From an uncultured Gemmatimonadota bacterium (GTDB lineage: Bacteria > Gemmatimonadota > Gemmatimonadetes > Gemmatimonadales > Gemmatimonadaceae), in contig CAIVZZ010000031.1 in the NCBI GenBank assembly GCA_903910555.1, forward strand, positions 62,001-126,000: 64,000 nt of DNA, written 5' to 3'. The translations under genes were made by a program, and so were the position numbers. Positions 1-64,000 of the stretch are shown here, in pieces (positions within the stretch are counted from its first letter, which is position 1; each line of letters begins with the position of its first letter). The notes beneath the pieces are model-generated. The model did no database searches, was not told where the DNA came from, and saw only the letters and a program-made list of their open reading frames with translations.

Positions 1-396
1 TTCGACGTGCTCGCGCGCCGCGCGGCTCGCGAAGCGGCGAGCGTGTTCGTCGCGGCATGCGTCCCGATCGTGGGCGTCGTGCTGCTGCTGCCATACGTTC
101 TTCCCGCATTCGCGATGCGCTTCCTTCCGCCGCTCTCGCTGATCGCGCTCATGGCGGGAAACCTCGCGGGACTGTTGCTCCAGGCCATGGCCGGCTGGCT
201 TCGCGCGTTCCGCGACGAGGGCATCGCGGCTCCGATCGTCGGCGGTGCCGTGGCCGTGGTGGTCGCCAGCGGAGCGGCGGGAGCGGTCGGCGGTGCGCGG
301 CTCATGGCGGCAGCGTTTGCCGCGGCGAGCCTGCTCATTGCGCTCCCGTTGGCATACGTTCATTTCACACGCGTACGGCGCTCGCGCCTTGCCTAA
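1..396 (+). CDS. C-terminal end of a polytopic membrane protein, probable polysaccharide flippase (partial)
   Basis: The frame is open from the first base to a TAA at 394, so the gene starts left of the window and about 131 residues are visible. They form several long hydrophobic stretches rich in Ala, Val and Leu, separated by short loops such as RAFRDEG, and end in a short basic tail (FTRVRRSRLA). This is the look of the last helices of a Wzx/MATE-type lipid-linked glycan flippase. The family call rests mainly on context: it lies 27 bases before pseB on the same strand, at the head of a sugar-nucleotide gene set. No diagnostic motif is visible, so another membrane protein of glycan assembly is equally possible. 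Confidence 0.55.
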   Translation, partial: FDVLARRAAREAASVFVAACVPIVGVVLLLPYVLPAFAMRFLPPLSLIALMAGNLAGLLLQAMAGWLRAFRDEGIAAPIVGGAVAVVVASGAAGAVGGARLMAAAFAAASLLIALPLAYVHFTRVRRSRLA

Positions 397-423
397 CTCG
401 TCTCCATTCTCTAGATAACGCAA

Positions 424-1407
424 ATGTCCACTATGGATGGGAAATCTGTTCTGATAACGGGCGGCACCGGCTCGTTCGGCAAAGCCTTCGTGCGACACCT
501 CCTGAGCACGACGTCCGTCAGCCGCCTGGTGGTATTCAGCCGCGACGAGTTGAAGCAGTCCGAGATGGCGGCGCAGTACGAGAAAGAACCGCGGATCCGG
601 TTCTTCATCGGTGATGTGCGCGACTACGGCCGTCTGGAGCGCGCGTTCGACGGCGTCGACATCGTCGTGCACGCGGCCGCACTGAAGCAGGTGCCTGCCG
701 TAGAGTACAACCCGATCGAGGCGGTTCGCACGAACATTAATGGCGCCGAGAACATCATCAACGCCGCGCTCGACCGCGATGTGAAGCGCGTGATCGCACT
801 GAGCACAGATAAAGCTTCCAGTCCGATCAACCTCTACGGCGCGACAAAGCTGGTGAGCGACAAGCTGTTCGTGAACGGAAACGCGTACGTTGGCGGGCGC
901 GTCAGCCGCTTCTCGGTCGTGCGCTATGGGAACGTGATGGGGAGCCGCGGCAGCGTCGTGCCGTTCTTCAAGCGCCTCGTTGCCGAAGGCGCGCGCAAGA
1001 TTCCGATCACCGACGAACGGATGACCAGGTTCTCGATTACGCTCCCGCAGAGCGTGAAGTTCGTCGTCGATTCACTCTCGCGAATGAAAGGCGGCGAGTT
1101 GTTCGTGCCGAAGATTCCGAGCTTGCGCGTCACGGAGCTCGCGCAGGTGATTGCGCCGAATGCCGAGTTCGAACATGTCGGAATCCGTCCCGGTGAGAAA
1201 CTGCACGAGGAGATGATCAGTACCGACGACGCGCGCCGAACGGTGGATATGGGCGATCACTACGTCATCCAGCCGCAAACCGAATGGTGGAATCGACGAG
1301 GCGGCATCGGTGGCTCGCCCGTTGCTTCCGACTTCAGCTACTCGAGCGATAAGAACACGCATTGGCTCTCTCCGGACGAGCTTGCCGTCATGCTGAAGGA
1401 GATGTAA
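424..1407 (+). CDS. pseB: UDP-N-acetylglucosamine 4,6-dehydratase (inverting)
   Basis: The 327-residue SDR enzyme has the NAD motif GGTGSFG (residues 13-19), the phrase SRDELKQSEM (39-48), and the catalytic set TDK (128-130) with Tyr138 and Lys142 in NLYGATK. FFIGDVRD and IRPGEKLHE are further PseB signatures, and the length equals the family norm. PseB converts UDP-GlcNAc to UDP-2-acetamido-2,6-dideoxy-beta-L-arabino-hexos-4-ulose, the first step to pseudaminic acid and related sugars. It acts in the cytoplasm. The next gene starts 8 bases downstream and encodes a NeuB/PseI-type condensing enzyme, which fits a nonulosonate-like product. The usual next enzyme, the aminotransferase PseC, is not in the window. 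I know of FnlA/CapD-type alternatives, but the sequence matches PseB more closely. Confidence 0.9.
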   Translation: MSTMDGKSVLITGGTGSFGKAFVRHLLSTTSVSRLVVFSRDELKQSEMAAQYEKEPRIRFFIGDVRDYGRLERAFDGVDIVVHAAALKQVPAVEYNPIEAVRTNINGAENIINAALDRDVKRVIALSTDKASSPINLYGATKLVSDKLFVNGNAYVGGRVSRFSVVRYGNVMGSRGSVVPFFKRLVAEGARKIPITDERMTRFSITLPQSVKFVVDSLSRMKGGELFVPKIPSLRVTELAQVIAPNAEFEHVGIRPGEKLHEEMISTDDARRTVDMGDHYVIQPQTEWWNRRGGIGGSPVASDFSYSSDKNTHWLSPDELAVMLKEM

Positions 1408-1415
1408 GAGCGGCC

Positions 1416-2498
1416 ATGACAGCGCCACGCTTTCAGTTGGGCTCCACATGGGTCGGACCGGACGAACCGGTCTACTTCATCGCGGACATCGCGGCGAATC
1501 ACGACGGCGATCTCGTGCGTGCGAAGCGGCTGATCGAAATGGCTCACGAGGCCGGGGCCAACGCAGCGAAGTTCCAGAATTTCCAGGCGTCGAAGATCGT
1601 CTCACGCCGCGGCTTCGAGCGACTCGGATCTCAGCTCGCGCATCAGGCGGCGTGGAAGAAGAGCGTCTACGAAGTGTACGAAGATGCGGCGATCGACAGT
1701 GACTGGACGCCGCTGCTTCGCGAACACTGCGACAAAGTGGGCATCGAGTATTTCACATCGCCATATGACGTTGATGCGATCGATCGCGTGGACCCGTTCG
1801 TCCGGGCGTTCAAGATCGGTTCCGGCGACATCACGTTCACCGACGTGCTGGTTCACATGGCGAAGAAGGGGAAGCCACTGATCCTCGCCACCGGAGCGTC
1901 GACTCTGGAAGACGTGCGCGAGGCCGTCGCTACTCTCCGCGCCGCCGCACCGCCCGGCACGCCGCTGTGCGTGATGCAGTGCAATACGAACTACACCGGC
2001 AGCCTCGAGAATTTCCGGTACATCCAGCTCAACGTCCTAAAGACTTTCAGTCTCCTCTTTCCGGATGCGCTTCCCGGGCTTTCCGATCACACGCCGGGAC
2101 ACGCCACTGTCCTCGGCGCGGTGGCGCTCGGCGCCCGCGTCGTGGAAAAGCACTTCACGGACGACAACGACCGCGAGGGGCCTGATCATCCGTTCTCGAT
2201 GAACCCGCGCACATGGCGCGAGATGGTCGACCGCACGCGTGAACTGGAACTCGCGCTCGGCACAGCGGAAAAGAAAGTCGAGGACAACGAACAGAAGTCC
2301 GCCGTCGTGCAGAGGCGCGCGCTCCACTTCACAAGAGCTGTGCGCGCCGGAGAACCGATCGAGGATGCAGCGCTCGAGGCGCTGCGACCCGCACCGGCCG
2401 ACAGCGTCCCGCCCAACCGGCGCGCGCAGGTGGTGGGCCTGCGAGCGCCCAAGAATTACGAACCCGGCGACGTGGTGCTCTGGTCCGACTGGCGGTAG
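1416..2498 (+). CDS. N-acetylneuraminate/pseudaminate synthase family protein
   Basis: This 360-residue protein belongs to the NeuB/PseI family, which condenses phosphoenolpyruvate with a six-carbon amino sugar to give a nine-carbon sugar acid. The TIM-barrel part begins with IADIAANHDGDL (22-33) and AAKFQ. Metal- and substrate-site phrases such as FKIGSGDI, DHTPGH and VEKHFT follow, and a C-terminal SAF (antifreeze-like) domain ends in PGDVVLWSDW. I chose the ATG at 1416, eight bases after the pseB stop, because the conserved N terminus begins right after it. A longer in-frame reading back to 1362 would lie inside pseB. Whether the product is pseudaminic, legionaminic or another acid cannot be told from this gene. 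PseB next door favours a pseudaminate-like path. Confidence 0.85.
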   Translation: MTAPRFQLGSTWVGPDEPVYFIADIAANHDGDLVRAKRLIEMAHEAGANAAKFQNFQASKIVSRRGFERLGSQLAHQAAWKKSVYEVYEDAAIDSDWTPLLREHCDKVGIEYFTSPYDVDAIDRVDPFVRAFKIGSGDITFTDVLVHMAKKGKPLILATGASTLEDVREAVATLRAAAPPGTPLCVMQCNTNYTGSLENFRYIQLNVLKTFSLLFPDALPGLSDHTPGHATVLGAVALGARVVEKHFTDDNDREGPDHPFSMNPRTWREMVDRTRELELALGTAEKKVEDNEQKSAVVQRRALHFTRAVRAGEPIEDAALEALRPAPADSVPPNRRAQVVGLRAPKNYEPGDVVLWSDWR

Positions 2499-2499
2499 C

Positions 2500-3387
2500 G
2501 TGACGGCTCCCGCTGTGGTCCTGCTCGGCGCATCGGGATTCCTTGGCCGGAACATCCTCCGCGCAGCCGCCGGAACGACGGTCGTCGCGGTTTCGCGTGA
2601 TCCTTCCGCGAACGAAGGAATGGGCGGCGCACGCTGGATTTCCGTGCAGCAATGGCCGACCGAACTGCTGAAGCTTCGCGCGGCCGGCCCCGTTGCCGTC
2701 ATCAACGCCGCGGCTCTGACGGACCACGCCCACTGCGAAGTGGATGTCGAAAGCGCGATGCGCGTCAATGCGCGGTCTGTCGGTGAAGCCGCGACGCTTT
2801 GCCGCGACGCCGGCGTTCCGCTGATTCATATCTCCACCGACGGCCTGTTCTCCGGTGGCCACCCCGACGGCGCGCCGCATTATTGGTCGCTCGCCGAACC
2901 GACGAATCCCGTCAGTGCCTACGGAAAAAGCAAACTCGCGGGAGAGCGTGCGCTCGCGGAACTCGGATGGGGACACGCCGTCAGGATGTCGTTCGTCGGA
3001 CCAAGTCGCGGTACGGGTCGCGGCCTGATCGCCTTTCTGGCGAGACGCCTCAAGGCCGGCGCGAACGTCGAAGGGTTTGTCGATGTCTGGTTCACGCCGG
3101 CGCCGATCCAGTCAGCCGCAGCGCGATTGCTGAAGTTGGCGCGTGACGCAAACGGCGGGCATAGCATTCGTCAGTGGGGGAGCGCGCCGGCAATCACGAA
3201 GCATGACTACTTGAGCCGCGTCGCGGTCGCCGCTGGTTTCGCGCCGTCGATGATCCCGGTGCGCCGCGCAGACTTGCCTGACGCGGACTCAGTGCAGCTC
3301 GACCAGAGCCTCACATGCGAGGATCCGTGGACCGCCGACGAGCTGATCGAACTCGGCGCTCAAGGGTTGCGCGAGGAATTGGCGTAG
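2500..3387 (+). CDS. RmlD-like NAD(P)-dependent sugar reductase (SDR)
   Basis: The 295-residue extended SDR has the dinucleotide motif GASGFLG (10-16), the phrase ISTDGLFSG (111-119) typical of the RmlD/dTDP-4-dehydrorhamnose reductase group, and the catalytic pair Tyr141/Lys145 in YGKSK. The start is a GTG one base after the stop of the upstream synthase gene, which implies translational coupling. It probably reduces a keto group of a nucleotide sugar or sugar acid made by the two genes before it. True RmlD normally sits with rmlABC, none of which is here, so the substrate is open. The 3' end overlaps the convergent glycosyltransferase gene by 28 bases. Confidence 0.75.
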   Translation: MTAPAVVLLGASGFLGRNILRAAAGTTVVAVSRDPSANEGMGGARWISVQQWPTELLKLRAAGPVAVINAAALTDHAHCEVDVESAMRVNARSVGEAATLCRDAGVPLIHISTDGLFSGGHPDGAPHYWSLAEPTNPVSAYGKSKLAGERALAELGWGHAVRMSFVGPSRGTGRGLIAFLARRLKAGANVEGFVDVWFTPAPIQSAAARLLKLARDANGGHSIRQWGSAPAITKHDYLSRVAVAAGFAPSMIPVRRADLPDADSVQLDQSLTCEDPWTADELIELGAQGLREELA

Positions 3388-4046
3388 GTCAGATCCGCGC
3401 GAAGTGTGCGCAGGAAAGCCGTCGCCAGTTTTGTACTCGCGGAGAAAGTCGCGCCGAATCGCGGCCGGTCGTGCCGAAGGCCGGACGTGATGGGAACGAA
3501 TGTGAACGGCAGGCGCAGGCGGCGAACCCAGACGAGCGGCAGTGAGCCGACGTTCAGTTCACTCGGGAACGGGCCGCAGCGCTCGAACAGCGAGCGGTGA
3601 TAGCACTTGAGTCCGCAAAACGGATCGCTCGTGCCGTACAGTGGCCGCGCCGCGAGACCGACCAGCGCTTCGATCGCACGATTGTAGCGATCCCGAACAC
3701 CACCGCTGAACGCAGCTTTCCCAGTGACGACGGGAAGCGCCACGCGATAGACGTCTTCGATCCGGTGTTGCCCGTCTGCGTCCGTCGTGATCGCCGCAAG
3801 CGCGCCGAGTCGAAATGCTTCGTTCAGCCCTTCAGAAATTGCGTTGTCGTAGCCGAGCGGTCGATCGTGGCGGACCACGACCGCACCCGCCGCAGCGGCG
3901 GCGACACCCGTTCCGTCCGTCGAACCATCGTCCACGACCAGAACGGTGTCCGCGACACCGAGCACCGCTGTTACGACGCCGCCGATCGTCGCGATTTCAT
4001 TCAACGCCGGAATGACCACGGTGAGCCCGTGCAGCCGCTCACTCAC
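3360..4046 (-). CDS. Family 2 glycosyltransferase
   Basis: The 228-residue GT-A fold protein has VVIPALNE (10-17), the nucleotide-binding VVDDGSTDG (37-45) and the metal-binding TDADGQH (88-94), as in DPM1/polyprenyl-phosphate sugar transferases and other GT2 enzymes. No membrane segment is visible, so it is probably cytoplasmic or peripheral. It is the last gene of the minus-strand glycan operon and its start overlaps the end of the TPP-enzyme gene by four bases (ATGA). The likely role is to transfer the unusual sugar made by that operon to a lipid carrier or growing glycan. The acceptor is unknown. Its 3' end overlaps the end of the convergent reductase gene. Confidence 0.8.
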   Translation of the reverse strand: MSERLHGLTVVIPALNEIATIGGVVTAVLGVADTVLVVDDGSTDGTGVAAAAAGAVVVRHDRPLGYDNAISEGLNEAFRLGALAAITTDADGQHRIEDVYRVALPVVTGKAAFSGGVRDRYNRAIEALVGLAARPLYGTSDPFCGLKCYHRSLFERCGPFPSELNVGSLPLVWVRRLRLPFTFVPITSGLRHDRPRFGATFSASTKLATAFLRTLRADLTYANSSRNP

Positions 4047-5830
4047 CGCGCGTCGGTGTCGAACAGGTGCATGTTCTCTGCGATTTCTTCACGCGGAAGG
4101 AATGGCGCCATGTCTTCGAGCGGACGGGACTCCATCGTGCCGTCTTCACGGCGAAACGAACTCGCCTTTGGACTGCGCGCCTGGTCGTATGAAACGTTGA
4201 GCTCGCAGATGCCAGGTCCCGGCGCGGCAAGGAAGTCCGCGACGATCTGTTCCATTCCGCTGTGGTTTCTGACGTGCGCGTAGTTCATGTCATACGCTGC
4301 GGCCAGCTTTGCGTAATCCGGATTGCCTACACCCGACGCGGGATCCGACCCGACGAGAAATCCGCCGAAGAAATTCTTCTGCGTCGAGCGGATCGCCTCA
4401 TATCCCTGATTGTTCACGACGAAAATCTTGATCGGGAGTCTGTACTGCTTGACGGTGAGCAACTCCTGAAGATTGAACTGGATGCTGCCGTCGCCCGTCA
4501 CGAGCGTCGTGCGGCGATTTCCGGACGCGAAGCATGCGCCAACAGCAGCCGGCAAATCCCAGCCCATCGCGCCGTAGTTGATGTTGGTGTACACGCGTTG
4601 TCCGCGCTTGATCTTGAACGACTGATAGAGCGAAACGATGTCCAGCGAGTTTCCCGTAACGACGGTGTCATCCGCGTCGAGCAATCGCGACAGGAGCTCG
4701 GCGAATACGTACGTGTTCACGTGCTCCGTATCGTTGAAGCAGTCCGGCGTCACGGTAGGATACCGCTCCTTCCACCGCGCGCACGCCGCAAGCCAGCGCG
4801 GCGACATGCGAACCGGGCCGGGCGAAACACCGTCGCGCAAATCGCGCATGAACGCGCGCAGCTCACCGTGCACCGCGACGTCGATGCGGAGGTTCGGCCT
4901 GCGCAGCTCCTCTGCGTCGATGTTCACGGCCAACTTCTTGGCGCGAGGTGCGAACCCGGCCGCATTGAATCCGATCGATGCGACCGAGAGGCTGGCGCCG
5001 AGCGCGAGGATCAGGTCGGCGTTTTGCACTGCGAAGTTGGCGCGGCGCTGCCCGACCGGACCGAATCTGCCCATGTTGAGCGGGTGATCTTCTTCGAGGA
5101 GATCCATGCCTCCGATCGTGAACACCGCCGGCACTCCGCACGTTTCCAGCAGTGCGCGCATCTCCGCTCGCGCATGCGCGATCTCCACTCCCGCACCAAA
5201 CACCAGAAGCGGGCGCTCAGCGGCCGCGAGCATCGCGAGCGCCTCGGCGACGTCAGCCCTCGGCGGCGGCGCAGGCGCCGGATCGGACGGCAACAGGTTG
5301 GCTTCATCGATCATCGCGCCCTGTACGTCCAGCGGAATGTTGAGCCACACCGGGCCCGGACGTCCGCTCACCGCGAGATTCCACGCCCGCTCGAGCTCGC
5401 GCCGGATTTCCAGCGGCTTCATGACCGTGGCCATGTACTTCACCACCGGACGCGCCATATCCTCGATGTTGATCTCCTGCGGTCCCAGCTGGCGAATTTT
5501 CGTGTAGTCGGCGATCAGGTCCGTGCGAACCTGCCCGCTGATGACGAACACGGGAATCGAATCAACGAACGCGCCAGGAATCGCGGATAGGGCGTTCGTC
5601 GCGCCGGGACCGGTGGTGACGAGGAGTGCGCCGACGCCGCTCGTGCGGCGCGCGTAGCTCTCGGCCGCAATCGCGCACGCCTGCTCATGATGGTTGGAGA
5701 CGTATGTAAGGCCGTCGGTGCGACCGGCGGAATCCTGCAGATGCATGATGCCGCCGCCCGTGACGAGAAACAGGTGCTGGACACCTTTCTCAACGAGAAA
5801 ATTCGTCACGTACGTCGAAAGCTTGATCAT
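4043..5830 (-). CDS. Thiamine-diphosphate-dependent enzyme, acetolactate-synthase-like
   Basis: The 595-residue protein has the full three-domain layout of the acetolactate synthase superfamily. The PYR domain carries the cofactor-activating Glu49 in NHHEQACAIAAE, a central domain includes LVFGAGVEI, and the PP domain has the ThDP motif GDGS (446-449) through NN (473-474). Its place in a CDP-glucose operon (rfbF, rfbG) makes ordinary valine/isoleucine synthesis unlikely. Known precedent is YerE of Yersinia, a ThDP enzyme that adds a two-carbon unit from pyruvate to a CDP-4-keto sugar to make yersiniose. A similar C-branching reaction is my inference. The C-terminal tail (about residues 555-595) is longer than the catalytic fold needs. 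Both gene ends overlap their neighbours by four bases. Confidence 0.8.
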   Translation of the reverse strand: MIKLSTYVTNFLVEKGVQHLFLVTGGGIMHLQDSAGRTDGLTYVSNHHEQACAIAAESYARRTSGVGALLVTTGPGATNALSAIPGAFVDSIPVFVISGQVRTDLIADYTKIRQLGPQEINIEDMARPVVKYMATVMKPLEIRRELERAWNLAVSGRPGPVWLNIPLDVQGAMIDEANLLPSDPAPAPPPRADVAEALAMLAAAERPLLVFGAGVEIAHARAEMRALLETCGVPAVFTIGGMDLLEEDHPLNMGRFGPVGQRRANFAVQNADLILALGASLSVASIGFNAAGFAPRAKKLAVNIDAEELRRPNLRIDVAVHGELRAFMRDLRDGVSPGPVRMSPRWLAACARWKERYPTVTPDCFNDTEHVNTYVFAELLSRLLDADDTVVTGNSLDIVSLYQSFKIKRGQRVYTNINYGAMGWDLPAAVGACFASGNRRTTLVTGDGSIQFNLQELLTVKQYRLPIKIFVVNNQGYEAIRSTQKNFFGGFLVGSDPASGVGNPDYAKLAAAYDMNYAHVRNHSGMEQIVADFLAAPGPGICELNVSYDQARSPKASSFRREDGTMESRPLEDMAPFLPREEIAENMHLFDTDAR

Positions 5831-7050
5831 GCGTCGTTGCGCGCAGCGGCGGCCGGAGTTCCGCGGAGCGTGATGATCTCGTTCTTCAGACCCAGTCCGT
5901 TCCTGATCTGCTCGGCGATTTCCGCCTCGAACTGGAGCGACGAGATGAGAATCGGTTCTGAGTGTGACGCGAGTGCGGCGGGCGCGAGCACCGGCGCGCC
6001 GTGCAGCGTGCGTCCCTGGTAGTTCGGATTGGAATCAACGAACGCGACGATGTTCGCATCGCGGAGGCGGCTCGACGAGAGCAGGTGCTGCGTCTGGGTT
6101 CCCACGCCCCACACGACGATCGGGCGCCGACTCTCCGCCAGTCCGTCGAGCACGGGCGAAAGCCCGCGCTCCATCGAGCGGCATTTTTCGACGTAGGCCG
6201 TCAGCGATGGTCCGGTGACGACGTCGCGAACCGGACTCGAAATCTTCCCGGTCATGCGATACAGCGCCTTGATCTCGAATGAAAAAACGCCGGGCCGCGT
6301 CTCAGGTGTGCCCTGATGCGAGAAAACCGGCGTGAATCCGTTGGCGCCGAGCAAGTTGTCCAGCGAGCGCGGAGAGAAGTACGTGATGTGCTCGAGGCTG
6401 AATTCCTGAAACGGCGCCTGCGTGTGTTCGGAAAAGCGCGACGCGTCGGGAACTTCCAGATAGAGATATCCGGTCGGCGGCAGCAGCGACTTGAGGATGT
6501 TCATGGTCTCCTCTGTATCGCGCAGATGCTCAAGCACCGAGCCCAGGATGATCACGTCGAACGGTCCATTTTCCGGGCGAAGATCGGACAGGCTTCCCGT
6601 AATCGTCTCGGCTCCGCAGCGCTCTCGCGCGATGCGCGTGCACACGGGCGACGGATCGAGGCCGACGATATTCTTGTAGCCACCGGCCTGCAGCGCCTGG
6701 AGAAGACCTCCCGTCGAACAGCCGATCTCGAGGACGCGGACGGCTCGGTCTGGAATCGCGCCGGCAATCAGTCCGACGGTCTCTGGAAAGCGGATCAAGT
6801 CGTACGGCGCAAGCGCGCCATAATTATTCGCTGATTCGTACTTCGAGAGATCTCTGTAGTAGCTATTGAACGCCTCTTGCGGTGGGAGGCCGTCGGCGTA
6901 CCCCAAGCCGCAGTCATTGCAGACCACCACGTCGTATCCCTCAAACAGCGCCGCGCCCGACAGCCCGGAAAAATGCTGGGAGTAGATCGCGCTCTTCGAT
7001 GAAGACCCGCACACCGGACAGTGGCGGGCGACCGGAGCAGACGGATTCAT
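5827..7050 (-). CDS. SAM-dependent sugar C-methyltransferase-like protein
   Basis: The 407-residue protein begins with a zinc-knuckle-like pattern (Cys11, Cys14, Cys44, Cys47 in CPVCG and CNDCG). A class I methyltransferase domain follows with motif I LEIGCSTGG, a post-I GLDPSP and the phrase ILGSVLEHL. The C-terminal domain has a Rossmann-like phrase VVWGVGTQTQHLL. This order matches the NDP-4-ketosugar C-3-methyltransferases (TylC3/NovU type, Methyltransf_13/11/14). In those enzymes methyl is added to carbon 3 of a 4-keto-6-deoxy sugar. Here the substrate would be the CDP-4-keto-6-deoxyglucose made by RfbG, which is an inference from operon position. Some members of this fold do other jobs in glycan clusters. 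Confidence 0.75.
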   Translation of the reverse strand: MNPSAPVARHCPVCGSSSKSAIYSQHFSGLSGAALFEGYDVVVCNDCGLGYADGLPPQEAFNSYYRDLSKYESANNYGALAPYDLIRFPETVGLIAGAIPDRAVRVLEIGCSTGGLLQALQAGGYKNIVGLDPSPVCTRIARERCGAETITGSLSDLRPENGPFDVIILGSVLEHLRDTEETMNILKSLLPPTGYLYLEVPDASRFSEHTQAPFQEFSLEHITYFSPRSLDNLLGANGFTPVFSHQGTPETRPGVFSFEIKALYRMTGKISSPVRDVVTGPSLTAYVEKCRSMERGLSPVLDGLAESRRPIVVWGVGTQTQHLLSSSRLRDANIVAFVDSNPNYQGRTLHGAPVLAPAALASHSEPILISSLQFEAEIAEQIRNGLGLKNEIITLRGTPAAAARNDA

Positions 7051-8114
7051 TGACTAATCCTGTTGGAGTTTCCGTGGAGCGCCCAACGCCCCGAGCGCCG
7101 AATGGCCTCGTCGAGTGGAATGCGGGCGGTGAGGCCAAGTTCAGTGCGCGCGCGCGTGACGTCCGGAACGTAGCGGGCGGGAAGTCCCGCGCCGGGATGC
7201 CCGGCCATCTGTATTTCGGCGTGCGGAGCGAGCACGGCGACCACCCGCTCGGCCAGAGTACGAATCGAGACGACGTCTTCGCCGCCGACATTGTACACGC
7301 GGCCCGGAGTTCCTTTATCGAGAATCGTCCACAGCCAGATCGCGAGGTCCGCCGCATAGAGGTACGCGCGCAGCGGCGTGCCATCGCCGCTCAGTTTGAT
7401 CGGACCGCCGCGCAGCGCATCGGCGATGAAGTTGCCCATCGCGCCCGGACGGTCTGATGGCAGATAAGGCCCGACGAATGTGAACCCACGCGCGACCATG
7501 AAATCGAGCCCTTCCTGCAGATGTCCGAGATGCTCGGAGGCACGCTTCGACAGGCCGTATGCGGAAGCCGGGTCATCCAGCGCAAGATTTCCCGGATAAT
7601 CTTCGCCGACACGCTCCATCTCCCGCGGCTGGGTACCATAAACTGCGCCGCTGCTGACGAACAGAACTCTGCGCGCACCGGCCTGCCGCGCGAACTCCAG
7701 GACACGTCGGGTGCCATCCAGGTTTCGTTCGAAAGTCGGACGCGGCGGGCCGTAGTCGACAGCGGCATGAATGACGGAGTCGAAACGGCCGGATGGAAAG
7801 TTGAAATCCACCTGATCGCCGTGATGGAGCGTAAGCGCCGCGTTTCCAGCGAGACGCGGTGCGTCGGCGCGGAATCCAGCAGGGTTTCGCGTGAGCGCCA
7901 CGACTTCGGCACCCAAACTCAGGGTGTCGTTCGCCCAGAGAAAACTTTCGAGCAGCCACTTTCCAAAAAATCCGGTCGCGCCGGTAATGAAGATCCGCGC
8001 GCCGCGAAAATTCGGCCACATGCCTCGTGTCTGCGCGAGTATTTCCTCGAGATCCTCCGTCAGCGGGTGATCCGAAGACAGACGTGGCGGCGGGTCGGCC
8101 ACGCGTCCGCTCAC
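7047..8114 (-). CDS. NAD-dependent epimerase/dehydratase (SDR) of the CDP-sugar operon
   Basis: The 355-residue extended SDR has the NAD motif GATGFFG (45-51), the phrase FVSSGAVYG and the catalytic YGLSK. An N-terminal extension ([16 protein letters not shown]) precedes the Rossmann fold. Similar extensions occur in SDRs of CDP-sugar clusters, so I accept the GTG at 8114, which overlaps the rfbG stop as GTGA. The ATG at residue 32 would cut into this conserved part. It probably reduces or epimerises the 4-keto intermediate after the methyltransferase or TPP enzyme has acted, as RfbJ/abequose-synthase-type SDRs do at the end of their pathways. Exact stereochemistry cannot be inferred. Confidence 0.75.
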
Positions 8115-9109
8115 TTAGGCAGAAACTCCCGATACCACGCGATCGTGCGATCGAGTCCTTCGTCGAGCGTGAACTGCGGCGCCCATCCCAGCACGCGGCG
8201 CGCCTTTTCCGCGCTCAGCCACTGATGCTGGATTTCATTACGAGCTTCGGCGCGCACGTCCGGTAGCAGCGACGACTTCATGCGCTCGAGAATCTTCTCC
8301 GTGAGCGCGAGCACATCGGCCTGAATTTCGTTTGAGAAGTTGAATGCTTCACCGCGCAGCTCCGGGCGCGCGTGCAACGCCTCCGCGAGTTGCATATACG
8401 CCGCGGCGCCATCTTCCACATAGAAGTAGTCGCGAATCAGCGTGCCGTCGGAACGAATGACAGGGCGTTCATTCTTCAGCACCGAGCGGATCGTCCCGGG
8501 TATCAACCGGTTCCAGTTGAGATCGCCGCCGCCATAGAAATTTCCGCAGCGCGTCACGGCAACCGGCAGGCCAAAGCTCACCGCGTACATCTTCGAGATG
8601 AGATCGGCGCACGACTTGCTCACGTCGTACGGGTGCTCACCCTGCAGCGCCGCGGCTTCATCGTACGGAAGTTTTTCGTGATCCCCATACGCCTTGTCGC
8701 TCGATGCGATGATCACCGCTTTCGTCAGCGGGCTCCGTCGCGCCGCTTCGAGCAGCGCCCACGTGCCGCGAACATTTGTGTCGAGCGTCGAAATCGGATT
8801 TCGGTTCGCAACACCCACAATCGTCTGCGCGGCGAGATGAAAAATGGTGTCGATCTCATATTCGCCGAGCACGCGTTCCAGCACGACCTGATCGCGCACA
8901 TCGCCGCGCACGACTGTGACTTTGTTCAGCCAGTCGGCACTGAGCAGTGTGCTCTTCGGCACCCAGTCGCGGACGAGCGCCGTCACGCTCGCACCTTCTT
9001 CAACGAGCCGGCGCACCAGCCAGCCGCCGAGCAATCCAGTTGCGCCGGTGACGAACACCGGGCGGTCACGCCAATGCGAACTCTGTGAGTTTTTCTTTTT
9101 CGCGCTCAT
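8111..9109 (-). CDS. rfbG: CDP-glucose 4,6-dehydratase
   Basis: The 332-residue extended SDR has the motif GATGLLG (22-28), [20 protein letters not shown] and [12 protein letters not shown] with the catalytic Tyr and Lys. This matches RfbG/DdhB, which turns CDP-glucose into CDP-4-keto-6-deoxyglucose. The gene follows rfbF, the enzyme that makes CDP-glucose, which supports CDP over dTDP as the carrier. I chose the ATG at 9109 because it overlaps the rfbF stop in an ATGA, the arrangement seen at every other joint of this operon. Two longer in-frame starts (9124, 9145) would extend into rfbF by up to 40 bases. Confidence 0.9.
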
Positions 9110-9876
9110 TTCCAGGTCTTCCATGGCGGTGAACCGGCCGCCCACAGCGATTCAAGGTTTCGGAGATCGCGCAGCGTGTCCATCGGCTGCCAGAATCCTT
9201 CATGACGGAACGCGCGCAGCTGTCCCTCGCTGGCGAGGCGCTCGAGCGGCTCCTTTTCCCAGAGCGTGGTATCGCCGGCGATGAAATCGAGGACCTCCGG
9301 CTGCAGCACGAAGAATCCGCCGTTGATCCACCCTTCGCTCGCCTGAATCTTCTCGGCGAAATACTTCACTTCATCGCCGGCCAGCTCCAGACCGCCAAAG
9401 CGCGCCGGCGGTCGCACCGCAGTGACCGTCGCGAGTTTTCCGTGTGCTTTGTGGAACGCGAGCAGCTTGCCGATGTTCACATCGCTTACGCCATCGCCAT
9501 ACGTCAGGCAGAACGGTTCGTTGCCGATCCATTTGCGAAGCTTCTTGAGGCGGCCGCCGGTCTGCGTTTCGAGACCGGTATCAATGAGATCGATCGTCCA
9601 GTCTTCGTTGCTATCGCCATGCGATTTCGCCTTTCCATCAGCGAGATGCACGGTGAGATCGCGGGCAACGGCGTGATACGTGAGGAAGTACGACCGCACC
9701 ATCTCGGCCTTGTAGCCGAGCGCGAGCACGAACTCGTTCAGTCCGGCCGCGGCGTACAGGTGCATGATGTGCCAGAGGATCGGCCGGCCGCCGATTTCCA
9801 CCATCGGTTTCGGACGCGTCGACGTCTCTTCCGACAATCTCGTGCCGAGCCCGCCGGCCAGAATTACAACCTTCAT
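9106..9876 (-). CDS. rfbF: Glucose-1-phosphate cytidylyltransferase
   Basis: The 256-residue nucleotidyltransferase starts [18 protein letters not shown], then has [18 protein letters not shown], the phrase [10 protein letters not shown] with the metal-site Asp, and [16 protein letters not shown] near the end. These are hallmarks of RfbF/DdhA, which makes CDP-glucose from CTP and glucose-1-phosphate. Length equals the family norm. It is followed directly by rfbG and so opens the CDP-deoxysugar route. The upstream 53 bases separate it from the membrane-protein genes on the same strand and hold no clear promoter. Confidence 0.93.
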
Positions 9877-9929
9877 CGCGCCTCCGAAAAAAATGCCGGG
9901 CGTGTTGTTGCTGTTGTGCGCATTTTCAT

Positions 9930-11561
9930 CTATCGCCGATCACTAGAAGGTAGCACCGGCACGTCACGGCGTACCAGATGACGGGCGGTGACGGTCAGGC
10001 CGTGCGCTGTGTAGCGCGCTGAGTCGGCATCGGCGTAATCGTGATGCAGCTTCTGTACGGCGAGCGTATCACCGTCATTGGGCTGCTCCACCAGCCAGAG
10101 ATCGCGGGGCATCTGTTCCCGCCGCGCGGCGATCGCGGCCTCGTCGGCATAGTCAGGCGTGACAGTGCCGTTGCGCACGGCGACGCGTTCGAATGTCCGC
10201 GCGTCGAGTGGCGCCCAGAGTCCCCAGCGGTTGAAGCGCGGGAAGACGATCGTCGTCTGAGACGTCGGCTTCAGTTGCGCGTACATCGCATTGAGCGCCC
10301 AATGAAAACCGGTGAACTGGAGATTGTAGCAGAGATGGTCGGCGTCCGTCACGCGAAAATCGTGGGCGATGCCGGACACGTCGTAGACCGTCGATTCACC
10401 CAGCGAGAGCGTGCCGAACAGCGCGCGTGATACCGGGTCCCACGACGCATAGTTCGCCGTGAAGAGCACGATCGCCGCCGCCGCGAGCGCCCCGCGACGG
10501 ACCGCCGCGCCAGCGCCGAGCCTCACAAGCGAAATGAAGGCCGCCAAAATCAGCAGCGGCGCGAGCACGGCGAAGTACCGCGGGAAACTCCACGTCCGGT
10601 AGACCGTCAACAGATACACGAGCGTGGCCGCGAGCGCCGCCAGATACGCGGCGAGTCTTGCGTCCATCCCGGGCAACGGGCGATCGGCAACTTTCCGAAC
10701 GACGCGTGCAGCGCCGAGCGCGACGTCGGCCACGATCACCGTCGTCGGAATCCAGGCAAAGCCGAGTATGAAGATGATTGCTGCGTAGCTGTGCAGGATC
10801 ACGTCGTCAAAATCGAACCAGTGCATCCCGGCGGCGGGGTGCTCGTGAATCCCATTGTTCCAAACGGCGTATGAGTTTTGCGTGGCTCCCCACCAAACGA
10901 GAAATCCGCCGTAGAGAATGAGCGGTAGGAGCGCCGGTGCGGCCTCGCGAACTATTCCCCGCACGCCGGCCGAGCTCGCGCGTTCTTCGATCACCCGAAA
11001 CAGCAGATGCAACGCGATCGCCGCGAAATAAATCAACGCGCCGGTCTCTTTCGAAAAACACAGCATCAATCCGAACGCGGCGACGAGCCAATATCTCCGC
11101 CACACGAGTGCCGCGAGCGTCATCGCGAAGAACACATACACGCCGAAGTCCGTATTGAGCTGGACCAGCGTTGCAGCAAGCAATGGATGGACCGCAATGA
11201 TCAACACGATCAGCGCGCGCTCCACCCGGAATCCGTCACCCGGAATCAGTCGCAGGAGAATCGCGTTGAACGCGGCGAGCGCCGCAACGGCGAGCGCCAC
11301 ATTCATCGCGACAATCGCCGCGACATTCCCCGGCTGCCCGAGCTGTGTCAGTGCGAGCAGTCCCATATACAGCTGCGACTGGTGACCCCCGCAGCGCAAT
11401 GAATGCACGTTGAGACCGCCCGCCGCGGCATCGACCACGCACTGCAGATAGACGTTTCCGTCCCAGATCGGCACGAATGCGTGTTCCGGCCAGACGATTA
11501 ACACCAGCAGTGCCACCGGCAGCACGCCCCACCAACTCTGCAGTCCGCGCCAGCGCGTCAC
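9930..11561 (-). CDS. GT-C-like polytopic membrane protein, first tandem paralogue
   Basis: The 543-residue protein has about ten or more hydrophobic segments and a soluble C-terminal region of roughly 150 residues. The first loop carries PIWDGNVY, where the Asp after the first helix is the usual place for the catalytic carboxylate of GT-C glycosyltransferases (PMT/ArnT type). Shared phrases VDFGVYVFF-like, LCFSKETG and YNLQFTGFH show it is a paralogue of the gene just upstream. The GTG start overlaps that gene's stop as GTGA. I infer transfer of a sugar or other group from a lipid carrier in the inner membrane. The family assignment rests on topology and the early Asp, not on a firm domain match. 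Confidence 0.6.
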   Translation of the reverse strand: MTRWRGLQSWWGVLPVALLVLIVWPEHAFVPIWDGNVYLQCVVDAAAGGLNVHSLRCGGHQSQLYMGLLALTQLGQPGNVAAIVAMNVALAVAALAAFNAILLRLIPGDGFRVERALIVLIIAVHPLLAATLVQLNTDFGVYVFFAMTLAALVWRRYWLVAAFGLMLCFSKETGALIYFAAIALHLLFRVIEERASSAGVRGIVREAAPALLPLILYGGFLVWWGATQNSYAVWNNGIHEHPAAGMHWFDFDDVILHSYAAIIFILGFAWIPTTVIVADVALGAARVVRKVADRPLPGMDARLAAYLAALAATLVYLLTVYRTWSFPRYFAVLAPLLILAAFISLVRLGAGAAVRRGALAAAAIVLFTANYASWDPVSRALFGTLSLGESTVYDVSGIAHDFRVTDADHLCYNLQFTGFHWALNAMYAQLKPTSQTTIVFPRFNRWGLWAPLDARTFERVAVRNGTVTPDYADEAAIAARREQMPRDLWLVEQPNDGDTLAVQKLHHDYADADSARYTAHGLTVTARHLVRRDVPVLPSSDRR

Positions 11562-13195
11562 GGAGCAATCAATTGGAGGTGGTGCGCGACGAGAAGATGA
11601 CCGTCGGCCAACGTGCGCGTCACGCCGATTTCGCGGTAGAGCGGCTTCAGCGACTCGAGCGATTTGTCTCGGTCGGGAAAATAGGTGAATACCAGGAACC
11701 AGACATCACGCGGGCGCGCTGGAGAGGCAAGGAGATCGAGATCATTCCAGTATCGCGGTGCGATCGCGCCCCGCCGCCTCAGTGTGCGCTCCCATGTGGC
11801 GGCGTCGAGCGGGCTCCAGATATTCCACTCCGCAGCGCGTGACGTCGCGAACGCCGTCGAGTCGGTCGGGCGCAGCTCCTGGAACAGCGCGTTCTGCACA
11901 TGATGGAAGCCGGTGAACTGCAGATTGTAGACCAGCTCATCGCGCCCGGGCCCGTCGTATTCTTTCGTGATGGACGACATCCGGTACATGTCGCGGTCGC
12001 CCGTGGAAAACGTTCCGTACACAGCGCGCGAGACGGGATCCACCGAGCGGTGGATCGACAGCACAAACAGCGCGCCGATCGTGAACAGCATCGCCATCCG
12101 CGCATGCCACTTCATCCCCAGCCGCAGCATCGCCACAAACGCGAGGATGACGAGCATCGGGTAAAGCAGCGCGAAATAGCGGAGATTGCTCCACGTTCTG
12201 AACGACGTAAGCAGATACGTCAGTACGACGGTGAGCGTCGTGACATACGCGAGCGGCCGGGGATCCGCGTTCCGCACCACCCGCTTGGGAAGGCGCCGCG
12301 CCATCCGCACGCCGCCCCATAGTGCATCGGCCGCGATCAGCGCCGACACGACCCACATGAATCCGACGACAAAAATCCCCGCGGCATAGCTCACGAAAAC
12401 CGGATCGCTCAGGTCAAAGAACTTGAATCCGTCTATCGTTCCCTTCTGCCATGTGTGTTTCCACACTGCGGACTGCGCATGCGTCGAGTTCCACCACATG
12501 ACATGCACGCCGAACAACACGACCGGCAGCGGCGTCATCCAGAGCGGCAGGACACGTTTCACCCTCGCCATCGGCGATCCCGCGGGGATGGTCCGGAATA
12601 CGACGTCGAGTCCGACCATCAGTCCGTACGCGAGTACGCCGGTCTCCTTCGAGAAACAGAGGAGCACCCCACTGACCGTCGCGAGCCAGAACCATTCGCT
12701 CATGAGCGCAGCGAGCGTTGTGTAGAAGAACACATAGACGCCAAAATCGACGTTCACTTGCAGCAATGTCGAGAGCACAACAGGGTGCACCGCGCAAAGC
12801 AGCGTCACGAGATCCAGCTGACGCACACGCGCCTGATCCGGAATCACGCGCGCGAGCACCACGCGAATCGCCGCGAGCGCAAGCAGCCCGAGTACGACAT
12901 TCGTGAAATGCAGCGCGGCGACGCTGCCGAACCGCACCAGCTGCGACGCGGCGAGAAATGCGATGTATCCCTGCGACGGATGCGCCGCACAGCGCAGCGA
13001 CTCCATAGTGAGGCCGGCGAATCCGTTCGACGCCGCCGCGATCGCGCAGTCTGCGTACACACGCCCGTCCCAGATAGGGACGTAGTGAAACTCCGGCAGC
13101 AGAATCGCAACGAACACGAGAGCGGTCACCGCGAACGCCACGATGCGCTCTTTCCGCTCGGGCATCGCTGCGTTGGCGTCCATGGGCACAAACAT
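11558..13195 (-). CDS. GT-C-like polytopic membrane protein, second tandem paralogue
   Basis: About 545 residues, with the same build as its downstream neighbour: PIWDGRVY after the first helix, VDFGVYVFF, LCFSKETG, then a soluble tail containing YNLQFTGFH and ending ...VAHHLQLIAP. I set the start at the ATG at 13195. ATGs at 13183 and 13165 are equally close to the first helix and none has a clear ribosome site. A much longer reading to 13555 would run antisense through the next gene and has no hydrophobic or conserved content. The pair arose by tandem duplication. Function is inferred as a membrane glycosyltransferase of the glycan cluster. Confidence 0.6.
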   Translation of the reverse strand: MFVPMDANAAMPERKERIVAFAVTALVFVAILLPEFHYVPIWDGRVYADCAIAAASNGFAGLTMESLRCAAHPSQGYIAFLAASQLVRFGSVAALHFTNVVLGLLALAAIRVVLARVIPDQARVRQLDLVTLLCAVHPVVLSTLLQVNVDFGVYVFFYTTLAALMSEWFWLATVSGVLLCFSKETGVLAYGLMVGLDVVFRTIPAGSPMARVKRVLPLWMTPLPVVLFGVHVMWWNSTHAQSAVWKHTWQKGTIDGFKFFDLSDPVFVSYAAGIFVVGFMWVVSALIAADALWGGVRMARRLPKRVVRNADPRPLAYVTTLTVVLTYLLTSFRTWSNLRYFALLYPMLVILAFVAMLRLGMKWHARMAMLFTIGALFVLSIHRSVDPVSRAVYGTFSTGDRDMYRMSSITKEYDGPGRDELVYNLQFTGFHHVQNALFQELRPTDSTAFATSRAAEWNIWSPLDAATWERTLRRRGAIAPRYWNDLDLLASPARPRDVWFLVFTYFPDRDKSLESLKPLYREIGVTRTLADGHLLVAHHLQLIAP

Positions 13196-13283
13196 CGCCC
13201 GAAGTTCACTGCGGTCGCAATCGGATGGTGCTGACACAGACTTCCGCCTGTTCGCCCGCAGCCGCGACGAGTAGGTTCGACGC

Positions 13284-15152
13284 ATGTCATCAGCTGCGCG
13301 CGGGGAACCGCCGGCGTCGCGAGAAAATCCCAGGCAGGTGCTCCTGTCGCTCGCGATCGCCGTGCTCGGCGGCGCCGCGAGTATCTGGACCATTCTCGAC
13401 CGCGGCTGGGTGCCGCTCGACGAAGGCACCATAGGGCAGGCCGCCGAGCGCGTAATGCTCGGCGCACTGCCGCACCGCGACTTCACCGATCCGTACACCG
13501 GAGGTCTCGCGTATTTGCACGCGCTGGCGATGCGCCTGTTTGGCGTTTCGCTCATGGCGCCGCGCTACGCGCTGTTCGTTGCCGCGGTGATCTGGCTCCC
13601 GGCGCTCTGGTGGCTGGCCATGCGATTCTGCGGCTCGCGCTGGGCGGTGATCATCACGATCCTCGCCGCGTGGTGGTCGCTCCCGATCTATCCCGCGGCG
13701 ATGCCAACCTGGTACCTCCTCTTTCTTGGGACGTGGATCGTCGTCGCGCTCGAGCGCTGGCAGGCGTCGAAGCCCGATGGAAAGGTGCGCTGGCTTGTGC
13801 TCGTCGGAGTGCTGTGCGGCACGGCGGTGCTGGTAAAACAAACGGGGCTCTATCTCGTTGCCGCAGCGCTGCTCGGCGTGCTCTTCTGTGACCAGGAAGA
13901 CACACGCGCGCGCTGGACGGATGGGGAGCCGGCGGGAAGCACGGATCCCATTGTCGTATTGCTCATCGCAGTACTCGGCGCGCTCGTGCTCAAGCTCACG
14001 TGGGGGAAGGTCGCGTCCGGTGAAGTGCTGAATGAGATCGCCCCGATAGGCGGAATGCTCGCGTTCGCGGCGCTGCGCGAGCGTCGGTTGACCGACAATC
14101 GTGCGCGCCGGTGGCGGGCGCTGCTTCGTTATGTGGGGATCGTCATCGCTGCGGCATCAGTGCCGGTGGCGGTTTATCTCACGCCGTACGTGCTCAGTGG
14201 ATCGCTCGGCGCGCTCTACGCGGGTGCTATCGGCGGAGGAATCGGGCTCATCGCGTCGCTGCATGTGACGATGCGCCCGGCGCTCACGCTGGTCATCGCG
14301 GTCTTGCCGGTGTACGCTGTGCTGGCCGTCGAGGCGTTCGCTGGCGAACGACGCGCGGTCCGTGCGCTGGCGATCGTGGCGGGTGTCGCGCTCCTCTGGT
14401 TCTCCATCCGAAGCGTCGCAGGGTACCAGCGTCTCTGGTTCTTTGGAGAATCGCTGCTGCCGGTCGGCATCGCGGCGGTATTGATCGCTGCAAGCCGTGA
14501 ACGGCGTGCAAAGCGATCGCCCGACCCAATACTTCTCGTACTCGCCGGCGTCACCGCGTTCCACGCTCTGAACCAGTTCCCATACCCGGCGCCAAACTAT
14601 TACGCGTACGTCGCGCCACTCGCGATTCTCACCGCCGGCGCTGCGGCTGCGTATTTCGGCGTATTGCCGCGCCTGAACGTGGCGGCAATGATCCTCGCCG
14701 GATTTTCCGGCGTGGTGTTGCGGCTCGGGTCGGTGCACAACGTCGGCTCGTATCCCAGGTGGTGGGACTACGCGCACCGTCTGGCTGTGCCACGCGGCGG
14801 CTTGCTCGTGACCGAGTATGACAGCACGCGCTACACGCACCTGCTCGATCTCGTTGCGGAGCATCGCGCAAGCGGCACCGTCTACGCGGGACCGCAGCTG
14901 CCGGAAGTGTACTTTCTCTCCGGCCACATGAGCCCCGGCCCCGATTCCTACAGTCTCTTCACGAATCCGGTGGCGGACTCCAGCGAGCTCAATCGAGCGT
15001 TCAACCTGAATGGGGCGAGTGTCATCGTCATCAAGCTGCGGCCGATGTTCAGCGCGCCGCTGCGGAACGATCTCTATCAGTGGCTGTCGATCCGTTATCC
15101 GCAGAGCGAAACGATGGACACACTGCAGGTGCGGTGGCGAACGACGCCATAA
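13284..15152 (+). CDS. GT-C family membrane glycosyltransferase-like protein
   Basis: The 622-residue protein has one early helix (about residues 20-40), then VPLDEGTIGQAAERVM and GALPHRDF in the first large loop, followed by many membrane helices and a soluble tail of about 150 residues. The acidic DE pair in that loop is where PMT/ArnT-type GT-C enzymes bind metal and catalyse transfer from a polyprenyl-phosphate sugar. The gene is divergent from the preceding pair (88-base spacer) and is a paralogue of the protein at 19861-21681, which has PSDEGVLAQGAERVM and GELPHRDF at the same place. Substrate and acceptor are unknown. Confidence 0.6.
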   Translation: MSSAARGEPPASRENPRQVLLSLAIAVLGGAASIWTILDRGWVPLDEGTIGQAAERVMLGALPHRDFTDPYTGGLAYLHALAMRLFGVSLMAPRYALFVAAVIWLPALWWLAMRFCGSRWAVIITILAAWWSLPIYPAAMPTWYLLFLGTWIVVALERWQASKPDGKVRWLVLVGVLCGTAVLVKQTGLYLVAAALLGVLFCDQEDTRARWTDGEPAGSTDPIVVLLIAVLGALVLKLTWGKVASGEVLNEIAPIGGMLAFAALRERRLTDNRARRWRALLRYVGIVIAAASVPVAVYLTPYVLSGSLGALYAGAIGGGIGLIASLHVTMRPALTLVIAVLPVYAVLAVEAFAGERRAVRALAIVAGVALLWFSIRSVAGYQRLWFFGESLLPVGIAAVLIAASRERRAKRSPDPILLVLAGVTAFHALNQFPYPAPNYYAYVAPLAILTAGAAAAYFGVLPRLNVAAMILAGFSGVVLRLGSVHNVGSYPRWWDYAHRLAVPRGGLLVTEYDSTRYTHLLDLVAEHRASGTVYAGPQLPEVYFLSGHMSPGPDSYSLFTNPVADSSELNRAFNLNGASVIVIKLRPMFSAPLRNDLYQWLSIRYPQSETMDTLQVRWRTTP

Positions 15153-15184
15153 GTCGCAGGGGTTCGCGCGAAGCTTAAGACGCC

Positions 15185-15201
15185 GTGACCAGGGCGGTCA
15201 C
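15185..15201. terminator. Small hairpin between convergent genes
   Basis: GTGACC (15185-15190) pairs perfectly with GGTCAC (15196-15201) around a five-base loop. It lies between the convergent ends of the GT-C gene and the flavoprotein gene and slightly overlaps the stop of the latter. No T-run follows on either strand, so it would be a weak or Rho-assisted terminator at best. Confidence 0.35.
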
Positions 15202-16835
15202 TTCTCGCCCTCGTGATAGACCATTTCGAGATTCACATCCCACATCGCCGAATCGTCGTCCCTGCCGGCGATGATGTTGTCCACCGCCATCATCGCGGTC
15301 AGCATCGAGTGGTCCTGGTTGTTATAGCGATGCATGCCGTTGCGGCCAACGCAAAAGAGATTCGGGATCGCCGTTACGAACTTTCGCACTTCATCGAGAC
15401 GATCGTACGTGCCGAAGTACGCCGGATATGCCTTGGGCATGCGCAGCACGCAGCCGTCAATGACGTCAGCCTGAAGTGCGAATCCGATCTTCTCGAGCTC
15501 GCGCGCGCCGAGTATAACGAGATCGTCGTCGCGTGACTTCCAGAGCGCGTCTCCTTCATCGACGAAATATTCGAGGCCGATCCACACCGTGTTCGCGCGA
15601 TCCGCAACGAGATACGGACTCCAGTTGTTGAACAGCTGAATGCGCCCGACCTGCACGCCCGCATCCTGCACGTAAATCCAATTGTCCTCGACCATCGCTT
15701 TCGCTTTCCCGCCGCGCACGCTCACGTGCAGTTTCTTGAGCAGCAGGCCGACAGTGAGAAAATCCCTGTAGCGCAAACCGCGGGCGACTTCCATCACCGG
15801 CGCGGGCGGCGCCGGCGTGATCTGCTCCATCAGTTCACGCACCGGCATCGTCGATACGAAATAATCGCACGCGATTTCCTCACGAGCACCGCTGGCTTCA
15901 TCCACAACCGTCACGCCCGTCACGCGGCCATCGGTCACGCGCACATCGTCCACCCGCGCACCATACCGGATCTCGCCGCCCGCGGCCGACACCTGCTCCG
16001 CGACCGCCTCCCACATCTGGCCCGGTCCGAACTTCGGATAGAAGAAGCGTGTGATGAGCGATGTCTCGCGCTCTTCCTGCTGCTTCTTGAAATCGCTCGA
16101 GAGCAAATCCTTGACCGCGTGCGTCAGCGCCCGCGTGAGCGACAGCCCCTTCACGCGCTGTGCGCCCCAGTCCGCCCGAATCTCACTGCACTTCACGCCC
16201 CAGACTTTTTCCGTGTACCCCCGGAAAAACGTCTCATACAGCCGCGCGCCGAAGCGATTGATGAAAAACGCGTCGAGATACGTTTCATCACGCCGCGGAA
16301 ACAGTTGCGCCTTGATGTAGCTCAACCCGATGAGCGCGGTGTTCACGAGCCCCAGCCGCCATGCGACGGAGATCGTAATGCCGATCGGGTAGGGGAAAAA
16401 ATTCCGGCCGAAATAAATCCGCGAGAGTCGCGGGCGCTGCAGCATCACGCGATCCACCTGCTCGGGATCCGGCGCCGGCCCGCGCGTCTCGCGCACCTTC
16501 GGTCCCGACTCGCCCATCGGTGCCAGCGACTGGAGCGTCACTTCATCGGCGTACTCGACTTGCAGCGCACGCTCGAGTTCGTCGGCCGCCGGCTTACCCT
16601 GCAGCGGCAGTTTCGAAAACCACCACTTCATCACGCGATCGCTTTTGGAAAAAAAGCGATGCCCACCAATATCGATCCGGTTTCCCTTGTATTCGAATGT
16701 CTGCGCAATACCCCCGGTCGCGTGCGTGCGCTCGAACACCAGTGGCACGATGTCAGTCCGCGCGAGCAGCTCCCACGCCGCGGTCAGCCCGGCGGGTCCT
16801 GCGCCGGCAATAACCGCAACTTTCCTGCCGCTCAC
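15198..16835 (-). CDS. FAD-dependent oxidoreductase, UDP-galactopyranose-mutase/PPO-like
   Basis: The 545-residue flavoprotein starts (GTG) with a dinucleotide fold [19 protein letters not shown], then [11 protein letters not shown] and [14 protein letters not shown], and ends with a second FAD-contact region around [18 protein letters not shown]. This layout is shared by COG1232 amine-oxidase-like proteins found in glycan clusters, among them UDP-galactopyranose mutase homologues. Its place next to sugar-transfer genes suggests a nucleotide-sugar or lipid-linked sugar substrate, but true Glf is shorter (about 370-400 residues) and I do not claim mutase activity. The upstream spacer (16836-16946) is shared with the divergent ABC operon. 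Confidence 0.65.
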
Positions 16836-16853
16836 GTCAGCGCCACGCGATAG

Positions 16854-16946
16854 CCGGAAACTTCATTCCGGTTGGTCCGTACGTTTCGTGCGCGCTCTGC
16901 CATTGTCGTATATTCGGAGCGCGGAGCACCCCATACAAGGGAGCCT
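16854..16946 (+). promoter_or_regulatory. Divergent spacer with hairpin, possible -10 and ribosome site for the NatAB operon
   Basis: The spacer holds a perfect inverted repeat CCGGAA (16854-16859)/TTCCGG (16866-16871), a TATATT hexamer at 16909-16914 that could be a -10 element, and a good Shine-Dalgarno AAGGGAG at 16937-16943, three bases before the ATG at 16947. No convincing -35 is seen at the right distance. The ribosome site decides the start of the ABC ATPase over a longer in-frame reading from 16872. Confidence 0.4.
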
Positions 16947-17912
16947 ATGACTGAACTCGCCCTGGAAATCCGGGGGATATCGAAGAGTTACGGCGAATAT
17001 CAGGCCGTACACTCACTCTCGCTCGCCGTCCCGAAGGGCGCCGTTTACGGCCTCCTCGGTCCCAACGGCGCCGGCAAGACGACCACGATCCGGATGATCA
17101 TCAACATCATCGCGCCCGACGAAGGGACGATCACGCTCATGGGCCGGCCGAACACCGACCAGTCGAGCCTCGATCGCGTAGGTTACCTCCCCGAAGAGCG
17201 CGGCCTCTACAAGAAAATGCAGGTCCGCCGCGTCCTGCGGTTCCTCGGTCAGCTCAAGGGACTCGGCGCTAAGGAAGCCGACCGCCGCATCGACGAGTGG
17301 ATGGAACGCTTTTCGCTCAAGACTGCCGAGAAGGACTGGGGACTCGCCAAGATCGACGAGCTCTCGCGCGGTATGCAGCAGAAAGTCCAATTCATCGGCA
17401 CGCTGCTGCACGATCCCGATATCGTGATCCTCGACGAACCCTTCAGCGGTCTCGATCCGATCAACGCGCAGGCGCTGAAAGACACGGTGGTCGATCTCAA
17501 GAAGCGCGGAAAGACGGTGATCTTCTCTACGCATCTTATGGACAACGCAGAACGCCTCTGTGATTCCGTATGCATCATCGCGCGCGGCAACAAAGTGCTC
17601 GACGGAACCGTCCCGGGTGTGAAGGCCGAGCACGGCGGCAATAACGTCGCGCTCGCTCTTGCAGGCGGCGGTGCGGAACTCGTGAACCGCGTACTCAGCG
17701 ATCACAAAATGGTCGAACGCGTCGACGACTCGAACCGCTTCTTTGAGATCTCACTCCAGAAGGACGCCGATCCGCAGGCGCTGCTCCACCGCCTCATCGA
17801 GGCCGGCGCAAATATCCAGCGATTCGAACTCGTGCAGCCTTCGCTGCACCAGATTTTCCTCGAAAAAGTCGGCGCGACAGGCGTCGAAGTGGGGATGACA
17901 GGCCATGGATAA
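16947..17912 (+). CDS. ABC transporter ATP-binding protein, NatA-like
   Basis: The 321-residue ATPase has Walker A GPNGAGKTT (38-46), the modified signature LSRGMQQK in place of LSGGQ, Walker B IVILDEPFSGLDP and the switch phrase STHLMDNAERLCD. LSRGM and the roughly 90-residue C-terminal extension are typical of the NatA subgroup that pairs with a NatB-type permease. The permease gene follows with an 8-base overlap. NatAB-type systems export sodium, drugs or unknown substrates. The substrate here cannot be read from sequence. Confidence 0.85.
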   Translation: MTELALEIRGISKSYGEYQAVHSLSLAVPKGAVYGLLGPNGAGKTTTIRMIINIIAPDEGTITLMGRPNTDQSSLDRVGYLPEERGLYKKMQVRRVLRFLGQLKGLGAKEADRRIDEWMERFSLKTAEKDWGLAKIDELSRGMQQKVQFIGTLLHDPDIVILDEPFSGLDPINAQALKDTVVDLKKRGKTVIFSTHLMDNAERLCDSVCIIARGNKVLDGTVPGVKAEHGGNNVALALAGGGAELVNRVLSDHKMVERVDDSNRFFEISLQKDADPQALLHRLIEAGANIQRFELVQPSLHQIFLEKVGATGVEVGMTGHG

Positions 17913-19263
17913 ACTCTGGGTGGTCATCAAGCGCGAGTACCTCGAGCGCGTGCGGTCGAAGTGGTTCATCTTCACGACCATTTTCGGGCCGGTATTCTTC
18001 GCGGCGGTCACGATCCTGCCCGCATACATGACCAATAGGGGAATGAAGAATGCGCAGGTATCGAGCATTCGCATTCTCGATGCGACGGGCACGGGGCTCG
18101 GACATCGCGTCGCCGACCGGCTCTCGAAACGGCAGGACGATCAGTCGCCCACTCCGGGGCCCGGCGGACTCGGCGGCGGCCAGGTCGGCAGCCGCATCGG
18201 CGCCCCGGCCAGCGGGACGATCGCCAGCGTGGTTGAAGACGTCAATCCACCAAAGCTCGCGATGGCGGAATCGCTGGCGACGAAAGACGTGATGAACAAG
18301 GTCGATCCCGGCTATCTCGTGCTTGACTCCGCGACGCTGACGAAGTTCACGGCGCGCTATGCCGGGCGAAACGCGTCCGCCGTGGGCGAGATCCAGTTGA
18401 TCGAGACGGCAATCCAGCAGTCGCTGATGGCATCGCGACTCGAGGGCGCTGGCATCAAGCCGGAGCGCGTCGACTCGCTCACGAAGATCAGAGTCGACCT
18501 GGCGTCGGTTCGGCTCGATGAACGCGGTCGTGGCGACAGCGGCATCGTCAGTTTCATTTTTGGCGCGATCGTCGCATTCATGCTCTACATGATGATCATG
18601 CTCTACGGACAGAACGTCATGCGCAGCGTGCTCGAAGAAAAAATGACGCGCGTCGCCGAAGTCATCATGGCAAGCGTCAAACCCGACATTCTGCTCGCCG
18701 GCAAGATCCTCGGCGTCGGCGCCGTCGGTCTCACGCAGCAGATCGTTTGGGTCGGCAGCGCGGCGGCGTTCATTACGTACGGCGCCGTCATGGCGAAGGC
18801 GATGGGAATGCCGCAGATGCAGAACATGACGTTCCCGACGGTACCGCCGCTGCTTCTGGTATCGCTCGTCCTCTTTTTCATCCTCGGCTACATTCTGTAC
18901 TCGGCGATGTTTGCGGCGGTCGGCGCGATGGTCGGAAGTCAGGAAGAAGTGGCGCAGGCGGCGCAGCCCGTCGTGCTGCTGCTCATTGCGAGCATCATCT
19001 TCTTTCAGCCGATCCTGCTCAATCCGTCCGGCACGCTCGCGGTCGCGATGAGCATCATCCCGTTCACGGCGCCGGTGATCATGCCGGTGCGCATGACGAC
19101 GATCCAGGTGCCGCCGCTGGAGCTTGCCGCATCGCTGATCGCGCTCGCGTTCACCTGCCTGATCACGATCTGGGCGGCAGCGAGAATCTACCGGATCGGA
19201 TTGCTGATGACGGGAAAGAAACCGAACCTGAAGGAGCTCACGCGCTGGATCAAATACGCCTAA
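17905..19263 (+). CDS. ABC-2 type permease, NatB-like
   Basis: The 452-residue permease has the opening WVVIKREYLERVRSKWFI with the first helix at about 20-45, a large extracytoplasmic domain of about 180 residues, then five or so helices in the C-terminal half (GAIVAFMLYMMIML; a VLEEKMTRVAEVIMASV loop; the helix pair around LLLVSLVLFFILGYIL). VLEEKxxRVxEVxxSSV is the hallmark of the NatB/ABC-2 family. The loop contains a glycine-rich stretch GPGGLGGGQVGS. The gene is translationally coupled to the ATPase and ends at the left edge of a 138-bp palindrome. Confidence 0.85.
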   Translation: MDKLWVVIKREYLERVRSKWFIFTTIFGPVFFAAVTILPAYMTNRGMKNAQVSSIRILDATGTGLGHRVADRLSKRQDDQSPTPGPGGLGGGQVGSRIGAPASGTIASVVEDVNPPKLAMAESLATKDVMNKVDPGYLVLDSATLTKFTARYAGRNASAVGEIQLIETAIQQSLMASRLEGAGIKPERVDSLTKIRVDLASVRLDERGRGDSGIVSFIFGAIVAFMLYMMIMLYGQNVMRSVLEEKMTRVAEVIMASVKPDILLAGKILGVGAVGLTQQIVWVGSAAAFITYGAVMAKAMGMPQMQNMTFPTVPPLLLVSLVLFFILGYILYSAMFAAVGAMVGSQEEVAQAAQPVVLLLIASIIFFQPILLNPSGTLAVAMSIIPFTAPVIMPVRMTTIQVPPLELAASLIALAFTCLITIWAAARIYRIGLLMTGKKPNLKELTRWIKYA

Positions 19264-19400
19264 CTGCGGCGACTGGCGACAGGTAAATGGCAATTGGGCG
19301 AATAGCGACTCGCACGTGGTAAGGAGAACATAAGTTCTTCTCGCCACGTGCCAGTCGCCATGCACCAGATCGCCATTTACGAGTCGCCAGTCGCCGTAGT
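19263..19400. repeat. Intergenic imperfect palindrome built from GAC/GTC heptads
   Basis: The 138 bases between two convergent genes form one imperfect palindrome centred at 19331.5 with no net indel. About 55 of 69 arm positions pair. Each arm is made of words about seven bases long, for example GACTGGC, GACAGGT, AAATGGC, AATTGGG on the left and GTCGCCA, GTCGCCG on the right. As RNA it would form a long hairpin and could end transcription from both sides. No T-run is present. See the findings for related elements. Confidence 0.75.
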
Positions 19401-19401
19401 T

Positions 19402-19794
19402 CTATTTTCCCCGTGCCGCCTGAATCAGCATCTCCATGTGCGCCAGATACTTCTCCAGCGCCTTTCTCCCCGCCGCCGTCAGCTTGTACTCCGTTTTCGG
19501 CACGCGCCCGTCAAATGACTTCGTGCAGGCGAGGTAACCTGCATCTTCGAGTTTGCGCGCGTGGACGCTCACGTTACCGTCCGATGTGTGCAGCAGCTGC
19601 TTGATCTCGTTGAACGTCAGGCGTTCATTTACTGCGAGCGCGCTGACCATGCCAAGCCGGATCGGCTCGTGTATGATCCTGTCGAGCGCGGGCGCCACTG
19701 ATTCATCGCTCTTGAGTGCACGCAGGCCGGATGGAGTCGCGCGCAGCGCACGTTCGGCGCGCCGGGCGGCTGCGGATGAGGATTGCTTGGCCAT
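19402..19794 (-). CDS. Winged-helix transcriptional regulator
   Basis: The 130-residue protein has a basic Ala-rich N terminus followed by a winged-helix DNA-binding domain: HEPIRLGMVSAL, LTFNEIKQLLHTSDGNVSVHARKLEDAGYL and a wing with TEYKLTAAGRKAL. This matches the ArsR/MarR-like HTH_34 group, which often comes as a small repressor beside a membrane or transport gene. Its stop lies against the palindrome after the NatB gene. The nearest upstream gene on its strand is the GT-C protein, which ends 66 bases before its start. Regulated genes are not obvious from the sequence. Confidence 0.8.
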   Translation of the reverse strand: MAKQSSSAAARRAERALRATPSGLRALKSDESVAPALDRIIHEPIRLGMVSALAVNERLTFNEIKQLLHTSDGNVSVHARKLEDAGYLACTKSFDGRVPKTEYKLTAAGRKALEKYLAHMEMLIQAARGK

Positions 19795-19860
19795 CGTGCA
19801 ACGCTAGACGCTGGACATTCTGCCGTCAAGTGATTTACCGCACAAAGCCAAATCGGGATT

Positions 19861-21681
19861 TCACTCCGCCGAAATCGAACTCCGGCGCCAGCGCACATTG
19901 AACGTGCCGACCATCTCCGATTCCGGATACTGCGCGATCAGCCAGCTGCGGAAGGAAGGATCCATCGGATAATACGCGGTGCCCGGATCGGTGAGCACCA
20001 CCACCCGCACATCGTGCGATCGCAGCGTGCGCGTCAGCACGCCCGTCGAGCGCGAAAGCGAATCGTCGAACGCCTCGAACATCGTGTGCGTCGGATTCCG
20101 CATCCCCGCCAGGAAATACAGTTCCGGCGCATCGTGCCATACATACAGCCACTCGCCCGCCGCGTGCCGCTGGATCGAGTTCACCAGCTGCGTGTAAAGC
20201 GTAGAATCTTCGCGCGACACGACAATCCCGCCGCGCGGCACTGCCAGCAGCACGAGCTGGTCCTGCGGGCGCACCGGCCCCGGCCGCTTGCCGAGTGAAT
20301 CCGGACTCCGGATCGCAAAGAGCAGGACATACGCGAGCAGTGCCGCCGACACCGCCTTTGGCATCGCCGGCTGCGATGTCAGCAGCGCCGCGACTGCGAG
20401 CGCGAGCAGCGGGACGAAGTAGAGGAAATATGTGTAGAGCGCGAACGGGATTTGGATCAGGCTCGCCGTCGCCGCGGCTGCAACGAGAAAAAACATCAGC
20501 GCGCGGCGATCGCGCGGAATCTCCATCCCGCGCGGCGGCGCAATCAGCCACCACACCGCAACCGCCGTACACACCGGCGTCAGGAGGCGAAGTCCGTACC
20601 ACGTCATCAGCACGACGGGCGATCCGTCGTACGCGAATGCAACCGTGCCCGCGACGACAATCGCCAGCGCCGCGTGGTCGTTCGTGCGCAGCGGCTTCCG
20701 CACGAACGGCGCGCCAACAATGAGCGCAATGAACGGCGCCACCGACATCGCTGCGCTCCGCAACCCGGGCAACGGATAGGTCACGAGCTTCAGCCGCAGC
20801 CTCGGTGTGACGAACAGTCCGCGCAACAGATCGGCGATCGCATGATCGCGCATGTACGGCCAAAGCCACACGATCATCGCGAGCGCTGCGCCCGCGGCGA
20901 ACGGAATCGCCAGTGAAAAGAACGCGGCGAATCGCGCCCGCTCGACCCCCGCGGGGAGCCGCCACTCACGTGCGAGGAGCGCGTACACGAGCAGCAAATT
21001 CGGAACCAGGAAATAGAGCGCCGCGTTCACCGAGAACTCGCTCCGCACCAGCTGCGCAACGAGCGCCAGAAATCCGAGCAGTCCGGCGGTGATCATCCAT
21101 GCGTATCCGCGCGCTGCGGAGCGGCGGCCGGCCGGCACCGCCTCAACATCGTCCTGCACCTGCCACACGAACAGCATCACCACAGCCGCGATGAAATACA
21201 GTCCGACGATTTTTACCGCGATCGACGCGCCCGCTGCCGCGCCCGCCGCAACGAGCCACCGTCGATGCTTCGTTTGCATGCACTGGAGAACCGCGGCGAC
21301 TCCAAACAGCCCGAGAACGAGCGTGTACCACGACGGCAGCGGGTGAGGCGAGAGCCGCAGCGTCCAGAGCGCTGCGCACACGGTGAGCGCGCCGGCGGTC
21401 CACACCGCGAGCATACGCCGCGCAGCCACGAACATCGCTGAGAGCCCGAGCAGCCATGCGATCAGGACCACGACGCGAAGTGTCGCGAGCCTGACGCCGA
21501 GCAGACGAAATGCCGCCGCGTTCAGATAGTCGAGTCCTCCAGACCAGAGTCCGGCGAAATCGCGATGCGGAAGTTCACCACGCATCACACGCTCAGCGCC
21601 TTGCGCGAGCACTCCTTCGTCCGAAGGCGTCCAGCTCACGAACAGCTGTGGACGCACCGCGAGATAAGCCAGCACGAGCAC
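19861..21681 (-). CDS. GT-C family membrane glycosyltransferase-like protein
   Basis: The 606-residue polytopic protein resembles the one at 13284-15152: PSDEGVLAQGAERVM and GELPHRDF in the first loop, many helices, then a soluble tail containing VRVVVLTDPG. The GTG at 21681 leaves only a short N-terminal helix (LVLAYLAV). The frame stays open upstream with hydrophobic codons (AVLALAC), so the real start may be a rarer codon a little further up, near the end of the bacilliredoxin gene. It is the last gene of a minus-strand run that begins with the secreted RidA gene. Function is inferred as lipid-linked sugar transfer. Confidence 0.6.
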   Translation of the reverse strand: MLVLAYLAVRPQLFVSWTPSDEGVLAQGAERVMRGELPHRDFAGLWSGGLDYLNAAAFRLLGVRLATLRVVVLIAWLLGLSAMFVAARRMLAVWTAGALTVCAALWTLRLSPHPLPSWYTLVLGLFGVAAVLQCMQTKHRRWLVAAGAAAGASIAVKIVGLYFIAAVVMLFVWQVQDDVEAVPAGRRSAARGYAWMITAGLLGFLALVAQLVRSEFSVNAALYFLVPNLLLVYALLAREWRLPAGVERARFAAFFSLAIPFAAGAALAMIVWLWPYMRDHAIADLLRGLFVTPRLRLKLVTYPLPGLRSAAMSVAPFIALIVGAPFVRKPLRTNDHAALAIVVAGTVAFAYDGSPVVLMTWYGLRLLTPVCTAVAVWWLIAPPRGMEIPRDRRALMFFLVAAAATASLIQIPFALYTYFLYFVPLLALAVAALLTSQPAMPKAVSAALLAYVLLFAIRSPDSLGKRPGPVRPQDQLVLLAVPRGGIVVSREDSTLYTQLVNSIQRHAAGEWLYVWHDAPELYFLAGMRNPTHTMFEAFDDSLSRSTGVLTRTLRSHDVRVVVLTDPGTAYYPMDPSFRSWLIAQYPESEMVGTFNVRWRRSSISAE

Positions 21682-21724
21682 GCAAGCGAGCGCCAGAACC
21701 GCCGGCGCTCGCTCGCGGGTGTTG

Positions 21725-22162
21725 CTACGCAGTCGCCGTCTCCTTGGCGCAGTACTTGTCGAACGCCGCCGTCATCTCCGTCGCGATCGCCTCCGCGGAC
21801 CGTCCCTCGATCTGGTGACGCTCGATCATGTGCACCAGCTTGCCGCCCTTGAACATCGCGATGGACGGCGAACTCGGCTGATAACCGGTGATGTACGACC
21901 GCGCCTGACGCGTGGCGTCAGCGTCCTGTCCGGAGAAAACTGTGAAGAGGCGGCTCGGGCGTACGGCATGCTGCAGCGCCGCCGCAACCGCCGGGCGCGC
22001 GTTTCGCGCAGCGCACCCGCACATCGAATTCACCACAAGCAGCGTGGTGTCCTGCGAATCCTGCATCTTGGCATCGACCTCGGCGGCGCTGCGCAGTTCC
22101 TCGATTCCGAGCTGCGTCAGCTCCTGCCGCATAGGGGCGATGAAGCGTTCATCGTACATCAT
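21725..22162 (-). CDS. Bacilliredoxin (BrxA/BrxB, YphP/YqiW family)
   Basis: The 145-residue thioredoxin-fold protein has the CxC active site SMCGCA (Cys48, Cys50) and the family phrases YDERFIAPMRQELT, FTVFSGQDADAT and PSSPSIAMFKGGKLVHMIERHQIEG, and ends near a Cys (FDKYC). Bacilliredoxins remove bacillithiol, or act as low-molecular-weight thiol disulfide reductases, on oxidised proteins. The gene sits 12 bases after a GroES-like gene, which suggests a joint role in protein repair. Length and motif order equal the family norm. Confidence 0.9.
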   Translation of the reverse strand: MMYDERFIAPMRQELTQLGIEELRSAAEVDAKMQDSQDTTLLVVNSMCGCAARNARPAVAAALQHAVRPSRLFTVFSGQDADATRQARSYITGYQPSSPSIAMFKGGKLVHMIERHQIEGRSAEAIATEMTAAFDKYCAKETATA

Positions 22163-22174
22163 GGGATCGGTCTC

Positions 22175-22537
22175 CTACTCGTTTCGAGCGAGCGTCAGAA
22201 TGGCTGCCTGTGGCACGACGAGGTAACGATCGTTTTCGAACGTGATCTCGACTGCCGCCTTCCGGAAAAAGAGCGCGTAATCACCCACCCGCGCCTGCAT
22301 AGGAACATAACGGGTATCCTTGCTTCCCGAGATTTTCCACGGCTCGTCCAGGTGCTCCTCCACCAACGGCAGAGGGAGACCGGGCCCGGTTGCTATCACG
22401 GTGCCGCCCTGCACCGCCTGACCGTCAGTGGCCGTCGCCGGCAGGTAGAGGCCGACCTTCGTGCGCTCTTCGCCATCCTCAATCCGGATGAGCACACGAT
22501 CGCCGACGACCACCAGATGCTTCTTTCCCTTTTTCAT
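22175..22537 (-). CDS. GroES-like (Cpn10) co-chaperonin family protein
   Basis: The 120-residue protein has the Cpn10 fold signature near its start (VVVGDRVLIRIEDGEERTKVGLYLP), a mobile-loop-like region, VQGGTVIATGPG, VGDYALFF and a C-terminal strand ENDRYLVVPQAAIL. It is about 20 residues longer than classical GroES because of an insert (LPLPLVEEHLDEPWKISGSKD). No groEL is next to it, and no CIRCE operator is visible upstream. A good GGGAGG ribosome site precedes the ATG, which overlaps the upstream stop as ATGA. It may be a second, non-canonical co-chaperonin. Confidence 0.8.
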   Translation of the reverse strand: MKKGKKHLVVVGDRVLIRIEDGEERTKVGLYLPATATDGQAVQGGTVIATGPGLPLPLVEEHLDEPWKISGSKDTRYVPMQARVGDYALFFRKAAVEITFENDRYLVVPQAAILTLARNE

Positions 22538-23124
22538 GTTCCGCCTCCCTTCCCCTGGGTCGCATCATCCGCGTCGTCGACGATCGCTTCCTGCTCTTGC
22601 GACGCCCGCTGAATTCGTACCGCCATGGAGCTCCGCTGTTCAGCCACGAGCAAAATCCGCCGCATAATCGACACGACCACCGCGAGTACCATCACGAACA
22701 GCATGATGCCCACGAGGCGCCAGATCAGCGTGCGAACGCTCGTGGGAAGCCAATCGGAGAGTTCTGCGCGATCGGCGCCAAGTGGTTCGAGGCCGACGGT
22801 GGTGAGCGCAAGGCTCATGAGGATTTCCACGCCTGCTTCGAGGATCGCAAACGATGGAGCACGCCAGATCCAGTTCCGCAGCGTGTAGTTCCCGAGATGG
22901 ATCGACACCATCAGAAACAGGAAAACCATTCCGATGAGGAAGGTCCCGCCGACCCACGCCCAGCTGTCCGGCGCACCGTGCGTGAGCACGTACGACCGCC
23001 AGAGCCGGAGCAGCACGCCGGTGATCAGCGCCATGTACGGCAGGGAGAGCGAGAGCTGCCTCAGCGGCGCCGGCTCCTCGAGCTTCCATGCGACGGTTTT
23101 GCGCGGGAAAAACTCAGCGGTCAT
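22534..23124 (-). CDS. Uncharacterised membrane protein
   Basis: The 196-residue protein has four hydrophobic helices (around SLPYMALITGVLLRLW, WVGGTFLIGMVFLFLMV, ILEAGVEILMSLALTTV and RLVGIMLFVMVLAVVV), then a charged cytoplasmic tail rich in Gln, Glu and Asp. I do not recognise the family. The ATG at 23124 follows the esterase stop by 17 bases. A longer reading to 23199 would overlap that gene. It is coupled by ATGA to the GroES-like gene, so it belongs to the same operon. Confidence 0.55.
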   Translation of the reverse strand: MTAEFFPRKTVAWKLEEPAPLRQLSLSLPYMALITGVLLRLWRSYVLTHGAPDSWAWVGGTFLIGMVFLFLMVSIHLGNYTLRNWIWRAPSFAILEAGVEILMSLALTTVGLEPLGADRAELSDWLPTSVRTLIWRLVGIMLFVMVLAVVVSIMRRILLVAEQRSSMAVRIQRASQEQEAIVDDADDATQGKGGGT

Positions 23125-23141
23125 CGGTTGGCCATCCGCGG

Positions 23142-24122
23142 CTACTTCGCAATTTCCGATCCGATCCAGTTGAGACTTTCGCCAACGTGCGCGCGCCAAT
23201 ACGGAAACTCATGTTTCCCCGGCCACTCGTGATACACCATGTGCAGGCCGAGTTGCTCGACCTTCCACTTGAACGCGCGGTTCTGATCCACGAGTCCGTC
23301 TTCGGTTCCGCAGTCGGCAAAGAGCGCCGGTGCCGCGGTCGTTCCTTTTGACGCGACGAGCTTTTCGAGGCGGCGGCCGGGGTCGCGCGACCACCACGCG
23401 GCGGTATCGCGGCCGAACGCGGGCCAGAACGAAGGCCAGAATCTTGGGCCATACCCCGCTTCAAGTTCTGCGCCGTCCTTTGCCCACCGCGCGTGACCGT
23501 CGAACGGCCGTGGGCCCATGTAGAGCGGAGACACGACGCCTGAGTGCGACGCGGCCGCAGCGAACAGATCGGGATACTCCAGCGCGAGTGACATCGCGCC
23601 GTATCCACCCATCGAGAGCCCGGCGATCGCACGATGTTCACGACTCGCCTGCGTCCGGTACTTCTTGTCTGTGAACTGCACGAGATCGCGCGCGATGTAG
23701 TCGTCGTAATGCTGCCACGGCACGCAATATGTATCTGCCTTTTCGTGGTCGGCCGGCAGCGCTTTGCGGCACGCGTCGAACGTCACGAGCGTATTCCACG
23801 TGGTGTACCAGCCGTCGTCACCGTCGGGCATGACGATGATCATTTCCGGCCTGCCCGCGGCAACCAGCGAATCCATCACCAAATTGATTTCGCCCTGCTT
23901 CGTCCAGTTGCGCTCGTTGCCCCAGAGACCGTGCAGGTAGTACGCGACCGGATATCGCCGCGCCGGCGACTTTGCATATGATGCCGGGAGATACACGACG
24001 ACTGCTTTCTTCGCGCCGAGCGCCTGCGACCAGAGCGTGTCCGTGATCACCGACCCGTGGATGGAGTCGGTTGCTGTTCCCGGTGCGAGAACGTTGAGCG
24101 CGAGAAGCAGTGCGATGAACAC
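23142..24122 (-). CDS. Secreted esterase, alpha/beta hydrolase (PF00756 esterase D/FrmB-like)
   Basis: The 326-residue protein begins with an uncleaved-looking signal (VFIALLLALNVLAPGTA, GTG start) and then the esterase fold: VVVYLPASY, YPVAYYLHGLWGNE with the oxyanion region, IIVMPDG, the nucleophile elbow GLSMGGYG (Ser170), an acid in ADCGTEDGLVD and the catalytic His in HEWPGKHEFPYW. PF00756 members include S-formylglutathione hydrolase, antigen 85 and feruloyl esterases. The export signal favours a periplasmic or secreted carboxyl esterase. One base separates it from the RidA gene upstream. Confidence 0.82.
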   Translation of the reverse strand: MFIALLLALNVLAPGTATDSIHGSVITDTLWSQALGAKKAVVVYLPASYAKSPARRYPVAYYLHGLWGNERNWTKQGEINLVMDSLVAAGRPEMIIVMPDGDDGWYTTWNTLVTFDACRKALPADHEKADTYCVPWQHYDDYIARDLVQFTDKKYRTQASREHRAIAGLSMGGYGAMSLALEYPDLFAAAASHSGVVSPLYMGPRPFDGHARWAKDGAELEAGYGPRFWPSFWPAFGRDTAAWWSRDPGRRLEKLVASKGTTAAPALFADCGTEDGLVDQNRAFKWKVEQLGLHMVYHEWPGKHEFPYWRAHVGESLNWIGSEIAK

Positions 24123-24123
24123 G

Positions 24124-24555
24124 CTACTTCACCACCGCCATGCACTCGATCTCCGTCCGCGCGTTGTTCGCGAGGCCGGTCGTGCCGAAGGCGCTGCGCG
24201 CGGGGAACTTTCCGGCGGTGAACATCGTGCGGTACACATCGTTCATCGCCGGCCACTCTTTCATGTCGGCGAGAAACACGGTGCACTTCACGACGTGCTC
24301 CATATCGGAGCCGTTCGCTTCGAGGACCGTCTTGATGTTCGTGAGCGCCTGTTTCGTTTCCGGTCCGATCCCGCCCTCGGCGAGTTTGCCCTTGTCCGTG
24401 CCGAGCTGCCCGGCGAGGTAGAGCATGTTGCCGACTTTCACGACGGCGGAGAACGGGGCGGTGCTCTGCGGATTGGTGTTGATGTACTGCGGGGCCTGCG
24501 CCAGCACGGCCGCCGGAACGAGAATCACTGCAGCTGCTGCGATCAATCGACGCAT
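24124..24555 (-). CDS. Exported RidA/YjgF family protein
   Basis: The 143-residue protein has a clear signal peptide (MRRLIAAAAVILVPAAVLAQ) followed by a complete Rid domain: PFSAVVKVGNMLYLAGQLG, ALTNIKTVLEANGSDMEHVVKCTVFLADM, and the substrate-site Arg in NARTEIEC. Cytosolic RidA hydrolyses reactive enamine/imine intermediates such as 2-aminoacrylate. An exported copy cannot protect cytosolic PLP enzymes, so its substrate must differ. The gene heads a tight run (esterase, membrane protein, GroES-like, bacilliredoxin). Confidence 0.85.
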   Translation of the reverse strand: MRRLIAAAAVILVPAAVLAQAPQYINTNPQSTAPFSAVVKVGNMLYLAGQLGTDKGKLAEGGIGPETKQALTNIKTVLEANGSDMEHVVKCTVFLADMKEWPAMNDVYRTMFTAGKFPARSAFGTTGLANNARTEIECMAVVK

Positions 24556-24584
24556 GATGTTTTCCCTTATCTAGAAGGTGATCC

Positions 24585-24698
24585 GTCTTGAGTCTGAGTC
24601 TTTTGTCTAGCGTCTGAAAACCCGCTGTTGTCAGTTCACAGCTGTCAACTGCGAACAGCGTGTTTTCAGACTCAAGACAGTAGACCCAGACTCAAGAC
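24585..24698. repeat. Intergenic imperfect palindrome built from GTCT heptads
   Basis: The 114 bases are one palindrome centred at 24641.5 on ACAGCTGT, with 48 of 57 arm positions pairing and no indel. Both arms consist of words of about seven bases that begin GTCT (left: GTCTTGA, GTCTGA, GTCTTTT, GTCTAGC, GTCTGAA) or carry AGAC (right: AGACTCA, AGACAGT, AGACCCA). It lies between two genes on the same strand and touches the last base of the Rieske gene's stop codon, so it would form the 3' end of that mRNA or part of the RidA leader. Confidence 0.8.
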
Positions 24699-25807
24699 TA
24701 CAAAAATTCGTGCAACAGCGAGTGAAAGTGATGCACCCCGACCTCGCGCAACGCGGAGTATCTCCCGCGATCGTACGCCCGCGATCTCAAGTTCTTCTGC
24801 ACCTGCACACAAATCTCGATATCCTCGTCCTGTATTTCGTCACTAAATGCTACTAATTTGGTCCACTGCGCGTCAGTAGCCGGATCCGCGGGCGGGGTGG
24901 CCGAATACCACTCGAACACCACCTCGCAGCTGTCATGTCCGCGGGGCAGCACGACATTCGTCTGCATCTGCCCCTGATAGACATTGAGCATCACGTTCGG
25001 AAAGAGCCAGTAGTACTGCGCCTGCTCGCCGTCTTCCGCAGGAATGTATTTCCTCGCATCGCCGCCCGGCGCCGGCGGAACCGGCCTGAGCGGCGCATGC
25101 TGCAGCGACCAGTACCGGTGCGGCTCCACCCGGTACTCTCCGTAGTCGATCTCCTTGTGCAGCGACGGATGTACGACCGGGATATGGTATCCCTCGAGAT
25201 AGTTGTCGACGTACACCTTCCAGTTGCACGCGATCGTCCACGACTTTCGCATCACCCACCGCATCTCCTCCACGCGGAACCGCGCGGCGCGCTCCGGGAT
25301 ATCTCCCAGAAAATGCGCGAGCGGCGGCGCGGCGGGATCGAGATTCACAAAGATCAGCGGGCCAAACGCGGCGACCTGGACCGGCAAGAGCCGAAAGTCG
25401 GAAGCACGGAAGCCGGAGCTTTCCTCCATCTCCGGCGCGCGCAACAACTGTCCGTCGAGCGCATAAGTCCACCCGTGATATCGGCACTGCAGCGTCTGCC
25501 GCTTGCCGCAGCCGTGCGCCACCGGTCCGGCGCGATGCAGACAGATGTTGTGAAAACCGCGCAAATCCGTTCCGTCGCGCAGCACCACGATCGACTCGTC
25601 GCCGATCTCGGCCGTGAAGAACTGTCCGCTCTCCGCGACTTGATCAGTGCGTCCCACCAGTTGCCACGTCCGGCCAAAAACCCGTTCGTCCTCGAGAGTC
25701 AGAAACATGGCGTCGGTGTAACAGCGCGACGGAATCGTCGACGCGCGCGCAATGTCCGCTTCGAACTCGAACGCCGCCGGCCTCCGGCTTCCGGCTTCCG
25801 GCTTCAC
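24698..25807 (-). CDS. Rieske [2Fe-2S] aromatic-ring-hydroxylating oxygenase alpha-subunit-like protein
   Basis: About 369 residues. The Rieske centre ligands are CxH (Cys89, His91 in NICLHRAG) and CxxH (Cys108, His111 in CRYHGWTY). The mononuclear-iron site follows in NYLEGYHIPVVHP, with an acidic ligand in EDIEICVQVQ. The closest known groups are choline/carnitine-type monooxygenases and related single-component oxygenases. A reductase partner is not in the window. Start choice is uncertain. The GTG at 25807 overlaps the last base of the lepB stop, but the next 28 bases are four copies of a 7-bp repeat that encode KPEAGSRRP. A TTG at 25837 would begin inside lepB. Confidence 0.8.
   Translation of the reverse strand: MKPEAGSRRPAAFEFEADIARASTIPSRCYTDAMFLTLEDERVFGRTWQLVGRTDQVAESGQFFTAEIGDESIVVLRDGTDLRGFHNICLHRAGPVAHGCGKRQTLQCRYHGWTYALDGQLLRAPEMEESSGFRASDFRLLPVQVAAFGPLIFVNLDPAAPPLAHFLGDIPERAARFRVEEMRWVMRKSWTIACNWKVYVDNYLEGYHIPVVHPSLHKEIDYGEYRVEPHRYWSLQHAPLRPVPPAPGGDARKYIPAEDGEQAQYYWLFPNVMLNVYQGQMQTNVVLPRGHDSCEVVFEWYSATPPADPATDAQWTKLVAFSDEIQDEDIEICVQVQKNLRSRAYDRGRYSALREVGVHHFHSLLHEFL
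25778..25805. repeat. Four-copy 7-bp tandem repeat at the start of the Rieske gene
   Basis: On the plus strand the sequence reads CGGCCTC followed by three perfect copies of CGGCTTC. It falls directly after the lepB stop and inside the first codons of the Rieske gene as read from the GTG at 25807. Gain or loss of one copy would shift the frame. Confidence 0.85.
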
Positions 25808-26607
25808 TACTTGATCCAGTGCCCGAGGCGGCTCCAACGGATGTCCGTGATAAACGACACCGCGCGATCGCTCTCGTTCGAGGGCACATACGAGTAGTAC
25901 ACGAACATCGGGCGCCCGCGCACGTTCGCGCGCGGCACGAATCCCCAGTAGCGGCTGTCCTTCGAGTTGTAGCGATTGTCACCCATCATGAAGTAGTGAC
26001 CCGCCGGCACGACGAACGGCCCCCAGGTATCGAGCTTCGGCTGCGCAGGCGCTGCGCCGAATCGTGATTCCTTCAGTCCGACTTTCTTCTGCCAGTCGAA
26101 CAGCTCGCTCTCCATGTTCGGATCACCCTTGTCCTGCTCGGGCGACGTATACCCCTGCCGCTGCGCGATTCCATTCACATACACAACGCCATCGCGGCCG
26201 TAGAGCGTATCGCCCGGCATCCCGATCAATCGCTTCACGAGCGTCGGTGTCGGATCGTCGCCGATCGCCGCCTCGTCCGCCTGATACGGCGACTCAAACA
26301 CGACGATGTCGCCGCGACTCGGATCCGCATACCCCGGCAGACTCGTATGCGTGAACGGAATGTGCGGACCGTACACGATCTTGTTCACGAACAGCCAGTC
26401 GCCCACCAGCATCGTCGGAATCATGCTCCCCGACGGAATGCGATACGCCTCGATCAAAAACGTCCGCAGCACCAAAAAGATGGCGATCGTCCCCGCGAGC
26501 GACTTGAACCACTCCCAGTAATGACGAACGCCGCCGCCGCCCGACGACTTCCCGCCGCGCGCTGCAGCCACACTCCCTTTCGGTTTATCAGATTTTTTCG
26601 CAGCCAC
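25807..26607 (-). CDS. lepB: Signal peptidase I
   Basis: The 266-residue protein has a charged Lys/Gly-rich N terminus, one membrane helix (SLAGTIAIFLVLRTFLI), the nucleophile in IPSGSM (Ser61), the general base Lys125 in TLVKRLIGMPGD, and the boxes GDNRYNSKDSRYWGFV. It cleaves signal peptides of exported proteins at the outer face of the inner membrane. Signals of the form LxAQ are common among the neighbours and fit this enzyme. The extra loop of about 35 residues after the catalytic Lys is usual for environmental bacteria. Confidence 0.95.
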   Translation of the reverse strand: MAAKKSDKPKGSVAAARGGKSSGGGGVRHYWEWFKSLAGTIAIFLVLRTFLIEAYRIPSGSMIPTMLVGDWLFVNKIVYGPHIPFTHTSLPGYADPSRGDIVVFESPYQADEAAIGDDPTPTLVKRLIGMPGDTLYGRDGVVYVNGIAQRQGYTSPEQDKGDPNMESELFDWQKKVGLKESRFGAAPAQPKLDTWGPFVVPAGHYFMMGDNRYNSKDSRYWGFVPRANVRGRPMFVYYSYVPSNESDRAVSFITDIRWSRLGHWIK

Positions 26608-26642
26608 GATATCAACGCTCTTCTATTTCTCGGTACGGTGAA

Positions 26643-26690
26643 AGCGGAGAGGGCGCATCCGCTTGAAATAAAGCTGGATGCGCCCCCGCT
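26643..26690 (-). terminator. Strong hairpin downstream of the SWIB gene
   Basis: GGGCGCATCC (26651-26660) pairs perfectly with GGATGCGCCC (26676-26685). The stem continues inward as GCTT/AAGC with one bulged base and outward as AGCGG/CCGCT. It lies between the SWIB stop and the lepB start on the same strand. There is no clean T-run after it, so read it as a Rho-independent-like or mRNA-end-protecting hairpin. Confidence 0.6.
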
Positions 26691-26724
26691 GTGACAAACC
26701 TCGAATGCGACGTCTTACAACAGA

Positions 26725-27036
26725 CTACTTGACGTGCTTCGCAACGAGGGCCGTCATCTGGAACATGTTGACCTGCGCCTTTCCACCAAACACCGCCTTC
26801 AGCTTGTCGTCGGCGTTGATGTTGCGGCGGTTCTTCTTGTCCTGGAGACCGTTCTTCTTGATGTAGGCCCAGATCTTCTTCGTCAGTTCGGTACGCGGCA
26901 TCGGGGACGAGCCCACGACGGCGCCGAGCACTGCATCCGGCTGCACTGGCTTCATGAACGCTGCGTTCGGCTTCCGCTTGGCAGCCTTCTTTGCCTTTTT
27001 CGCGGGGGCCTTCTTTGCCTTTTTCTTGGCGGCCAT
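26725..27036 (-). CDS. SWIB/MDM2-domain protein with Lys/Ala-rich tail
   Basis: The 103-residue protein starts with a histone-H1-like Lys/Ala tail (about residues 1-23, repeats of KKAPAKKA type). A full SWIB domain follows: LGAVVGSSPMPRTELTKKIWAYIKKNGLQD, then NRRNINADDKLKAVFGGKAQVNMFQMTALVAKHV. SWIB domains are known from eukaryotic SWI/SNF complexes and also from Chlamydia and other bacteria, where they are thought to bind DNA or act in chromatin condensation. Here the basic tail points to a nucleoid-associated role, which is an inference. Two hairpins lie upstream (27095-27122 and 27129-27167). Confidence 0.88.
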   Translation of the reverse strand: MAAKKKAKKAPAKKAKKAAKRKPNAAFMKPVQPDAVLGAVVGSSPMPRTELTKKIWAYIKKNGLQDKKNRRNINADDKLKAVFGGKAQVNMFQMTALVAKHVK

Positions 27037-27094
27037 CGACGAGTCTCCTCGATAGGAATGTGTGAAGGAACCCGATGCTCACTCTATGAACATC

Positions 27095-27122
27095 AGTCCG
27101 ACCACTCGAAAGTAGTTGGACT
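27095..27122 (-). promoter_or_regulatory. Leader hairpin upstream of the SWIB gene
   Basis: On the minus strand the 12-base arms (AGTCCAACTACT and AGTGGTCGGACT) pair at 11 of 12 positions, including one G-U, around a TTCG loop, which as RNA is the very stable UUCG tetraloop. It lies about 60-85 bases upstream of the SWIB start codon, so it is either in the leader or part of the terminator of the upstream operon. Confidence 0.5.
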
Positions 27123-27128
27123 CTCCGA

Positions 27129-27167
27129 GAGCGCAAGAGGGCGTTCCCCTCTGAAAACCTTGCGCTC
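27129..27167 (-). terminator. Hairpin after the endonuclease IV gene
   Basis: GAGCGCAAG (27129-27137) pairs with CTTGCGCTC (27159-27167), and an alternative inner stem AGAGGG/CCCTCT lies within. It begins 12 bases after the nfo stop on the minus strand. No T-run follows. It is a likely transcription end for the operon 27179-29590. Confidence 0.55.
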
Positions 27168-27178
27168 CACTCCGCGCA

Positions 27179-28090
27179 TCACGCCGATGGCGGCAGCAGC
27201 GTCGCGAGAAGCGCCATCATTTTCAGGTCGAACGGGTCCGCCGACGCATCATCTTCCGCCACTTCATCACGCTCGTGCGGAGTCTCCATCACGAGCGAAA
27301 TCCCCTCTGTACGCGGGTCCGCGAGCAGCCATCGAAACGGTTCAACACCGATCTCGCCTTCACCGATCAACGCGTGCCTGTCTTTGTTCGAACCGAACGG
27401 GTGCTTGCTGTCATTCAGGTGAAAAAATCCCGGACGCTCGCCGATTATTTTCTCAAAAGAATCGAGCACCGCGCGCTGTGCGGCGGCGCTTCCCGCTATG
27501 TCATGACCGCTCGCGAACAGGTGACAGGTGTCGAGTCCATACCCTGTGCGATGCCGCAATTCACTCGGCACTCGCGAAAGCATTCGCGCGATTTCCTCGG
27601 CGGATCGCCCCATGGTCTTCCCCGCGCCCGCCGTATTCTCGATCAGCACGCGCGTGCCGCTTTCAGTTTCAGGCACCGTTTCCAGCGCGTGGCGGATCGC
27701 GTCGCCCGCTCTGTCGCACGCCTCACCGGGATCGCCATCGCCAGCCGAGCCGGGATGAAAACAGCACGCACCCACGCCGTACGCCGTCGACCGCTCGAGT
27801 TCTCGCGCGAGCCCCGCCTTCGCGCGATTCGCCTTTTCTTCCTCTGCCGACGCGGTATTCAGCACGTACGCGCCATGCACCATCACCCGCGCCGGCAATA
27901 TCCCGCCCGCGTCGAGCGCCTCGCGAAACTTCGCCGCGCGCTCGGGCTTGATCTTCACTTTCTCGTTGTAGTACGTCGGCACGGCGGTGAAGAACTGCAG
28001 CGCCTGCATCTGCGCCGCCGCCGCGCGCCGCGCGACCATCACCACGCCGCCGGCATCGGCCGGATGCGATCCGATAAACCGTGCACTCAT
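27179..28090 (-). CDS. nfo: Endonuclease IV (AP endonuclease)
   Basis: The 303-residue TIM-barrel enzyme has the metal-site phrases of Nfo in order: VHGAYVLN, CCFHPGS, ENTAG, GYGLDTCHLFASGHDI, FHLNDSKHPFGSNKDRHALIGEGEIG and METPHE. These give the three zinc ions that cut DNA 5' to abasic sites in base-excision repair. The length is near the family norm, with a short acidic tail (DEVAEDDASADP). The ATG overlaps the stop of the receiver-domain gene as ATGA, so the two are translated together. Confidence 0.93.
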   Translation of the reverse strand: MSARFIGSHPADAGGVVMVARRAAAAQMQALQFFTAVPTYYNEKVKIKPERAAKFREALDAGGILPARVMVHGAYVLNTASAEEEKANRAKAGLARELERSTAYGVGACCFHPGSAGDGDPGEACDRAGDAIRHALETVPETESGTRVLIENTAGAGKTMGRSAEEIARMLSRVPSELRHRTGYGLDTCHLFASGHDIAGSAAAQRAVLDSFEKIIGERPGFFHLNDSKHPFGSNKDRHALIGEGEIGVEPFRWLLADPRTEGISLVMETPHERDEVAEDDASADPFDLKMMALLATLLPPSA

Positions 28091-28746
28091 TTCCGCGGCG
28101 GCCCGCTGCCGCTGGGGTTGATGTCGATCATCCGCGCGCTGCCGAGGTATTCCACGCTCTTTGGATTATTCAGCTGTCGGAGCTTCTTCACCACGTCCGC
28201 GATCCGGCGCGCCATCAACGTGATCGTCGCGAGCGATTCTTCCCGCTCCGCATCGGTCACCATTCCCGCCTCGATCAGCGAGGTATTCGAGAGGAGCGCG
28301 GCCAGCGGGTTGTTGATCTCGTGCTGGAGCGCCAGTGAGGTCTCGCCGATCCCCGCGAGATACTGCGCCTTCCGCAGTTTCTCCTCTGCGCTGCGGCGCG
28401 CGGCATTCACCTCGATCCGCCGCTCGGCGATGCGCAGCCGCGCCATGAGATTGTCCGGCGTCACGGGCTTCGACATATAGTCGTCGGCACCGGCGTCGAG
28501 TACGGCCGTGAGATCTTCGGTTTTGTCGCGCGCGGTGATGACAAGAATGAACGCTTCGTCGCCGCGCTCGGAGGACCGGATGCGACGGCAAAGCTCGAGA
28601 CCGTCCATCTTCGGCATTTCCCAGTCGAGAATCAACAGCGGCGACGGCGAAGCCGTGTACGCCGCCCACGCCTCCTCGCCATCAGCGGCCGCTGTCGTAA
28701 CAACATGACCGCCCTGCTCCAGCATTTTGGAGAGGAGCAGCCGCAT
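28087..28746 (-). CDS. Receiver-HisKA (REC-DHp) protein with damaged or non-canonical 5' end
   Basis: From the ATG at 28746 the protein has 219 residues: a receiver domain with phospho-acceptor Asp41 (ILDWEMPKMDG) and Lys in YMSKPVTP, then a histidine-kinase dimerisation helix with the H-box LQHEINNPLAALLSN, and no ATPase domain. This ATG lacks the first receiver strand and its acidic pocket. The missing codons LNVLLADDDPT lie in frame just upstream, but no ATG, GTG or TTG precedes them. An ATG at 28790 overlaps the upstream stop but is out of frame by a two-base step in the run TCTCTCT. Either a CTG at 28779 is used or there is a 2-bp frameshift. See findings. Confidence 0.75.
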   Translation of the reverse strand: MRLLLSKMLEQGGHVVTTAAADGEEAWAAYTASPSPLLILDWEMPKMDGLELCRRIRSSERGDEAFILVITARDKTEDLTAVLDAGADDYMSKPVTPDNLMARLRIAERRIEVNAARRSAEEKLRKAQYLAGIGETSLALQHEINNPLAALLSNTSLIEAGMVTDAEREESLATITLMARRIADVVKKLRQLNNPKSVEYLGSARMIDINPSGSGPPRK

Positions 28747-28786
28747 TGTTGGATCGTCGTCTGCAAGAAGAACGTTCAGAGAGACC

Positions 28787-29590
28787 TCATTGCCAGCGTC
28801 CGGTTCGAACGACCATCACTGATTCGCCGCTGCTGCGAGACGTCTCGAGCCACGCCACCGCGACACGATGACCGTGCACGGCAACAGCGGGCCGCGCGGC
28901 CTGAGCGGTGGATGGAGAAACCTCCATCCGTGTCTCAAAAATGTGCCCTGTGGTTTGCGACAGCGCGAGCCAGAGCTGCGGCGTCGCGGCGTTCGGATCG
29001 ATGTAGGCAACTGCGACCGTATCGCCATGTGCGGCGACTGCGGCTGCCGATGCGCGTTCCCCGTAGACTATTGGAACGGGCGAGTGGAACATCTCTCCCC
29101 CACCCATCGAATGTGTGAAAAATACACCGGGTCCCTCCGCCGCAAGCATGAAATAGACGACGTGCACGTAACCATTCGTCGTGTCGGCGGCTATAAACGG
29201 CGCCGGACGGTTACATCCCGTGCGCCCTTTGTCGGTTGAATCCGCGGTTTCGGCCGGACGCCAATTCAGTCCGCCATCGTCAGACCGCGCCACCACGAGC
29301 AGCGCGCTGCTGTCCGCGCGCGGAGCCCACCACGCCGCGTAAGCCGTATCGCCGCGGGCAGTTGTCGCCACGAACGACCCTTCACAAATCGAAGCCGTCG
29401 GTTGAGTCGGCAGCATCGGCGGCTTCAAAGCCGGCGCCATCGCGGGAACGTCGCCAACCAACACCAGCCGCGATCCCGCCGGCACCGGTGTGCTCGTCCG
29501 CTGCTCTGAATCCCATTTCACCGGGTCAGGCGCACACGCGGTTGATGCACCCAGTGCAAAACAGCCGACCAGCAGGGAGGTCCGGAGCAT
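28787..29590 (-). CDS. Secreted Asp-box (BNR) beta-propeller-like protein
   Basis: The 267-residue protein has a signal sequence ending near ALGASTAC, possibly a weak lipobox. A BNR/Asp-box follows (SDDGGLNW, the SxDxGxxW pattern), and repeated WLA/VAVAW strand motifs give a sialidase-like propeller look. No catalytic Arg triad or FRIP motif of true sialidases is evident, and the length allows only a partial propeller. I therefore do not call an enzyme. Its stop overlaps a potential ATG of the receiver-domain gene (ATGA). The start lies beside an AT-rich divergent spacer shared with pruA. Confidence 0.6.
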   Translation of the reverse strand: MLRTSLLVGCFALGASTACAPDPVKWDSEQRTSTPVPAGSRLVLVGDVPAMAPALKPPMLPTQPTASICEGSFVATTARGDTAYAAWWAPRADSSALLVVARSDDGGLNWRPAETADSTDKGRTGCNRPAPFIAADTTNGYVHVVYFMLAAEGPGVFFTHSMGGGEMFHSPVPIVYGERASAAAVAAHGDTVAVAYIDPNAATPQLWLALSQTTGHIFETRMEVSPSTAQAARPAVAVHGHRVAVAWLETSRSSGESVMVVRTGRWQ

Positions 29591-29652
29591 GATCTGAAAT
29601 ATAGTATATGTTTCACGCTCTCCGTTTCGTACCCCGTCTCCAGAACGCCAAA
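29591..29652. promoter_or_regulatory. AT-rich divergent spacer between the BNR-protein operon and pruA
   Basis: The 62 bases contain the near-palindrome ATATAGTATAT (29600-29610), unusually AT-rich for this DNA. Read on the minus strand it gives TATACT, a good -10 close to the start at 29590. On the plus strand TATAGT could serve pruA. No clear -35 is seen in either direction. Confidence 0.4.
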
Positions 29653-31290
29653 ATGTCCAGCGCCCCTTTCGACGGTAATCGCCGCCTCCCGCCCCTCGTC
29701 AACGAGCCCATCCGCTCGTACGCCCCCGGTTCGCCCGAACGCGCCGCGCTGAAATCGCGCCTGGCTGCGATGGAAAAAGAGTGTCCGGAAATTCCGCTGG
29801 TCATCGGCGGCAAGGAAATCCGCACGGGCGACATCGAGAAGGCGACTTCGCCGCACAAACACGGCCACGTCACCGCGACTTGGCACAAGGCCCGCCCCGA
29901 AGATGTAAAGGCCGCCATCAAATCCAGCGCCGAAGCACAGCGGGACTGGTCGACTTGGCGCTGGGAAGATCGCGCCGCGATCCTGCTCAAAGCCGCCGAA
30001 CTGCTCGCCACCACCTGGCGTCCGACGATGGCCGCGGCAACGATGCTCGGCCAATCAAAGACCGCGTTTCAGGCCGAAATCGACGCGACCTGCGAGCTGA
30101 TTGACTTCTGGCGCCTGAATGTCGCATTCGCCGGCGAACTCTACGGCGAGCAGCCGATGTCGTCGCAGGGGATGTGGAATCAGACCGACCTGCGCGGTCT
30201 CGAGGGTTTCGTCTACGCGGTGACGCCGTTCAACTTCACGGCGATCGGCGGAAATCTCCCGACGGCGCCGGCGCTCATGGGCGGCACGTCGCTGTGGAAG
30301 CCGTCGAACGCGGCGATTCTGTCGTCGTGGTATACGATGAAACTGCTGATCGAAGCCGGACTCCCGCCGGGCGTGGTCAACTTCGTCCCGGGCGATCCGA
30401 TCATGATTTCGGATATCGCGCTCTCGCATCCGGACTTGGGCGGCATCCACTTCACCGGAAGCACCACCGTGTTCCAGTCGATGTGGAAGACGGTCGGCAA
30501 CAATATCTCGAACTACAAATCCTATCCGCGCATCGTCGGTGAAACCGGCGGCAAGGACTTCATCATCGCGCACCCGTCCGCAGATATCGCCGGACTCGCC
30601 ACAGCGATCGTGCGCGGCGGATTCGAGTATCAGGGGCAGAAATGCTCGGCGGCCAGCCGCGTATACATCCCGAAGTCGATCTGGCCCGAAGTGCGCGACC
30701 GTGTCATCGCGATGATCAAGGACATCAAAGTCGGCGACGTCAACAACTTCACGAACTTCATGGGCGCCGTGATCGACAAGCGCGCGCACGACCGCATCAC
30801 CGGATATCTCGCGGACGGCAAGAAAAACGCGAAGGTCCTCGCGGGCGGCACGGCGAATGGCGAGACTGGCTGGTTTGTCGAGCCTACCCTCATCCAGACG
30901 GAAGATCCCGCATACCGTTTGCTCTGCGAAGAAATCTTTGGACCGGTCGTCACTGCGTATGTGTACGACGACAACAAGTGGGCGGAGACGCTGAAGATCG
31001 TCGACTCGACGTCGCCGTACGCACTGACGGGCGCAGTCTTCTCGCGCGATCGCAAGGCGATTCACGAGGCGCATGCCGCGCTGCGCAACTCGGCCGGAAA
31101 TTTCTATATCAACGACAAGCCGACCGGCGCGATCGTCGGACAGCAGCCGTTCGGCGGTTCACGCGCCTCGGGCACGAACGACAAGGCCGGATCGAAGATG
31201 AACCTCATGCGCTGGGCGAGCGCACGCACGGTGAAGGAGACGTTTGTTCCCGCCACGGAACATCACTACCCGTTCATGGATGCCGAGTAA
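29653..31290 (+). CDS. pruA: L-glutamate gamma-semialdehyde (1-pyrroline-5-carboxylate) dehydrogenase
   Basis: The 545-residue aldehyde dehydrogenase has the P5CDH N terminus (NEPIRSYAPGSPER), TPFNFTAIGGNLP, the general base Glu in GETGGKDF, the catalytic Cys in YQGQKCSAASRVYIP, and the C-terminal PTGAIVGQQPFGGSRASGTNDKAG. It oxidises glutamate semialdehyde to glutamate in proline and arginine breakdown using NAD. I chose the ATG at 29653. An in-frame ATG at 29608 adds 15 non-conserved residues. No proline dehydrogenase gene adjoins it. The PhzF gene overlaps its end by 11 bases. Confidence 0.93.
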   Translation: MSSAPFDGNRRLPPLVNEPIRSYAPGSPERAALKSRLAAMEKECPEIPLVIGGKEIRTGDIEKATSPHKHGHVTATWHKARPEDVKAAIKSSAEAQRDWSTWRWEDRAAILLKAAELLATTWRPTMAAATMLGQSKTAFQAEIDATCELIDFWRLNVAFAGELYGEQPMSSQGMWNQTDLRGLEGFVYAVTPFNFTAIGGNLPTAPALMGGTSLWKPSNAAILSSWYTMKLLIEAGLPPGVVNFVPGDPIMISDIALSHPDLGGIHFTGSTTVFQSMWKTVGNNISNYKSYPRIVGETGGKDFIIAHPSADIAGLATAIVRGGFEYQGQKCSAASRVYIPKSIWPEVRDRVIAMIKDIKVGDVNNFTNFMGAVIDKRAHDRITGYLADGKKNAKVLAGGTANGETGWFVEPTLIQTEDPAYRLLCEEIFGPVVTAYVYDDNKWAETLKIVDSTSPYALTGAVFSRDRKAIHEAHAALRNSAGNFYINDKPTGAIVGQQPFGGSRASGTNDKAGSKMNLMRWASARTVKETFVPATEHHYPFMDAE

Positions 31291-32185
31291 ACACAACTTC
31301 GTCACGCTCGACGTTTTCACGTCGACGGCGTTCGGCGGAAACCAGCTCGCGGTCTTTCCAGACGCGACTGGTATCCCCGATGAAGCGCTGCTCAACATCA
31401 CGCGCGAATTCAATTTCGCGGAAGTCACCTTTTGTTATCCGCCGGCAAATCCTGCGCATACCAAACGCGTGCGCATCTTCACGCCCGCTCGCGAGATTCC
31501 GTTCGCCGGTCACCCCACAGTCGGCACCGCGATCGCGCTGGTGATGCTCGGTCAGGCGGGCGGCAGCACGAAGCTCGTGCTCGAAGAGGGCGTGGGACCG
31601 ATCCCGGTTACGGTGAGAGATGCAAAGAGCGCGGCTCCGTTCGCGCAGTTCTCGGTCGCAAAGCTCGCCGAAATCGGACCGCCGACGCCAAGCCGCGGCG
31701 TGCTCGCCGAGATTCTCTCGATCGATGCCGAGGATATTCTCGCATCGCCGATGGCGCCGCAGAATGTGTCATGCGGTCTGCCATTCTTGATGGTGCCACT
31801 GCGTTCGGTCGATGCCGTAAGCCGCTCGCGCGTGCGCATGGAGAAATGGGAGACGACGCTCAAGTCGGCGTGGGCTCCGGATATTTTCGTGTTTGCGAAG
31901 AAGCCGGAAGGCGGCGAATCACACTATCACGCGCGCATGTACGGTCCCGGCGTGAATGTCCCTGAAGATCCGGCAACGGGATCGGCCAACGCCTGCCTCG
32001 CCGGCTATCTCGCCGCGCGCGCGTCGCAGAAGGACGGCACGCTCGTCTGGACCGTCGATCAGGGCGTCGAGATGGGCCGTCCGAGCCGCATCGAGATCGA
32101 AGCTGACAAGGCAGCCGGTGCTGTCACCGCGATTCGAGTGGGCGGGAACGCGGTGATGATGTCCGAGGGGTCGTTTACGCTTTAG
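31280..32185 (+). CDS. PhzF family isomerase/epimerase-like protein
   Basis: The 301-residue protein has the PhzF start FVTLDVFTSTAFGGNQLAVF, the catalytic-position Glu48 in NFAEVTF, RIFTPAREIPFAGHPTVGTA and, in the second lobe, DPATGSANACLAGYLA. PhzF of phenazine synthesis isomerises a cyclohexadiene acid. Most bacterial homologues, like this one, have no phenazine genes nearby and unknown substrates. The start lies inside the last codons of pruA, so the two are co-translated and a role in amino-acid breakdown is plausible. An intrinsic terminator follows. Confidence 0.85.
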   Translation: MPSKHNFVTLDVFTSTAFGGNQLAVFPDATGIPDEALLNITREFNFAEVTFCYPPANPAHTKRVRIFTPAREIPFAGHPTVGTAIALVMLGQAGGSTKLVLEEGVGPIPVTVRDAKSAAPFAQFSVAKLAEIGPPTPSRGVLAEILSIDAEDILASPMAPQNVSCGLPFLMVPLRSVDAVSRSRVRMEKWETTLKSAWAPDIFVFAKKPEGGESHYHARMYGPGVNVPEDPATGSANACLAGYLAARASQKDGTLVWTVDQGVEMGRPSRIEIEADKAAGAVTAIRVGGNAVMMSEGSFTL

Positions 32186-32186
32186 A

Positions 32187-32249
32187 ACTGCAACAGAAGA
32201 ACCGCGGATTTTCGAGTAAATCCGCGGCAAGCAGTTATAGTTTTTTTTT
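32187..32249 (+). terminator. Intrinsic terminator of the pruA-phzF operon
   Basis: CCGCGGATTT (32202-32211) pairs perfectly with AAATCCGCGG (32218-32227) around TCGAGT, with an outer pair AACTGC/GCAGTT. Nine consecutive T follow at 32241-32249. This is the clearest Rho-independent terminator in the window. The stem word CGCGGATTT is the same as in the larger palindromes at 55715-55798 and 63383-63554. It abuts the stop of the convergent diguanylate cyclase gene. Confidence 0.85.
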
Positions 32250-33555
32250 ACTCGTCAATTTTCATCGCGTTCAGCTCGATCGACCGGCGCCCCGGCAGCG
32301 ATCCATCAAATGCGCGCATTCCCGGATGCCACAGCTCAGTCCGATCGCGCCCATTCCGTTTCGCCACGTATAACGCCTCGTCCGCTCGCGCGATGAGCAC
32401 CTGCGCGATCTGATCATTCCGCGCGATCTCCGACGCGATGCCGATCGAGATCGTCACCGCCCGCTCCACTCCCACCGCGGCAAACGGCCGCGTGCGAAAC
32501 GCGTGCTGGATTCGATACGCAAGAATCTGCGCGCCCTCGTGATTCGTATCCGGCGCGAGAATCTCGAACTCCTCGCCGCCGTATCGCGCGACCACGTCGC
32601 CGAGTCGTGCCGTTTCGCGGAGGAGCAATCCCATCTCGCGCAGCACTTCGTCACCGGTGAGGTGGCCGTACTCATCGTTGATCCGTTTGAAGTGATCGAC
32701 GTCGAGCGCGAGCACCGAAAGCGGATGATTGCCGCGCAGCGCGCGTGACACTTCGCGCACCGCGAGCTGATCGAAGCCGCGGCGGTTGAAGCAGCCGCTG
32801 AGCGGATCGGTAAGCACGATCGTTTCCAGGTGCCCGCGCATTCTATTGTACGCGCGCCCGATCACCGTGATCGCATCCGGCATCCGGTCGGCCGCCTCAT
32901 CGTACTCCAGCGAGAAATCGCCTTCCTGCGCTTTCTCGAACACCTGCACGATGCGTTTCAGCCGCTTCGCGATATGCCCCTGCAGCAGCACGAACAGCAG
33001 CGTGCCGAGCAAAAAGAGCGCGAGATCCCAGAAACGCTCGGCAAGCTCCGGTAGCATTCCATGGTCTGATGCGGCCAGCACAACCACCGTATAGAAAACC
33101 GCCACGCACGCGAGATTATAAACCGTGGCGCGCTGGCCGAAATAGAGCTGGGTGAACTGCACCGGGAAAATCGCGATGATCAATGCACGCGAATACTCGG
33201 ACGGCGGCGTGACCACATAGACGGCGCTGAACAAGAGCAGCATGTCCGCCACCACCGCAACGATCACCGCGTCCTGCCCCGCGAAGCGGCGCCGCGCAAT
33301 GATGCCCAGCATCAGCTGGATGAACACGAGATACGCGATGATCAGCACCGCGCCAAACACCAGCGCGTAGTGCGGACTCGTCGCGCGTGCGACGACCGAA
33401 TCGGAGTTGATCACTCCCGCCCACTTCAGCGCGATCGTTCCGAAACCGATGAGCAACACGAACACACGCCGGAACTTCCCCTGCCATTGGAGAATCTCGG
33501 CGGTGGAAAGTTCACCGGTGGCAGGCACTGCCTGCGGCGCGGGAGTTGGACTCAC
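32248..33555 (-). CDS. Membrane-bound diguanylate cyclase (GGDEF)
   Basis: The 435-residue protein has about six membrane helices in residues 30-205, a HAMP-like linker (RLKRIVQVFEKAQEGDFSLEY), and a full GGDEF domain (DPLSGCFNRRGFDQL; VDHFKRINDEYGHLTGDEVLREM; the active site YGGEEF). An inhibitory I-site RLGD precedes GGEEF by five residues. It should make cyclic-di-GMP and be subject to product inhibition. The signal sensed by the helical part is unknown. The upstream spacer carries a heptad array at the end of the neighbouring gene. Confidence 0.9.
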   Translation of the reverse strand: MSPTPAPQAVPATGELSTAEILQWQGKFRRVFVLLIGFGTIALKWAGVINSDSVVARATSPHYALVFGAVLIIAYLVFIQLMLGIIARRRFAGQDAVIVAVVADMLLLFSAVYVVTPPSEYSRALIIAIFPVQFTQLYFGQRATVYNLACVAVFYTVVVLAASDHGMLPELAERFWDLALFLLGTLLFVLLQGHIAKRLKRIVQVFEKAQEGDFSLEYDEAADRMPDAITVIGRAYNRMRGHLETIVLTDPLSGCFNRRGFDQLAVREVSRALRGNHPLSVLALDVDHFKRINDEYGHLTGDEVLREMGLLLRETARLGDVVARYGGEEFEILAPDTNHEGAQILAYRIQHAFRTRPFAAVGVERAVTISIGIASEIARNDQIAQVLIARADEALYVAKRNGRDRTELWHPGMRAFDGSLPGRRSIELNAMKIDE

Positions 33556-33632
33556 AGTAGGGCATCCACTTGATCAATGGACGCAGGATCCCTCCCCGTC
33601 GCAACCCCGCGGTCGACCGCGTCCTACAGTGC

Positions 33633-33673
33633 CGCCCTCTGCCGTCCGCCGTCCGCCGTCTGTCGTCCGCCCC
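33633..33673. repeat. Heptad array abutting the stop of the outer-membrane protein gene
   Basis: Six consecutive 7-base units read CGCCCTC, TGCCGTC, CGCCGTC, CGCCGTC, TGTCGTC, CGCCCC on the plus strand and end exactly where the outer-membrane gene's stop codon begins. The consensus YGYCGTC (equal to GTCYGYC in another phase) recurs at 42789-42816. Confidence 0.75.
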
Positions 33674-36214
33674 TTAGAACTTCGCCTCGAGATAGCTGTC
33701 AAACCGCCACTGCTGCGACGGAAACAATCCGCGCGCGAGGTCGAAGCGCACGAGCCCGTCGAGCAGCGACCAGCCCACGCCGGCGCCCGAAAGCGGACGG
33801 CCCGGCATGCTCCACTGCGCACGCGGACCGGCCCAGCCCACATCGCCGAAAACAATGAATCGCGACGCCGGATTGCTCGTGCCGATCTCCGCGCGCCCCA
33901 ACCAAAACGCATCGCCACTCGCCGTGAGCGCGGTCTGGCCGCGTACAGTTTGCAGACCGCCCAGATAAAAGAGCCGCTGAACCGGAATCGTGCCGCCGGA
34001 GTATCCCGCGCTCACCTCCAATGCGCCCGCGAGCAAACTTCCCAGTGAGTGCGACATGGTTTCGTCGGCGAGCCCGCGCACGTACGAGAAATCACCGCCG
34101 GCACCCTCGACGCGCACATCGCTCAGCAGACGGAAGCCGTTGGGATCCAAGCCCACGCTCGAATGCAATCGCACCGCGCCGCCGAACTCCTTCGCCTGCT
34201 GCGCGGCAGGATTCGCAATGAATCGCGAGTCGTTTCCGCCGCCGAACAGTGTCCAGCGCGAGTTCACATCGGCCTTCCACTGCTGCTCCGCAAAGAGCCG
34301 CCACTCGAGCGCGCCCCACTGCGGCGTCGTGCCCGAAAGTTCGGCGCCCCACGTGCGGAAATAGGCGCCTTCATCGCGCGCGTAGAGCAGCGCCGGAATA
34401 GATGCTCCGAACGAAAGCGGAGTGCCGAAATCCGTCATTACATCGAGACGACGATAAATCGTTCCTTGAATCGTGCTGCGACCATTCGAGCGCGAGACGG
34501 AGAAATCGCCGTTGAGTGTTCGATCGGCAATCGACACGCGGCCGTCAAGCGTGGCCGTATAGCCCGCGCCGAGTGCGCTGGTCAGCGCCGCGCCGGTCCC
34601 GAGACCCTCGACGCGATTGTAGCGCGTTTTCGAGAGCCCCCAATCAAACTTCGGCGCCTGCGGCCCCCACGCCGGCTGAAGACCAAACGAAAGCGCTCTG
34701 ATCAGCACGTCACGCTCGCCTGATCCAAATACTGCTTCGCCTTTGTCATAGATCGACGGCGGCAGATCGGGTGAGTTTGCGAGCTTGGTGGAATCGCACG
34801 GGATTCGTGTCGCAACGGAAAGCGTCCCTTCGTAGCGACGCTGAATCGTGCTGTACATCCCGGTCGCGGCGCAGTCCTTCTCTCGCTGCGCGATGATTTC
34901 CTTGCCACGCGCGAATGCAGCGGCGCGGATCAGCGAATCTCGCACCGTTCTGTTCGTCTTCGCGCTGTCGAGACTGTCTCGCAGCACCGCGATCCGCGAC
35001 ACCACACGCGGCGGTATCGGCAGCGGCGCCGTGAGTTCGTTCACGCTCGCGTATTTGAACTTCTGCTCAACCGTCACCGGCACACGCATGAACATCACCT
35101 GCGCCTCGCCCTCGAGCGCCTGCGCGCGCGGGAGCCAGAAGCGCTGGTTGTACAGGCCGTACTCCATCGTGATCGCGGAGATGTCGACCTTGAGCGGGTT
35201 CACAATCGCCTTCACGAGTGCCGGCGGTTCGTCATCGTTGCCGTTGCCGCGAATCCGCACCGCGCCGCGGCCGGCCCGCCCGCGGCCGCCCTGCCCGCGC
35301 AACGCCGCAATCGAATCCGCATTCGCCGCGCGCCCATTCGCGATATTCTCGCTGTCCTGCACCGCGCGGTCTTTCTTCTCGATCGCGCTCTCTTCCTTTA
35401 CCTCCGTCCACACGTCCATCGGCATCGAGATGCGGTACACCGCACGCACGAGATGCGCCGACGCTTCGTCAAACCAGAATGATCCCACACTCAAATTCCA
35501 CTTCGGCCAGCGCGCTTCGATCTTCAACTCCCGCAGCGTGATGCGCTTGTCGTCGGGCAGCGTCATGATCACCGAATCGCCGCTCTGGTACGTGTAGTAC
35601 GCTTCGGCGCCCTCCGCGATCGGATGCACGAACTGCGCTTCGTCGACTTCCGATTGCGCGAGCCCGCCACCAATCCAGAGATCATTGCGGCCGGGGTAAT
35701 ACGGAATCGGCGACATCCCCTGCATGTTCACGCCGTTGCCGTTCTTGCCGGCCTCGCCATCTTTTTTATCCAATCCGGCGATCGGAATGACGGTGCGGCT
35801 CCCCTTCACCTCGACGAGAGCGCCACGTCCCTTCTCCCACTGTACGCGCGATGCCTCTTCCGTGCGCATCGCAAGACGGTCGCGGCCAAACGCTTTGAAG
35901 CCGAGGCCCGCGGACACGCGCTGATAGGTCGTCGCGTCGTAACTGAGCAACGCCGAATCCTGCTGGAGCCGCGCGACGCGCGCGCGCAGCAGGAGACTTT
36001 TCGCAGCGGCATCTTTGAATGCGCTCGCCCGCAGTGCATCAGTGAGAGGGATGCGATGAAAAGTCTGCGGACGCCGCGGCGGTGCACCGGCCTCGAACTG
36101 CGCCTCGGCTTCGGCCTGGCGCAGCTTCTGGCGCGCCTTCTCCGCCGAATCGGCGCCTACCGTCACGCCCACCTGCACCTGAAAGGCCAGCGCGATCGGA
36201 AGCAAAACCATCAT
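33674..36214 (-). CDS. Large outer-membrane beta-barrel protein, DUF5686/Omp85-like
   Basis: The protein has 846 residues from the ATG at 36214, chosen because GGAGAAAG lies nine bases upstream (a GTG at 36220 has no proper spacing). A short signal (MMVLLPIALAFQ) precedes a soluble region of about 500 residues that includes a Gly/Arg-rich stretch (GQGGRGRAGRGAVRIRG). The last 300 residues alternate polar and hydrophobic strands, contain YLGGLQTVRGQ, the Omp85-type VRG loop motif, and end in Phe (SYLEAKF), the barrel-insertion signal. The overall plan resembles DUF5686 proteins of Bacteroidota. I infer an outer-membrane assembly or transport role. No POTRA domain is obvious. Confidence 0.65.
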   Translation of the reverse strand: MMVLLPIALAFQVQVGVTVGADSAEKARQKLRQAEAEAQFEAGAPPRRPQTFHRIPLTDALRASAFKDAAAKSLLLRARVARLQQDSALLSYDATTYQRVSAGLGFKAFGRDRLAMRTEEASRVQWEKGRGALVEVKGSRTVIPIAGLDKKDGEAGKNGNGVNMQGMSPIPYYPGRNDLWIGGGLAQSEVDEAQFVHPIAEGAEAYYTYQSGDSVIMTLPDDKRITLRELKIEARWPKWNLSVGSFWFDEASAHLVRAVYRISMPMDVWTEVKEESAIEKKDRAVQDSENIANGRAANADSIAALRGQGGRGRAGRGAVRIRGNGNDDEPPALVKAIVNPLKVDISAITMEYGLYNQRFWLPRAQALEGEAQVMFMRVPVTVEQKFKYASVNELTAPLPIPPRVVSRIAVLRDSLDSAKTNRTVRDSLIRAAAFARGKEIIAQREKDCAATGMYSTIQRRYEGTLSVATRIPCDSTKLANSPDLPPSIYDKGEAVFGSGERDVLIRALSFGLQPAWGPQAPKFDWGLSKTRYNRVEGLGTGAALTSALGAGYTATLDGRVSIADRTLNGDFSVSRSNGRSTIQGTIYRRLDVMTDFGTPLSFGASIPALLYARDEGAYFRTWGAELSGTTPQWGALEWRLFAEQQWKADVNSRWTLFGGGNDSRFIANPAAQQAKEFGGAVRLHSSVGLDPNGFRLLSDVRVEGAGGDFSYVRGLADETMSHSLGSLLAGALEVSAGYSGGTIPVQRLFYLGGLQTVRGQTALTASGDAFWLGRAEIGTSNPASRFIVFGDVGWAGPRAQWSMPGRPLSGAGVGWSLLDGLVRFDLARGLFPSQQWRFDSYLEAKF

Positions 36215-36260
36215 CGGCACTTTCTCCGGGTAATGATGCCAACTGTATGTATTTGATACG

Positions 36261-36303
36261 CGGGGCGTTGCGTTCTGGTTTCGCCCCGTTCTAAGATACC
36301 CGC
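36261..36303 (+). promoter_or_regulatory. Candidate promoter with inverted repeat, possibly leaderless, for the ABC-2 exporter
   Basis: A perfect inverted repeat CGGGGCG (36261-36267)/CGCCCCG (36282-36288) has centres 21 bp apart. TTGCGT (36268-36273) and TAAGAT (36292-36297) could be -35 and -10 boxes with an 18-base spacer, and the ATG at 36304 is where transcription would start. The repeat overlaps the promoter as an operator would. All of this is prediction from spacing. Confidence 0.4.
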
Positions 36304-37233
36304 ATGCCCCCTGCCGCCCTGACGGTCCGCGCCCTCCGAAAGTCGTACGGCGACGTCATCGCCGTCGACGGACTCGACCTCGACGTCGGCGCCCAAGAAT
36401 GCTTCGGCCTGCTCGGCCCCAACGGCGCGGGCAAGACAACCACGATCGAAATCTGCGAGGGCTTGGTCGACCGCGATTCCGGCGATGTCGAAATGCTTGG
36501 CCGGACCTGGGAGAGCGACGCGAAAGGACTGCGCCAACGCATCGGCATCTCACTGCAAGAAACGCAGCTCTCCGACAAACTCACCGTGCGCGAAACGCTC
36601 GCGTTGTTTCGCAGCTTTTACGAGCACCCGCACGATGTGAACGAAGTGCTCGCGCAGGTCCAGCTCGAAGAAAAAGCCGACGCCCGGATTGTCACGCTTT
36701 CCGGCGGACAGAAGCAGCGGCTCGCTGTTGCATGCGCGCTGATCGGCGATCCCGAACTTCTTTTTCTCGACGAGCCCACCACCGGCCTCGACCCGCAGTC
36801 GCGCCGCCAGATGTGGGATCTGATCGACAAGTTTCGCGCGGCCGGCCATTCGATCGTTCTGACAACGCATTACATGGACGAAGCCGAGCGGCTGTGTGAT
36901 CGCATCGCGATTGTCGATCATGGCAAAGTGATCGCGCGCGGTACGCCCGCTGAACTCATCGCATCGCTCGGCGCGGAACAGATGATCGAGTTCGCGTCGG
37001 CGGGAACTGCGCCATTCGATCTGAACGAACTCAGGAAACTCGACGGAATTATTGATGCGCGCCTCGATGCGGGAACGTATTCGCTTCAGGCGAGCAAGCT
37101 GCATCTCGCGGTGCCGGCGCTGCTCGCGTTTCTCACTGCGCACGGTGCGCCACTCACGGAATTGAAAACGCACTCGGCGACGCTCGAAGATGTTTTCGTG
37201 TCGCTCACCGGGAGGCATTTGCGCGATGAGTGA
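36304..37233 (+). CDS. ABC-2 exporter ATP-binding protein
   Basis: The 309-residue ATPase has Walker A GPNGAGKTT (38-46), signature LSGGQKQ, Walker B LLFLDEPTTGLDP and the switch His in TTHYMDEAERLCD. The C-terminal 90 residues form the regulatory extension common in drug and polysaccharide ABC-2 exporters (DrrA/CcmA type). The permease start overlaps its stop by eight bases. The gene is divergent from the outer-membrane protein gene, with an 89-base shared spacer. Substrate is unknown. Confidence 0.88.
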   Translation: MPPAALTVRALRKSYGDVIAVDGLDLDVGAQECFGLLGPNGAGKTTTIEICEGLVDRDSGDVEMLGRTWESDAKGLRQRIGISLQETQLSDKLTVRETLALFRSFYEHPHDVNEVLAQVQLEEKADARIVTLSGGQKQRLAVACALIGDPELLFLDEPTTGLDPQSRRQMWDLIDKFRAAGHSIVLTTHYMDEAERLCDRIAIVDHGKVIARGTPAELIASLGAEQMIEFASAGTAPFDLNELRKLDGIIDARLDAGTYSLQASKLHLAVPALLAFLTAHGAPLTELKTHSATLEDVFVSLTGRHLRDE

Positions 37234-38308
37234 CCTTCGCGAGAAGCCGCGCACGCCGCGCACCTGGCGCGATGCGCAAATCGTGCAGCTCACGCTCGTT
37301 CGGTTCCGTGAGTTTCTGCGCGAGCCGGAGGCGCTGTTCTGGGTTTTCATTTTTCCGGTACTGCTCACTGCCGGACTTGGACTGGCATTTCGCAGCAAGC
37401 CGGAAGACACCGCGATCGTAGCCGTTGTTACAGCCGCCGGTCACGCACCGCCGGATATCGAAGCGCTGCTCTCCAAATCGAAAAACGTCGTCGTCCACGC
37501 AATGACGGCCGACTCGGCGATGGAAGCACTGCGCAACAGTAAAGTCGCACTCGTCGCCGTGCAGGATGCGAGCGGAAGCGTTTCGTACAAATACGATCCG
37601 GCTCGCGACGAATCGCGCACCGCGCGATTGATAGTCGACAACGCATTGCAGCACGCGGCCGGCCGCGTCGAACCGGTGGCGACCACTGATGACTACGTCA
37701 CCGCACTCGGCTCCCGCTACGTCGACTTCCTCGTCCCCGGCCTGCTCGGGATGAACCTGCTTGGCAGCGGCGTCTGGGGACTCGGCTTCGCGCTCGTCGA
37801 TCTGCGCCGCAAGCGCCTGCTCAAACGACTGATCGCCACGCCGATGTCGCGCGCGCAGTTTTTCACGTCGTTTTTGATTTCACGGCTCGCCGTGCTCACG
37901 CTCGAGGTAATCGCACTCGTCGGATTCGGCGTGCTTGTTTTCCATGTGCCACTGCGCGGCTCGATTGGATCGCTGATGTTCATCGCCGTGTTCGGCGCAC
38001 TCAGCTTCAGCGGACTGGGTCTGCTCGTCGGCACTCGCGCGAAAACAGTAGAAGCCGTAAGCGGGCTCGCCAACGCGATCATGCTGCCGATGTGGGTTCT
38101 GTCAGGAACCTTTTTCTCGGCGAGTCATTTTCCGGACGTAATGCAGCCCTTCGTTCGCGCATTACCACTAACGGCGGTGAACGATGCGCTGCGAGCAAAT
38201 ATGCTGCAGGGTGCATCGCTCACCGCCGTTATGCCACAACTCGGGGTGATCGCCTTCTGGGTAGTGGTTTGTTACGCTGTGGCGCTGAAATTATTTCGCT
38301 GGAAGTAA
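37226..38308 (+). CDS. ABC-2 type permease
   Basis: The 360-residue protein has a first helix around ALFWVFIFPVLLTAGLGL preceded by the elbow LTLVRFREFLREPE, an extracytoplasmic domain of about 130 residues, and five further helices that include VDFLVPGLLGMNLL and the loop LRRKRLLKRLIATPMSRAQF, a classic ABC-2 coupling segment. It pairs with the upstream ATPase to form a small exporter of the DrrAB/YhhJ type. The ATG at 37226 is coupled to the ATPase stop. The 64 bases after the stop carry a fragment related to the palindrome at 24585-24698. Confidence 0.85.
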   Translation: MSDLREKPRTPRTWRDAQIVQLTLVRFREFLREPEALFWVFIFPVLLTAGLGLAFRSKPEDTAIVAVVTAAGHAPPDIEALLSKSKNVVVHAMTADSAMEALRNSKVALVAVQDASGSVSYKYDPARDESRTARLIVDNALQHAAGRVEPVATTDDYVTALGSRYVDFLVPGLLGMNLLGSGVWGLGFALVDLRRKRLLKRLIATPMSRAQFFTSFLISRLAVLTLEVIALVGFGVLVFHVPLRGSIGSLMFIAVFGALSFSGLGLLVGTRAKTVEAVSGLANAIMLPMWVLSGTFFSASHFPDVMQPFVRALPLTAVNDALRANMLQGASLTAVMPQLGVIAFWVVVCYAVALKLFRWK

Positions 38309-38313
38309 TGAAG

Positions 38314-38343
38314 CTTTTGTCTGGCCGCTGTTCAGCTGTCTGG
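38314..38343. repeat. Fragment related to the GTCT palindrome, between convergent genes
   Basis: The gap between the ABC-2 permease and the RND pump holds CTTTTGTCTGGC, CCGCTGTT and CAGCTGTC in the same order as in the left half of the palindrome at 24585-24698 (CTTTTGTCTAGC, CCGCTGTT, CAGCTGTC). The intervening arm segments are missing, so it looks like a shortened copy. Confidence 0.55.
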
Positions 38344-38372
38344 AAGGTGTCAGGTGAAAGCGATGCCGTTTG

Positions 38373-41300
38373 TTATGCCTTCAGCTCCGCCGATTTCCTT
38401 CCGTGCGCCGGCACTTCGTACTCCCCCGTCGGCGGCCTCGTCGGGAACTTGAAGAAGCGTGCGAACCACAATCTCCAGTCGTCCAGAATCTCGTAGATCG
38501 TCGGAATCACGAGCAGCGTCAGGAACGTCGACGTGATCACACCGCCGATGATTGCACGTCCGAGCGGTGCACGGAAATCCGCTCCTTCTCCGCGCCCGAG
38601 TGCCACCGGAATCATGCCGGCAATCAGCGCGAGCGTCGTCATCATGATCGGCCGCAGTCGTACGCGGCCAGCCTCGATGATCGCCGTGCGCCGGTCCTTT
38701 CCTGACTCCTGCCCCCACTTCGCGAAGTCAATCAGCAGAATCGCATTCTTCGCCACGATTCCCATCAGCAGCAGCACGCCGATCAACGACATGATGTTGA
38801 GCGTGTCGTTCGTAATGATCAGCGCGATCACCACGCCAATGAGCGAAAGCGGCAGCGAGATCATGATGGCGAGCGGCTCGAGGAACGAGCCGAACTGCAT
38901 CACGAGAATCAGGTACATCAGCAGCACCGCGATTCCCATCGCGGCAAACATTCTGCTGAACACCTGCTGCTGATCCTTCACCTCACCGCCCGCTGAGAAC
39001 CGATATCCGGCCGGCAGTGTGAACGTCGCGAGCTTTGCAGCGATATCGCCGTTCACTTCACCGAGCGAGCGTCCCTGCGTGTTCGCCTCGACCATTGCAA
39101 CGTTGTCGCGATCGAGGTGACTGATGATCGCCGGTCCGAGCCCTGGAGTGACCGTCGCGATCTGACCGAGTGGCATTACGGTTTCTCTCGTGCCGTTCTG
39201 GCCGCCGACTACGAGTGGCAGCCGTTCGATATCCGAAATCTTCGTGCGCGCCTCGGGCGTGAGCCTGATGCGGACCTTTCTGTTCTGGCCCGCGGGATCG
39301 ACCCAGTCGCCCGCGTCGATGCCCGCAAACGCCGGCCGCAGCGACTGTGCGATCTGTCCGACTGTTACTCCCATCGATCCAGCCAGCGCACGGTTCAGTG
39401 AGATCTCAAGTTCAGGTTTCTGTCCCTTGGTCGAGAGTCCGACGTCAACCGCACCTGGAATCGCCTTCACGATTTTCATAACGGAATCAGCAAGCCGGTT
39501 GAGCACCACGGCATCTGCACCGCGCAGCTCAACTTGAATCTGTTTGCGGGCGCCGCCGAATCCGCTCGTGAACACATAGACATTCGCGCCGCCGATCTGC
39601 GTGGATTCTTTGCGCAGCAGTTCGCCGAAATCATTCTGCGACATCGAGCGGTTCCTTTTCTGCACCATGCGGACATAGACGGTGCCGAGATCTGTCGACC
39701 CCAGCTCGCCGCCCGGCTGCTGGCCGGCGCTCGATCCACCGACCGTCGAGAAGGTGTAGTCCGTGAGATCCGTGTGGCTGCGTGCGAGCCGCGCGGCCTC
39801 TTCAGTTTTCATTTTCGTGTATGCGAGGTTCGAGCCCGGCGGTGTCTCGACCTGAATCGTGAGTTCGCTTCGATCCGAGTTCGGCACAAAGCCCACACCG
39901 CCGAATTTCACCTGCAGCACGATCGCGCCGGCAAATGCGCCAACGGCAAGCGCCGCCATCCACCAGCGATGGTCGAGCGCCCAGCCGATCACATGCGTGT
40001 ATCGCTCAGCCTGCTTGTTGAACCAATCGTTGAACTTGTCGAGCGCGCGCGCGACGGCATTGCGGCGCTCATGACTCTCGACCTGCGGATCGGCCCAGTA
40101 CGCCGAGAGCATCGGGTCGAGCGAGAACGAAACGAACAGCGATACGAGCACCGCGCACGCGATCGTCAGCGCGAAGGGCTTGAACCATTGTCCGGCGACG
40201 TCACCCATGAACCCGATCGGCACGAACACCGCCACGATCGAGAACGTCGTCGCGCTTACAGCCATGCCGATTTCGTCGGTGCCGTCGTGCGATGCTCTGA
40301 AATGGTCTTTCCCCATCTCGATGTGCCGCACGATGTTTTCACGCACCACGATCGCGTCGTCAATCAGAATACCGATCGCCAGCGAAAGTCCGAGCAGCGA
40401 CATCGTGTTCAGCGTGAAGCCGAACGCGAACACCGCGATGAAACTCGAGAGTACGGAAACCGGCAGCGCGAGACCGGTGATAACAGTTGAACGCCACGAG
40501 TTCAGGAAGACGAACACCACGAGCACCGTGAGCAGTGCGCCTTCAATCAGCGCCTCCTCGACGTTCTCCACCGATCGATCGACATGATCGCCTGAGTTTT
40601 GTACGACATCCAGACTCGTCCCTTTCGGAAGCGTCGCCTTGATCGCCGCGACCTTCTCGAGCACCTGCGCCGACACCTGTGACGTACTGAAGCCTTTCGA
40701 CTTCTTCACCATCACGCCCACAGCATCGTGTCCGTTGTACAGCGCCGACGACGACGGCTCTTCTGTGCCGTCGCGAGCAGTCGCGACTTCGCCCAGTCGA
40801 ATCGGGCGCCCATTTCGCTGCGCCACAATCAACGCCAGGAAGTCTTCCGGCGTTTCGAGCTTTCCTTTGAGCCGGATCGCGCGTTCATCGAGCGAGCCAT
40901 TCACCTTGCCCACCGGCGATGCCAGATTCTGCGCCTGCAGTGCCGCAACGAGCTGCGACACGCTCACGCCCGCCGCCTGCATCGCGTCCGGCTTGATCTC
41001 GACCGTCAGCTCGCGAATGATGCCGCCAACAACGTCCGCTTCGGCAACGCCCGGAATCGAGCGCAGTTCTTTCGTCAGCCCCGGATCGGCAATGCGCGTC
41101 AAACTCGGCGCATCGAGCACCTTCGAGTTGAGGGAGAGCTGCACGATCGGCTGATCGGACGGATCGAAGCGCGAAAGCACGGGCTCCTTCATTTCTACAG
41201 GCAGCTGATCGCGGATTCCCGAGATTTTATCGCGAATGTCCTGCGATGCCTGCTGAATGTCCTTCTCGAAGACGAAGAACACGGTGATGTTCGCGAAACC

Positions 41301-41558
41301 GTCCTGCGCGGTGCCCTGCATGCGATCCACGCCGCTGATACCGGTGATCGCTTCTTCAATGCGGTCGAGCACTTCACGCTCGACCACATCGGGCGACGCA
41401 CCCGGATATGGAATAGAGACGTTGATAATGGGCTGCGTGACGTCCGGAAACTCGTCCGTCTGCAGCTGCGCGAGCGAGAACAAGCCGAACACCACGAGCG
41501 CCACCATCGACACGATGGTGACGATCGGCCGCTTGATCGCAAAGTCTGATATGAACAC
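38373..41558 (-). CDS. RND multidrug efflux pump, AcrB-type inner-membrane subunit
   Basis: The 1061-residue protein has the standard RND plan: a first helix (FAIKRPIVTIVSMVALVVFG), two large periplasmic loops and 12 helices. The helix-4 proton relay is ILIDDAIVVREN with the DD pair. The helix-10 counterpart is GIVAKNAILLIDFA. PVLSRFDPSDQPI and GVGFVPNSDRSEL are usual first- and second-loop phrases. It would form a trimer and expel hydrophobic compounds using proton influx. It is the third gene of an operon after TetR-TolC and the periplasmic adaptor, with nine bases between adaptor and pump. Confidence 0.93.
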   Translation of the reverse strand: MFISDFAIKRPIVTIVSMVALVVFGLFSLAQLQTDEFPDVTQPIINVSIPYPGASPDVVEREVLDRIEEAITGISGVDRMQGTAQDGFANITVFFVFEKDIQQASQDIRDKISGIRDQLPVEMKEPVLSRFDPSDQPIVQLSLNSKVLDAPSLTRIADPGLTKELRSIPGVAEADVVGGIIRELTVEIKPDAMQAAGVSVSQLVAALQAQNLASPVGKVNGSLDERAIRLKGKLETPEDFLALIVAQRNGRPIRLGEVATARDGTEEPSSSALYNGHDAVGVMVKKSKGFSTSQVSAQVLEKVAAIKATLPKGTSLDVVQNSGDHVDRSVENVEEALIEGALLTVLVVFVFLNSWRSTVITGLALPVSVLSSFIAVFAFGFTLNTMSLLGLSLAIGILIDDAIVVRENIVRHIEMGKDHFRASHDGTDEIGMAVSATTFSIVAVFVPIGFMGDVAGQWFKPFALTIACAVLVSLFVSFSLDPMLSAYWADPQVESHERRNAVARALDKFNDWFNKQAERYTHVIGWALDHRWWMAALAVGAFAGAIVLQVKFGGVGFVPNSDRSELTIQVETPPGSNLAYTKMKTEEAARLARSHTDLTDYTFSTVGGSSAGQQPGGELGSTDLGTVYVRMVQKRNRSMSQNDFGELLRKESTQIGGANVYVFTSGFGGARKQIQVELRGADAVVLNRLADSVMKIVKAIPGAVDVGLSTKGQKPELEISLNRALAGSMGVTVGQIAQSLRPAFAGIDAGDWVDPAGQNRKVRIRLTPEARTKISDIERLPLVVGGQNGTRETVMPLGQIATVTPGLGPAIISHLDRDNVAMVEANTQGRSLGEVNGDIAAKLATFTLPAGYRFSAGGEVKDQQQVFSRMFAAMGIAVLLMYLILVMQFGSFLEPLAIMISLPLSLIGVVIALIITNDTLNIMSLIGVLLLMGIVAKNAILLIDFAKWGQESGKDRRTAIIEAGRVRLRPIMMTTLALIAGMIPVALGRGEGADFRAPLGRAIIGGVITSTFLTLLVIPTIYEILDDWRLWFARFFKFPTRPPTGEYEVPAHGRKSAELKA

Positions 41559-41567
41559 GGCGGCTCC

Positions 41568-42749
41568 TTAGTTCTTCTTCGGTGACGATGCTTTTGACGA
41601 ATCAACTTTCGACTGTGCGCCGCTCGTCTGGTCGGCCGACGGTGCCGCGGCCGAAACCTTCACCGGTGCTCCCGGCGTGATGCCCTGCGCGGCACCAATC
41701 AGGAGCGTGTCGCCGGCGGCGAGTCCGCTCTTGATCTCCACCAAGTCCGATCCTTCATCGCGCATCCCGAGCGTGACTTCAACAACCTCGGCTTTCCCAT
41801 TCTTCAGTCGCGAAACCAAAGGCTTCACGCCGCGCTGATCGATTGCCGATGCCGGCACGGTGAGTCCTTGGCGCGTCGAACTCGAAACGCGTCCGGTCGC
41901 ATAGAGCCCTGCAACGAGTCCGTTCCCCGCATTCGGAATGCGAACGTAGAGACGGACCTGTCGCGTCTGCGGATCCGCACTCGGATAGATGTTCGTAATT
42001 GTCCCTGTGAAATCGCGGCCCGGATATCCGGTCACCGCGAACTTCACCGGCGATCCCATGTGAACCAAGCTGAGCTGCTCGGCCGGCACCGCACCCTCAA
42101 GGCGCATGGTGCTCGGGTCGACGAGCACGAACAGCGCCGTTCCCGGGCTGACGATGTCGCCGGCGTTGACCTGGCGCTCGCTCACGACGCCGTCGTACGG
42201 CGCCTTGATCACAGTGTTGTCGAGATTCTTCTGCGCGCTCGCGAGCCGCGACTTGGCATCCTCGAGCGAAGCCTGCGCGGCGAGATCGGTGCGCTTCGCG
42301 GCTTCGAGTGCGTTATCCGCAACGGCACCCGCGGCGAGCAACCGCTCCGAACGTCCCTCTTCGCGGTGCGCGATATCGGCGGCGAGCTGCGCCTGCGTCA
42401 CGGCGCTCTTCGCCGAAAGAAATGCTTCGCGCGGAACCATGTCATCGATTCGCGCGAGGGCCGTCCCCGTCGTCACATGTGCGCCGGGTTCGGCGAGGAC
42501 CGCGATGACCGCGCCCGAAACTTCAGAACGGATCGACGCCGTTTTTTCCGCCATGAGCGATCCGTTAATCGCCGGTCCGCTGTTGAGCGTCGCAACCGCG
42601 ATCACCGCGATTGCTTCCGGGCCGATCGTGACCGCCGCGGGACCCGCCGTCGCCGAAGCGGCAGCCTCGGACTTTCCGCATGCGGCCAGGGCAACAATGA
42701 ATGCGGCAGTCAGCGCCGTGTTGAATGTGTTTTTGCGACTCGCGAGCAT
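41568..42749 (-). CDS. RND periplasmic adaptor (membrane fusion) lipoprotein
   Basis: The 393-residue protein has a lipoprotein signal with lipobox LAAC (Cys24), lipoyl-type halves (SEVSGAVIAVLAEPGAHVTTGTALARID and APYDGVVSERQVNAGDIVSPGTALFVLV) around an alpha-hairpin, then beta-barrel and membrane-proximal domains ending in a Ser/Lys-rich tail. It would bridge the AcrB-type pump and the TolC channel. I chose the ATG at 42749, directly before the signal peptide. A longer reading to 42815 would translate the heptad array and has no conserved content. Confidence 0.92.
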   Translation of the reverse strand: MLASRKNTFNTALTAAFIVALAACGKSEAAASATAGPAAVTIGPEAIAVIAVATLNSGPAINGSLMAEKTASIRSEVSGAVIAVLAEPGAHVTTGTALARIDDMVPREAFLSAKSAVTQAQLAADIAHREEGRSERLLAAGAVADNALEAAKRTDLAAQASLEDAKSRLASAQKNLDNTVIKAPYDGVVSERQVNAGDIVSPGTALFVLVDPSTMRLEGAVPAEQLSLVHMGSPVKFAVTGYPGRDFTGTITNIYPSADPQTRQVRLYVRIPNAGNGLVAGLYATGRVSSSTRQGLTVPASAIDQRGVKPLVSRLKNGKAEVVEVTLGMRDEGSDLVEIKSGLAAGDTLLIGAAQGITPGAPVKVSAAAPSADQTSGAQSKVDSSKASSPKKN

Positions 42750-42788
42750 CTGAGTATTCCCGGTATGAGTTCTTATCACGTTTTTATC

Positions 42789-42816
42789 CGCCGTCCGTCG
42801 TCTGCCGTCTGTCATC
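42789..42816. repeat. Heptad array overlapping the stop of the TetR-TolC gene
   Basis: Four 7-base units CGCCGTC, CGTCGTC, TGCCGTC, TGTCATC, followed by a weaker fifth (TGTTAAC), match the consensus of the array at 33633-33673. The array overlaps the stop codon of the TetR-TolC gene (42812-42814) and lies in the leader of the adaptor gene. Confidence 0.7.
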
Positions 42817-44902
42817 TGTTAACTGGCAAGTCTTTCAGAAGCGCCACACGCAGGCGCGCCACTTCGAGATCGCGCGCAGCGAGCACACGGTTCAGCCGCG
42901 CCTGCTCGTACTGTGTGCGCGACTGCTGGAGCTCAACCTGAGTCGAGATTCCCTCGCGAAAGCGCACTTCGGCGATCGAATACGCGCGCGCAGCCTGTGT
43001 GTCGGTGCCGACGCTCGCCGAGTAACTCGCGTCTGCCTCCTCGAGCTGCGCGAGCGCAGTGCGCGCATCGAGTGCCGCGAGCTCTTTCACCTGATCGAGC
43101 GACTGTCTCGCTTCGGCAAGATTCGCCTCGGCAACCATCCGGTCGCCGGTGAGCTTTCCGCCGAGGAATAGCGGCACGGTCAATCCGAATGACACCGTCC
43201 AGTTCGGGTAGTAGGTGCCGAAGGTGTTCTGCACGAACGTCGCATCGTTCGGATACCCGTAGCGCTGGTAGGTCGAGCTCACCTGCGCCGACGGCAGCCG
43301 CTCCCACTTCGCAGCACGCAGCGCGTACTCCTGCGCCGTGATGTTCGCCTCGGCCTGACGCACGCTCGAGCGATGATTCACGCTCGTGTCGGGCACGAGT
43401 CCGTGATCGCCGCCGGGCATCGTGATCGGCTGGCTCAGCTGAAGCGGCTTCGGGATCGAATCCGCGACGCCCTCATCACGAATAGACGTGGTGAGATTCA
43501 GCCGTTGTGTCAGCGAAATCCCGAGCAGCTGGCGCAGATGCAGAAATGCGATCTCGCGGTTGCTGCGCGCCTGAATCACAACGGGGCGCTGATTGTCGCG
43601 AGCCACACGAGCGCGGAGCAGATCGAACTCGGCCGCGGATCCAACCGCTCGCGAAACTGTCGTCTGCTGAAGCGTCCGCTCGGCCTGCGCGAGCGTGCTG
43701 TCTTCGATCTCGACGAGTTTGTCGCTCGCGACGGCGGTGAAGTACGCCTGCGCAACGTCGAGCGCGACCTGCGCGCGCGCGGCATCTAGGCCGATATCCG
43801 CGGAGGTGCGCGCTGCTGCGGCACCTGCAACCGCCGAGCTCACTCGTCCTGCGGTGAACAAGTTCTGCGACACCGTGACGCCGAGAATCATGGTATTCGG
43901 CGCGGCGAAGATTTTCTCGAGAGACTGGATGCTGCTCGACGAACTGCTGCCCGAGCTTCCGGTCGTTCCAGTCCCCGTTGAACTCTTTGTTGTGTCAGCC
44001 GGCGCAGATCCGGCGATCGCCGCAAACTGACTCTCGAGGGTGCGCTGATAAGAAAGCGATCCATTGACCTGCGGCAGGTACTGCGCGCGCGCCTGATATT
44101 GTCCGCCGCTCGCTCGCAGCACGCCGGCTTCGGCTGTCTTCACCGTGTGACTGACGCGGCCGCCGAGTTTGAGCGCATCTTCGAGCGAGATCGCAACCAC
44201 CTGCGTCGCGCCGGGTTCAGCGGTGCGCTGCTGTGCGTGGAGCGGTGCGACCGCACCGCCGACGAGCAACACAAGTCCGGCGAGCAGCGCGCGACGGCGT
44301 CCGTTCGAGCGTGATTTGTGTACGGTGCCGTCGAAGCCGAGCGACGTGAGACAGAGGCGCGCGTAAATGCCCGGCGCGGCAGAAGTCGGCTGCGGAAACG
44401 CCTGCGGCATCATGTCGCGTGCGATTGCGTCGTGAAACACGCTGCTGATCAGCATGGATGTGGCGGCGGGGATGTCAGCGTCGCTGCTCGTCAGGCCGGC
44501 GTCGTGGACCCGTTGCAGATAATCGCGCAGCGCCGTGTATGTCATGTTCGCGCCCTGCGTGATGCACTTCGGCATCGCAGGATTCTCCTCGAACTCGCTC
44601 ATCGCTTTGCGGATGATCGAACGCATGTTGCTGATCGCGCGCCGCTTGTGCGTGCAAAACTCCGTGAGCTCGGCAACCGGGTCCACCGGCACAGCGGGCA
44701 ATTCCGCGCGGATTGGTTCCGCGCTGTGAATGCGCAGTGCCTCCAGCAGGAGCGCTGTCTTGCTTCCGAAGAGCCGGAAGAGCGTCACTTCATTGACGCC
44801 GGCTTCCTGAGCGATGCGGCGGGTGGTCGTGCCGCGAAAGCCGTGCTCTCCGTAGAGTCGTGCGGCGGCGCCGAGGATGTGGTCTTTGGTCGGTGCAGTC
44901 AT
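42812..44902 (-). CDS. TetR-type regulator fused in frame to a TolC-like outer-membrane channel
   Basis: A single frame of 696 codons. Residues 1-190 are a complete TetR/AcrR regulator: the DNA-binding part is ILGAAARLYGEHGFRGTTTRRIAQEAGVNEVTLFRLF-like in order and spacing, followed by a helical ligand domain. Residues 195-223 are a classical signal peptide (basic HKSRSNGRRR, hydrophobic core, LHA before QQ). Residues 224-696 are a TolC-family protein with coiled-coil hairpins, a low-complexity Ser/Thr/Gly loop near 335-350 and the usual length of about 470. No stop lies between the parts, and no ATG, GTG or TTG lies between about residue 166 and the signal core. The ATG at 44902 begins the TetR fold. 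It is the first gene of the RND operon. Confidence 0.85.
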   Translation of the reverse strand: MTAPTKDHILGAAARLYGEHGFRGTTTRRIAQEAGVNEVTLFRLFGSKTALLLEALRIHSAEPIRAELPAVPVDPVAELTEFCTHKRRAISNMRSIIRKAMSEFEENPAMPKCITQGANMTYTALRDYLQRVHDAGLTSSDADIPAATSMLISSVFHDAIARDMMPQAFPQPTSAAPGIYARLCLTSLGFDGTVHKSRSNGRRRALLAGLVLLVGGAVAPLHAQQRTAEPGATQVVAISLEDALKLGGRVSHTVKTAEAGVLRASGGQYQARAQYLPQVNGSLSYQRTLESQFAAIAGSAPADTTKSSTGTGTTGSSGSSSSSSIQSLEKIFAAPNTMILGVTVSQNLFTAGRVSSAVAGAAAARTSADIGLDAARAQVALDVAQAYFTAVASDKLVEIEDSTLAQAERTLQQTTVSRAVGSAAEFDLLRARVARDNQRPVVIQARSNREIAFLHLRQLLGISLTQRLNLTTSIRDEGVADSIPKPLQLSQPITMPGGDHGLVPDTSVNHRSSVRQAEANITAQEYALRAAKWERLPSAQVSSTYQRYGYPNDATFVQNTFGTYYPNWTVSFGLTVPLFLGGKLTGDRMVAEANLAEARQSLDQVKELAALDARTALAQLEEADASYSASVGTDTQAARAYSIAEVRFREGISTQVELQQSRTQYEQARLNRVLAARDLEVARLRVALLKDLPVNR

Positions 44903-44950
44903 TGGGTGGTCCGGGGATCTCAAAACGGTGATTGGCCGCAGATGCAGTGT

Positions 44951-44992
44951 GATGCAAGTGGCCACTTGCATCGAAAGCAAGCGGGTACTTGC
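44951..44992. promoter_or_regulatory. Two palindromic operators upstream of the TetR-TolC gene
   Basis: Site 1 has the core GCAAGTGGCCACTTGC, inside a 22-bp perfect palindrome at 44951-44972. Site 2 at 44977-44992 reads GCAAGCGGGTACTTGC and agrees with the core at 13 of 16 positions. Their centres (44961.5 and 44984.5) are 23 bp apart, about two helical turns. They lie 49-90 bases upstream of the TetR start and 77-118 upstream of the divergent sigma-factor gene. That is what autoregulation by the TetR part predicts, possibly with control of the sigma gene. Confidence 0.7.
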
Positions 44993-45068
44993 ACCAAACG
45001 CAACGGGCGCTCGGGAAGTTTCAGCGGGGGTTAAACAGCGGGCCACCGGCCGGCGTCCTACCTTCGAG

Positions 45069-45605
45069 ATGATGAGCGCAGCTGCCGAGATCCCCGAACC
45101 TGACGACGTGCTGCTGGCCCAGCGCGGCGATTCCGCCGCGTTCGAACGGCTATATCGGCTGCAAGCGGGTCAGGTATATGCGCTTGCGTTGCGTCTGACA
45201 GGAGCCAGGGAGCCCGCGCTCGAACTCACGCAAGACGCGTTCGTTCGCGCATGGGAGCGGCTCGAGTCGTTCAGACGCGAGAGCGCGTTCGGTACATGGT
45301 TACACAGACTCACGCTGAACGTGTTTTTGAATCAGACGCGCGCAGATACGCGACGGCGGAACCGCGTCGATGTGCTCGACGATGAAACCGACGCGCCGGT
45401 TGTCGGAACGGACCCCGCCGAGCGCATGGATCTCGAGGCCGCGATCTCCAAACTGCCTCGAGGTGCCCGAGTCGCGTTCGTGCTGCACGAAATCGAAGGG
45501 TTCAGCCACGAAGAAATCGCAGCAACGCTGGGTCTCGCCGCGCCAACCGTGCGATCGCATGTATTCCGCGCGAGACGTCTTTTGATGGAGATGCTCGACC
45601 GATGA
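45069..45605 (+). CDS. ECF-family RNA polymerase sigma factor
   Basis: The 178-residue protein has sigma region 2 (FERLYRLQAGQVYALALRLTGAREPALELTQDAFVRAWERLESF, followed by FGTWLHRLTLNVFLNQ) and region 4 (LPRGARVAFVLHEIEGFSHEEIAATLGLAAPTVRSHVFRARRLL). Region 3 is missing, as in all ECF factors. Tandem ATGs at 45069 and 45072 are both possible. The next gene starts inside its stop codon (ATGA) and encodes a one-helix membrane protein, the usual anti-sigma arrangement. The frame can be extended to 44877, but that runs through the operator region and is not conserved. Confidence 0.92.
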   Translation: MMSAAAEIPEPDDVLLAQRGDSAAFERLYRLQAGQVYALALRLTGAREPALELTQDAFVRAWERLESFRRESAFGTWLHRLTLNVFLNQTRADTRRRNRVDVLDDETDAPVVGTDPAERMDLEAAISKLPRGARVAFVLHEIEGFSHEEIAATLGLAAPTVRSHVFRARRLLMEMLDR

Positions 45606-46303
45606 GTGATCAAGCTGATCGAGACGAGGCCGACCGACTGAAGGCGCTGCTCGGTTCGGCGGCACGGCTGCCGCGGAATATCGAACCGCCGGTTGACCAA
45701 TGGCCCGGTATCCGCGCGCGAATTGACGACGCACGAGTTGTGCCGATTCATGCGAACGCCGCGCCGCAGGTAAGAACACCGGCGGTCGTGCGCAGCCGGA
45801 CGCAACGCTATCTCGTCGCTGCGGCAGCGGTGATCGTGATTGGAGGCAGCGTGTATCTCGCACGCAGCAGCTTCTACATGAGTGCGGCACCGTCGACCGC
45901 GGCAACGACTGCGACTCGACAAACACCGGTGCTCGCATCCCCGGCATCGCCCGCTGTGGCAGATGCAGCGCCGTCCGCCGGTCGGCTCGGCGTTCGCAGT
46001 CGAACCGTATCATCACGCGCGACTCGCGATCCTGCGCACGTCATGAGCGCATTTGATGCCTACGAGGATGCGGCGCGCGACCTCTCATCGTCGCTCAAGG
46101 CACGCCGCAGTCAGCTCGATCCGAAAACACTCGCCGTGCTCGATACCTGCATGAGACAAATCGATCAGGCGATCAATGAAGCCCGCGCCGCACTCGGCCA
46201 CAATCCGGGCAACGAGATCGTCACTGATTTTTTGCGGTCGAGTTACCAGCAGAAACTGGATCTTTTGAAGCGCACGGTCGAAGGACCGCGGCGCACTCTC
46301 TAG
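45602..46303 (+). CDS. Probable membrane anti-sigma factor
   Basis: The 233-residue protein has a cytoplasmic N-terminal part with an acidic/helical start (DQADRDEADRLKALLGSAARLP), one membrane helix (YLVAAAAVIVIGGSVYLA, about residues 70-88), an Ala/Pro/Thr-rich linker, and a periplasmic helical domain with AFDAYEDAARDLSSSLKARR and a coiled-coil-like end. I see no zinc-binding HxxxCxxC motif, so it is not a ZAS-type factor. The call rests on topology and on ATGA coupling to the sigma gene. Confidence 0.65.
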   Translation: MSDQADRDEADRLKALLGSAARLPRNIEPPVDQWPGIRARIDDARVVPIHANAAPQVRTPAVVRSRTQRYLVAAAAVIVIGGSVYLARSSFYMSAAPSTAATTATRQTPVLASPASPAVADAAPSAGRLGVRSRTVSSRATRDPAHVMSAFDAYEDAARDLSSSLKARRSQLDPKTLAVLDTCMRQIDQAINEARAALGHNPGNEIVTDFLRSSYQQKLDLLKRTVEGPRRTL

Positions 46304-46312
46304 GAGTTAGCC

Positions 46313-47860
46313 ATGCATCGCTTTGTCAGAATCGCATTGTGCGCGCTCGTGCCGACGGCTGGTACAGCGCAATCGCCCAAGATCGAACCGATCAAGACTA
46401 GCGGCGCAAACGCGGTCTCCATTTCCAATTCGCTCGGCTATGTGCGCGTCGAGGGTTGGGATCTGGATTCCGTGGCGGTGACCTCTGCATCGGGGGATAG
46501 TCTGACAATCCGACGCGACGCGACTGGCGAGATTCGCATTAATCCGCCAATGACGAGCCTCGGCGTGAATATCGGACGTTCGGACATCATCGTGCGAGTC
46601 CCACGAACCATTCGGGTCAACGTCAACGGTCTTCAGACAAAGATCGATATCAGCGGCGTAACAGGTCGCGTCGACGTCGATGACGGATTCGAAGGTGACA
46701 TCAAGATCGCCGGCAATCTCACCGAGCTGAACGTCGATGCATCGCAGAGCGAAATCGAGCTCGACGTGACTACACCCTACCTGCGCGCGAAAACCGCATC
46801 AGGTCGAATTCGCTGGACCGGATCGAGCGACGACGCGTCGCTTACAACCGTGACCGGTCGCATCACCATCGAGGCTGCGAAAATCGGCCGTGGCCGTTTC
46901 GAGTCGACGAGCGGCGATCTGCATTTTCATGGCGGAGTGACCCCGCACGCCTCGGTTGTGTTCGAAACGCACAGCGGTGACATCACAGCCGATTTCACTC
47001 CAGGCACGAACGTTCAAGTGGTCGCCGTCGGCGCGGTAATCGATCTTTTCGACCATCGGCTATTCGCAGACACTGCAGAATTCCGCAGCACCAAAGCGCA
47101 GACCGGCGAGAAACCAACGGCCGTCGTGACCTTTCGGACTTTCAAAGGAAAGGTCACAGCACGCGTGGACGGAACGAATACTGCCGGCGTTGGCGATCCG
47201 TTCTCGGATTCCAACTTCGTGCTTCTCCCGCCCGGAACCTTCACGATGGGCAACTACGAATACCGCGCGGAACACGAGGTGACGCTGACGCATTCGTTCT
47301 GGATGCAGAAAACAGAAGTCACACAAGCACAGTGGATTGCCGTCATGCACAAAAACCCGAGCAAGTTCGCTGTGTGCGGACCGAACTGTCCGGTCGAAAA
47401 TGTCAGCTATGCCGACGTGCAGCTCTTCATTGCAGCGCTAAACAAGCAGTCGCCGGACAAACACTACCGCTTACCTACGGAGGCGGAGTGGGAATATGCC
47501 GCGAGAGCCGGGACCACCGGATGGTATGGCACGCCAGGCGACGAACGCCTCGGCGGATGGACGAAGAACAACAGCCTGGGTACAACCCATCGAGTTGGCG
47601 AACTACAGCCGAACAGCTGGGGGCTGTACGATATGCAAGGCAATGTGTGGGAGTGGGTGAGCGACTGGTACTACTCCCCTTATCCGCCTGGTCCGGCAAC
47701 CGACCCCACGGGGCCGGCGACCGGCACGAGTCGCGTCGTCCGCGGCGGTGCGTGGGACAACGACGCCGTCGACACCCGAACGTTTACTCGAGCCTACAAG
47801 CTCCCGACCGGCGCCGACTACAATAAGGGTTTTGGCTTTCGCCTCGCGAGAACACCGTAA
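46313..47860 (+). CDS. Exported DUF4097-like/SUMF1 (formylglycine-generating-enzyme-like) fusion protein
   Basis: The 515-residue protein has a signal peptide (RFVRIALCALVPTAGTAQ). About 270 residues of repeated short strands follow (VSISNSLGYVRVEGWD, TASGRIRWTGSS, FESTSGDLHF, ETHSGDITADF), the DUF4097 beta-helix pattern. The last 210 residues are a SUMF1/FGE-sulfatase domain: LLPPGTFTMG, KTEVTQAQW, RLPTEAEWEYAARAG, MQGNVWEWVSDWY, RVVRGGAW, and FGFRLART. Catalytic FGE needs a Cys pair after RGGSW; here that stretch (DNDAVDTRTFTRA) has none, so the domain is probably structural or binding. It belongs to the sigma/anti-sigma module, nine bases after the anti-sigma gene. Confidence 0.8.
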   Translation: MHRFVRIALCALVPTAGTAQSPKIEPIKTSGANAVSISNSLGYVRVEGWDLDSVAVTSASGDSLTIRRDATGEIRINPPMTSLGVNIGRSDIIVRVPRTIRVNVNGLQTKIDISGVTGRVDVDDGFEGDIKIAGNLTELNVDASQSEIELDVTTPYLRAKTASGRIRWTGSSDDASLTTVTGRITIEAAKIGRGRFESTSGDLHFHGGVTPHASVVFETHSGDITADFTPGTNVQVVAVGAVIDLFDHRLFADTAEFRSTKAQTGEKPTAVVTFRTFKGKVTARVDGTNTAGVGDPFSDSNFVLLPPGTFTMGNYEYRAEHEVTLTHSFWMQKTEVTQAQWIAVMHKNPSKFAVCGPNCPVENVSYADVQLFIAALNKQSPDKHYRLPTEAEWEYAARAGTTGWYGTPGDERLGGWTKNNSLGTTHRVGELQPNSWGLYDMQGNVWEWVSDWYYSPYPPGPATDPTGPATGTSRVVRGGAWDNDAVDTRTFTRAYKLPTGADYNKGFGFRLARTP

Positions 47861-47891
47861 CAACCACGCCAAATCCGCGTACATTATCAGC

Positions 47892-49001
47892 ATGAAACTC
47901 ACACGCTTCGCGCTGATCACCAGCTGTTTTGTAGTCACCTCCGCCGCACGCGCGCAAACGGCACCCGCTCGCGTCGACCACGCGGAGCACCATGAATTCG
48001 TGATCACCGACTTCCACACTGAAGCCGGCGGTGTGCTGCCCAAAGCGCGCATCGTCTACGGCACCTACGGCCATCTCAACGCGGCGCGCGACAACGTCGT
48101 GCTCCTGCCGTCGCACTACATGGCCAATCATCACGGCTACGAATGGCTGATCGGCCCCGGCCTCGCGCTCGACACGGCAAAGCTATTTCTCGTCGCGACT
48201 GAGCTCTTTGGCAACGGCAGCTCGTCTTCGCCGAGCAACACGCCGGAGCCGTTTCACGGCCCGCGCTTCCCCGTGATGAATATCCGCGACAACGTCGAAG
48301 CAGTGCACCGGCTGCTGACGGAAGATTTGAAAGTCACGCATCTCCGCGCCGTGATCGGATTCTCGATGGGCGCGCAGCAGGCGCTGCAATGGTCGGTGAG
48401 TTACCCGACCTTCATGGATCGCATTGTCGCGACCTCCGGCACGGCGAAGACGTATGGCCACGGAATCGTCCGCCTCGAAGGACAGATCGCCGCGCTCACC
48501 GCCGATCCAACATTCAATGGCGGCGACTACACCGCGCCGCCAACGAAAGGTCTCGAAGCGTTCGGCATGGTCTGGGCCGGCTGGCTCTATTCGCAGGAAT
48601 GGTGGCGCAAGGAACTCTGGCGCTCCGGTTCGCCGGCTGGCACCACGTTCGATCAGTTCATGAACTCGTTCCGCCGCCGCTTCAGCGCCGACGCCAACGA
48701 CTACATCCTTCAGGCGCGCACTTGGGAGCGCAACGACGTCGGCGCAACTGCAGGCTTTGGCGGCGACGTAGAAAAAGCGCTGCGCTCGATCAAAGTGCCG
48801 GTGCTCTACATGCCCTCGGCGACCGATCTCTATTTCCCCGTCGGCGACGCGCGCTACGAATCGCAGTTCATCCCGAAAGTCGAATTCCTGCCGATCCCTT
48901 CACTCTGGGGACATCCCGCAGGCGCCGCAGCGAATCCCGAAGACAAGAAATTCCTCAACGAGAACATCGCGCGCTTTCTCGCCGGAGGAGCAGGACGCTA
49001 A
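47892..49001 (+). CDS. Exported MetX-like alpha/beta hydrolase
   Basis: The 369-residue protein has a signal peptide (MKLTRFALITSCFVVTSAARAQ) and then the homoserine-acetyltransferase fold: VLPKARIVYGTYG, the nucleophile elbow GFSMGAQQALQW (Ser158), an acid in PSATDLYFP and the His in LWGHPAGA. MetX enzymes are cytosolic acyltransferases in methionine synthesis. Export, the loss of the GGSMGG signature (GFSMGA) and an altered His loop argue for a hydrolase or acyltransferase on an extracytoplasmic substrate. The start at 47892 is the only one giving a proper signal. Its stop overlaps the stop of the convergent DUF1543 gene by four bases. Confidence 0.78.
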   Translation: MKLTRFALITSCFVVTSAARAQTAPARVDHAEHHEFVITDFHTEAGGVLPKARIVYGTYGHLNAARDNVVLLPSHYMANHHGYEWLIGPGLALDTAKLFLVATELFGNGSSSSPSNTPEPFHGPRFPVMNIRDNVEAVHRLLTEDLKVTHLRAVIGFSMGAQQALQWSVSYPTFMDRIVATSGTAKTYGHGIVRLEGQIAALTADPTFNGGDYTAPPTKGLEAFGMVWAGWLYSQEWWRKELWRSGSPAGTTFDQFMNSFRRRFSADANDYILQARTWERNDVGATAGFGGDVEKALRSIKVPVLYMPSATDLYFPVGDARYESQFIPKVEFLPIPSLWGHPAGAAANPEDKKFLNENIARFLAGGAGR

Positions 49002-49555
49002 ATAGGTTCGGCTTCGCGCCCGTGCCGCTGCGCATATGCGCGGGCAATGTCTTTGGGAATGATGTGATAGCCGTTGTTCGGTAAGAACGGCTGCACTTCA
49101 GGCGTCGGTTCGAGGTGGATGTGGTGACCGTCCACCTCGCTGATCTCCAGGCAATCGTCCACATCGTATAGATCGTCCGTGTGAACTGACTGCGCGCCCC
49201 GCAGCAGCTCCCGCTTGGCGCGCTCCTTCACCTCGCGCTCGTCGCCGGCCACCACGAACGCATTCGCGTGCAGCTCCGTGAACTCGCCCGGCCGGTACGC
49301 GCCCATGTTCACAAAGAAAAGCTTTTCGCGCTGCGCCGAAGGCGCCGGCCGCAGCACCACGCGGTATCCATCGATGATCTGAAGTTCGACCCACGAATCG
49401 AGATGTACGCGCAGCGGATCGCCGAACCACTTATCCATCAGCCGATCATAGGTCGCTTCGATCGACTCTCCAGCGACAAACACCACATCGTGCAGCTCGG
49501 TGTTGCACTTGGGCGCCCGGCCGCCGAGATACACGGCAAGCAGTTTCGTGCTCAT
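48998..49555 (-). CDS. DUF1543 domain protein
   Basis: The 185-residue protein begins LLAVYLGGRAPKCNTELHDVVFVAGESIEATYDRL, the DUF1543 signature. A second similar half follows (KLFFVNMGAYRPGEFTELHANAFVVAGDEREVKERAKREL). The two halves look like an internal duplication (YLGG...N.ELHDVVFVAG versus NMGAYR...ELHANAFVVAG). It is probably cytosolic. No function is known for the family. The gene stands between a convergent hydrolase gene and a membrane-protein gene on its own strand. Confidence 0.85.
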   Translation of the reverse strand: MSTKLLAVYLGGRAPKCNTELHDVVFVAGESIEATYDRLMDKWFGDPLRVHLDSWVELQIIDGYRVVLRPAPSAQREKLFFVNMGAYRPGEFTELHANAFVVAGDEREVKERAKRELLRGAQSVHTDDLYDVDDCLEISEVDGHHIHLEPTPEVQPFLPNNGYHIIPKDIARAYAQRHGREAEPI

Positions 49556-49575
49556 GCGCGAAATCCCTTCACGAA

Positions 49576-51102
49576 TTATTCAGCATGTGGCGCGCCGCGA
49601 TACCACCACGCGACTCCCAGCAGAAACGCGCCGGCCAGCAGATAACTCCCCACCCGCAATCCAATCTGCTGTACATCCGACGCCGCGCTGATCGCGTAGA
49701 GCGCGGCAAAAACAGCGAGCGCGAGTCCAATCTGACGCACATGTCCGATGCCACGCTCGCGCCCCTGCTGGATTGCAACCACGCCGCACAGCGCGAAGTA
49801 CGCGATCAGCACAAACGTGGAGAGATCCGCGCTGAACGCGTCGCGCAGCTCGAGATATCCCCAGAAAACCCCGAGCAATCCGCCCATCGTCATCAACGCA
49901 GCTCGGCGGCTCCCGCGCTCGCGCAGCGAGAATGCGCAGTACGTGAACCCCCACGCAAACACGACTGACCCCGTGACGCCACCGGACAGCGGACCAAGCG
50001 GGTCGAGCGCCGCGAACAGGAACATCATCGGCATTGCCGCGACCGTCAGCAGCCAGACCGAAGATGATTCGCCCGCGGCAATGTCACTCGCCGCAACAAG
50101 GCACAGCGCAGAGCCGACGAGCGCGAGCAGCTGAATATCCGGCGACGCAAGAAATGCATCGAGCCCGGTCAGCGGCTTGTTGCCGGTGTGGAGCGTCATT
50201 GCGACGGCCATCGTCGCCAAAGCGCTGAGCGCGACGCGTGGACGCGCAGGCCGGCGTTCCCAAATCAGCGCAACTATGCAAATCGCGCCGGCAAACAGAG
50301 CACCGAACTCGCGGTCGATCCACGGCACGCCGCTCTTATATCCCGCGACGCCAATTGTGAACGCTACCGTACCGGCAACAATGAGCCCGACCGCGGTCCA
50401 CCATTTCCTGTCACCAACAGTTCGAATCGCGGCCGCGAGCGCGATCAGCCCGTACGCCGCAAGCATTCCATATCGCGGCACTCCGGTCGCCATGACAAAC
50501 GGCGCGATGAGCGCACCGCCTAAGCCAACGCTGAACAGAAACTCTTCGTTTTCGAGCAGCGCGAGTGCGGCGAGCGCGGCAGCCGCTGCATCCGCGATCG
50601 CAATCGACATCAGCGGCGGAATCAATCCGAGTCTCGGCCCTGCGCCCCACGCGACAACATTTGTTACAGCGAGCGCCAGCGCCACGAGCGCATTTCCGAA
50701 ATCGCGCGAGCCGCGCGCACGCATCCACATTCCCGCCGCGGCGAACAGAACCGCGAGCAGTGCGCCGAGGCCAACGCGAACCCATGGGCCGAGCATTCCG
50801 TGCGCGATCGCCCACGATACCAGCGCGCCGGCGCCCATGACTATTGTCAGCGCCGCGAGCGCGAGCACGCCATAGCGACCGACCATATTCTCGAGACTGC
50901 CGTCGGTACGCGGCACGGCCGACGCGCGAGGTGCGGCAGCTGTTGTCGCAATCGGTGGGAGCGCGGGAGCCGGTGGCAGCGCAACCGTGCGCGGCGACTC
51001 CGTGCGCAGCTCCGCAACCGCGCGCCGCACCTCGACGAGTTCCTGCGTCAGGCGCGCAAGCGTTTGTTCAAGCGAGTCGAGACGTTCCGGATCCTGCGAC
51101 AT
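49576..51102 (-). CDS. DUF2339-type polytopic membrane protein
   Basis: The 508-residue protein has an N-terminal coiled coil (DSLEQTLARLTQELVEVRRAVAELRTE), a Pro/Ala-rich linker, then about 14 hydrophobic helices beginning NMVGRYGVLALAALTIVMGAGALV. This coiled-coil plus many-helix plan is that of DUF2339 proteins, which are found near cell-envelope genes and have no assigned reaction. I prefer the ATG at 51102 to a TTG at 51108. The spacer of 100 bases to the divergent DNA-repair gene holds no clear promoter. Confidence 0.7.
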   Translation of the reverse strand: MSQDPERLDSLEQTLARLTQELVEVRRAVAELRTESPRTVALPPAPALPPIATTAAAPRASAVPRTDGSLENMVGRYGVLALAALTIVMGAGALVSWAIAHGMLGPWVRVGLGALLAVLFAAAGMWMRARGSRDFGNALVALALAVTNVVAWGAGPRLGLIPPLMSIAIADAAAAALAALALLENEEFLFSVGLGGALIAPFVMATGVPRYGMLAAYGLIALAAAIRTVGDRKWWTAVGLIVAGTVAFTIGVAGYKSGVPWIDREFGALFAGAICIVALIWERRPARPRVALSALATMAVAMTLHTGNKPLTGLDAFLASPDIQLLALVGSALCLVAASDIAAGESSSVWLLTVAAMPMMFLFAALDPLGPLSGGVTGSVVFAWGFTYCAFSLRERGSRRAALMTMGGLLGVFWGYLELRDAFSADLSTFVLIAYFALCGVVAIQQGRERGIGHVRQIGLALAVFAALYAISAASDVQQIGLRVGSYLLAGAFLLGVAWWYRGAPHAE

Positions 51103-51202
51103 ACGCAAAGATGCGACACCCCGCCCTACTAATGAAGGGCGGCGGCACTTACGGGGCCGAATCCGGCGAGCATCCCGCCAGTTGCCGCTCTAGCTTTCCT
51201 GC

Positions 51203-52645
51203 ATGCTCGACGCCGCCGCCTGTCACCGCGCTGTCGAATCGCGTGACGCGCGATTTGACGGAACGTTCTTCGTCGGAATCACGACGACGAGCATCTATTG
51301 CCGCCCTATCTGCCCGGCCCGCGTCTCCTATCCTGATCGCCGTCGCTTCTTTGATTCTGCCGGCGCTGCAGAAGGTGCTGGATTTAGGCCCTGCCTTCGC
51401 TGCCGTCCAGAACTCGCGCCCGGGCTCGCGCTCGTTGATACGGTATCACGCCTCGCGCGCGCGGCCGCGCTGAGAATCGCGGGAGGCGCGCTGAACGGCA
51501 GCAGCGTCTCCGCGCTCGCGCGCGAGTTCCACGTCAGCGAACGCCATCTCCGCCGCGCGATGGAAAGTGAGATCGGGCTCTCGCCGATATCACTCGCGCA
51601 GACGCATCGGCTTCTGCTCGCGAAACAGCTGCTCGGCGAGACGGCGCTCCCCGTCACGCACATCGCGTACGCCAGCGGATTTCAAAGCCTGCGCCGCTTC
51701 AATACGGTGTTCCGCGCGCAGTATGGATTGAATCCGAGCGCGGTGCGGCGCGCACGCACGTCTAATACTTCCAGCGCCGCTGCGACAGGCGCGACAAACG
51801 ACGTCGTTCGCCTCTCACTCGCATATCGCGCGCCCTTTGCGTGGGATTCGCTGATCTCATTATTGAAGCGCGAGGCCGTGCCAGGCGTAGAGTCGGTGGA
51901 CGACACGCGCTATGCGCGCACGATGCAAATCGCGGGCTGCTCCGGAACGATCGTGGTGGACAACGGAGTGAGTGACGATCGCAAATCAAAGCACGCCGCG
52001 AGAACTCACCTGAGCGTCGCGCTGTCTCCGACGCTCGTTCCCGCGCTCATGCCGCTGCTCGCGCGGTTGCGTCAGCTCTTTGATCTCGACTCCGAGCCGC
52101 TCGTCGTTGATGCACACCTCGCCGCGGCCGGCCTGCGCTCGTTCGTCCGCCGCCGCCCCGGTTTGCGCGTTCCCGGCGCGATCGACGGATTCGAGATTGC
52201 GCTGCGAACGCTGACGGGTGCCGCCGCGCGTTCGCCTGAAGAGCGGGTGAAGCGCATCGCGCGCGTCGTCGAATCAATCGGCGATCAAATCGACTCGGGA
52301 AATCCCGATCTCAACCGGCTCATGCCGACCGCACCGCAAATCGCGGACGCCGGCGAGCGCGGCCTGACATCGCTCGGCGTGTCGTCGCGTTCAGCACGCG
52401 CGCTGCTCGCCGTGGCAAACGCAGTGATCGCAGGAGAACTAACACTCGATCCGACCGCAGATCCGCTCGCAACGCACCGCGCACTGCTCGCGATCGACGG
52501 GATCAGCGACCGCGCCGCGCGCACCATCGTCATGCGCGCGCTTCACGGCCCCGACGATTTTCCGATTGCCGATCGTCCGTTGAACGACCGCGCCGAGCAG
52601 TGGCGGCCGTGGCGAGCGTACGCGGCGCTGCATCTCTTTTCCTGA
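51203..52645 (+). CDS. Ada-AlkA fusion: methyl-sensing AraC-type activator with 3-methyladenine glycosylase
   Basis: The 480-residue protein has four parts. The Ada zinc domain binds a phosphotriester methyl group through Cys33, Cys37, Cys64 and Cys67 (YCRPICPAR, CLRC). An AraC helix-turn-helix pair follows (VSALAREFHVSERHLRRAM; VTHIAYASGFQSLRRFNTVFRAQYG). Then comes the AlkA N-terminal domain, and last the HhH-GPD glycosylase part with IDGISDRAARTIVMRALHGPDDFPIAD, whose last Asp is the catalytic one. It excises alkylated bases and probably activates its own gene. The O6-methylguanine transferase part of classical Ada is absent. This fusion type is well known in Actinobacteria and others. Confidence 0.92.
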   Translation: MLDAAACHRAVESRDARFDGTFFVGITTTSIYCRPICPARVSYPDRRRFFDSAGAAEGAGFRPCLRCRPELAPGLALVDTVSRLARAAALRIAGGALNGSSVSALAREFHVSERHLRRAMESEIGLSPISLAQTHRLLLAKQLLGETALPVTHIAYASGFQSLRRFNTVFRAQYGLNPSAVRRARTSNTSSAAATGATNDVVRLSLAYRAPFAWDSLISLLKREAVPGVESVDDTRYARTMQIAGCSGTIVVDNGVSDDRKSKHAARTHLSVALSPTLVPALMPLLARLRQLFDLDSEPLVVDAHLAAAGLRSFVRRRPGLRVPGAIDGFEIALRTLTGAAARSPEERVKRIARVVESIGDQIDSGNPDLNRLMPTAPQIADAGERGLTSLGVSSRSARALLAVANAVIAGELTLDPTADPLATHRALLAIDGISDRAARTIVMRALHGPDDFPIADRPLNDRAEQWRPWRAYAALHLFS

Positions 52646-52709
52646 TCGCTGGGCCTTTGGCTCGGGCGCGGCCTGCCAACCCATTGGCGGACGTTGTTGT
52701 CAGAGTCTC

Positions 52710-54032
52710 ATGACTCCCCGCCTCCAATCTGCCTGCATCGCAGTCATCGCCGCGTCGATCTTCGCATGCCAGCCGGCGCGCAACGCTCCCGCGGTCGTCG
52801 CGCCCACTTCATCACCAGCCGACTCTGTCTACGCGTTCGTGAACGGGCGCTGGATGGACAACGACCATTTCGTCGCAAAAACCGTCTATGTGAGCGGCGG
52901 CGTATTTCTCGCGGGCAAGCCGCACCGCGTGGATCGCTCCATAGATCTCGCAGGCGCCTTCATGACGCCGCCGTTCGCCGATGCGCACACGCACAATCTC
53001 GACGGCACGCTCCAAATCGACTCCGTCGTCAACACGTACATTCGCGAGGGCACCTTCTACGTCCAGGTACTCACAAACACTGTCACTGGAGCCGCGGCAG
53101 TACGCGCGCGTTTCAATCACCCCGGAACGCTCGACGTGGTTTACGCCAACGGCGGGATTAGCGCAACACTCGGCCATCCATTTGGCGCATACGAACCGCG
53201 ACGCCTCGGCATCTATACCGCTGCGCAGGCCAAAGCGCGCAACGCCGAACTCTGCGCAAGCCGGCAGCTCGAAGGAAATGTCTACTGGTCGCTCGACACG
53301 CCCGCTGATGTCGCCAAGAAATGGCCGCTGATTCTCGCGACGCATCCGGACGTCATCAAGATTTTCCTCCTTCACTCCGAGTCATTCGACCCGGCGCCAA
53401 CATGCGCCGCTATTGGCCGCGGCGGTCTCGATCCGAAACTCGTTCCTGATATCGTCGCGCGCGCGCACGCCGCAGGCCTCCGCGTGTGGGCGCACATCGA
53501 GAGCGCTCACGACTTCAGCGTTGCCGCCAAGGCCGGCGTCGATGGATTCGCGCACGTCCCCGGCTACAGTCTTGAACATGGCGATTCCGTCGCGGCAGAT
53601 GAAATCACCGAGGCCGACGCGAAGATTGCGGGCGCGCATCACGCCTTCGTCACGCCCACTGCGAGCCTCGCCGCAGCGAGCTATGCAGTCAACGATTCCG
53701 CCGGCGTCGTTCGCATCCAGGAGATCGAGCGACGAAATCTGCGGCTCTTGCAGCGAGCGGGCGTGAAGGTGGTCGTCGGCTCAGACTACTATGGAAAGAC
53801 GGCCGCGCTCGAGTTCCAATCGCTCCACCTCCTCGGCCTTTGGAGCAACACCGAGCTCGTGCGTATGTGGTCGGTAACCACACCGCTGGCCATTTTTCCG
53901 TCGCGGAAGATCGGTGCATTCGCGCCGGGCTACGAGGCAAGCTTTCTCGCCCTTGCCTGCGACCCCTTCGCCGACCTGGCCTGCACCCGGTCGATTACCC
54001 TCCGGATGAAGCAGGGAATCTTCATTAACTAG
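52710..54032 (+). CDS. Amidohydrolase-family lipoprotein
   Basis: The 440-residue protein has a lipoprotein signal with Cys20 (SIFAC), then a metal-dependent hydrolase: DAHTHN (first metal site), an expected Lys in VIKIFLLHSE, HIES and AHVPGY with the next His ligands, and VGSDYYG with the last Asp. The final strands GYEASFLALACDPF are typical of imidazolonepropionase/prolidase-type amidohydrolases. It would sit in the periplasm on a membrane anchor and hydrolyse a cyclic amide, peptide or similar bond. Substrate is unknown. A weak hairpin (GCCAA/TTGGC, 52675-52688) precedes it. Confidence 0.8.
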   Translation: MTPRLQSACIAVIAASIFACQPARNAPAVVAPTSSPADSVYAFVNGRWMDNDHFVAKTVYVSGGVFLAGKPHRVDRSIDLAGAFMTPPFADAHTHNLDGTLQIDSVVNTYIREGTFYVQVLTNTVTGAAAVRARFNHPGTLDVVYANGGISATLGHPFGAYEPRRLGIYTAAQAKARNAELCASRQLEGNVYWSLDTPADVAKKWPLILATHPDVIKIFLLHSESFDPAPTCAAIGRGGLDPKLVPDIVARAHAAGLRVWAHIESAHDFSVAAKAGVDGFAHVPGYSLEHGDSVAADEITEADAKIAGAHHAFVTPTASLAAASYAVNDSAGVVRIQEIERRNLRLLQRAGVKVVVGSDYYGKTAALEFQSLHLLGLWSNTELVRMWSVTTPLAIFPSRKIGAFAPGYEASFLALACDPFADLACTRSITLRMKQGIFIN

Positions 54033-54115
54033 CGCAGGCAGGCACCGATGTCGATTTTCAGGCCCTCCATTCGACTACTCGTCGAAGCATCTCACTCACA
54101 CTGCGCGAGGGTCCA

Positions 54116-54463
54116 ATGAAGTATCTCTGCCTGATCTATGATGAAGAAGCAAAGTGGGCGAAAATGACGCAGGACGAAGGTGCCAAGATGAACACCGAAT
54201 ACGGCGTGTTCACCGGCGACATCCAAAAGAGCGGACACCTCGTCGGCGCCAACCGCCTGCAGCCGTCTTCAACAGCAACCACCGTCCGCAGCCGCGGCGG
54301 CAAGGTCTCCACCACCGACGGCCCGTACGCCGAGACGAAAGAGCAGCTCGCCGGCTATTACCTGATCGAGGCGAAGGATTTGAACGACGCCGTTCAGGTT
54401 GCCGCGCGCATTCCGTCGGCGAAGTACGGTGCGATCGAAGTGCGCCCCATCCACGCGATGTGA
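54116..54463 (+). CDS. DGPF/YCII-domain protein
   Basis: The 115-residue ferredoxin-like-fold protein starts MKYLCLIYDEEAKW and has the family phrase TDGPYAETKEQLAGYYLIEA and, near the end, AIEVRPI. Such DGPF proteins are the constant genomic partners of ECF42-type sigma factors, and the next gene is one. It lies eight bases before that sigma gene. What DGPF proteins do is unsettled; a signalling or small-molecule-binding role has been suggested. Confidence 0.9.
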   Translation: MKYLCLIYDEEAKWAKMTQDEGAKMNTEYGVFTGDIQKSGHLVGANRLQPSSTATTVRSRGGKVSTTDGPYAETKEQLAGYYLIEAKDLNDAVQVAARIPSAKYGAIEVRPIHAM

Positions 54464-54471
54464 CCTGACGC

Positions 54472-55704
54472 GTGCGCGAGATCGTCGACCGCATCTATCG
54501 TGACGACTCGCGCCGCGTGCTCGCGACGCTTATCCGCCTCTTCGGTGATTTCGATATCGCCGAAGAGGCGCTGCACGATGCGTTCGTCGCCGCACTTGAG
54601 CGCTGGCCGATTGAAGGTGTGCCGGTCAATCCGCGCACCTGGCTCGTCAGCGCCGGACGCTTCAAGGCGATCGACCAGCTTCGCCGCCGAGCCGCGTTCG
54701 ATGAACGACTCCCTGAAATCGAACGGCAACTCACTGAACTCACGGAGAACGAGCCCGTGATTGCCGAAAGCGGCGACATCGCTGACGACCGCCTCCGCCT
54801 CGTCTTCACCTGCTGCCACCCCGCGCTCTCGACCGACGCGCAGGTCGCGCTCACGCTTCATACCATCGGCGGCCTCACCACAGAGGAGATCGCGCACGCC
54901 TTTCTCGTCGGCGCGCCGACGCTCGCACAAAGAATCGTCCGCGCAAAAAACAAAATTCGCGACGCGAAAATCCCCTACGAGATTCCGGACGCCAACGACC
55001 TTCCCGAACGGCTCGACGCGGTTCTCGCCACGCTCTATCTGATTTTCAACGAAGGCTACTCCGCTACCTTCGGCGCGACCGTCACGCGCGCCGACCTGTG
55101 CGGCGAGGCGATCCGCCTCGGTCATCTCCTCGTTGAACTTCTCCCGGAGCCCGAAGCGATCGGCCTGCTCGCCATGATGCTGCTGCACGATTCAAGGCGC
55201 GCCGCACGCACAAACCCGCTCGGCGAGCTGATCGTGCTCGACGAGCAAGACCGCTCCCTCTGGAATCGCGAGCAGATTCGCGAAGGCCAGCAACTCACAG
55301 AGCGGGCATTGCGATCCCGCCGCGTCGGCCCGTACGCGATTCAAGCGGCGATCGCCGCCGTGCACTCAGAAGCAAAGAGCGCGAGCGAAACGGACTGGGC
55401 CCAGATCGTGGTGCTGTACGATCTCCTGCTCAACATGAACCCGTCGCCCGTGGTCGAGCTGAACCGCGCGGCCGCGGTCGCCATGAAAGACGGCCCGGCG
55501 CACGGCCTCGATCTCATCAATGCCCTGCTCGCCCGCGGCGAGCTCGCCAACTACCACCTCGCGCACTCGGCCCGCGCCGATCTTCTCCGCCGCCTCAACC
55601 GCACCGCGGAATCGCTCACCGCCTACGCGACGGCACTCGAGCTGACTACGCAGGAGCCGGAACGTCGCTTTATCGAGCGCCGCATGGCTTCGTTGAAGCA
55701 CTGA
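54472..55704 (+). CDS. ECF42-type RNA polymerase sigma factor with C-terminal TPR-like extension
   Basis: The 410-residue protein has sigma region 2 (VLATLIRLFGDFDIAEEALHDAFVAALERWP; NPRTWLVSAGRFKAIDQLRR), region 4 (TDAQVALTLHTIGGLTTEEIAHAFLVGAPTLAQRIVRAKNKIR), then a C-terminal domain of about 230 residues with helical repeats (YDLLLNMNPSPVVELNRAAAVAMKDGP; LAHSARADLLRRLNRTAESLTAYATALELT). The length and the DGPF partner directly upstream match group ECF42, in which the extension, not an anti-sigma factor, is reported to control activity. The start is GTG at 54472. Confidence 0.92.
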   Translation: MREIVDRIYRDDSRRVLATLIRLFGDFDIAEEALHDAFVAALERWPIEGVPVNPRTWLVSAGRFKAIDQLRRRAAFDERLPEIERQLTELTENEPVIAESGDIADDRLRLVFTCCHPALSTDAQVALTLHTIGGLTTEEIAHAFLVGAPTLAQRIVRAKNKIRDAKIPYEIPDANDLPERLDAVLATLYLIFNEGYSATFGATVTRADLCGEAIRLGHLLVELLPEPEAIGLLAMMLLHDSRRAARTNPLGELIVLDEQDRSLWNREQIREGQQLTERALRSRRVGPYAIQAAIAAVHSEAKSASETDWAQIVVLYDLLLNMNPSPVVELNRAAAVAMKDGPAHGLDLINALLARGELANYHLAHSARADLLRRLNRTAESLTAYATALELTTQEPERRFIERRMASLKH

Positions 55705-55714
55705 CAAACCACTG

Positions 55715-55798
55715 TTGCCACGGGTTTTCGCGGGTGAACGCGGGTAAGACAATCGAATTGCGGTTCTACCCGCGCCTTCCCGCGTAAACCCGCGGCAA
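55715..55798. repeat. Palindrome built from CGCGGGT decads
   Basis: The arms 55715-55750 and 55763-55798 pair at about 28 of 36 positions. The left arm repeats CGGGT every ten bases (CGGGTTTTCG, CGGGTGAACG, CGGGTAAGAC); the right arm has the complementary CCCGCG words at ten-base steps. It starts 11 bases after the ECF42 gene's stop and ends about 50 bases before the amidase start on the same strand, so it may end or insulate the sigma-factor transcript. Confidence 0.75.
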
Positions 55799-55850
55799 TT
55801 GTCGTTTCTGTGGGCGTCCCCCAGTATTGTGGTGGACCAACCCATAAATC

Positions 55851-57437
55851 ATGAAACGACTAGCTGCCCTTTTTGTCCTAGCGCCTGCGATGGTCTCCGC
55901 ACAAGCGGCCCCGTCGGCGTTCAAAGTCGAAGAGACGACAATCTTCTCCGTGCACGCCGCATTCAAGGCGCACACGCTCACCTGTCACGCGCTCGTCGCG
56001 AAATATCTCGCGCGCATCGCCGCGTACGACAAACAAGGGCCGGCGATCAACGCGATCATCACGCTAAACCCGAACGCGCTCGTCGTCGCAGATTCGCTCG
56101 ACAAACGCTTCGCAAGAGAAGGACTCACCGGCCCGCTCCACTGCGTGCCGATGATCGTGAAAGACAACTTCGAGACGAAAGACCTTCAGACCACGGCCGG
56201 CTCGCTCGCGCTCAAGGGCTGGATCCCGCGCCAGGACGCCACGATGGTTGCGCGCATTCGCGATGCGGGTGCAATCGTGCTCGCGAAATCGAACATGGCC
56301 GAGTGGGCGTTCTCACCGTATGAGACCGTGAACTCGATTCTCCCGGGCTACACAAAAAATCCGTACGCGCTCGATCGCGTTACGGCCGGCTCCAGTGGTG
56401 GGACCGCGGCAGCCGTTGCAGCGAACGAAGGCGAATCCGGACTCGGCTCCGACACCGGCAACTCGATTCGCGGACCGTCGTCGCACAACGATCTCGTCGG
56501 CATTCGTTCAACAATGGGGCTCACCTCGCGCGCTGGCGTCGTGCCGCTGCTCAATAGCTCGGATATTGCCGGTCCGATGGCGCGCACCGTCTCAGACGCC
56601 GTCGAGATTTTCAATGTCGTCGCCGGCGAGGATCCCGCCGATCCAGTCACGGCATCGAGCGCCGGCCATCGCGAAGCCGACTACAGAAAGTTTCTCGTCG
56701 CGGGCGGCCTCAAGGGCGCGCGCATCGGCGTGCTTCGCCAGGCATACGAGCATCCCGATCGTGAAGGCCGCCCGACGCAGGACAGCGAAGTCGTCGCTGT
56801 GTTTATGAAAGCCGTAAAGGATCTCGAGAAGGCAGGCGCGACGATCGTCGACCCCGCGGGCATCGACTCGCTCAACGCGATCCAGCGCACCGGCGGCGGC
56901 GGATGCGCCGCATTCAAGTACGATCTCGAGCGCTACTTCGCCGCGCGCGGCCAGAACGCCCCGGTGAAATCCGTCGATGACATTCTGCGGAGCCGAGCGT
57001 ATCACCCGTCAGTGCAGCTCAAACTTCAGGCCGAGCAGACCGCGACGATCCCGCCCGAAGACAATCCCGGCTGCAAAGCGCGCGAAGCGATGCGCGAGCG
57101 TTTCCGCGTTGCCGTGACCGCGATGATGGACTCGCTGCACTTGGACGCACTCGTTTATCCAACGTGGAGCAACCCGCCGCGCCTCATTGGCGATCTCAAC
57201 ACGCCGGCCGGTGACAACAGCCAGCTCTTCTCGCCGACCACCGGCTTCCCCGCGATCAACGTGCCGATGGGTTACACGCGCAACAACGTGCTTCCCGCCG
57301 GCATGACATTTTTTGGACGAGCGTGGAGCGAAGGCAAACTGATCACGCTCGCATATGGGTACGAGCAGGCAACACATCACCGGAGAGCGCCCGCGAGCAC
57401 TTCCGCGAGCGCTGCGACAAGCAGCAAGGCCAAGTAA
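55851..57437 (+). CDS. Exported amidase-signature enzyme
   Basis: The 528-residue protein has a signal peptide (KRLAALFVLAPAMVSAQ) and the Ser-cisSer-Lys triad of the amidase-signature family: Lys104 in MIVKDNF, Ser181 in AGSSGGT and Ser205 in GSDTGNSIRGPSS. The usual GSDTGGS has Asn in place of the second Gly. It should hydrolyse amide bonds of small molecules or peptides in the periplasm. The C-terminal tail is rich in Ala, Ser and Thr (ASTSASAATSSK). The next gene begins three bases after its stop. Confidence 0.87.
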   Translation: MKRLAALFVLAPAMVSAQAAPSAFKVEETTIFSVHAAFKAHTLTCHALVAKYLARIAAYDKQGPAINAIITLNPNALVVADSLDKRFAREGLTGPLHCVPMIVKDNFETKDLQTTAGSLALKGWIPRQDATMVARIRDAGAIVLAKSNMAEWAFSPYETVNSILPGYTKNPYALDRVTAGSSGGTAAAVAANEGESGLGSDTGNSIRGPSSHNDLVGIRSTMGLTSRAGVVPLLNSSDIAGPMARTVSDAVEIFNVVAGEDPADPVTASSAGHREADYRKFLVAGGLKGARIGVLRQAYEHPDREGRPTQDSEVVAVFMKAVKDLEKAGATIVDPAGIDSLNAIQRTGGGGCAAFKYDLERYFAARGQNAPVKSVDDILRSRAYHPSVQLKLQAEQTATIPPEDNPGCKAREAMRERFRVAVTAMMDSLHLDALVYPTWSNPPRLIGDLNTPAGDNSQLFSPTTGFPAINVPMGYTRNNVLPAGMTFFGRAWSEGKLITLAYGYEQATHHRRAPASTSASAATSSKAK

Positions 57438-57440
57438 TCG

Positions 57441-60400
57441 ATGACCATTCTGCTTGTTGCCGTTTTCATATTCTCGGGCGCAGCCGGACTCATCTATGAA
57501 TCGATCTGGAGCCGCTATCTCGGGCTCTTTGTCGGCCATAGCGCGTACGCACAAGTCATTGTTCTCGTCATTTACTTGGGCGGCATGTCCGTCGGCGCGG
57601 CTATCGCAGCGCGCCGGAGTTCCCGGATCAAAGAGCCGCTCGTTGCATACGCCGCAGTAGAAACCATTGTCGGACTGCTCGGTCTCGTCTTTCACGACGC
57701 CTTCCTCGGCGTGGGCAGCTTTGCCTATTCGACAATTTTCCCCGCGCTCGCCGGTGGTGTCACGCTCGTTGTGGTGAAGTGGGCGCTCGCGGGATTGCTC
57801 ATTCTTCCGCAGGCCGTTCTGCTCGGCGCGACCTTCCCGCTGATGAGCACCGGATTAATCCGGCGAGTATCGCGCGATGGCCAGAGCGACACCGGCCGGT
57901 TGATCTCGATTCTCTACTTCGCGAATTCGATCGGCGCCGCAGTTGGTGTGTTGGTCGCCGGTTTCTATCTGATAGGCGCAACGGGACTGCCGGGAACGCT
58001 GCTCACCGCGGCGATCATCAATCTTCTCGTCGGCCTCACGGTGTTTGGCGCGGTTCGCCTCGTTCATGAGAACGATGAGCCTGGTACAGAGGCCTCGCCC
58101 GCACAAACGATGGAAACCGTGCCGGCCTCGCCAGAGCTGCCGATGCTCTGGCGCGTCCTGCTAATCGTCGCTGCCGGCACCGCACTCTCGAGCTTCGTCT
58201 ATGAGATCGCCTGGGTGCGCATGCTCGCACTCGTGCTTGGCAGCGCGACGCATTCGTTCGAGTTGATGCTCTCGGCGTTCATCCTCGGACTCGCGCTCGG
58301 CGCATTCTGGATTCGCACGCGCGCCGACACATTCCGCGATCCCATCCGCGCACTCGGCGTCACGCAGTGGGCGATGGGCGCGCTCGCCATTCTCACACTC
58401 TCCGCATATCTGATGTCGTTCCACTGGATGGCATTTCTCATCCAGGGACTCGATCAAAACGTCGAGGGCTATCAGGTCTTCACGGTCGCGAAGTACGGTA
58501 TCGCGCTCATCGTCATGCTCCCCGCGACGTTCTGCGCGGGAATCACGCTCCCGCTCATCACGCGGATGCTGCTGAATGCCGGCAGCGGTGAACGCGCGGT
58601 CGGTGCCGTGTACAGCGTCAACACGCTCGGCTCGATCGTTGGCGCCGGAGTCGCCGCGCTCATCCTGATGCCCATGCTCGGATTGAAATTTCTGCTCATC
58701 TCCGGCGGCGTTATCGACATGGCGCTTGGTGTGTGGCTGCTCTTCATCGCCGGCCGAACCGCGACCGACACGAAACGGTTTGCTATTGGCCTCGCCGCTG
58801 CGACCGTGTTCGTCACCGTGATGGCAACGCTCGACGTGAATTTCGATCGCGGCGTGCTCACCAGCGGCGTCTTCCGCTATGGTCGCATCCCATCGATCGC
58901 CGCACAGAACATCGTGTTTTACAAAGATGGCCGCACTGCAACAGTAAGCGTGCGAAAGTCCGAGGATGGCGGTTTCTCCCTCGCCACCAACGGCAAGCCC
59001 GATGCCTCGCTCTCGCCGACCTGGTTCGTTCCCGTCACCGACACCACCACACCAACGATTCTCGACGGCGACGAGTCAACGCAGATCTTGCTGCCACTGA
59101 TGACACTCGCGCACGCGCCGAACGCGAAGCAGGGCGCCGTGATCGGCAACGGATCCGGCATGTCGAGTCACCTCCTTCTCGGAAGTCCCAATCTCGAGAA
59201 ACTCGTGACGATCGACATCGAGCCGGAAATGATCAACGGCTCGCACACGTTCTATCCGGTCAACAAGCGCGTTTTCGACGATCCACGATCGCAGTACGTG
59301 CACGACGATGCAAAGAGTTATTTCGCGGCGACAAACCGGAAGTTCGATCTGATCCTCTCCGAGCCGTCGAACCCGTGGGTGAGCGGCGTGAGCGGTCTGT
59401 TCACGGACGAGTTCTACCAGCGCATTCGTACGTATCTCACGCCGAACGGAATCTTCGGCCAGTGGCTCCATCTATATGAGATCGACGATGGCCTTGTCCT
59501 CGGCGTAGTGAAGGCGCTTCATAAGAACTTCGCATCGTACGAGATTTTCCTGACTGCGGAGTCAGACGTGTTGATTGTCGCGTCCAATAATCCGACACTG
59601 CCAAAGCCGGACTGGAGCGTCTTCCAGCTGCCGATGATCAAGAAAGATCTCGCGCACTTCCGAACGATCACGCCCGAAGTCCTGGAAACGCTGCGTCTCC
59701 TCTCGCGCGATGCGATGGCTCCGCTCGCGGGCGACCCGCAGGGCGCGAACTCTGATTTCTACCCGACGCTCGACCTGCTCACCGAGCGTACGCGATATAT
59801 GAAGGTTGTCGCGAAGGGTTTCTACGAGATGAGCTCCACGCGCTACGATATCTCGGCGGCGCTCATGAACCGCAGGATTCTTCCGATCGACGCAAAGAAT
59901 CCTTCACTCGATATCGCAAGAGTGAACGCACTCGCGCTCGGCGCGCGCATTCGCGGGAATGAGGCGCCCGATCGGGACGTCGCCGACGACTACGATAAAG
60001 ATTTCCGGGAGACCCTTGAACGCGGTCAGATGCTGCGCGATCAAATCGCCGCAGCCCATCCGCCTGCCGACTGGCCGATGTTCATGAAACGCGCGTTCAC
60101 AGTCGAGAACGACCGCCACGCGGGGACGATGGGCTGGACCGACGACGCCTGGTACGCATCCGTATCGCATTTCATCGAGCAGCAGCATGCGCCGGCCGAA
60201 GCGCAGGCCGCGTTCCGCTTTATGCATGCTGCTTCTTCATATGATTGGAAACACGCCGTCCTTGAGATCGACGTGCTTCGCAAAGCACGCGAGGGCGGCA
60301 TCTCGTGGATGAACGACGACCTCTTCCGCGATGGCGCGACGATTGCGCTCCTGCAAACGGGCGACAGCGAGAAGGCGCGCGCCGTGTTCAATCAGATGGC

Positions 60401-60497
60401 AGCGTTCGCACTCCGCAAACCAAATGATTTGCGCCTGACACTCCTCGAGGCCCACCTCGCCGCCGCTGAACGGACAGCGGCGAAGAAGACCAAATAG
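57441..60497 (+). CDS. Membrane-fused spermidine-synthase-like protein
   Basis: The 1018-residue protein has two blocks of membrane helices (about residues 1-215 and 235-450, both starting with GxxSxFVYExxWxR-type phrases: GAAGLIYESIWSR, ALSSFVYEIAWVR). A spermidine-synthase-like domain follows (NGSGMSSHLLLG, TIDIEPEMI, HDDAKSYF, DLILSEPSNPWVSGVSGLFTDEFY). The last 250 residues are helical and TPR-like. This matches the fused MFS/spermidine synthase family common in environmental bacteria. The substrate-site differs from SpeE (SEPSNPW in place of a DSTDP-type loop), so spermidine as product is doubtful. Confidence 0.82.
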   Translation: MTILLVAVFIFSGAAGLIYESIWSRYLGLFVGHSAYAQVIVLVIYLGGMSVGAAIAARRSSRIKEPLVAYAAVETIVGLLGLVFHDAFLGVGSFAYSTIFPALAGGVTLVVVKWALAGLLILPQAVLLGATFPLMSTGLIRRVSRDGQSDTGRLISILYFANSIGAAVGVLVAGFYLIGATGLPGTLLTAAIINLLVGLTVFGAVRLVHENDEPGTEASPAQTMETVPASPELPMLWRVLLIVAAGTALSSFVYEIAWVRMLALVLGSATHSFELMLSAFILGLALGAFWIRTRADTFRDPIRALGVTQWAMGALAILTLSAYLMSFHWMAFLIQGLDQNVEGYQVFTVAKYGIALIVMLPATFCAGITLPLITRMLLNAGSGERAVGAVYSVNTLGSIVGAGVAALILMPMLGLKFLLISGGVIDMALGVWLLFIAGRTATDTKRFAIGLAAATVFVTVMATLDVNFDRGVLTSGVFRYGRIPSIAAQNIVFYKDGRTATVSVRKSEDGGFSLATNGKPDASLSPTWFVPVTDTTTPTILDGDESTQILLPLMTLAHAPNAKQGAVIGNGSGMSSHLLLGSPNLEKLVTIDIEPEMINGSHTFYPVNKRVFDDPRSQYVHDDAKSYFAATNRKFDLILSEPSNPWVSGVSGLFTDEFYQRIRTYLTPNGIFGQWLHLYEIDDGLVLGVVKALHKNFASYEIFLTAESDVLIVASNNPTLPKPDWSVFQLPMIKKDLAHFRTITPEVLETLRLLSRDAMAPLAGDPQGANSDFYPTLDLLTERTRYMKVVAKGFYEMSSTRYDISAALMNRRILPIDAKNPSLDIARVNALALGARIRGNEAPDRDVADDYDKDFRETLERGQMLRDQIAAAHPPADWPMFMKRAFTVENDRHAGTMGWTDDAWYASVSHFIEQQHAPAEAQAAFRFMHAASSYDWKHAVLEIDVLRKAREGGISWMNDDLFRDGATIALLQTGDSEKARAVFNQMAAFALRKPNDLRLTLLEAHLAAAERTAAKKTK

Positions 60498-60503
60498 CTC
60501 GAG

Positions 60504-63290
60504 TTACGGTTTGACCGGCGCCGCCTTCGGCGGGTGCTTCGCAAAATCTCCGGCTTCGATAGCGGAGATTTTTGCAGGCTTGATGTACTTCTTCATCGCC
60601 GCGTTCACGTCTGCTACGGTCAGCGCCGACACCATCTTCTCGAAGTTGGCGTCAAACGCCATCGTGCGACCGGTGATGTACTGCCCTGTGAGCTTAGATA
60701 CGAGCGCACCATCGCTGGAGCGGGTCTGCAGATTCTGCTGCAGCCAGCCGCCGCGCGCTTTGTCGAGTTCATCCTGTGTGAAGCCATCCTTCAGCACACG
60801 GTCGAGTTCTTCGCCGAAGGCCGTCTCGAGACGCGCGACATTCTCCGGGTTGTAAATCGCGAACTCCTGGAAAATGGCAACGCTGTCGAGTGACTGCGCG
60901 CCGATCGCCGACTGCACCCCGTAGCTCAGTCCGTCCTTCTGACGGATGCGCACCGCAAGACGGCTGCTCAGCGCGTCCGCACCAAAGATGTAGTTCGCCA
61001 TCACGAGCGCAGCGTAATCTTTGCTGTCGTCGCGAACCTTGATGTTGATCCCGGCTATGTAGAGCGCGTTCGCTTTGTCGGGTGTCTCAATCTTCTCGCT
61101 CGCTTGCGGTGCGTCGAAGTACTGCCGCACGAGCCGCCCGAAGGGCTTCGGGCTCTTCCACGCGCCGAACAGCTCATTCGCGAGCGCAGTGACCGTGTCC
61201 TTTGAGAAATCGCCCACCACGGCAATATCGCCGTAGCTCGCGCCGACAAAATCCGTGTAGAACTTCTTCACCTCGTCGATGGTCACCGACTTGACGTCCG
61301 CGATTGTCTCGTCGATTGACTGCGGATAGAGCGGGTGCCCCTTGGGATACAGCACGAGCTTCTTTTGGAGCGTACGCACTGCGAGCGCCTGTGGATCTGA
61401 CTTCTGCTGATCGAGACCGGCAAGCTCTTCCTGCTTCAGGAGATCCAGCTCCTTCGCATCGAACGCCGGTTCTTTGAACAACTGAGCGATCAACCGGAGC
61501 GTCGGCGCGAGATTCTCGCGCGTCGTCTCGATATTCGCGATTGCGTTGTTACCCGCACCGCCGAAGTTCACGCGCGCCTTGAGCTTGTCGAACGCGTCCT
61601 TGATCTGCTGACGCGACATCGTCTTCGAGCCGCGATCGAAAAGGCTCGACATCATCGTCGACGCAGAGTTTCTGTTCGACAGCGACTTTTCATCGCCGAA
61701 GCGCAGCGTCACACGTGCGCTCACCGTGTTGCCGCGCGTCGTCTTCGGCAGGAGCGCAACCTTGAAACCGTTCGGCAGCGTCGAGCGGATCGTTCGCGCA
61801 TCGATGTTCGCCGGCGACGGATCAAATGCCTCACCGGCCGCCAGCGTCGCGTTCCCCTTGTAGTTCTTCGTCATCGCGACGATGTCCGCTTCCGTCACCT
61901 GCGGGATCTCGGCGCGATCGGGCTTGTCGGTTGGATAGAACAGACCAACCGTGCGATTGTCCGGCTTGAGATACGCGGCTGCAACGCGCTGCACATCCGC
62001 CGGCGTCACCTTCTTGATCCGGTCGCGGTGCACGTAGATCAACCGCCAGTCGCCGGCGGCTGCCCACTCGGTGAGTGTCAGCCCGACATCCGCCGAGTTG
62101 TTGAGCAGCAAATCTGTTTCCTTGAGCAGCGACGCTTTCGCGCGCTCGACTTCTTCAGTCGACGGCGCCGTCTTCCCGACCGCTTCCATCGTTTGAATCA
62201 GAATCGCTTTCGCTTCAGCGAGCGACTGATCCTTTTTCATCGTCGCACTGCCGGCCAAGAAGGTCGGCTCTTTCAGCTGAATGTTGAACGACTGCGCTTC
62301 AGATGCCTTTTTCGTTTCGACCAGCGCCTTGTACAGGCGGCCGCCCGGCTCGTTGCCGAGTATTTCCGTGAGGACATCGACAGCGGCGAAATCAGGATGC
62401 GAGCCGGCCGGCACGTGGTACACCGCCATCGCGAGCTGAACGTCGCCCGTGCGACGCAGCGAGATCTCGCGCTCGCCGTCCTGCGTCGGCTCTTCTGTAT
62501 AAGTCGGATAGAGCATGTTGCCGCGATCGAGCGAGCGCACCGGCTTTGGAATCGAGCCGAAAATCGCCGCGACCTGCTTCACGACATTTGCTTCGTCGAT
62601 CTTGCCGGCCACCACGAGCACGGCGTTGTCGGGCTGGTAGTACTTATGGTAGAACGCCTGCAACCGCTCGATCGGCACGTTTTCGATATCGCTGCGCGCG
62701 CCGATCGTGCTCTTTCCATAGTTGTGCCAGAGATACGCTGTGCTCAGTGTGCGCTCGAACAGAATCCTGAACGGCGAGTTCTCGCCGGCTTCGTATTCGT
62801 TGCGCACAACGGTCATTTCGGTTTCAAGATCCTTCTTCGCGATATAGCTGTGCAGCATGCGGTCGGCTTCGAGTTCGAGCGCCCACGTGACGTTCGAGTC
62901 GGATGCAGCAAGCGACTCGAAGTAGTTGGTACGATCGAAGAAGGTGCTCGCGTTGTCGCGCGCCCCGCGCGCCGTCAGCTCGGCAGGAATGTTCGGATGC
63001 TTCGGCGTCCCCTTGAAGTTCATGTGCTCGAGCAAGTGCGCCATGCCCGTCTCGCCATATCCCTCGTGCCGCGATCCTACGAGATAGGTGATGTTGATCG
63101 TCGCCGTCGGCTTGCTGGCATCCGGAAATACCAGAACCCTGAGGCCGTTGGAGAGATCGTATTCCGTGATCCCCTCAACGCTCGCGCCCTTCGTCACGCC
63201 CTGCGGCAGCTGCGCCGCCAGCGGTCCGGCAACGAGCACGAGCATCGCGGCCAATCGGCGGCCGCTGCGGAAAGTGAAAGCTCTGGTCAT
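60504..63290 (-). CDS. Exported M16 metallopeptidase (pitrilysin/insulinase family)
   Basis: The 928-residue protein starts at the ATG at 63290, which has AGAGGA six bases before it. A signal peptide (RLAAMLVLVAGPLAAQ) precedes the first M16 domain with the inverted zinc motif HLLEH (His85, Glu88, His89) and a downstream Glu in RNEYEAGENSPF. A second M16-like half starting near SNGFKVALLPKTTRG-type strands lacks HxxEH, as in other two-domain pitrilysins, where the inactive half closes the chamber. It probably degrades peptides in the periplasm. It is divergent from a peptidase of family S9. Confidence 0.93.
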   Translation of the reverse strand: MTRAFTFRSGRRLAAMLVLVAGPLAAQLPQGVTKGASVEGITEYDLSNGLRVLVFPDASKPTATINITYLVGSRHEGYGETGMAHLLEHMNFKGTPKHPNIPAELTARGARDNASTFFDRTNYFESLAASDSNVTWALELEADRMLHSYIAKKDLETEMTVVRNEYEAGENSPFRILFERTLSTAYLWHNYGKSTIGARSDIENVPIERLQAFYHKYYQPDNAVLVVAGKIDEANVVKQVAAIFGSIPKPVRSLDRGNMLYPTYTEEPTQDGEREISLRRTGDVQLAMAVYHVPAGSHPDFAAVDVLTEILGNEPGGRLYKALVETKKASEAQSFNIQLKEPTFLAGSATMKKDQSLAEAKAILIQTMEAVGKTAPSTEEVERAKASLLKETDLLLNNSADVGLTLTEWAAAGDWRLIYVHRDRIKKVTPADVQRVAAAYLKPDNRTVGLFYPTDKPDRAEIPQVTEADIVAMTKNYKGNATLAAGEAFDPSPANIDARTIRSTLPNGFKVALLPKTTRGNTVSARVTLRFGDEKSLSNRNSASTMMSSLFDRGSKTMSRQQIKDAFDKLKARVNFGGAGNNAIANIETTRENLAPTLRLIAQLFKEPAFDAKELDLLKQEELAGLDQQKSDPQALAVRTLQKKLVLYPKGHPLYPQSIDETIADVKSVTIDEVKKFYTDFVGASYGDIAVVGDFSKDTVTALANELFGAWKSPKPFGRLVRQYFDAPQASEKIETPDKANALYIAGINIKVRDDSKDYAALVMANYIFGADALSSRLAVRIRQKDGLSYGVQSAIGAQSLDSVAIFQEFAIYNPENVARLETAFGEELDRVLKDGFTQDELDKARGGWLQQNLQTRSSDGALVSKLTGQYITGRTMAFDANFEKMVSALTVADVNAAMKKYIKPAKISAIEAGDFAKHPPKAAPVKP

Positions 63291-63641
63291 AGGTCCTCTA
63301 TATGGAAGAAATGCTCTCTTGCTGGGTTCAAAGGTTACCCGCCGCAGGGCTGTGCTCAAGGCAACCCAAGTGCTCGGGGAGAGTTTTCCCGCAGAACCGC
63401 GGACTTACGCGGAAAATTCACGGAAAAGTCGCGGATACTGCAAATACTTGGGGGGGAACAACAACTACGCGTAGTTGTTGGTGCTGTTCCCCCAGGAAGT
63501 ATCCGCGTTGTTTCCGCGTCATTTCCGCGTAAATCCGTGGTTAAGGGGGAAAACCATCCCAAACATTGCCCCGCCACCCCGATCCACAGCGGTTAGACCA
63601 ATAAAGCGTTATTAATGGTTGACCCCTTTCCGAGCCTTCCT
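63291..63641. other. 351-base divergent spacer between two peptidase genes
   Basis: No gene is evident in this stretch. About half of it (63383-63554) is a large imperfect palindrome, annotated separately. The left 90 bases hold the leader of the M16 gene with a good ribosome site. The right 87 bases lead to the S9 peptidase start. The sequence AATAAAGCGTTATTAATGG (63600-63618) is AT-rich and may be part of a promoter, but I cannot place a -35/-10 pair. Confidence 0.6.
63383..63554. repeat. 172-bp imperfect palindrome built from CGCGGA words
   Basis: The element is centred near 63469 on a 22-bp perfect palindrome (63459-63480, core ACTACGCGTAGT), flanked by G- and C-runs and then by arms made of CGCGGA or TCCGCG words spaced 10-11 bases apart (left: CGCGGACTTA, CGCGGAAAATT, CACGGAAAAGT, CGCGGATACT). 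The ends are GTTTTCCC and GGGGGAAAAC. A net two-base indel separates the arms. It lies between divergent genes, unlike most of the others. Confidence 0.8.
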
Positions 63642-64000
63642 ATGCGCCGTACCCTCGCACTGCTCCTCGTCATCACCGCGCCACTCGGCGCACAGATGGC
63701 GTACAAGCAGCCCCCCGCCGCCATCGCCAAAATCCTCGACACGCCGCCAACACCGGCCGCGTCGTTCAGCCCCGACCGGTCGAAAATGCTGATGACCGAG
63801 CGGAACGGCCTCCCGCCCATCAGCGACGTCGGCGCGCCATATCTGCGTCTCGCCGGCACACGCGTAAATCCGCGCACCAACGGATCATGGCGAGAAGCTT
63901 TTGCGCGTGGCTTGATTGTGCGTCCGATGAGCGGCACCGCCGAAGTCCGCGTGCAGACGCCGCCCGGATCGAAAATCTCACACGTCATGTGGTCCGACGA
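63642..64000 (+). CDS. Exported S9 (prolyl oligopeptidase family) peptidase, N-terminal part
   Basis: The first 119 codons are visible and the frame is open at the right edge. A signal peptide (MRRTLALLLVITAPLGAQ) is followed by PPAAIAKILDTPPTPAASFSPD and APYLRLAGTRVNP, the opening of the beta-propeller domain seen in large secreted S9 peptidases (glutamyl endopeptidase/dipeptidyl aminopeptidase-like) of Bacteroidota and Gemmatimonadota. The catalytic hydrolase domain lies beyond the window. The ATG at 63642 gives the full signal peptide. Confidence 0.75.
   Translation, partial: MRRTLALLLVITAPLGAQMAYKQPPAAIAKILDTPPTPAASFSPDRSKMLMTERNGLPPISDVGAPYLRLAGTRVNPRTNGSWREAFARGLIVRPMSGTAEVRVQTPPGSKISHVMWSD

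Follow-up and report, generated by a model that had tools for sequence, protein, structure and literature searches.

What kind of DNA fills the gap between two codirectional genes of an uncultured Gemmatimonadota bacterium, and what explains its striking symmetry? The locus is a 114-bp palindrome at positions 24585-24698 of a 64-kb window (the whole stretch of DNA that was analysed), which belongs to a metagenome-assembled genome of 3.2 Mb in 32 contigs, here called G000. Its two arms of 57 nt each (24585-24641 and 24642-24698) abut without a spacer, and 48 of the 57 arm positions (84%) are complementary, gap-free, around the centre ACAGCTGT, with perfect pairing of the outer 12 bases at both ends. 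The initial annotation had described the element in these terms and had proposed a heptad periodicity, and both descriptions hold: the 7-bp register is genuine, the second heptad being one base short, and each arm consists of about eight successive 7-bp units, of which the outer ones read GTCTNNN. On the left, an outer array of five plus-strand GTCT heptads (24585-24619; the second 1 bp short, the last GTCTGAA), recognised by column conservation, is followed by the plus-strand inner heptads AACCCGC, TGTTGTC and AGTTCAC with AG as half of the centre (24620-24641), the boundary between the two being approximate to 1 bp. On the right, at an equally approximate boundary, inner heptads of the minus strand (24642-24663; AACACGC, TGTTCGC, AGTTGAC and AG), the reverse complement of the left type, adjoin an outer array of five minus-strand GTCT heptads (24664-24698), which starts from the G of a TAG stop codon. 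This stop (24700-24698) ends the upstream gene, a Rieske ring-hydroxylating oxygenase alpha subunit (24698-25807, minus strand; PF00848/PF00355), and the codirectional downstream gene belongs to the RidA/L-PSP family (24124-24555, minus strand; PF01042); these positions, obtained with a home-made gene finder, agree with those first annotated, including the shared last base of the Rieske stop. Rfam gave no match above the gathering score for the palindrome, the one hit being at chance level (19 versus 80 bits). A palindrome scan found four long palindromes with a score of at least 18 in the window, compared with none in one and a single one (14.5) in the other of two Markov control sequences scanned at a threshold of 14.

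The initial annotation had named a BLAST search for copies in the same genome as a check, with a mobile miniature element, a 3' stabiliser of mRNA and a protein-binding array as possible identities. The palindrome is far from unique: the search returned 61 matches, which correspond to 26 copies that are complete or almost so and to six partial ones, not counting matches with E above 1, short stretches without a recognisable arm, and C11:11480, which is a member of another palindrome family. In twenty of the 26 copies the anchors are 40 nt apart, and these copies conform to a model of 116 nt with eight heptads per arm, namely GTCTNNN three times, GTCTAGC, GTCTGAA, AACCCGC, NGTNNGC and AGTTCAC, and then AG, with CT across the centre. 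No variation was seen across the 52 arms in TCT of heptad four or in GTC.G of heptad five, and the three-base spacers of the outer heptads are free to vary. The copies were gathered with species-specific BLAST queries, which biases them towards conserved cores, but such a bias cannot produce fixed GTCT columns in alternation with free NNN columns. Near-invariant GTCT beside free NNN is compatible with a putative protein-binding array offering one site per heptad. A best-pair test gives weak indications of descent among the copies, its result being inflated in part by register shifts of one base among the outer heptads. The GTCT family was found in one of 40 relatives, G002, which has about 11 copies and corresponds, by an identical element sequence, to the MAG GL140_2_metabinner_43; a scan with the GTCT core pattern gave no occurrence in the contigs of an 84,980-species collection and none in a viral contig collection, so that the word is lineage-specific.

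Copies sit close to gene ends. Fourteen of the 18 full copies with a neighbour on the stop side lie at most 12 bp from the stop codon or overlap it, and the minus-strand RNA of the palindrome in the window folds very stably (-71.9 kcal/mol, z -10.95; none of 200 shuffles as good), as does the single-stranded DNA with short flanks (-37.4 kcal/mol, z -8.6; again none of 200). Both the placement and the stability of the RNA would suit host-encoded bidirectional 3' hairpins, stabilisers or terminators kept by selection on RNA structure, near which certain genes discussed below prefer to settle. Several observations make this reading quite unlikely. There is no U-tract after the G+C-rich stem, as an intrinsic terminator would have. 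The copies occupy 12 codirectional, five convergent and six divergent gaps (three have an unresolved side), and the divergent share (6 of 23 resolved) is close to that of the genome itself (40 of 163 gaps), which indicates that they do not avoid promoters as a set of terminators should. In addition, 16 of the 18 genomes of the genus are without the GTCT family, and four of five other sampled species lacked heptad palindromes altogether in 80 kb each: none were found in G003, G006, G009 and G015, in contrast to four in G012, all with period 7, and to 16 long palindromes in 464 kb of G000, ten of which have 7 as best period.

The two arms of a copy show no coupling. Spacer identity between arms is no higher within copies than after permutation (0.455 versus 0.484, P=0.93), allowing G-U pairs still reveals no within-copy coupling on either strand, and arms folded with their own partner reach a mean of -68.9 kcal/mol, compared with -71.2 for chimeric arms. 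The GTCT columns alone, counted with Watson-Crick pairs only, gave P=0.047, which we attribute to one-base register shifts. Selection on hairpin pairing was therefore rejected, since complementarity is no better between arms of the same copy than between arms taken from different copies. As the arms do not covary, the symmetry stems from a shared sequence word and not from maintained pairing, which points to sequence recognition by something acting in trans. A role as 3' stabiliser of mRNA is thus not supported as the source of the symmetry, in view of arm coupling, the U-tract and the copies in divergent gaps, although a side effect on mRNA is possible. Binding of Rho to YC dinucleotides spaced every 7 nt was likewise considered and dropped on inspection, several sense-strand heptad words having no YC. 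Bulk lag autocorrelation of intergenic DNA was weak and muddied by unannotated coding sequence and was replaced by local scans.

A candidate for the trans-acting factor is found on contig C5, where two GTCT palindromes (83567-83682 and 84141-84256) enclose an open reading frame of 134 codons that overlaps the second palindrome by a few bases. At the same place G010 and G012 have 95 bp instead of 751 bp, with neither palindromes nor gene. The product matches TIGR02436 ('four helix bundle protein', hereafter 4HB) and PF05635 ('23S rRNA-intervening sequence protein') and is homologous to PDB 2gsc, XCC0516; the S23 protein of Xanthomonas campestris is reported to be a homopentameric ring of five (PMC4990558). 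In an alignment of 18 sequences the invariant 4HB residues are mostly polar (e.g. Q38, R41, S45, N49, S72 and E75), which suggests a working site and not a scaffold alone. The proteins are under strong purifying selection, with dN/dS of 0.02-0.20 where dS could be estimated, many dS values being near saturation. No known defence protein was matched, and phage records gave no 4HB match. Full elements measure 408-840 bp in the 24 tabulated loci (of 41 in the genus), and 23 of these 24 have a stop codon on at least one side. In family A, to which the palindrome in the window belongs, and in the AGCT family, the 4HB gene stands between two complete palindromes and not between two arms, so that the solo form there is not simply a deletion.

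The association between 4HB genes and inverted heptads reaches far beyond this locus. In one uniform test on 57 4HB genes from Gemmatimonadota, Cyanobacteria and Azospirillum, many of them orthologues and hence not independent, inverted repeats with a score of at least 17 flanked 49, compared with 1 of 147 size-matched control genes, and that single control turned out to be a 4HB gene itself (C15:310199), caught by chance. The eight genes below threshold include some at contig ends. In G000 all 11 4HB genes are bracketed in this way. A more independent set comes from plasmids, where 13 of 16 loci (of 20 hit records, leaving out H4, H6, H10 and H20) are boxed, in Pseudanabaena, Calothrix, Nostoc, Geminocystis, Trichormus, Scytonema, Anabaena, Aulosira, Azospirillum and Gemmatirosa; their words include AAAAGCT, GGGAACA, TCAGAAG, GTGTAGG and GACAGAG, with a repeat unit of 7 bp in nearly all and of 8 bp in Gemmatirosa. 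Among contigs of the viral collection seven of nine (two of the nine near-identical) are boxed, with period 7 in all eight arms long enough to score. Overall, 7 was the best internal period in 42 of 52 4HB arms versus 44 of 267 random intergenic stretches. On two cyanobacterial plasmids (loci among L353, L361 and L365) a heptad-boxed 4HB gene was seen between cas6 and cas4 of a CRISPR operon, and the one at L365 lies between two type III-B genes.

The words in the arms of the 4HB loci of G000 recur in solo palindromes elsewhere in the same genome. For 14 of 17 long palindromes (the 16 from the 464 kb surveyed plus 55706-55807 of the window), a match was found in the flanks of the eleven 4HB genes; a single one of these 14 is itself part of a 4HB element. 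Fifty control sets, each of 22 gene flanks, gave 1.56 matches on average and four at most. Within a genome, every family uses a heptad word of its own; the GTCTNNN family belongs with the 4HB gene at C5:83.8 kb, and other solo palindromes pair with the 4HB genes at C15:310199, C18:43859 and C25:12390, among others. The window holds a second solo palindrome of the same class (19262-19401, unstranded like that at 24585-24698; family B, with CGCC/GGCGACT heptads), which spans from stop codon to stop codon of two convergent genes and whose arms correspond to the sequences on either side of the 4HB gene at G000:C11:43113. No 4HB flank matches the remaining three of the 17 palindromes, two of which lie inside the window (63377-63560 and 55706-55807, neither with a match among the 4HB flanks of G000); both show an apparent internal period of 11 bp made of CCGCG words.

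Taken together, we consider it probable that the palindrome represents a selfish element in a non-autonomous form without an ORF, the complete element being composed of a single 4HB/S23 gene (TIGR02436/PF05635) between two inverted heptad arrays. Of the identities first proposed, that of a mobile miniature element is supported by many copies, presence and absence between species, and a gene-bearing relative with the same ends. The 4HB protein would recognise the heptads of its own ends, and solo palindromes would serve as dyad sites for binding and as substrates for mobilisation in trans. Formation of a hairpin, as RNA or as a cruciform, may then be a by-product of both ends obeying the same word, and copies probably favour the position directly behind a stop codon because insertion is least harmful there. 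Counting against a 4HB element, no GTCT-flanked 4HB gene was found in G002, whose assembly consists of about 250 contigs.

Tandem heptads could also arise by slippage, as minisatellites comparable to STRR or GGGAATC repeats, with inverted pairs formed by template switching and 4HB genes captured by chance. Like such heptanucleotide repeats, the elements described here consist of tandem 7-bp units, are intergenic and lie near stop codons; array length is variable, one copy having nine GTCT-like heptads, and plain heptad arrays without inversion occur at stop codons in other species. The window has one as well, a TCCGGCT array at the lepB stop (25777-25806, unstranded), whose word also flanks a 4HB gene in G012 (L323). 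Chance capture does not account for the contrast between 4HB and control genes, and dispersed copies have the complete 116-nt design in common, down to the inner CCGC and GTTCACAG segments, which makes an origin by slippage unlikely. As a separate observation, the TCCGGCT heptads extend into the N-terminus of the Rieske open reading frame, where they encode a KPEAGSR-like peptide, and G002, G010 and G012 contain numerous occurrences of the same word, often spaced by 21 bp.

If the palindrome is an ORF-less 4HB element, it works like a MITE, that is, as ORF-less ends travelling with a gene-bearing relative. It is short, has no ORF, carries terminal inverted repeats, exists in many dispersed copies, and shares its ends with a gene-bearing element of the same genome, the gene being 4HB and not a transposase. 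The same appearance as a dispersed inverted-repeat element without an ORF would be expected of a MITE of an ordinary DDE or HUH transposon whose transposase lies outside the families searched and for which the 4HB gene is cargo. We nevertheless regard this as quite improbable: about ten palindrome families in one genome are each paired with a 4HB gene, heptad-boxed 4HB genes occur in several phyla, and Y1 transposase (PF01797) was found in 0 of the 18 genus genomes, the same search being positive in 5 of 14 controls. REP/RAYT was rejected on this same result. Flanking target-site duplications, predicted initially, were not found either, the longest shared flank k-mer being 3.27 versus 3.20 after permutation (P=0.35) in a test for which element ends are fuzzy because the number of heptads varies. 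The Avd protein of diversity-generating retroelements shares an S23-like pentameric fold. In contrast to these retroelements, G000 contains no reverse transcriptase (PF00078, RVT_1), which was found in only one of the 18 genus genomes; mobilisation from within the genome in a DGR- or retron-like manner was rejected, as RVT_1 is absent from 17 of 18, including the four heptad-rich species. Because neither RAYT nor reverse transcriptase was found, the 4HB protein would need to rely, for strand transfer, on enzymes supplied by the host or by another source.

Transposition was not observed directly, and many 4HB elements occupy syntenic positions in different species, which implies that movement is old or rare. 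A pair of 4HB genes (L321/L331) is 94% identical with flanks that are not shared, although the syntenic counterpart is a different copy. At two loci, both flanks are conserved and the 4HB gene between them is inverted (L317/L343 versus L326, and L320 versus L341/L348), and at a third (L313 versus L325) inversion is supported by one matching side only. Such inversions are what an invertible switch would produce, in which the inverted repeats recombine and flip the 4HB gene. Ordinary recombination also inverts DNA between long inverted repeats, and the solo palindromes hold nothing to flip, so a switch appears very unlikely as the explanation.

By descent, the palindrome belongs with the 4HB elements, of which the best-known members are the intervening sequences (IVSs) of 23S rRNA. 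IVSs of Coxiella and Leptospira are reported to encode the same protein family (S23p/IVP) in an ORF located in the loop of terminal inverted repeats, and are described as selfish; that of Coxiella combines such repeats with an S23 ORF preceded by heptameric GACAGAT units (PMC4990558). The complete elements analysed here similarly enclose a PF05635 (S23/IVP) ORF between inverted terminal repeats, and solo copies have none. Unlike the IVSs, they lie between protein genes beside stop codons and not inside the helices of 23S rRNA, form many families per genome with abundant ORF-less copies, and have inverted repeats made of heptads. GGGAATC/GGGGATT repeats of Xanthomonas and Nostoc are intergenic, heterogeneous 7-bp units near or overlapping stop codons and frequently form inverted pairs; unlike the elements described here, they are reported as G-quadruplex sequences with no link to mobile elements, and in the text available of that paper a 4HB gene is not mentioned ('four helix' and 'S23' occur 0 times; PMC4692102). 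The TAACTGA direct repeats of Beggiatoaceae are intergenic heptamers of unknown origin as well, but consist of one word, located mostly before start codons and reported as almost never inverted (PMC4679880). REP/BIME sequences are dispersed extragenic palindromes found mostly downstream of genes; in contrast to the palindromes analysed here, they are of 20-40 bp, carry a GTAG or CGTC tag and come with a RAYT transposase (PMC3733652), and no such transposase was found here. A tie between 4HB genes outside rRNA and inverted heptads was not encountered in the open-access literature, the body of work searched, with subscription papers and preprints largely outside it.

S23/IVP four-helix-bundle genes are widespread and of unknown role, and heptameric repeats have long been reported from bacteria without an origin. 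The near-constant link between the two (49 of 57 versus 1 of 147) gives the protein a proposed target and the repeats a proposed owner. It is conceivable, and somewhat short of an even chance in our estimation, that a widespread class of bacterial selfish elements with inverted 7-bp arrays encodes no factor other than a TIGR02436/PF05635 protein, each protein reading its own word, perhaps with one heptad per ring subunit, that solo palindromes and plain arrays are footprints of these elements, and that the 23S rRNA IVSs are their rRNA-gene branch. If true, a single explanation would cover S23/IVP proteins, the scattered heptanucleotide repeats of Xanthomonas, cyanobacteria and Beggiatoaceae, and many orphan intergenic palindromes. 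Mobile DNA would then include a kind with a single gene, for a small helical bundle, and with miniature derivatives that would settle at gene ends and sometimes inside protein linkers.

GTCT arrays do occur in both interdomain linkers of a pyruvate dehydrogenase E2-like gene (L052:2900-3400; G000:C8:47640-47970), where they are translated (QTQDSRPQTAD, VSRPASSVSS), and the heptads are thus tolerated inside a protein. Rickettsia palindromic elements are palindromes of about 100-150 bp, some of which lie inside genes; the arrays in the E2 linkers share with them a resemblance only.

Within the genus, heptad elements occur in the four species rich in 4HB genes: G000, G002, G010 and G012 have 11, 10, 7 and 10 PF05635 genes, compared with 0-4 in the other 14 members. 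The Rieske site of G009 is a gap of 32 bp with the element absent. At five orthologous sites shared by G000 and G002, the word of a copy is that of the genome in which it lies. Identity of the inner arms reaches 0.64-0.81 between these orthologues and 0.743 between the two species at large, compared with 0.906 within G000 and 0.819 within G002, the within-species values being perhaps somewhat high owing to the species-specific BLAST queries. The word thus drifts as a set, either by concerted replacement or by following a changing reader. A GTCT element at C15:174617 is found in both G000 and G002, and no such element is present in ten other species from which the gap was recovered. The orthologous gap contains a palindrome of the GCGAC family in G010 (L193) and a decayed one in G012 (L192), so that the palindrome family in one and the same intergenic gap differs between species, as though gaps had been used more than once.

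Follow-up and report, generated by a model that had tools for sequence, protein, structure and literature searches.

Repressors of the TetR/AcrR type that control RND efflux operons, such as AcrR, MexL, MtrR and NalD, have a TetR fold, are encoded at the head of the RND operon or next to it, and have palindromic operators in the promoter. Channels of the TolC/OprM type (PF02321, OEP) contain two OEP repeats in a full TolC fold and have MFP and RND partners. The gene described here shares the fold, gene position and palindromic promoter sites (putative operators) of the former and the repeats, fold and partners of the latter. However, the known repressors are separate soluble proteins, whereas this one is the N-terminal part of a channel precursor, and the signal of the channel lies within the chain, some 190 residues in from the N-terminus and behind a DNA-binding protein.

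A near precedent for a bacterial polyprotein that signal peptidase cuts in two is FbcH of Bradyrhizobium japonicum, a cytochrome b/c1 polyprotein reportedly divided into its halves at an internal signal. The two parts of FbcH belong to the same membrane complex, whereas one product here would be a transcription factor of the cytoplasm and the other a channel of the outer membrane. Regulators of the ToxR/CadC type consist of a DNA-binding domain, one membrane helix and an extracytoplasmic domain. The fusion has the same order of parts, but the DNA-binding domain of ToxR/CadC is a winged HTH instead of a TetR domain, and these regulators are not known to be cleaved into an outer-membrane channel. 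In the FecR/RseP-processed regulators of E. coli, a cytoplasmic regulatory domain also lies N-terminal to a membrane segment, and a site-2 protease frees the FecR domain after cleavage on the periplasmic side (PMC8144685). FecR is a dedicated signal transducer, whereas release of TetR from the fusion is something that we infer.

No report of a TetR-TolC fusion, or of a transcription factor so joined to an outer-membrane protein, was found in the open-access literature, nor any matching report of internal signal peptides ahead of cytoplasmic domains. That one polypeptide should contain both a cytoplasmic transcription factor and a channel of the outer membrane is unexpected, and such genes have become fixed repeatedly within a single family of soil and freshwater bacteria. 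They offer natural cases, open to testing, in which a long folded cytoplasmic domain would precede a cleavable Sec signal, signal peptidase would split a bacterial polyprotein, and part of an efflux pump would be synthesised 1:1 with its repressor. Annotation pipelines may label these genes as TetR regulator or TolC alone, or may call the start wrongly.

The fused frame and its operon

The window, that is the whole stretch of 64,000 nucleotides analysed here, carries on its minus strand a single 696-residue frame with no stop, running from an ATG at 44902 to the end of a TGA at 42812 (coding part 44902-42815, stop codon 42814-42812). Reading 42812-44902 on the plus strand was ruled out, since that translation contains stops. 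An earlier note on this DNA had described a TetR regulator, a signal peptide and a TolC-family channel in this one frame. The reading frame, Pfam matches and an AlphaFold model confirm the description, with TetR at residues 1-187, the signal at about 188-223 and the channel at 224-696.

The TetR/AcrR-family regulator domain (44342-44902, minus strand) has nine helices. Its helix-turn-helix DNA-binding part (residues 9-55, 44738-44878, minus strand) matches TetR_N (PF00440; 2.2e-15, 56.6 bits against a cut-off of 24) and falls within a region of low dN. In the AlphaFold model, built from 50 sequences (mean pLDDT 86.6, pTM 0.60), helices extend over residues 6-187, where the TetR fold ends, and include the all-helical ligand/dimerisation domain that follows the HTH. 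Foldseek matched this N-terminal part with whole TetR chains, such as HlyIIR and MexL, at about 5e-5. The joint (residues 188-204, 44291-44341, minus strand), delimited on the codon listing, ends in the basic n-region KSRSNGRRR, of net charge +5. Hydropathy and motif place the signal-peptide hydrophobic core and cleavage region at residues 205-223 (44234-44290, minus strand), with the core ALLAGLVLLV and a predicted cut at A223|Q224 (LHA|QQ, residues 221-225). The model has a helix at 192-213, a low-confidence hinge at 213-231, and from residue 236 the TolC fold with its four barrel strands and long coiled helices.

The mature TolC/OprM-type outer-membrane channel (residues 224-696, 42815-44233, minus strand) contains two stretches of OEP (PF02321; 2.2e-41, 142 bits in all against a cut-off of 22). 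Foldseek matched this part with TolC, OprM and CusC, the best values being 6.4e-17 for a TolC model and 1.3e-14 for 1ek9. As modelled, both folds are complete, one on either side of the signal helix. Both halves are typical of their families, save that the N-terminal Sec signal peptide usual for TolC/OEP channels is absent and the signal is internal. The mature part is still of the TolC type, and the TolC assignment is therefore limited to the channel domain.

The fusion gene is the head of a TetR/TolC-MFP-RND operon. The ATG of the RND periplasmic adaptor (MFP; 41568-42815, minus strand) overlaps the TolC stop as ATGA, and the AcrB-type RND inner-membrane transporter (ACR_tran) lies at 38373-41558 on the same strand. 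Both were assigned from reading frames, Pfam and synteny, and the gene order of the operon is conserved across relatives. Upstream of the TetR start, sequence motifs point to a putative operator, GCAAGTGGCCACTTGC (44954-44969), which is the core of the perfect palindrome GATGCAAGTGGCCACTTGCATC, and to an operator-like site, GCAAGCGGGTACTTGC (44977-44992). These are the only two copies of GCAAGY-N4-RCTTGC in the window. The same palindrome is found upstream of the TetR start at 55 of the 67 orthologous loci compared (19/21 fused, 36/46 unfused) and is absent from a further 282 kb of sequence taken from these loci. A sigma-70-type promoter was sought near the operators and not found, a result that is weakly informative for this phylum. 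Shine-Dalgarno pairing is absent at the tetR starts of the orthologues, where its median is about 0 kcal/mol and so lies below that of random internal sites in strength. Judging from the region 44903-45000 and its counterparts in the orthologues, a leaderless mRNA for tetR is possible. A gene for an ECF sigma factor (44877-45605) diverges from the fusion operon. Behind it, 46313-47860 on the plus strand encodes a 515-residue protein with a DUF4097 'toastrack' and an FGE-sulfatase (formylglycine-generating-enzyme-like) domain.

Spread and origins of the fused state

Fused frames were found at 21 of the 67 loci, all without a stop and all in one family, probably Gemmatimonadaceae. Among 18 genomes of the window's genus, 15 have the locus, 6 as a fusion and 9 as two genes. 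In the genus g47, the fusion is present in every one of the 14 genomes whose locus is complete; in G173, also of g47, the locus is fused too, with a match that covers residues 1-478 only, and this genome is outside the count of 14. G47 is probably Gemmatimonas, because its named relative L072 is a Gemmatimonas phototrophica MAG. The remaining fusion, L024, belongs to genome G019, outside both genera. A search of genomes of the same lineage, which the earlier note had proposed, brought up the open fusion again in 20 other genomes, beyond chance, and showed that the relatives are a mixture of fused and unfused loci rather than always two genes. No further fusion was found outside the family in 288 genomes of the order and 395 drawn from the phylum, where very distant ones would fall below the cut-offs.

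In the two-gene relatives, tetR and tolC overlap by 1-4 nt or are separated by a few to some tens of bases. At several loci of other genera (L025, L048-L050, L054, L082-L088, L111, L112, and in G390), the two genes are separate and in the same frame, with a single stop, mostly TGA, and a start a few codons further on; these loci are thus a few changes away from fusion. A similar arrangement with one in-frame TAG is present in G064:C232 and G390:C210, which belong to different families, and transfer or draft-genome contamination is possible there. G019 carries several paralogous tetR loci (L024/L102, L111, L112, L113), of which one is fused and at least two have tolC separate but in frame.

On the TetR and TolC trees, parsimony places four changes to the fused state, in clade A (L009-L012), clade B (L013, L014), g47 and L024. 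The grouping of A, B and g47 as one clade was rejected (AU p = 9.7e-16), which rules out for these three a single ancestral fusion that was split later, whereas A and B alone as one clade was not rejected (p 0.07). With L024 separate, the fused state therefore has at least three origins, and four by parsimony. The joints differ between lineages in accord with separate origins: the signal core of A, B and L024 follows a basic linker, whereas in g47 there is no linker and the last TetR helix is directly continuous with the core (for example TYVRLFLRSLGATVALLLFALLPARASAQ). Close unfused relatives already have a Lys/Arg-rich TetR C-terminal tail (for example KPARRAKPAKRRTA), so that loss of the stop would supply the signal peptide with a ready n-region.

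Selection was assessed by comparing the window protein with its three nearest fused relatives. Over residues 1-55, dN is 0.047-0.051 and dS 0.68-1.08, a dN/dS of about 0.05-0.07. For TetR, dN is 0.05-0.2, and for TolC 0.085-0.12, against a dS of 0.7-1.1; these substitution rates likewise indicate purifying selection on TetR residues 56-185 and on TolC. The joint and signal change faster than both domains, as signal peptides do. Purifying selection, together with the kept operators, suggests that the fused regulator most likely retains the ancestral autoregulation.

Signal peptide and proposed processing

A positive n-region, a hydrophobic core and an [A/S]|Q site were recognised in 21/21 fusions by simple rules (hydropathy and motif) rather than with SignalP, and these place an internal signal peptide with a predicted signal peptidase I site between the two domains. 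Gln follows the predicted site in every one of the 21 fused proteins, as it does in many that are unfused (42815-44902 and orthologues L009-L065). A 'Q-rule' has been described for Bacteroidetes as specific to them, with no mention of Gemmatimonadota (PMC5837995). The window genome encodes two signal peptidases of the Peptidase_S26 family, as well as M50 site-2 proteases. One of the two, signal peptidase I, was located in the window by domain match (25894-26517, minus strand), and the second lies outside the window. After leader-peptidase cleavage in E. coli, RseP clears away the remnant signal peptides, and it also frees the cytoplasmic fragment of FecR (PMC8144685); by analogy, release of TetR by a site-2 protease would be reasonable.

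Since the export signal is mid-chain, the cell probably must cut the chain at export to obtain a working regulator and a working channel. The reading that we consider probable is a natural bacterial polyprotein: translation would yield the whole chain, and signal peptidase I would cut it at A223|Q224 into a cytoplasmic or membrane-stubbed repressor and a channel that is exported. The ancestors would have had an autorepressor tetR and a channel tolC adjacent, co-directional and overlapping or close, as the unfused relatives still do. In several lineages the tetR stop and the tolC start, absent from the present products, would have been lost through small frame-keeping changes. The n-region of the TolC signal peptide would now be provided by a basic stretch at the TetR end in the window's genus, and by the last TetR helix itself in the Gemmatimonas-type genus. 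Translation of the whole chain would start at the TetR ATG, as suggested by the lineages without an internal start. TetR would fold and remain in the cytoplasm while the internal signal inserts as a loop and the TolC part crosses via Sec. After the cut by signal peptidase I, TolC would reach the outer membrane, and TetR, with a hydrophobic C-terminal stub of the signal peptide, would stay at the inner membrane or be freed by a site-2 protease. It would still repress its own operon, presumably by binding the conserved GCAAGY-N4-RCTTGC operators. A point against this processing scheme is that a folded domain of ~190 residues before a cleaved Sec signal is unusual.

The simplest reason for the repeated fusion may be that signal peptidase restores two proteins. 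As the cut undoes the fusion, joining two overlapping genes would cost little, and the change would be nearly neutral, with 1:1 synthesis. The earlier note had proposed both that signal peptidase releases TetR and that export could feed back on efflux expression. The first idea stands as the best-supported mechanism, given the signal anatomy in 21/21 fusions and the eight fusions without a usable canonical internal start (see below); the second found no support. Under such coupling, the signal peptide would hold TetR at the inner membrane, and release would come through signal peptidase I and a site-2 protease. Slowed channel export would leave less active repressor, the efflux operon would be derepressed, and the repeated fusion would then be adaptive. 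An adaptive role in export sensing is possible; we hold the coupling scheme as a whole to be quite unlikely.

Alternative explanations

The main rival to a chain translated whole is internal initiation. In that case the frame is real, but most TolC arises from ribosomes that start near the joint, the frame itself is left over from overlapping genes, and the read-through TetR-TolC product is minor or degraded. We judge this unlikely. In its favour, 13/21 fusions have a GTG or ATG able to start an exportable TolC, namely 11 of g47, L014 (ATG and GTG) and L024 (GTG upstream of the core). In g47 this codon is GTG at the valine of YVRLFLR in 11/14 loci; it would yield MRLFLRSLGAT before the hydrophobic core, a good signal peptide, and GTG is commoner there than among the valine codons of these genes overall (46%; nominal p 0.014, uncorrected for shared descent). 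However, the codon is not fixed, being GTC or GTT in L061, L063 and L065, and unfused orthologues also have GTG there at 9/19 valines, so that inheritance accounts for it. The codon comparison thus showed no internal start universally conserved across fusions. Eight fusions (L009, L010, L011, L012, L013, L061, L063 and L065), which span three of the four lineages, have no ATG, GTG or TTG that would give TolC with a charged n-region. Among them, L012, L013 and L061 lack any canonical start near the joint, and L009-L011 have canonical starts only inside the core or at its edge. In the window, where the note had found no start codon between about residue 166 and the signal core, the first ones near the joint are indeed GTG at V211 and TTG at L212, both within the core. 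In these eight fusions the full-length chain should therefore be needed, barring a non-canonical codon. Shine-Dalgarno pairing at the candidate starts is weak and no better than random, although tetR starts also lack it, and the absence of a stop makes termination-reinitiation impossible. As to a programmed frameshift, inspection of the joint codons by eye revealed no common slippery run.

An uncleaved signal would make the protein a membrane-tethered one-component regulator of the ToxR type, with the TolC part as periplasmic sensor or anchor. The order of TetR, one hydrophobic helix and a periplasmic domain matches the ToxR/CadC layout, and the DNA-binding domain and operators are conserved. 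Yet the hydrophobic segment resembles a signal peptide and ends in a small residue and Gln in 21/21 fusions. The TolC beta-strands and long helices, moreover, are intact and selected and need outer-membrane insertion, MFP and RND partners adjoin the gene, and the window genome showed no stand-alone orthologue. We find this reading very unlikely compared with the cleaved polyprotein. Still less credible is a TetR domain dead since the fusion and carried as a passenger: the fusion does place an unusual burden on TetR, and L024 is without a consensus operator, but the low dN/dS of residues 1-55, the fused TetR parts free of stops and the operators retained in 19/21 fusions speak against it. Finally, a sequencing or assembly error, or a lost stop private to the window genome, is conceivable for any single draft genome, and the earlier note had offered it as the plain alternative. 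Its probability is now close to nil, since the relatives refute it: the fusion is present in independent genomes and fixed in whole clades. The same open joint occurs in three further species at 81-85% identity and in other clades, and the fusion is also present in the one-contig genome G175 of g47 and in genomes of 3 and 7 contigs.
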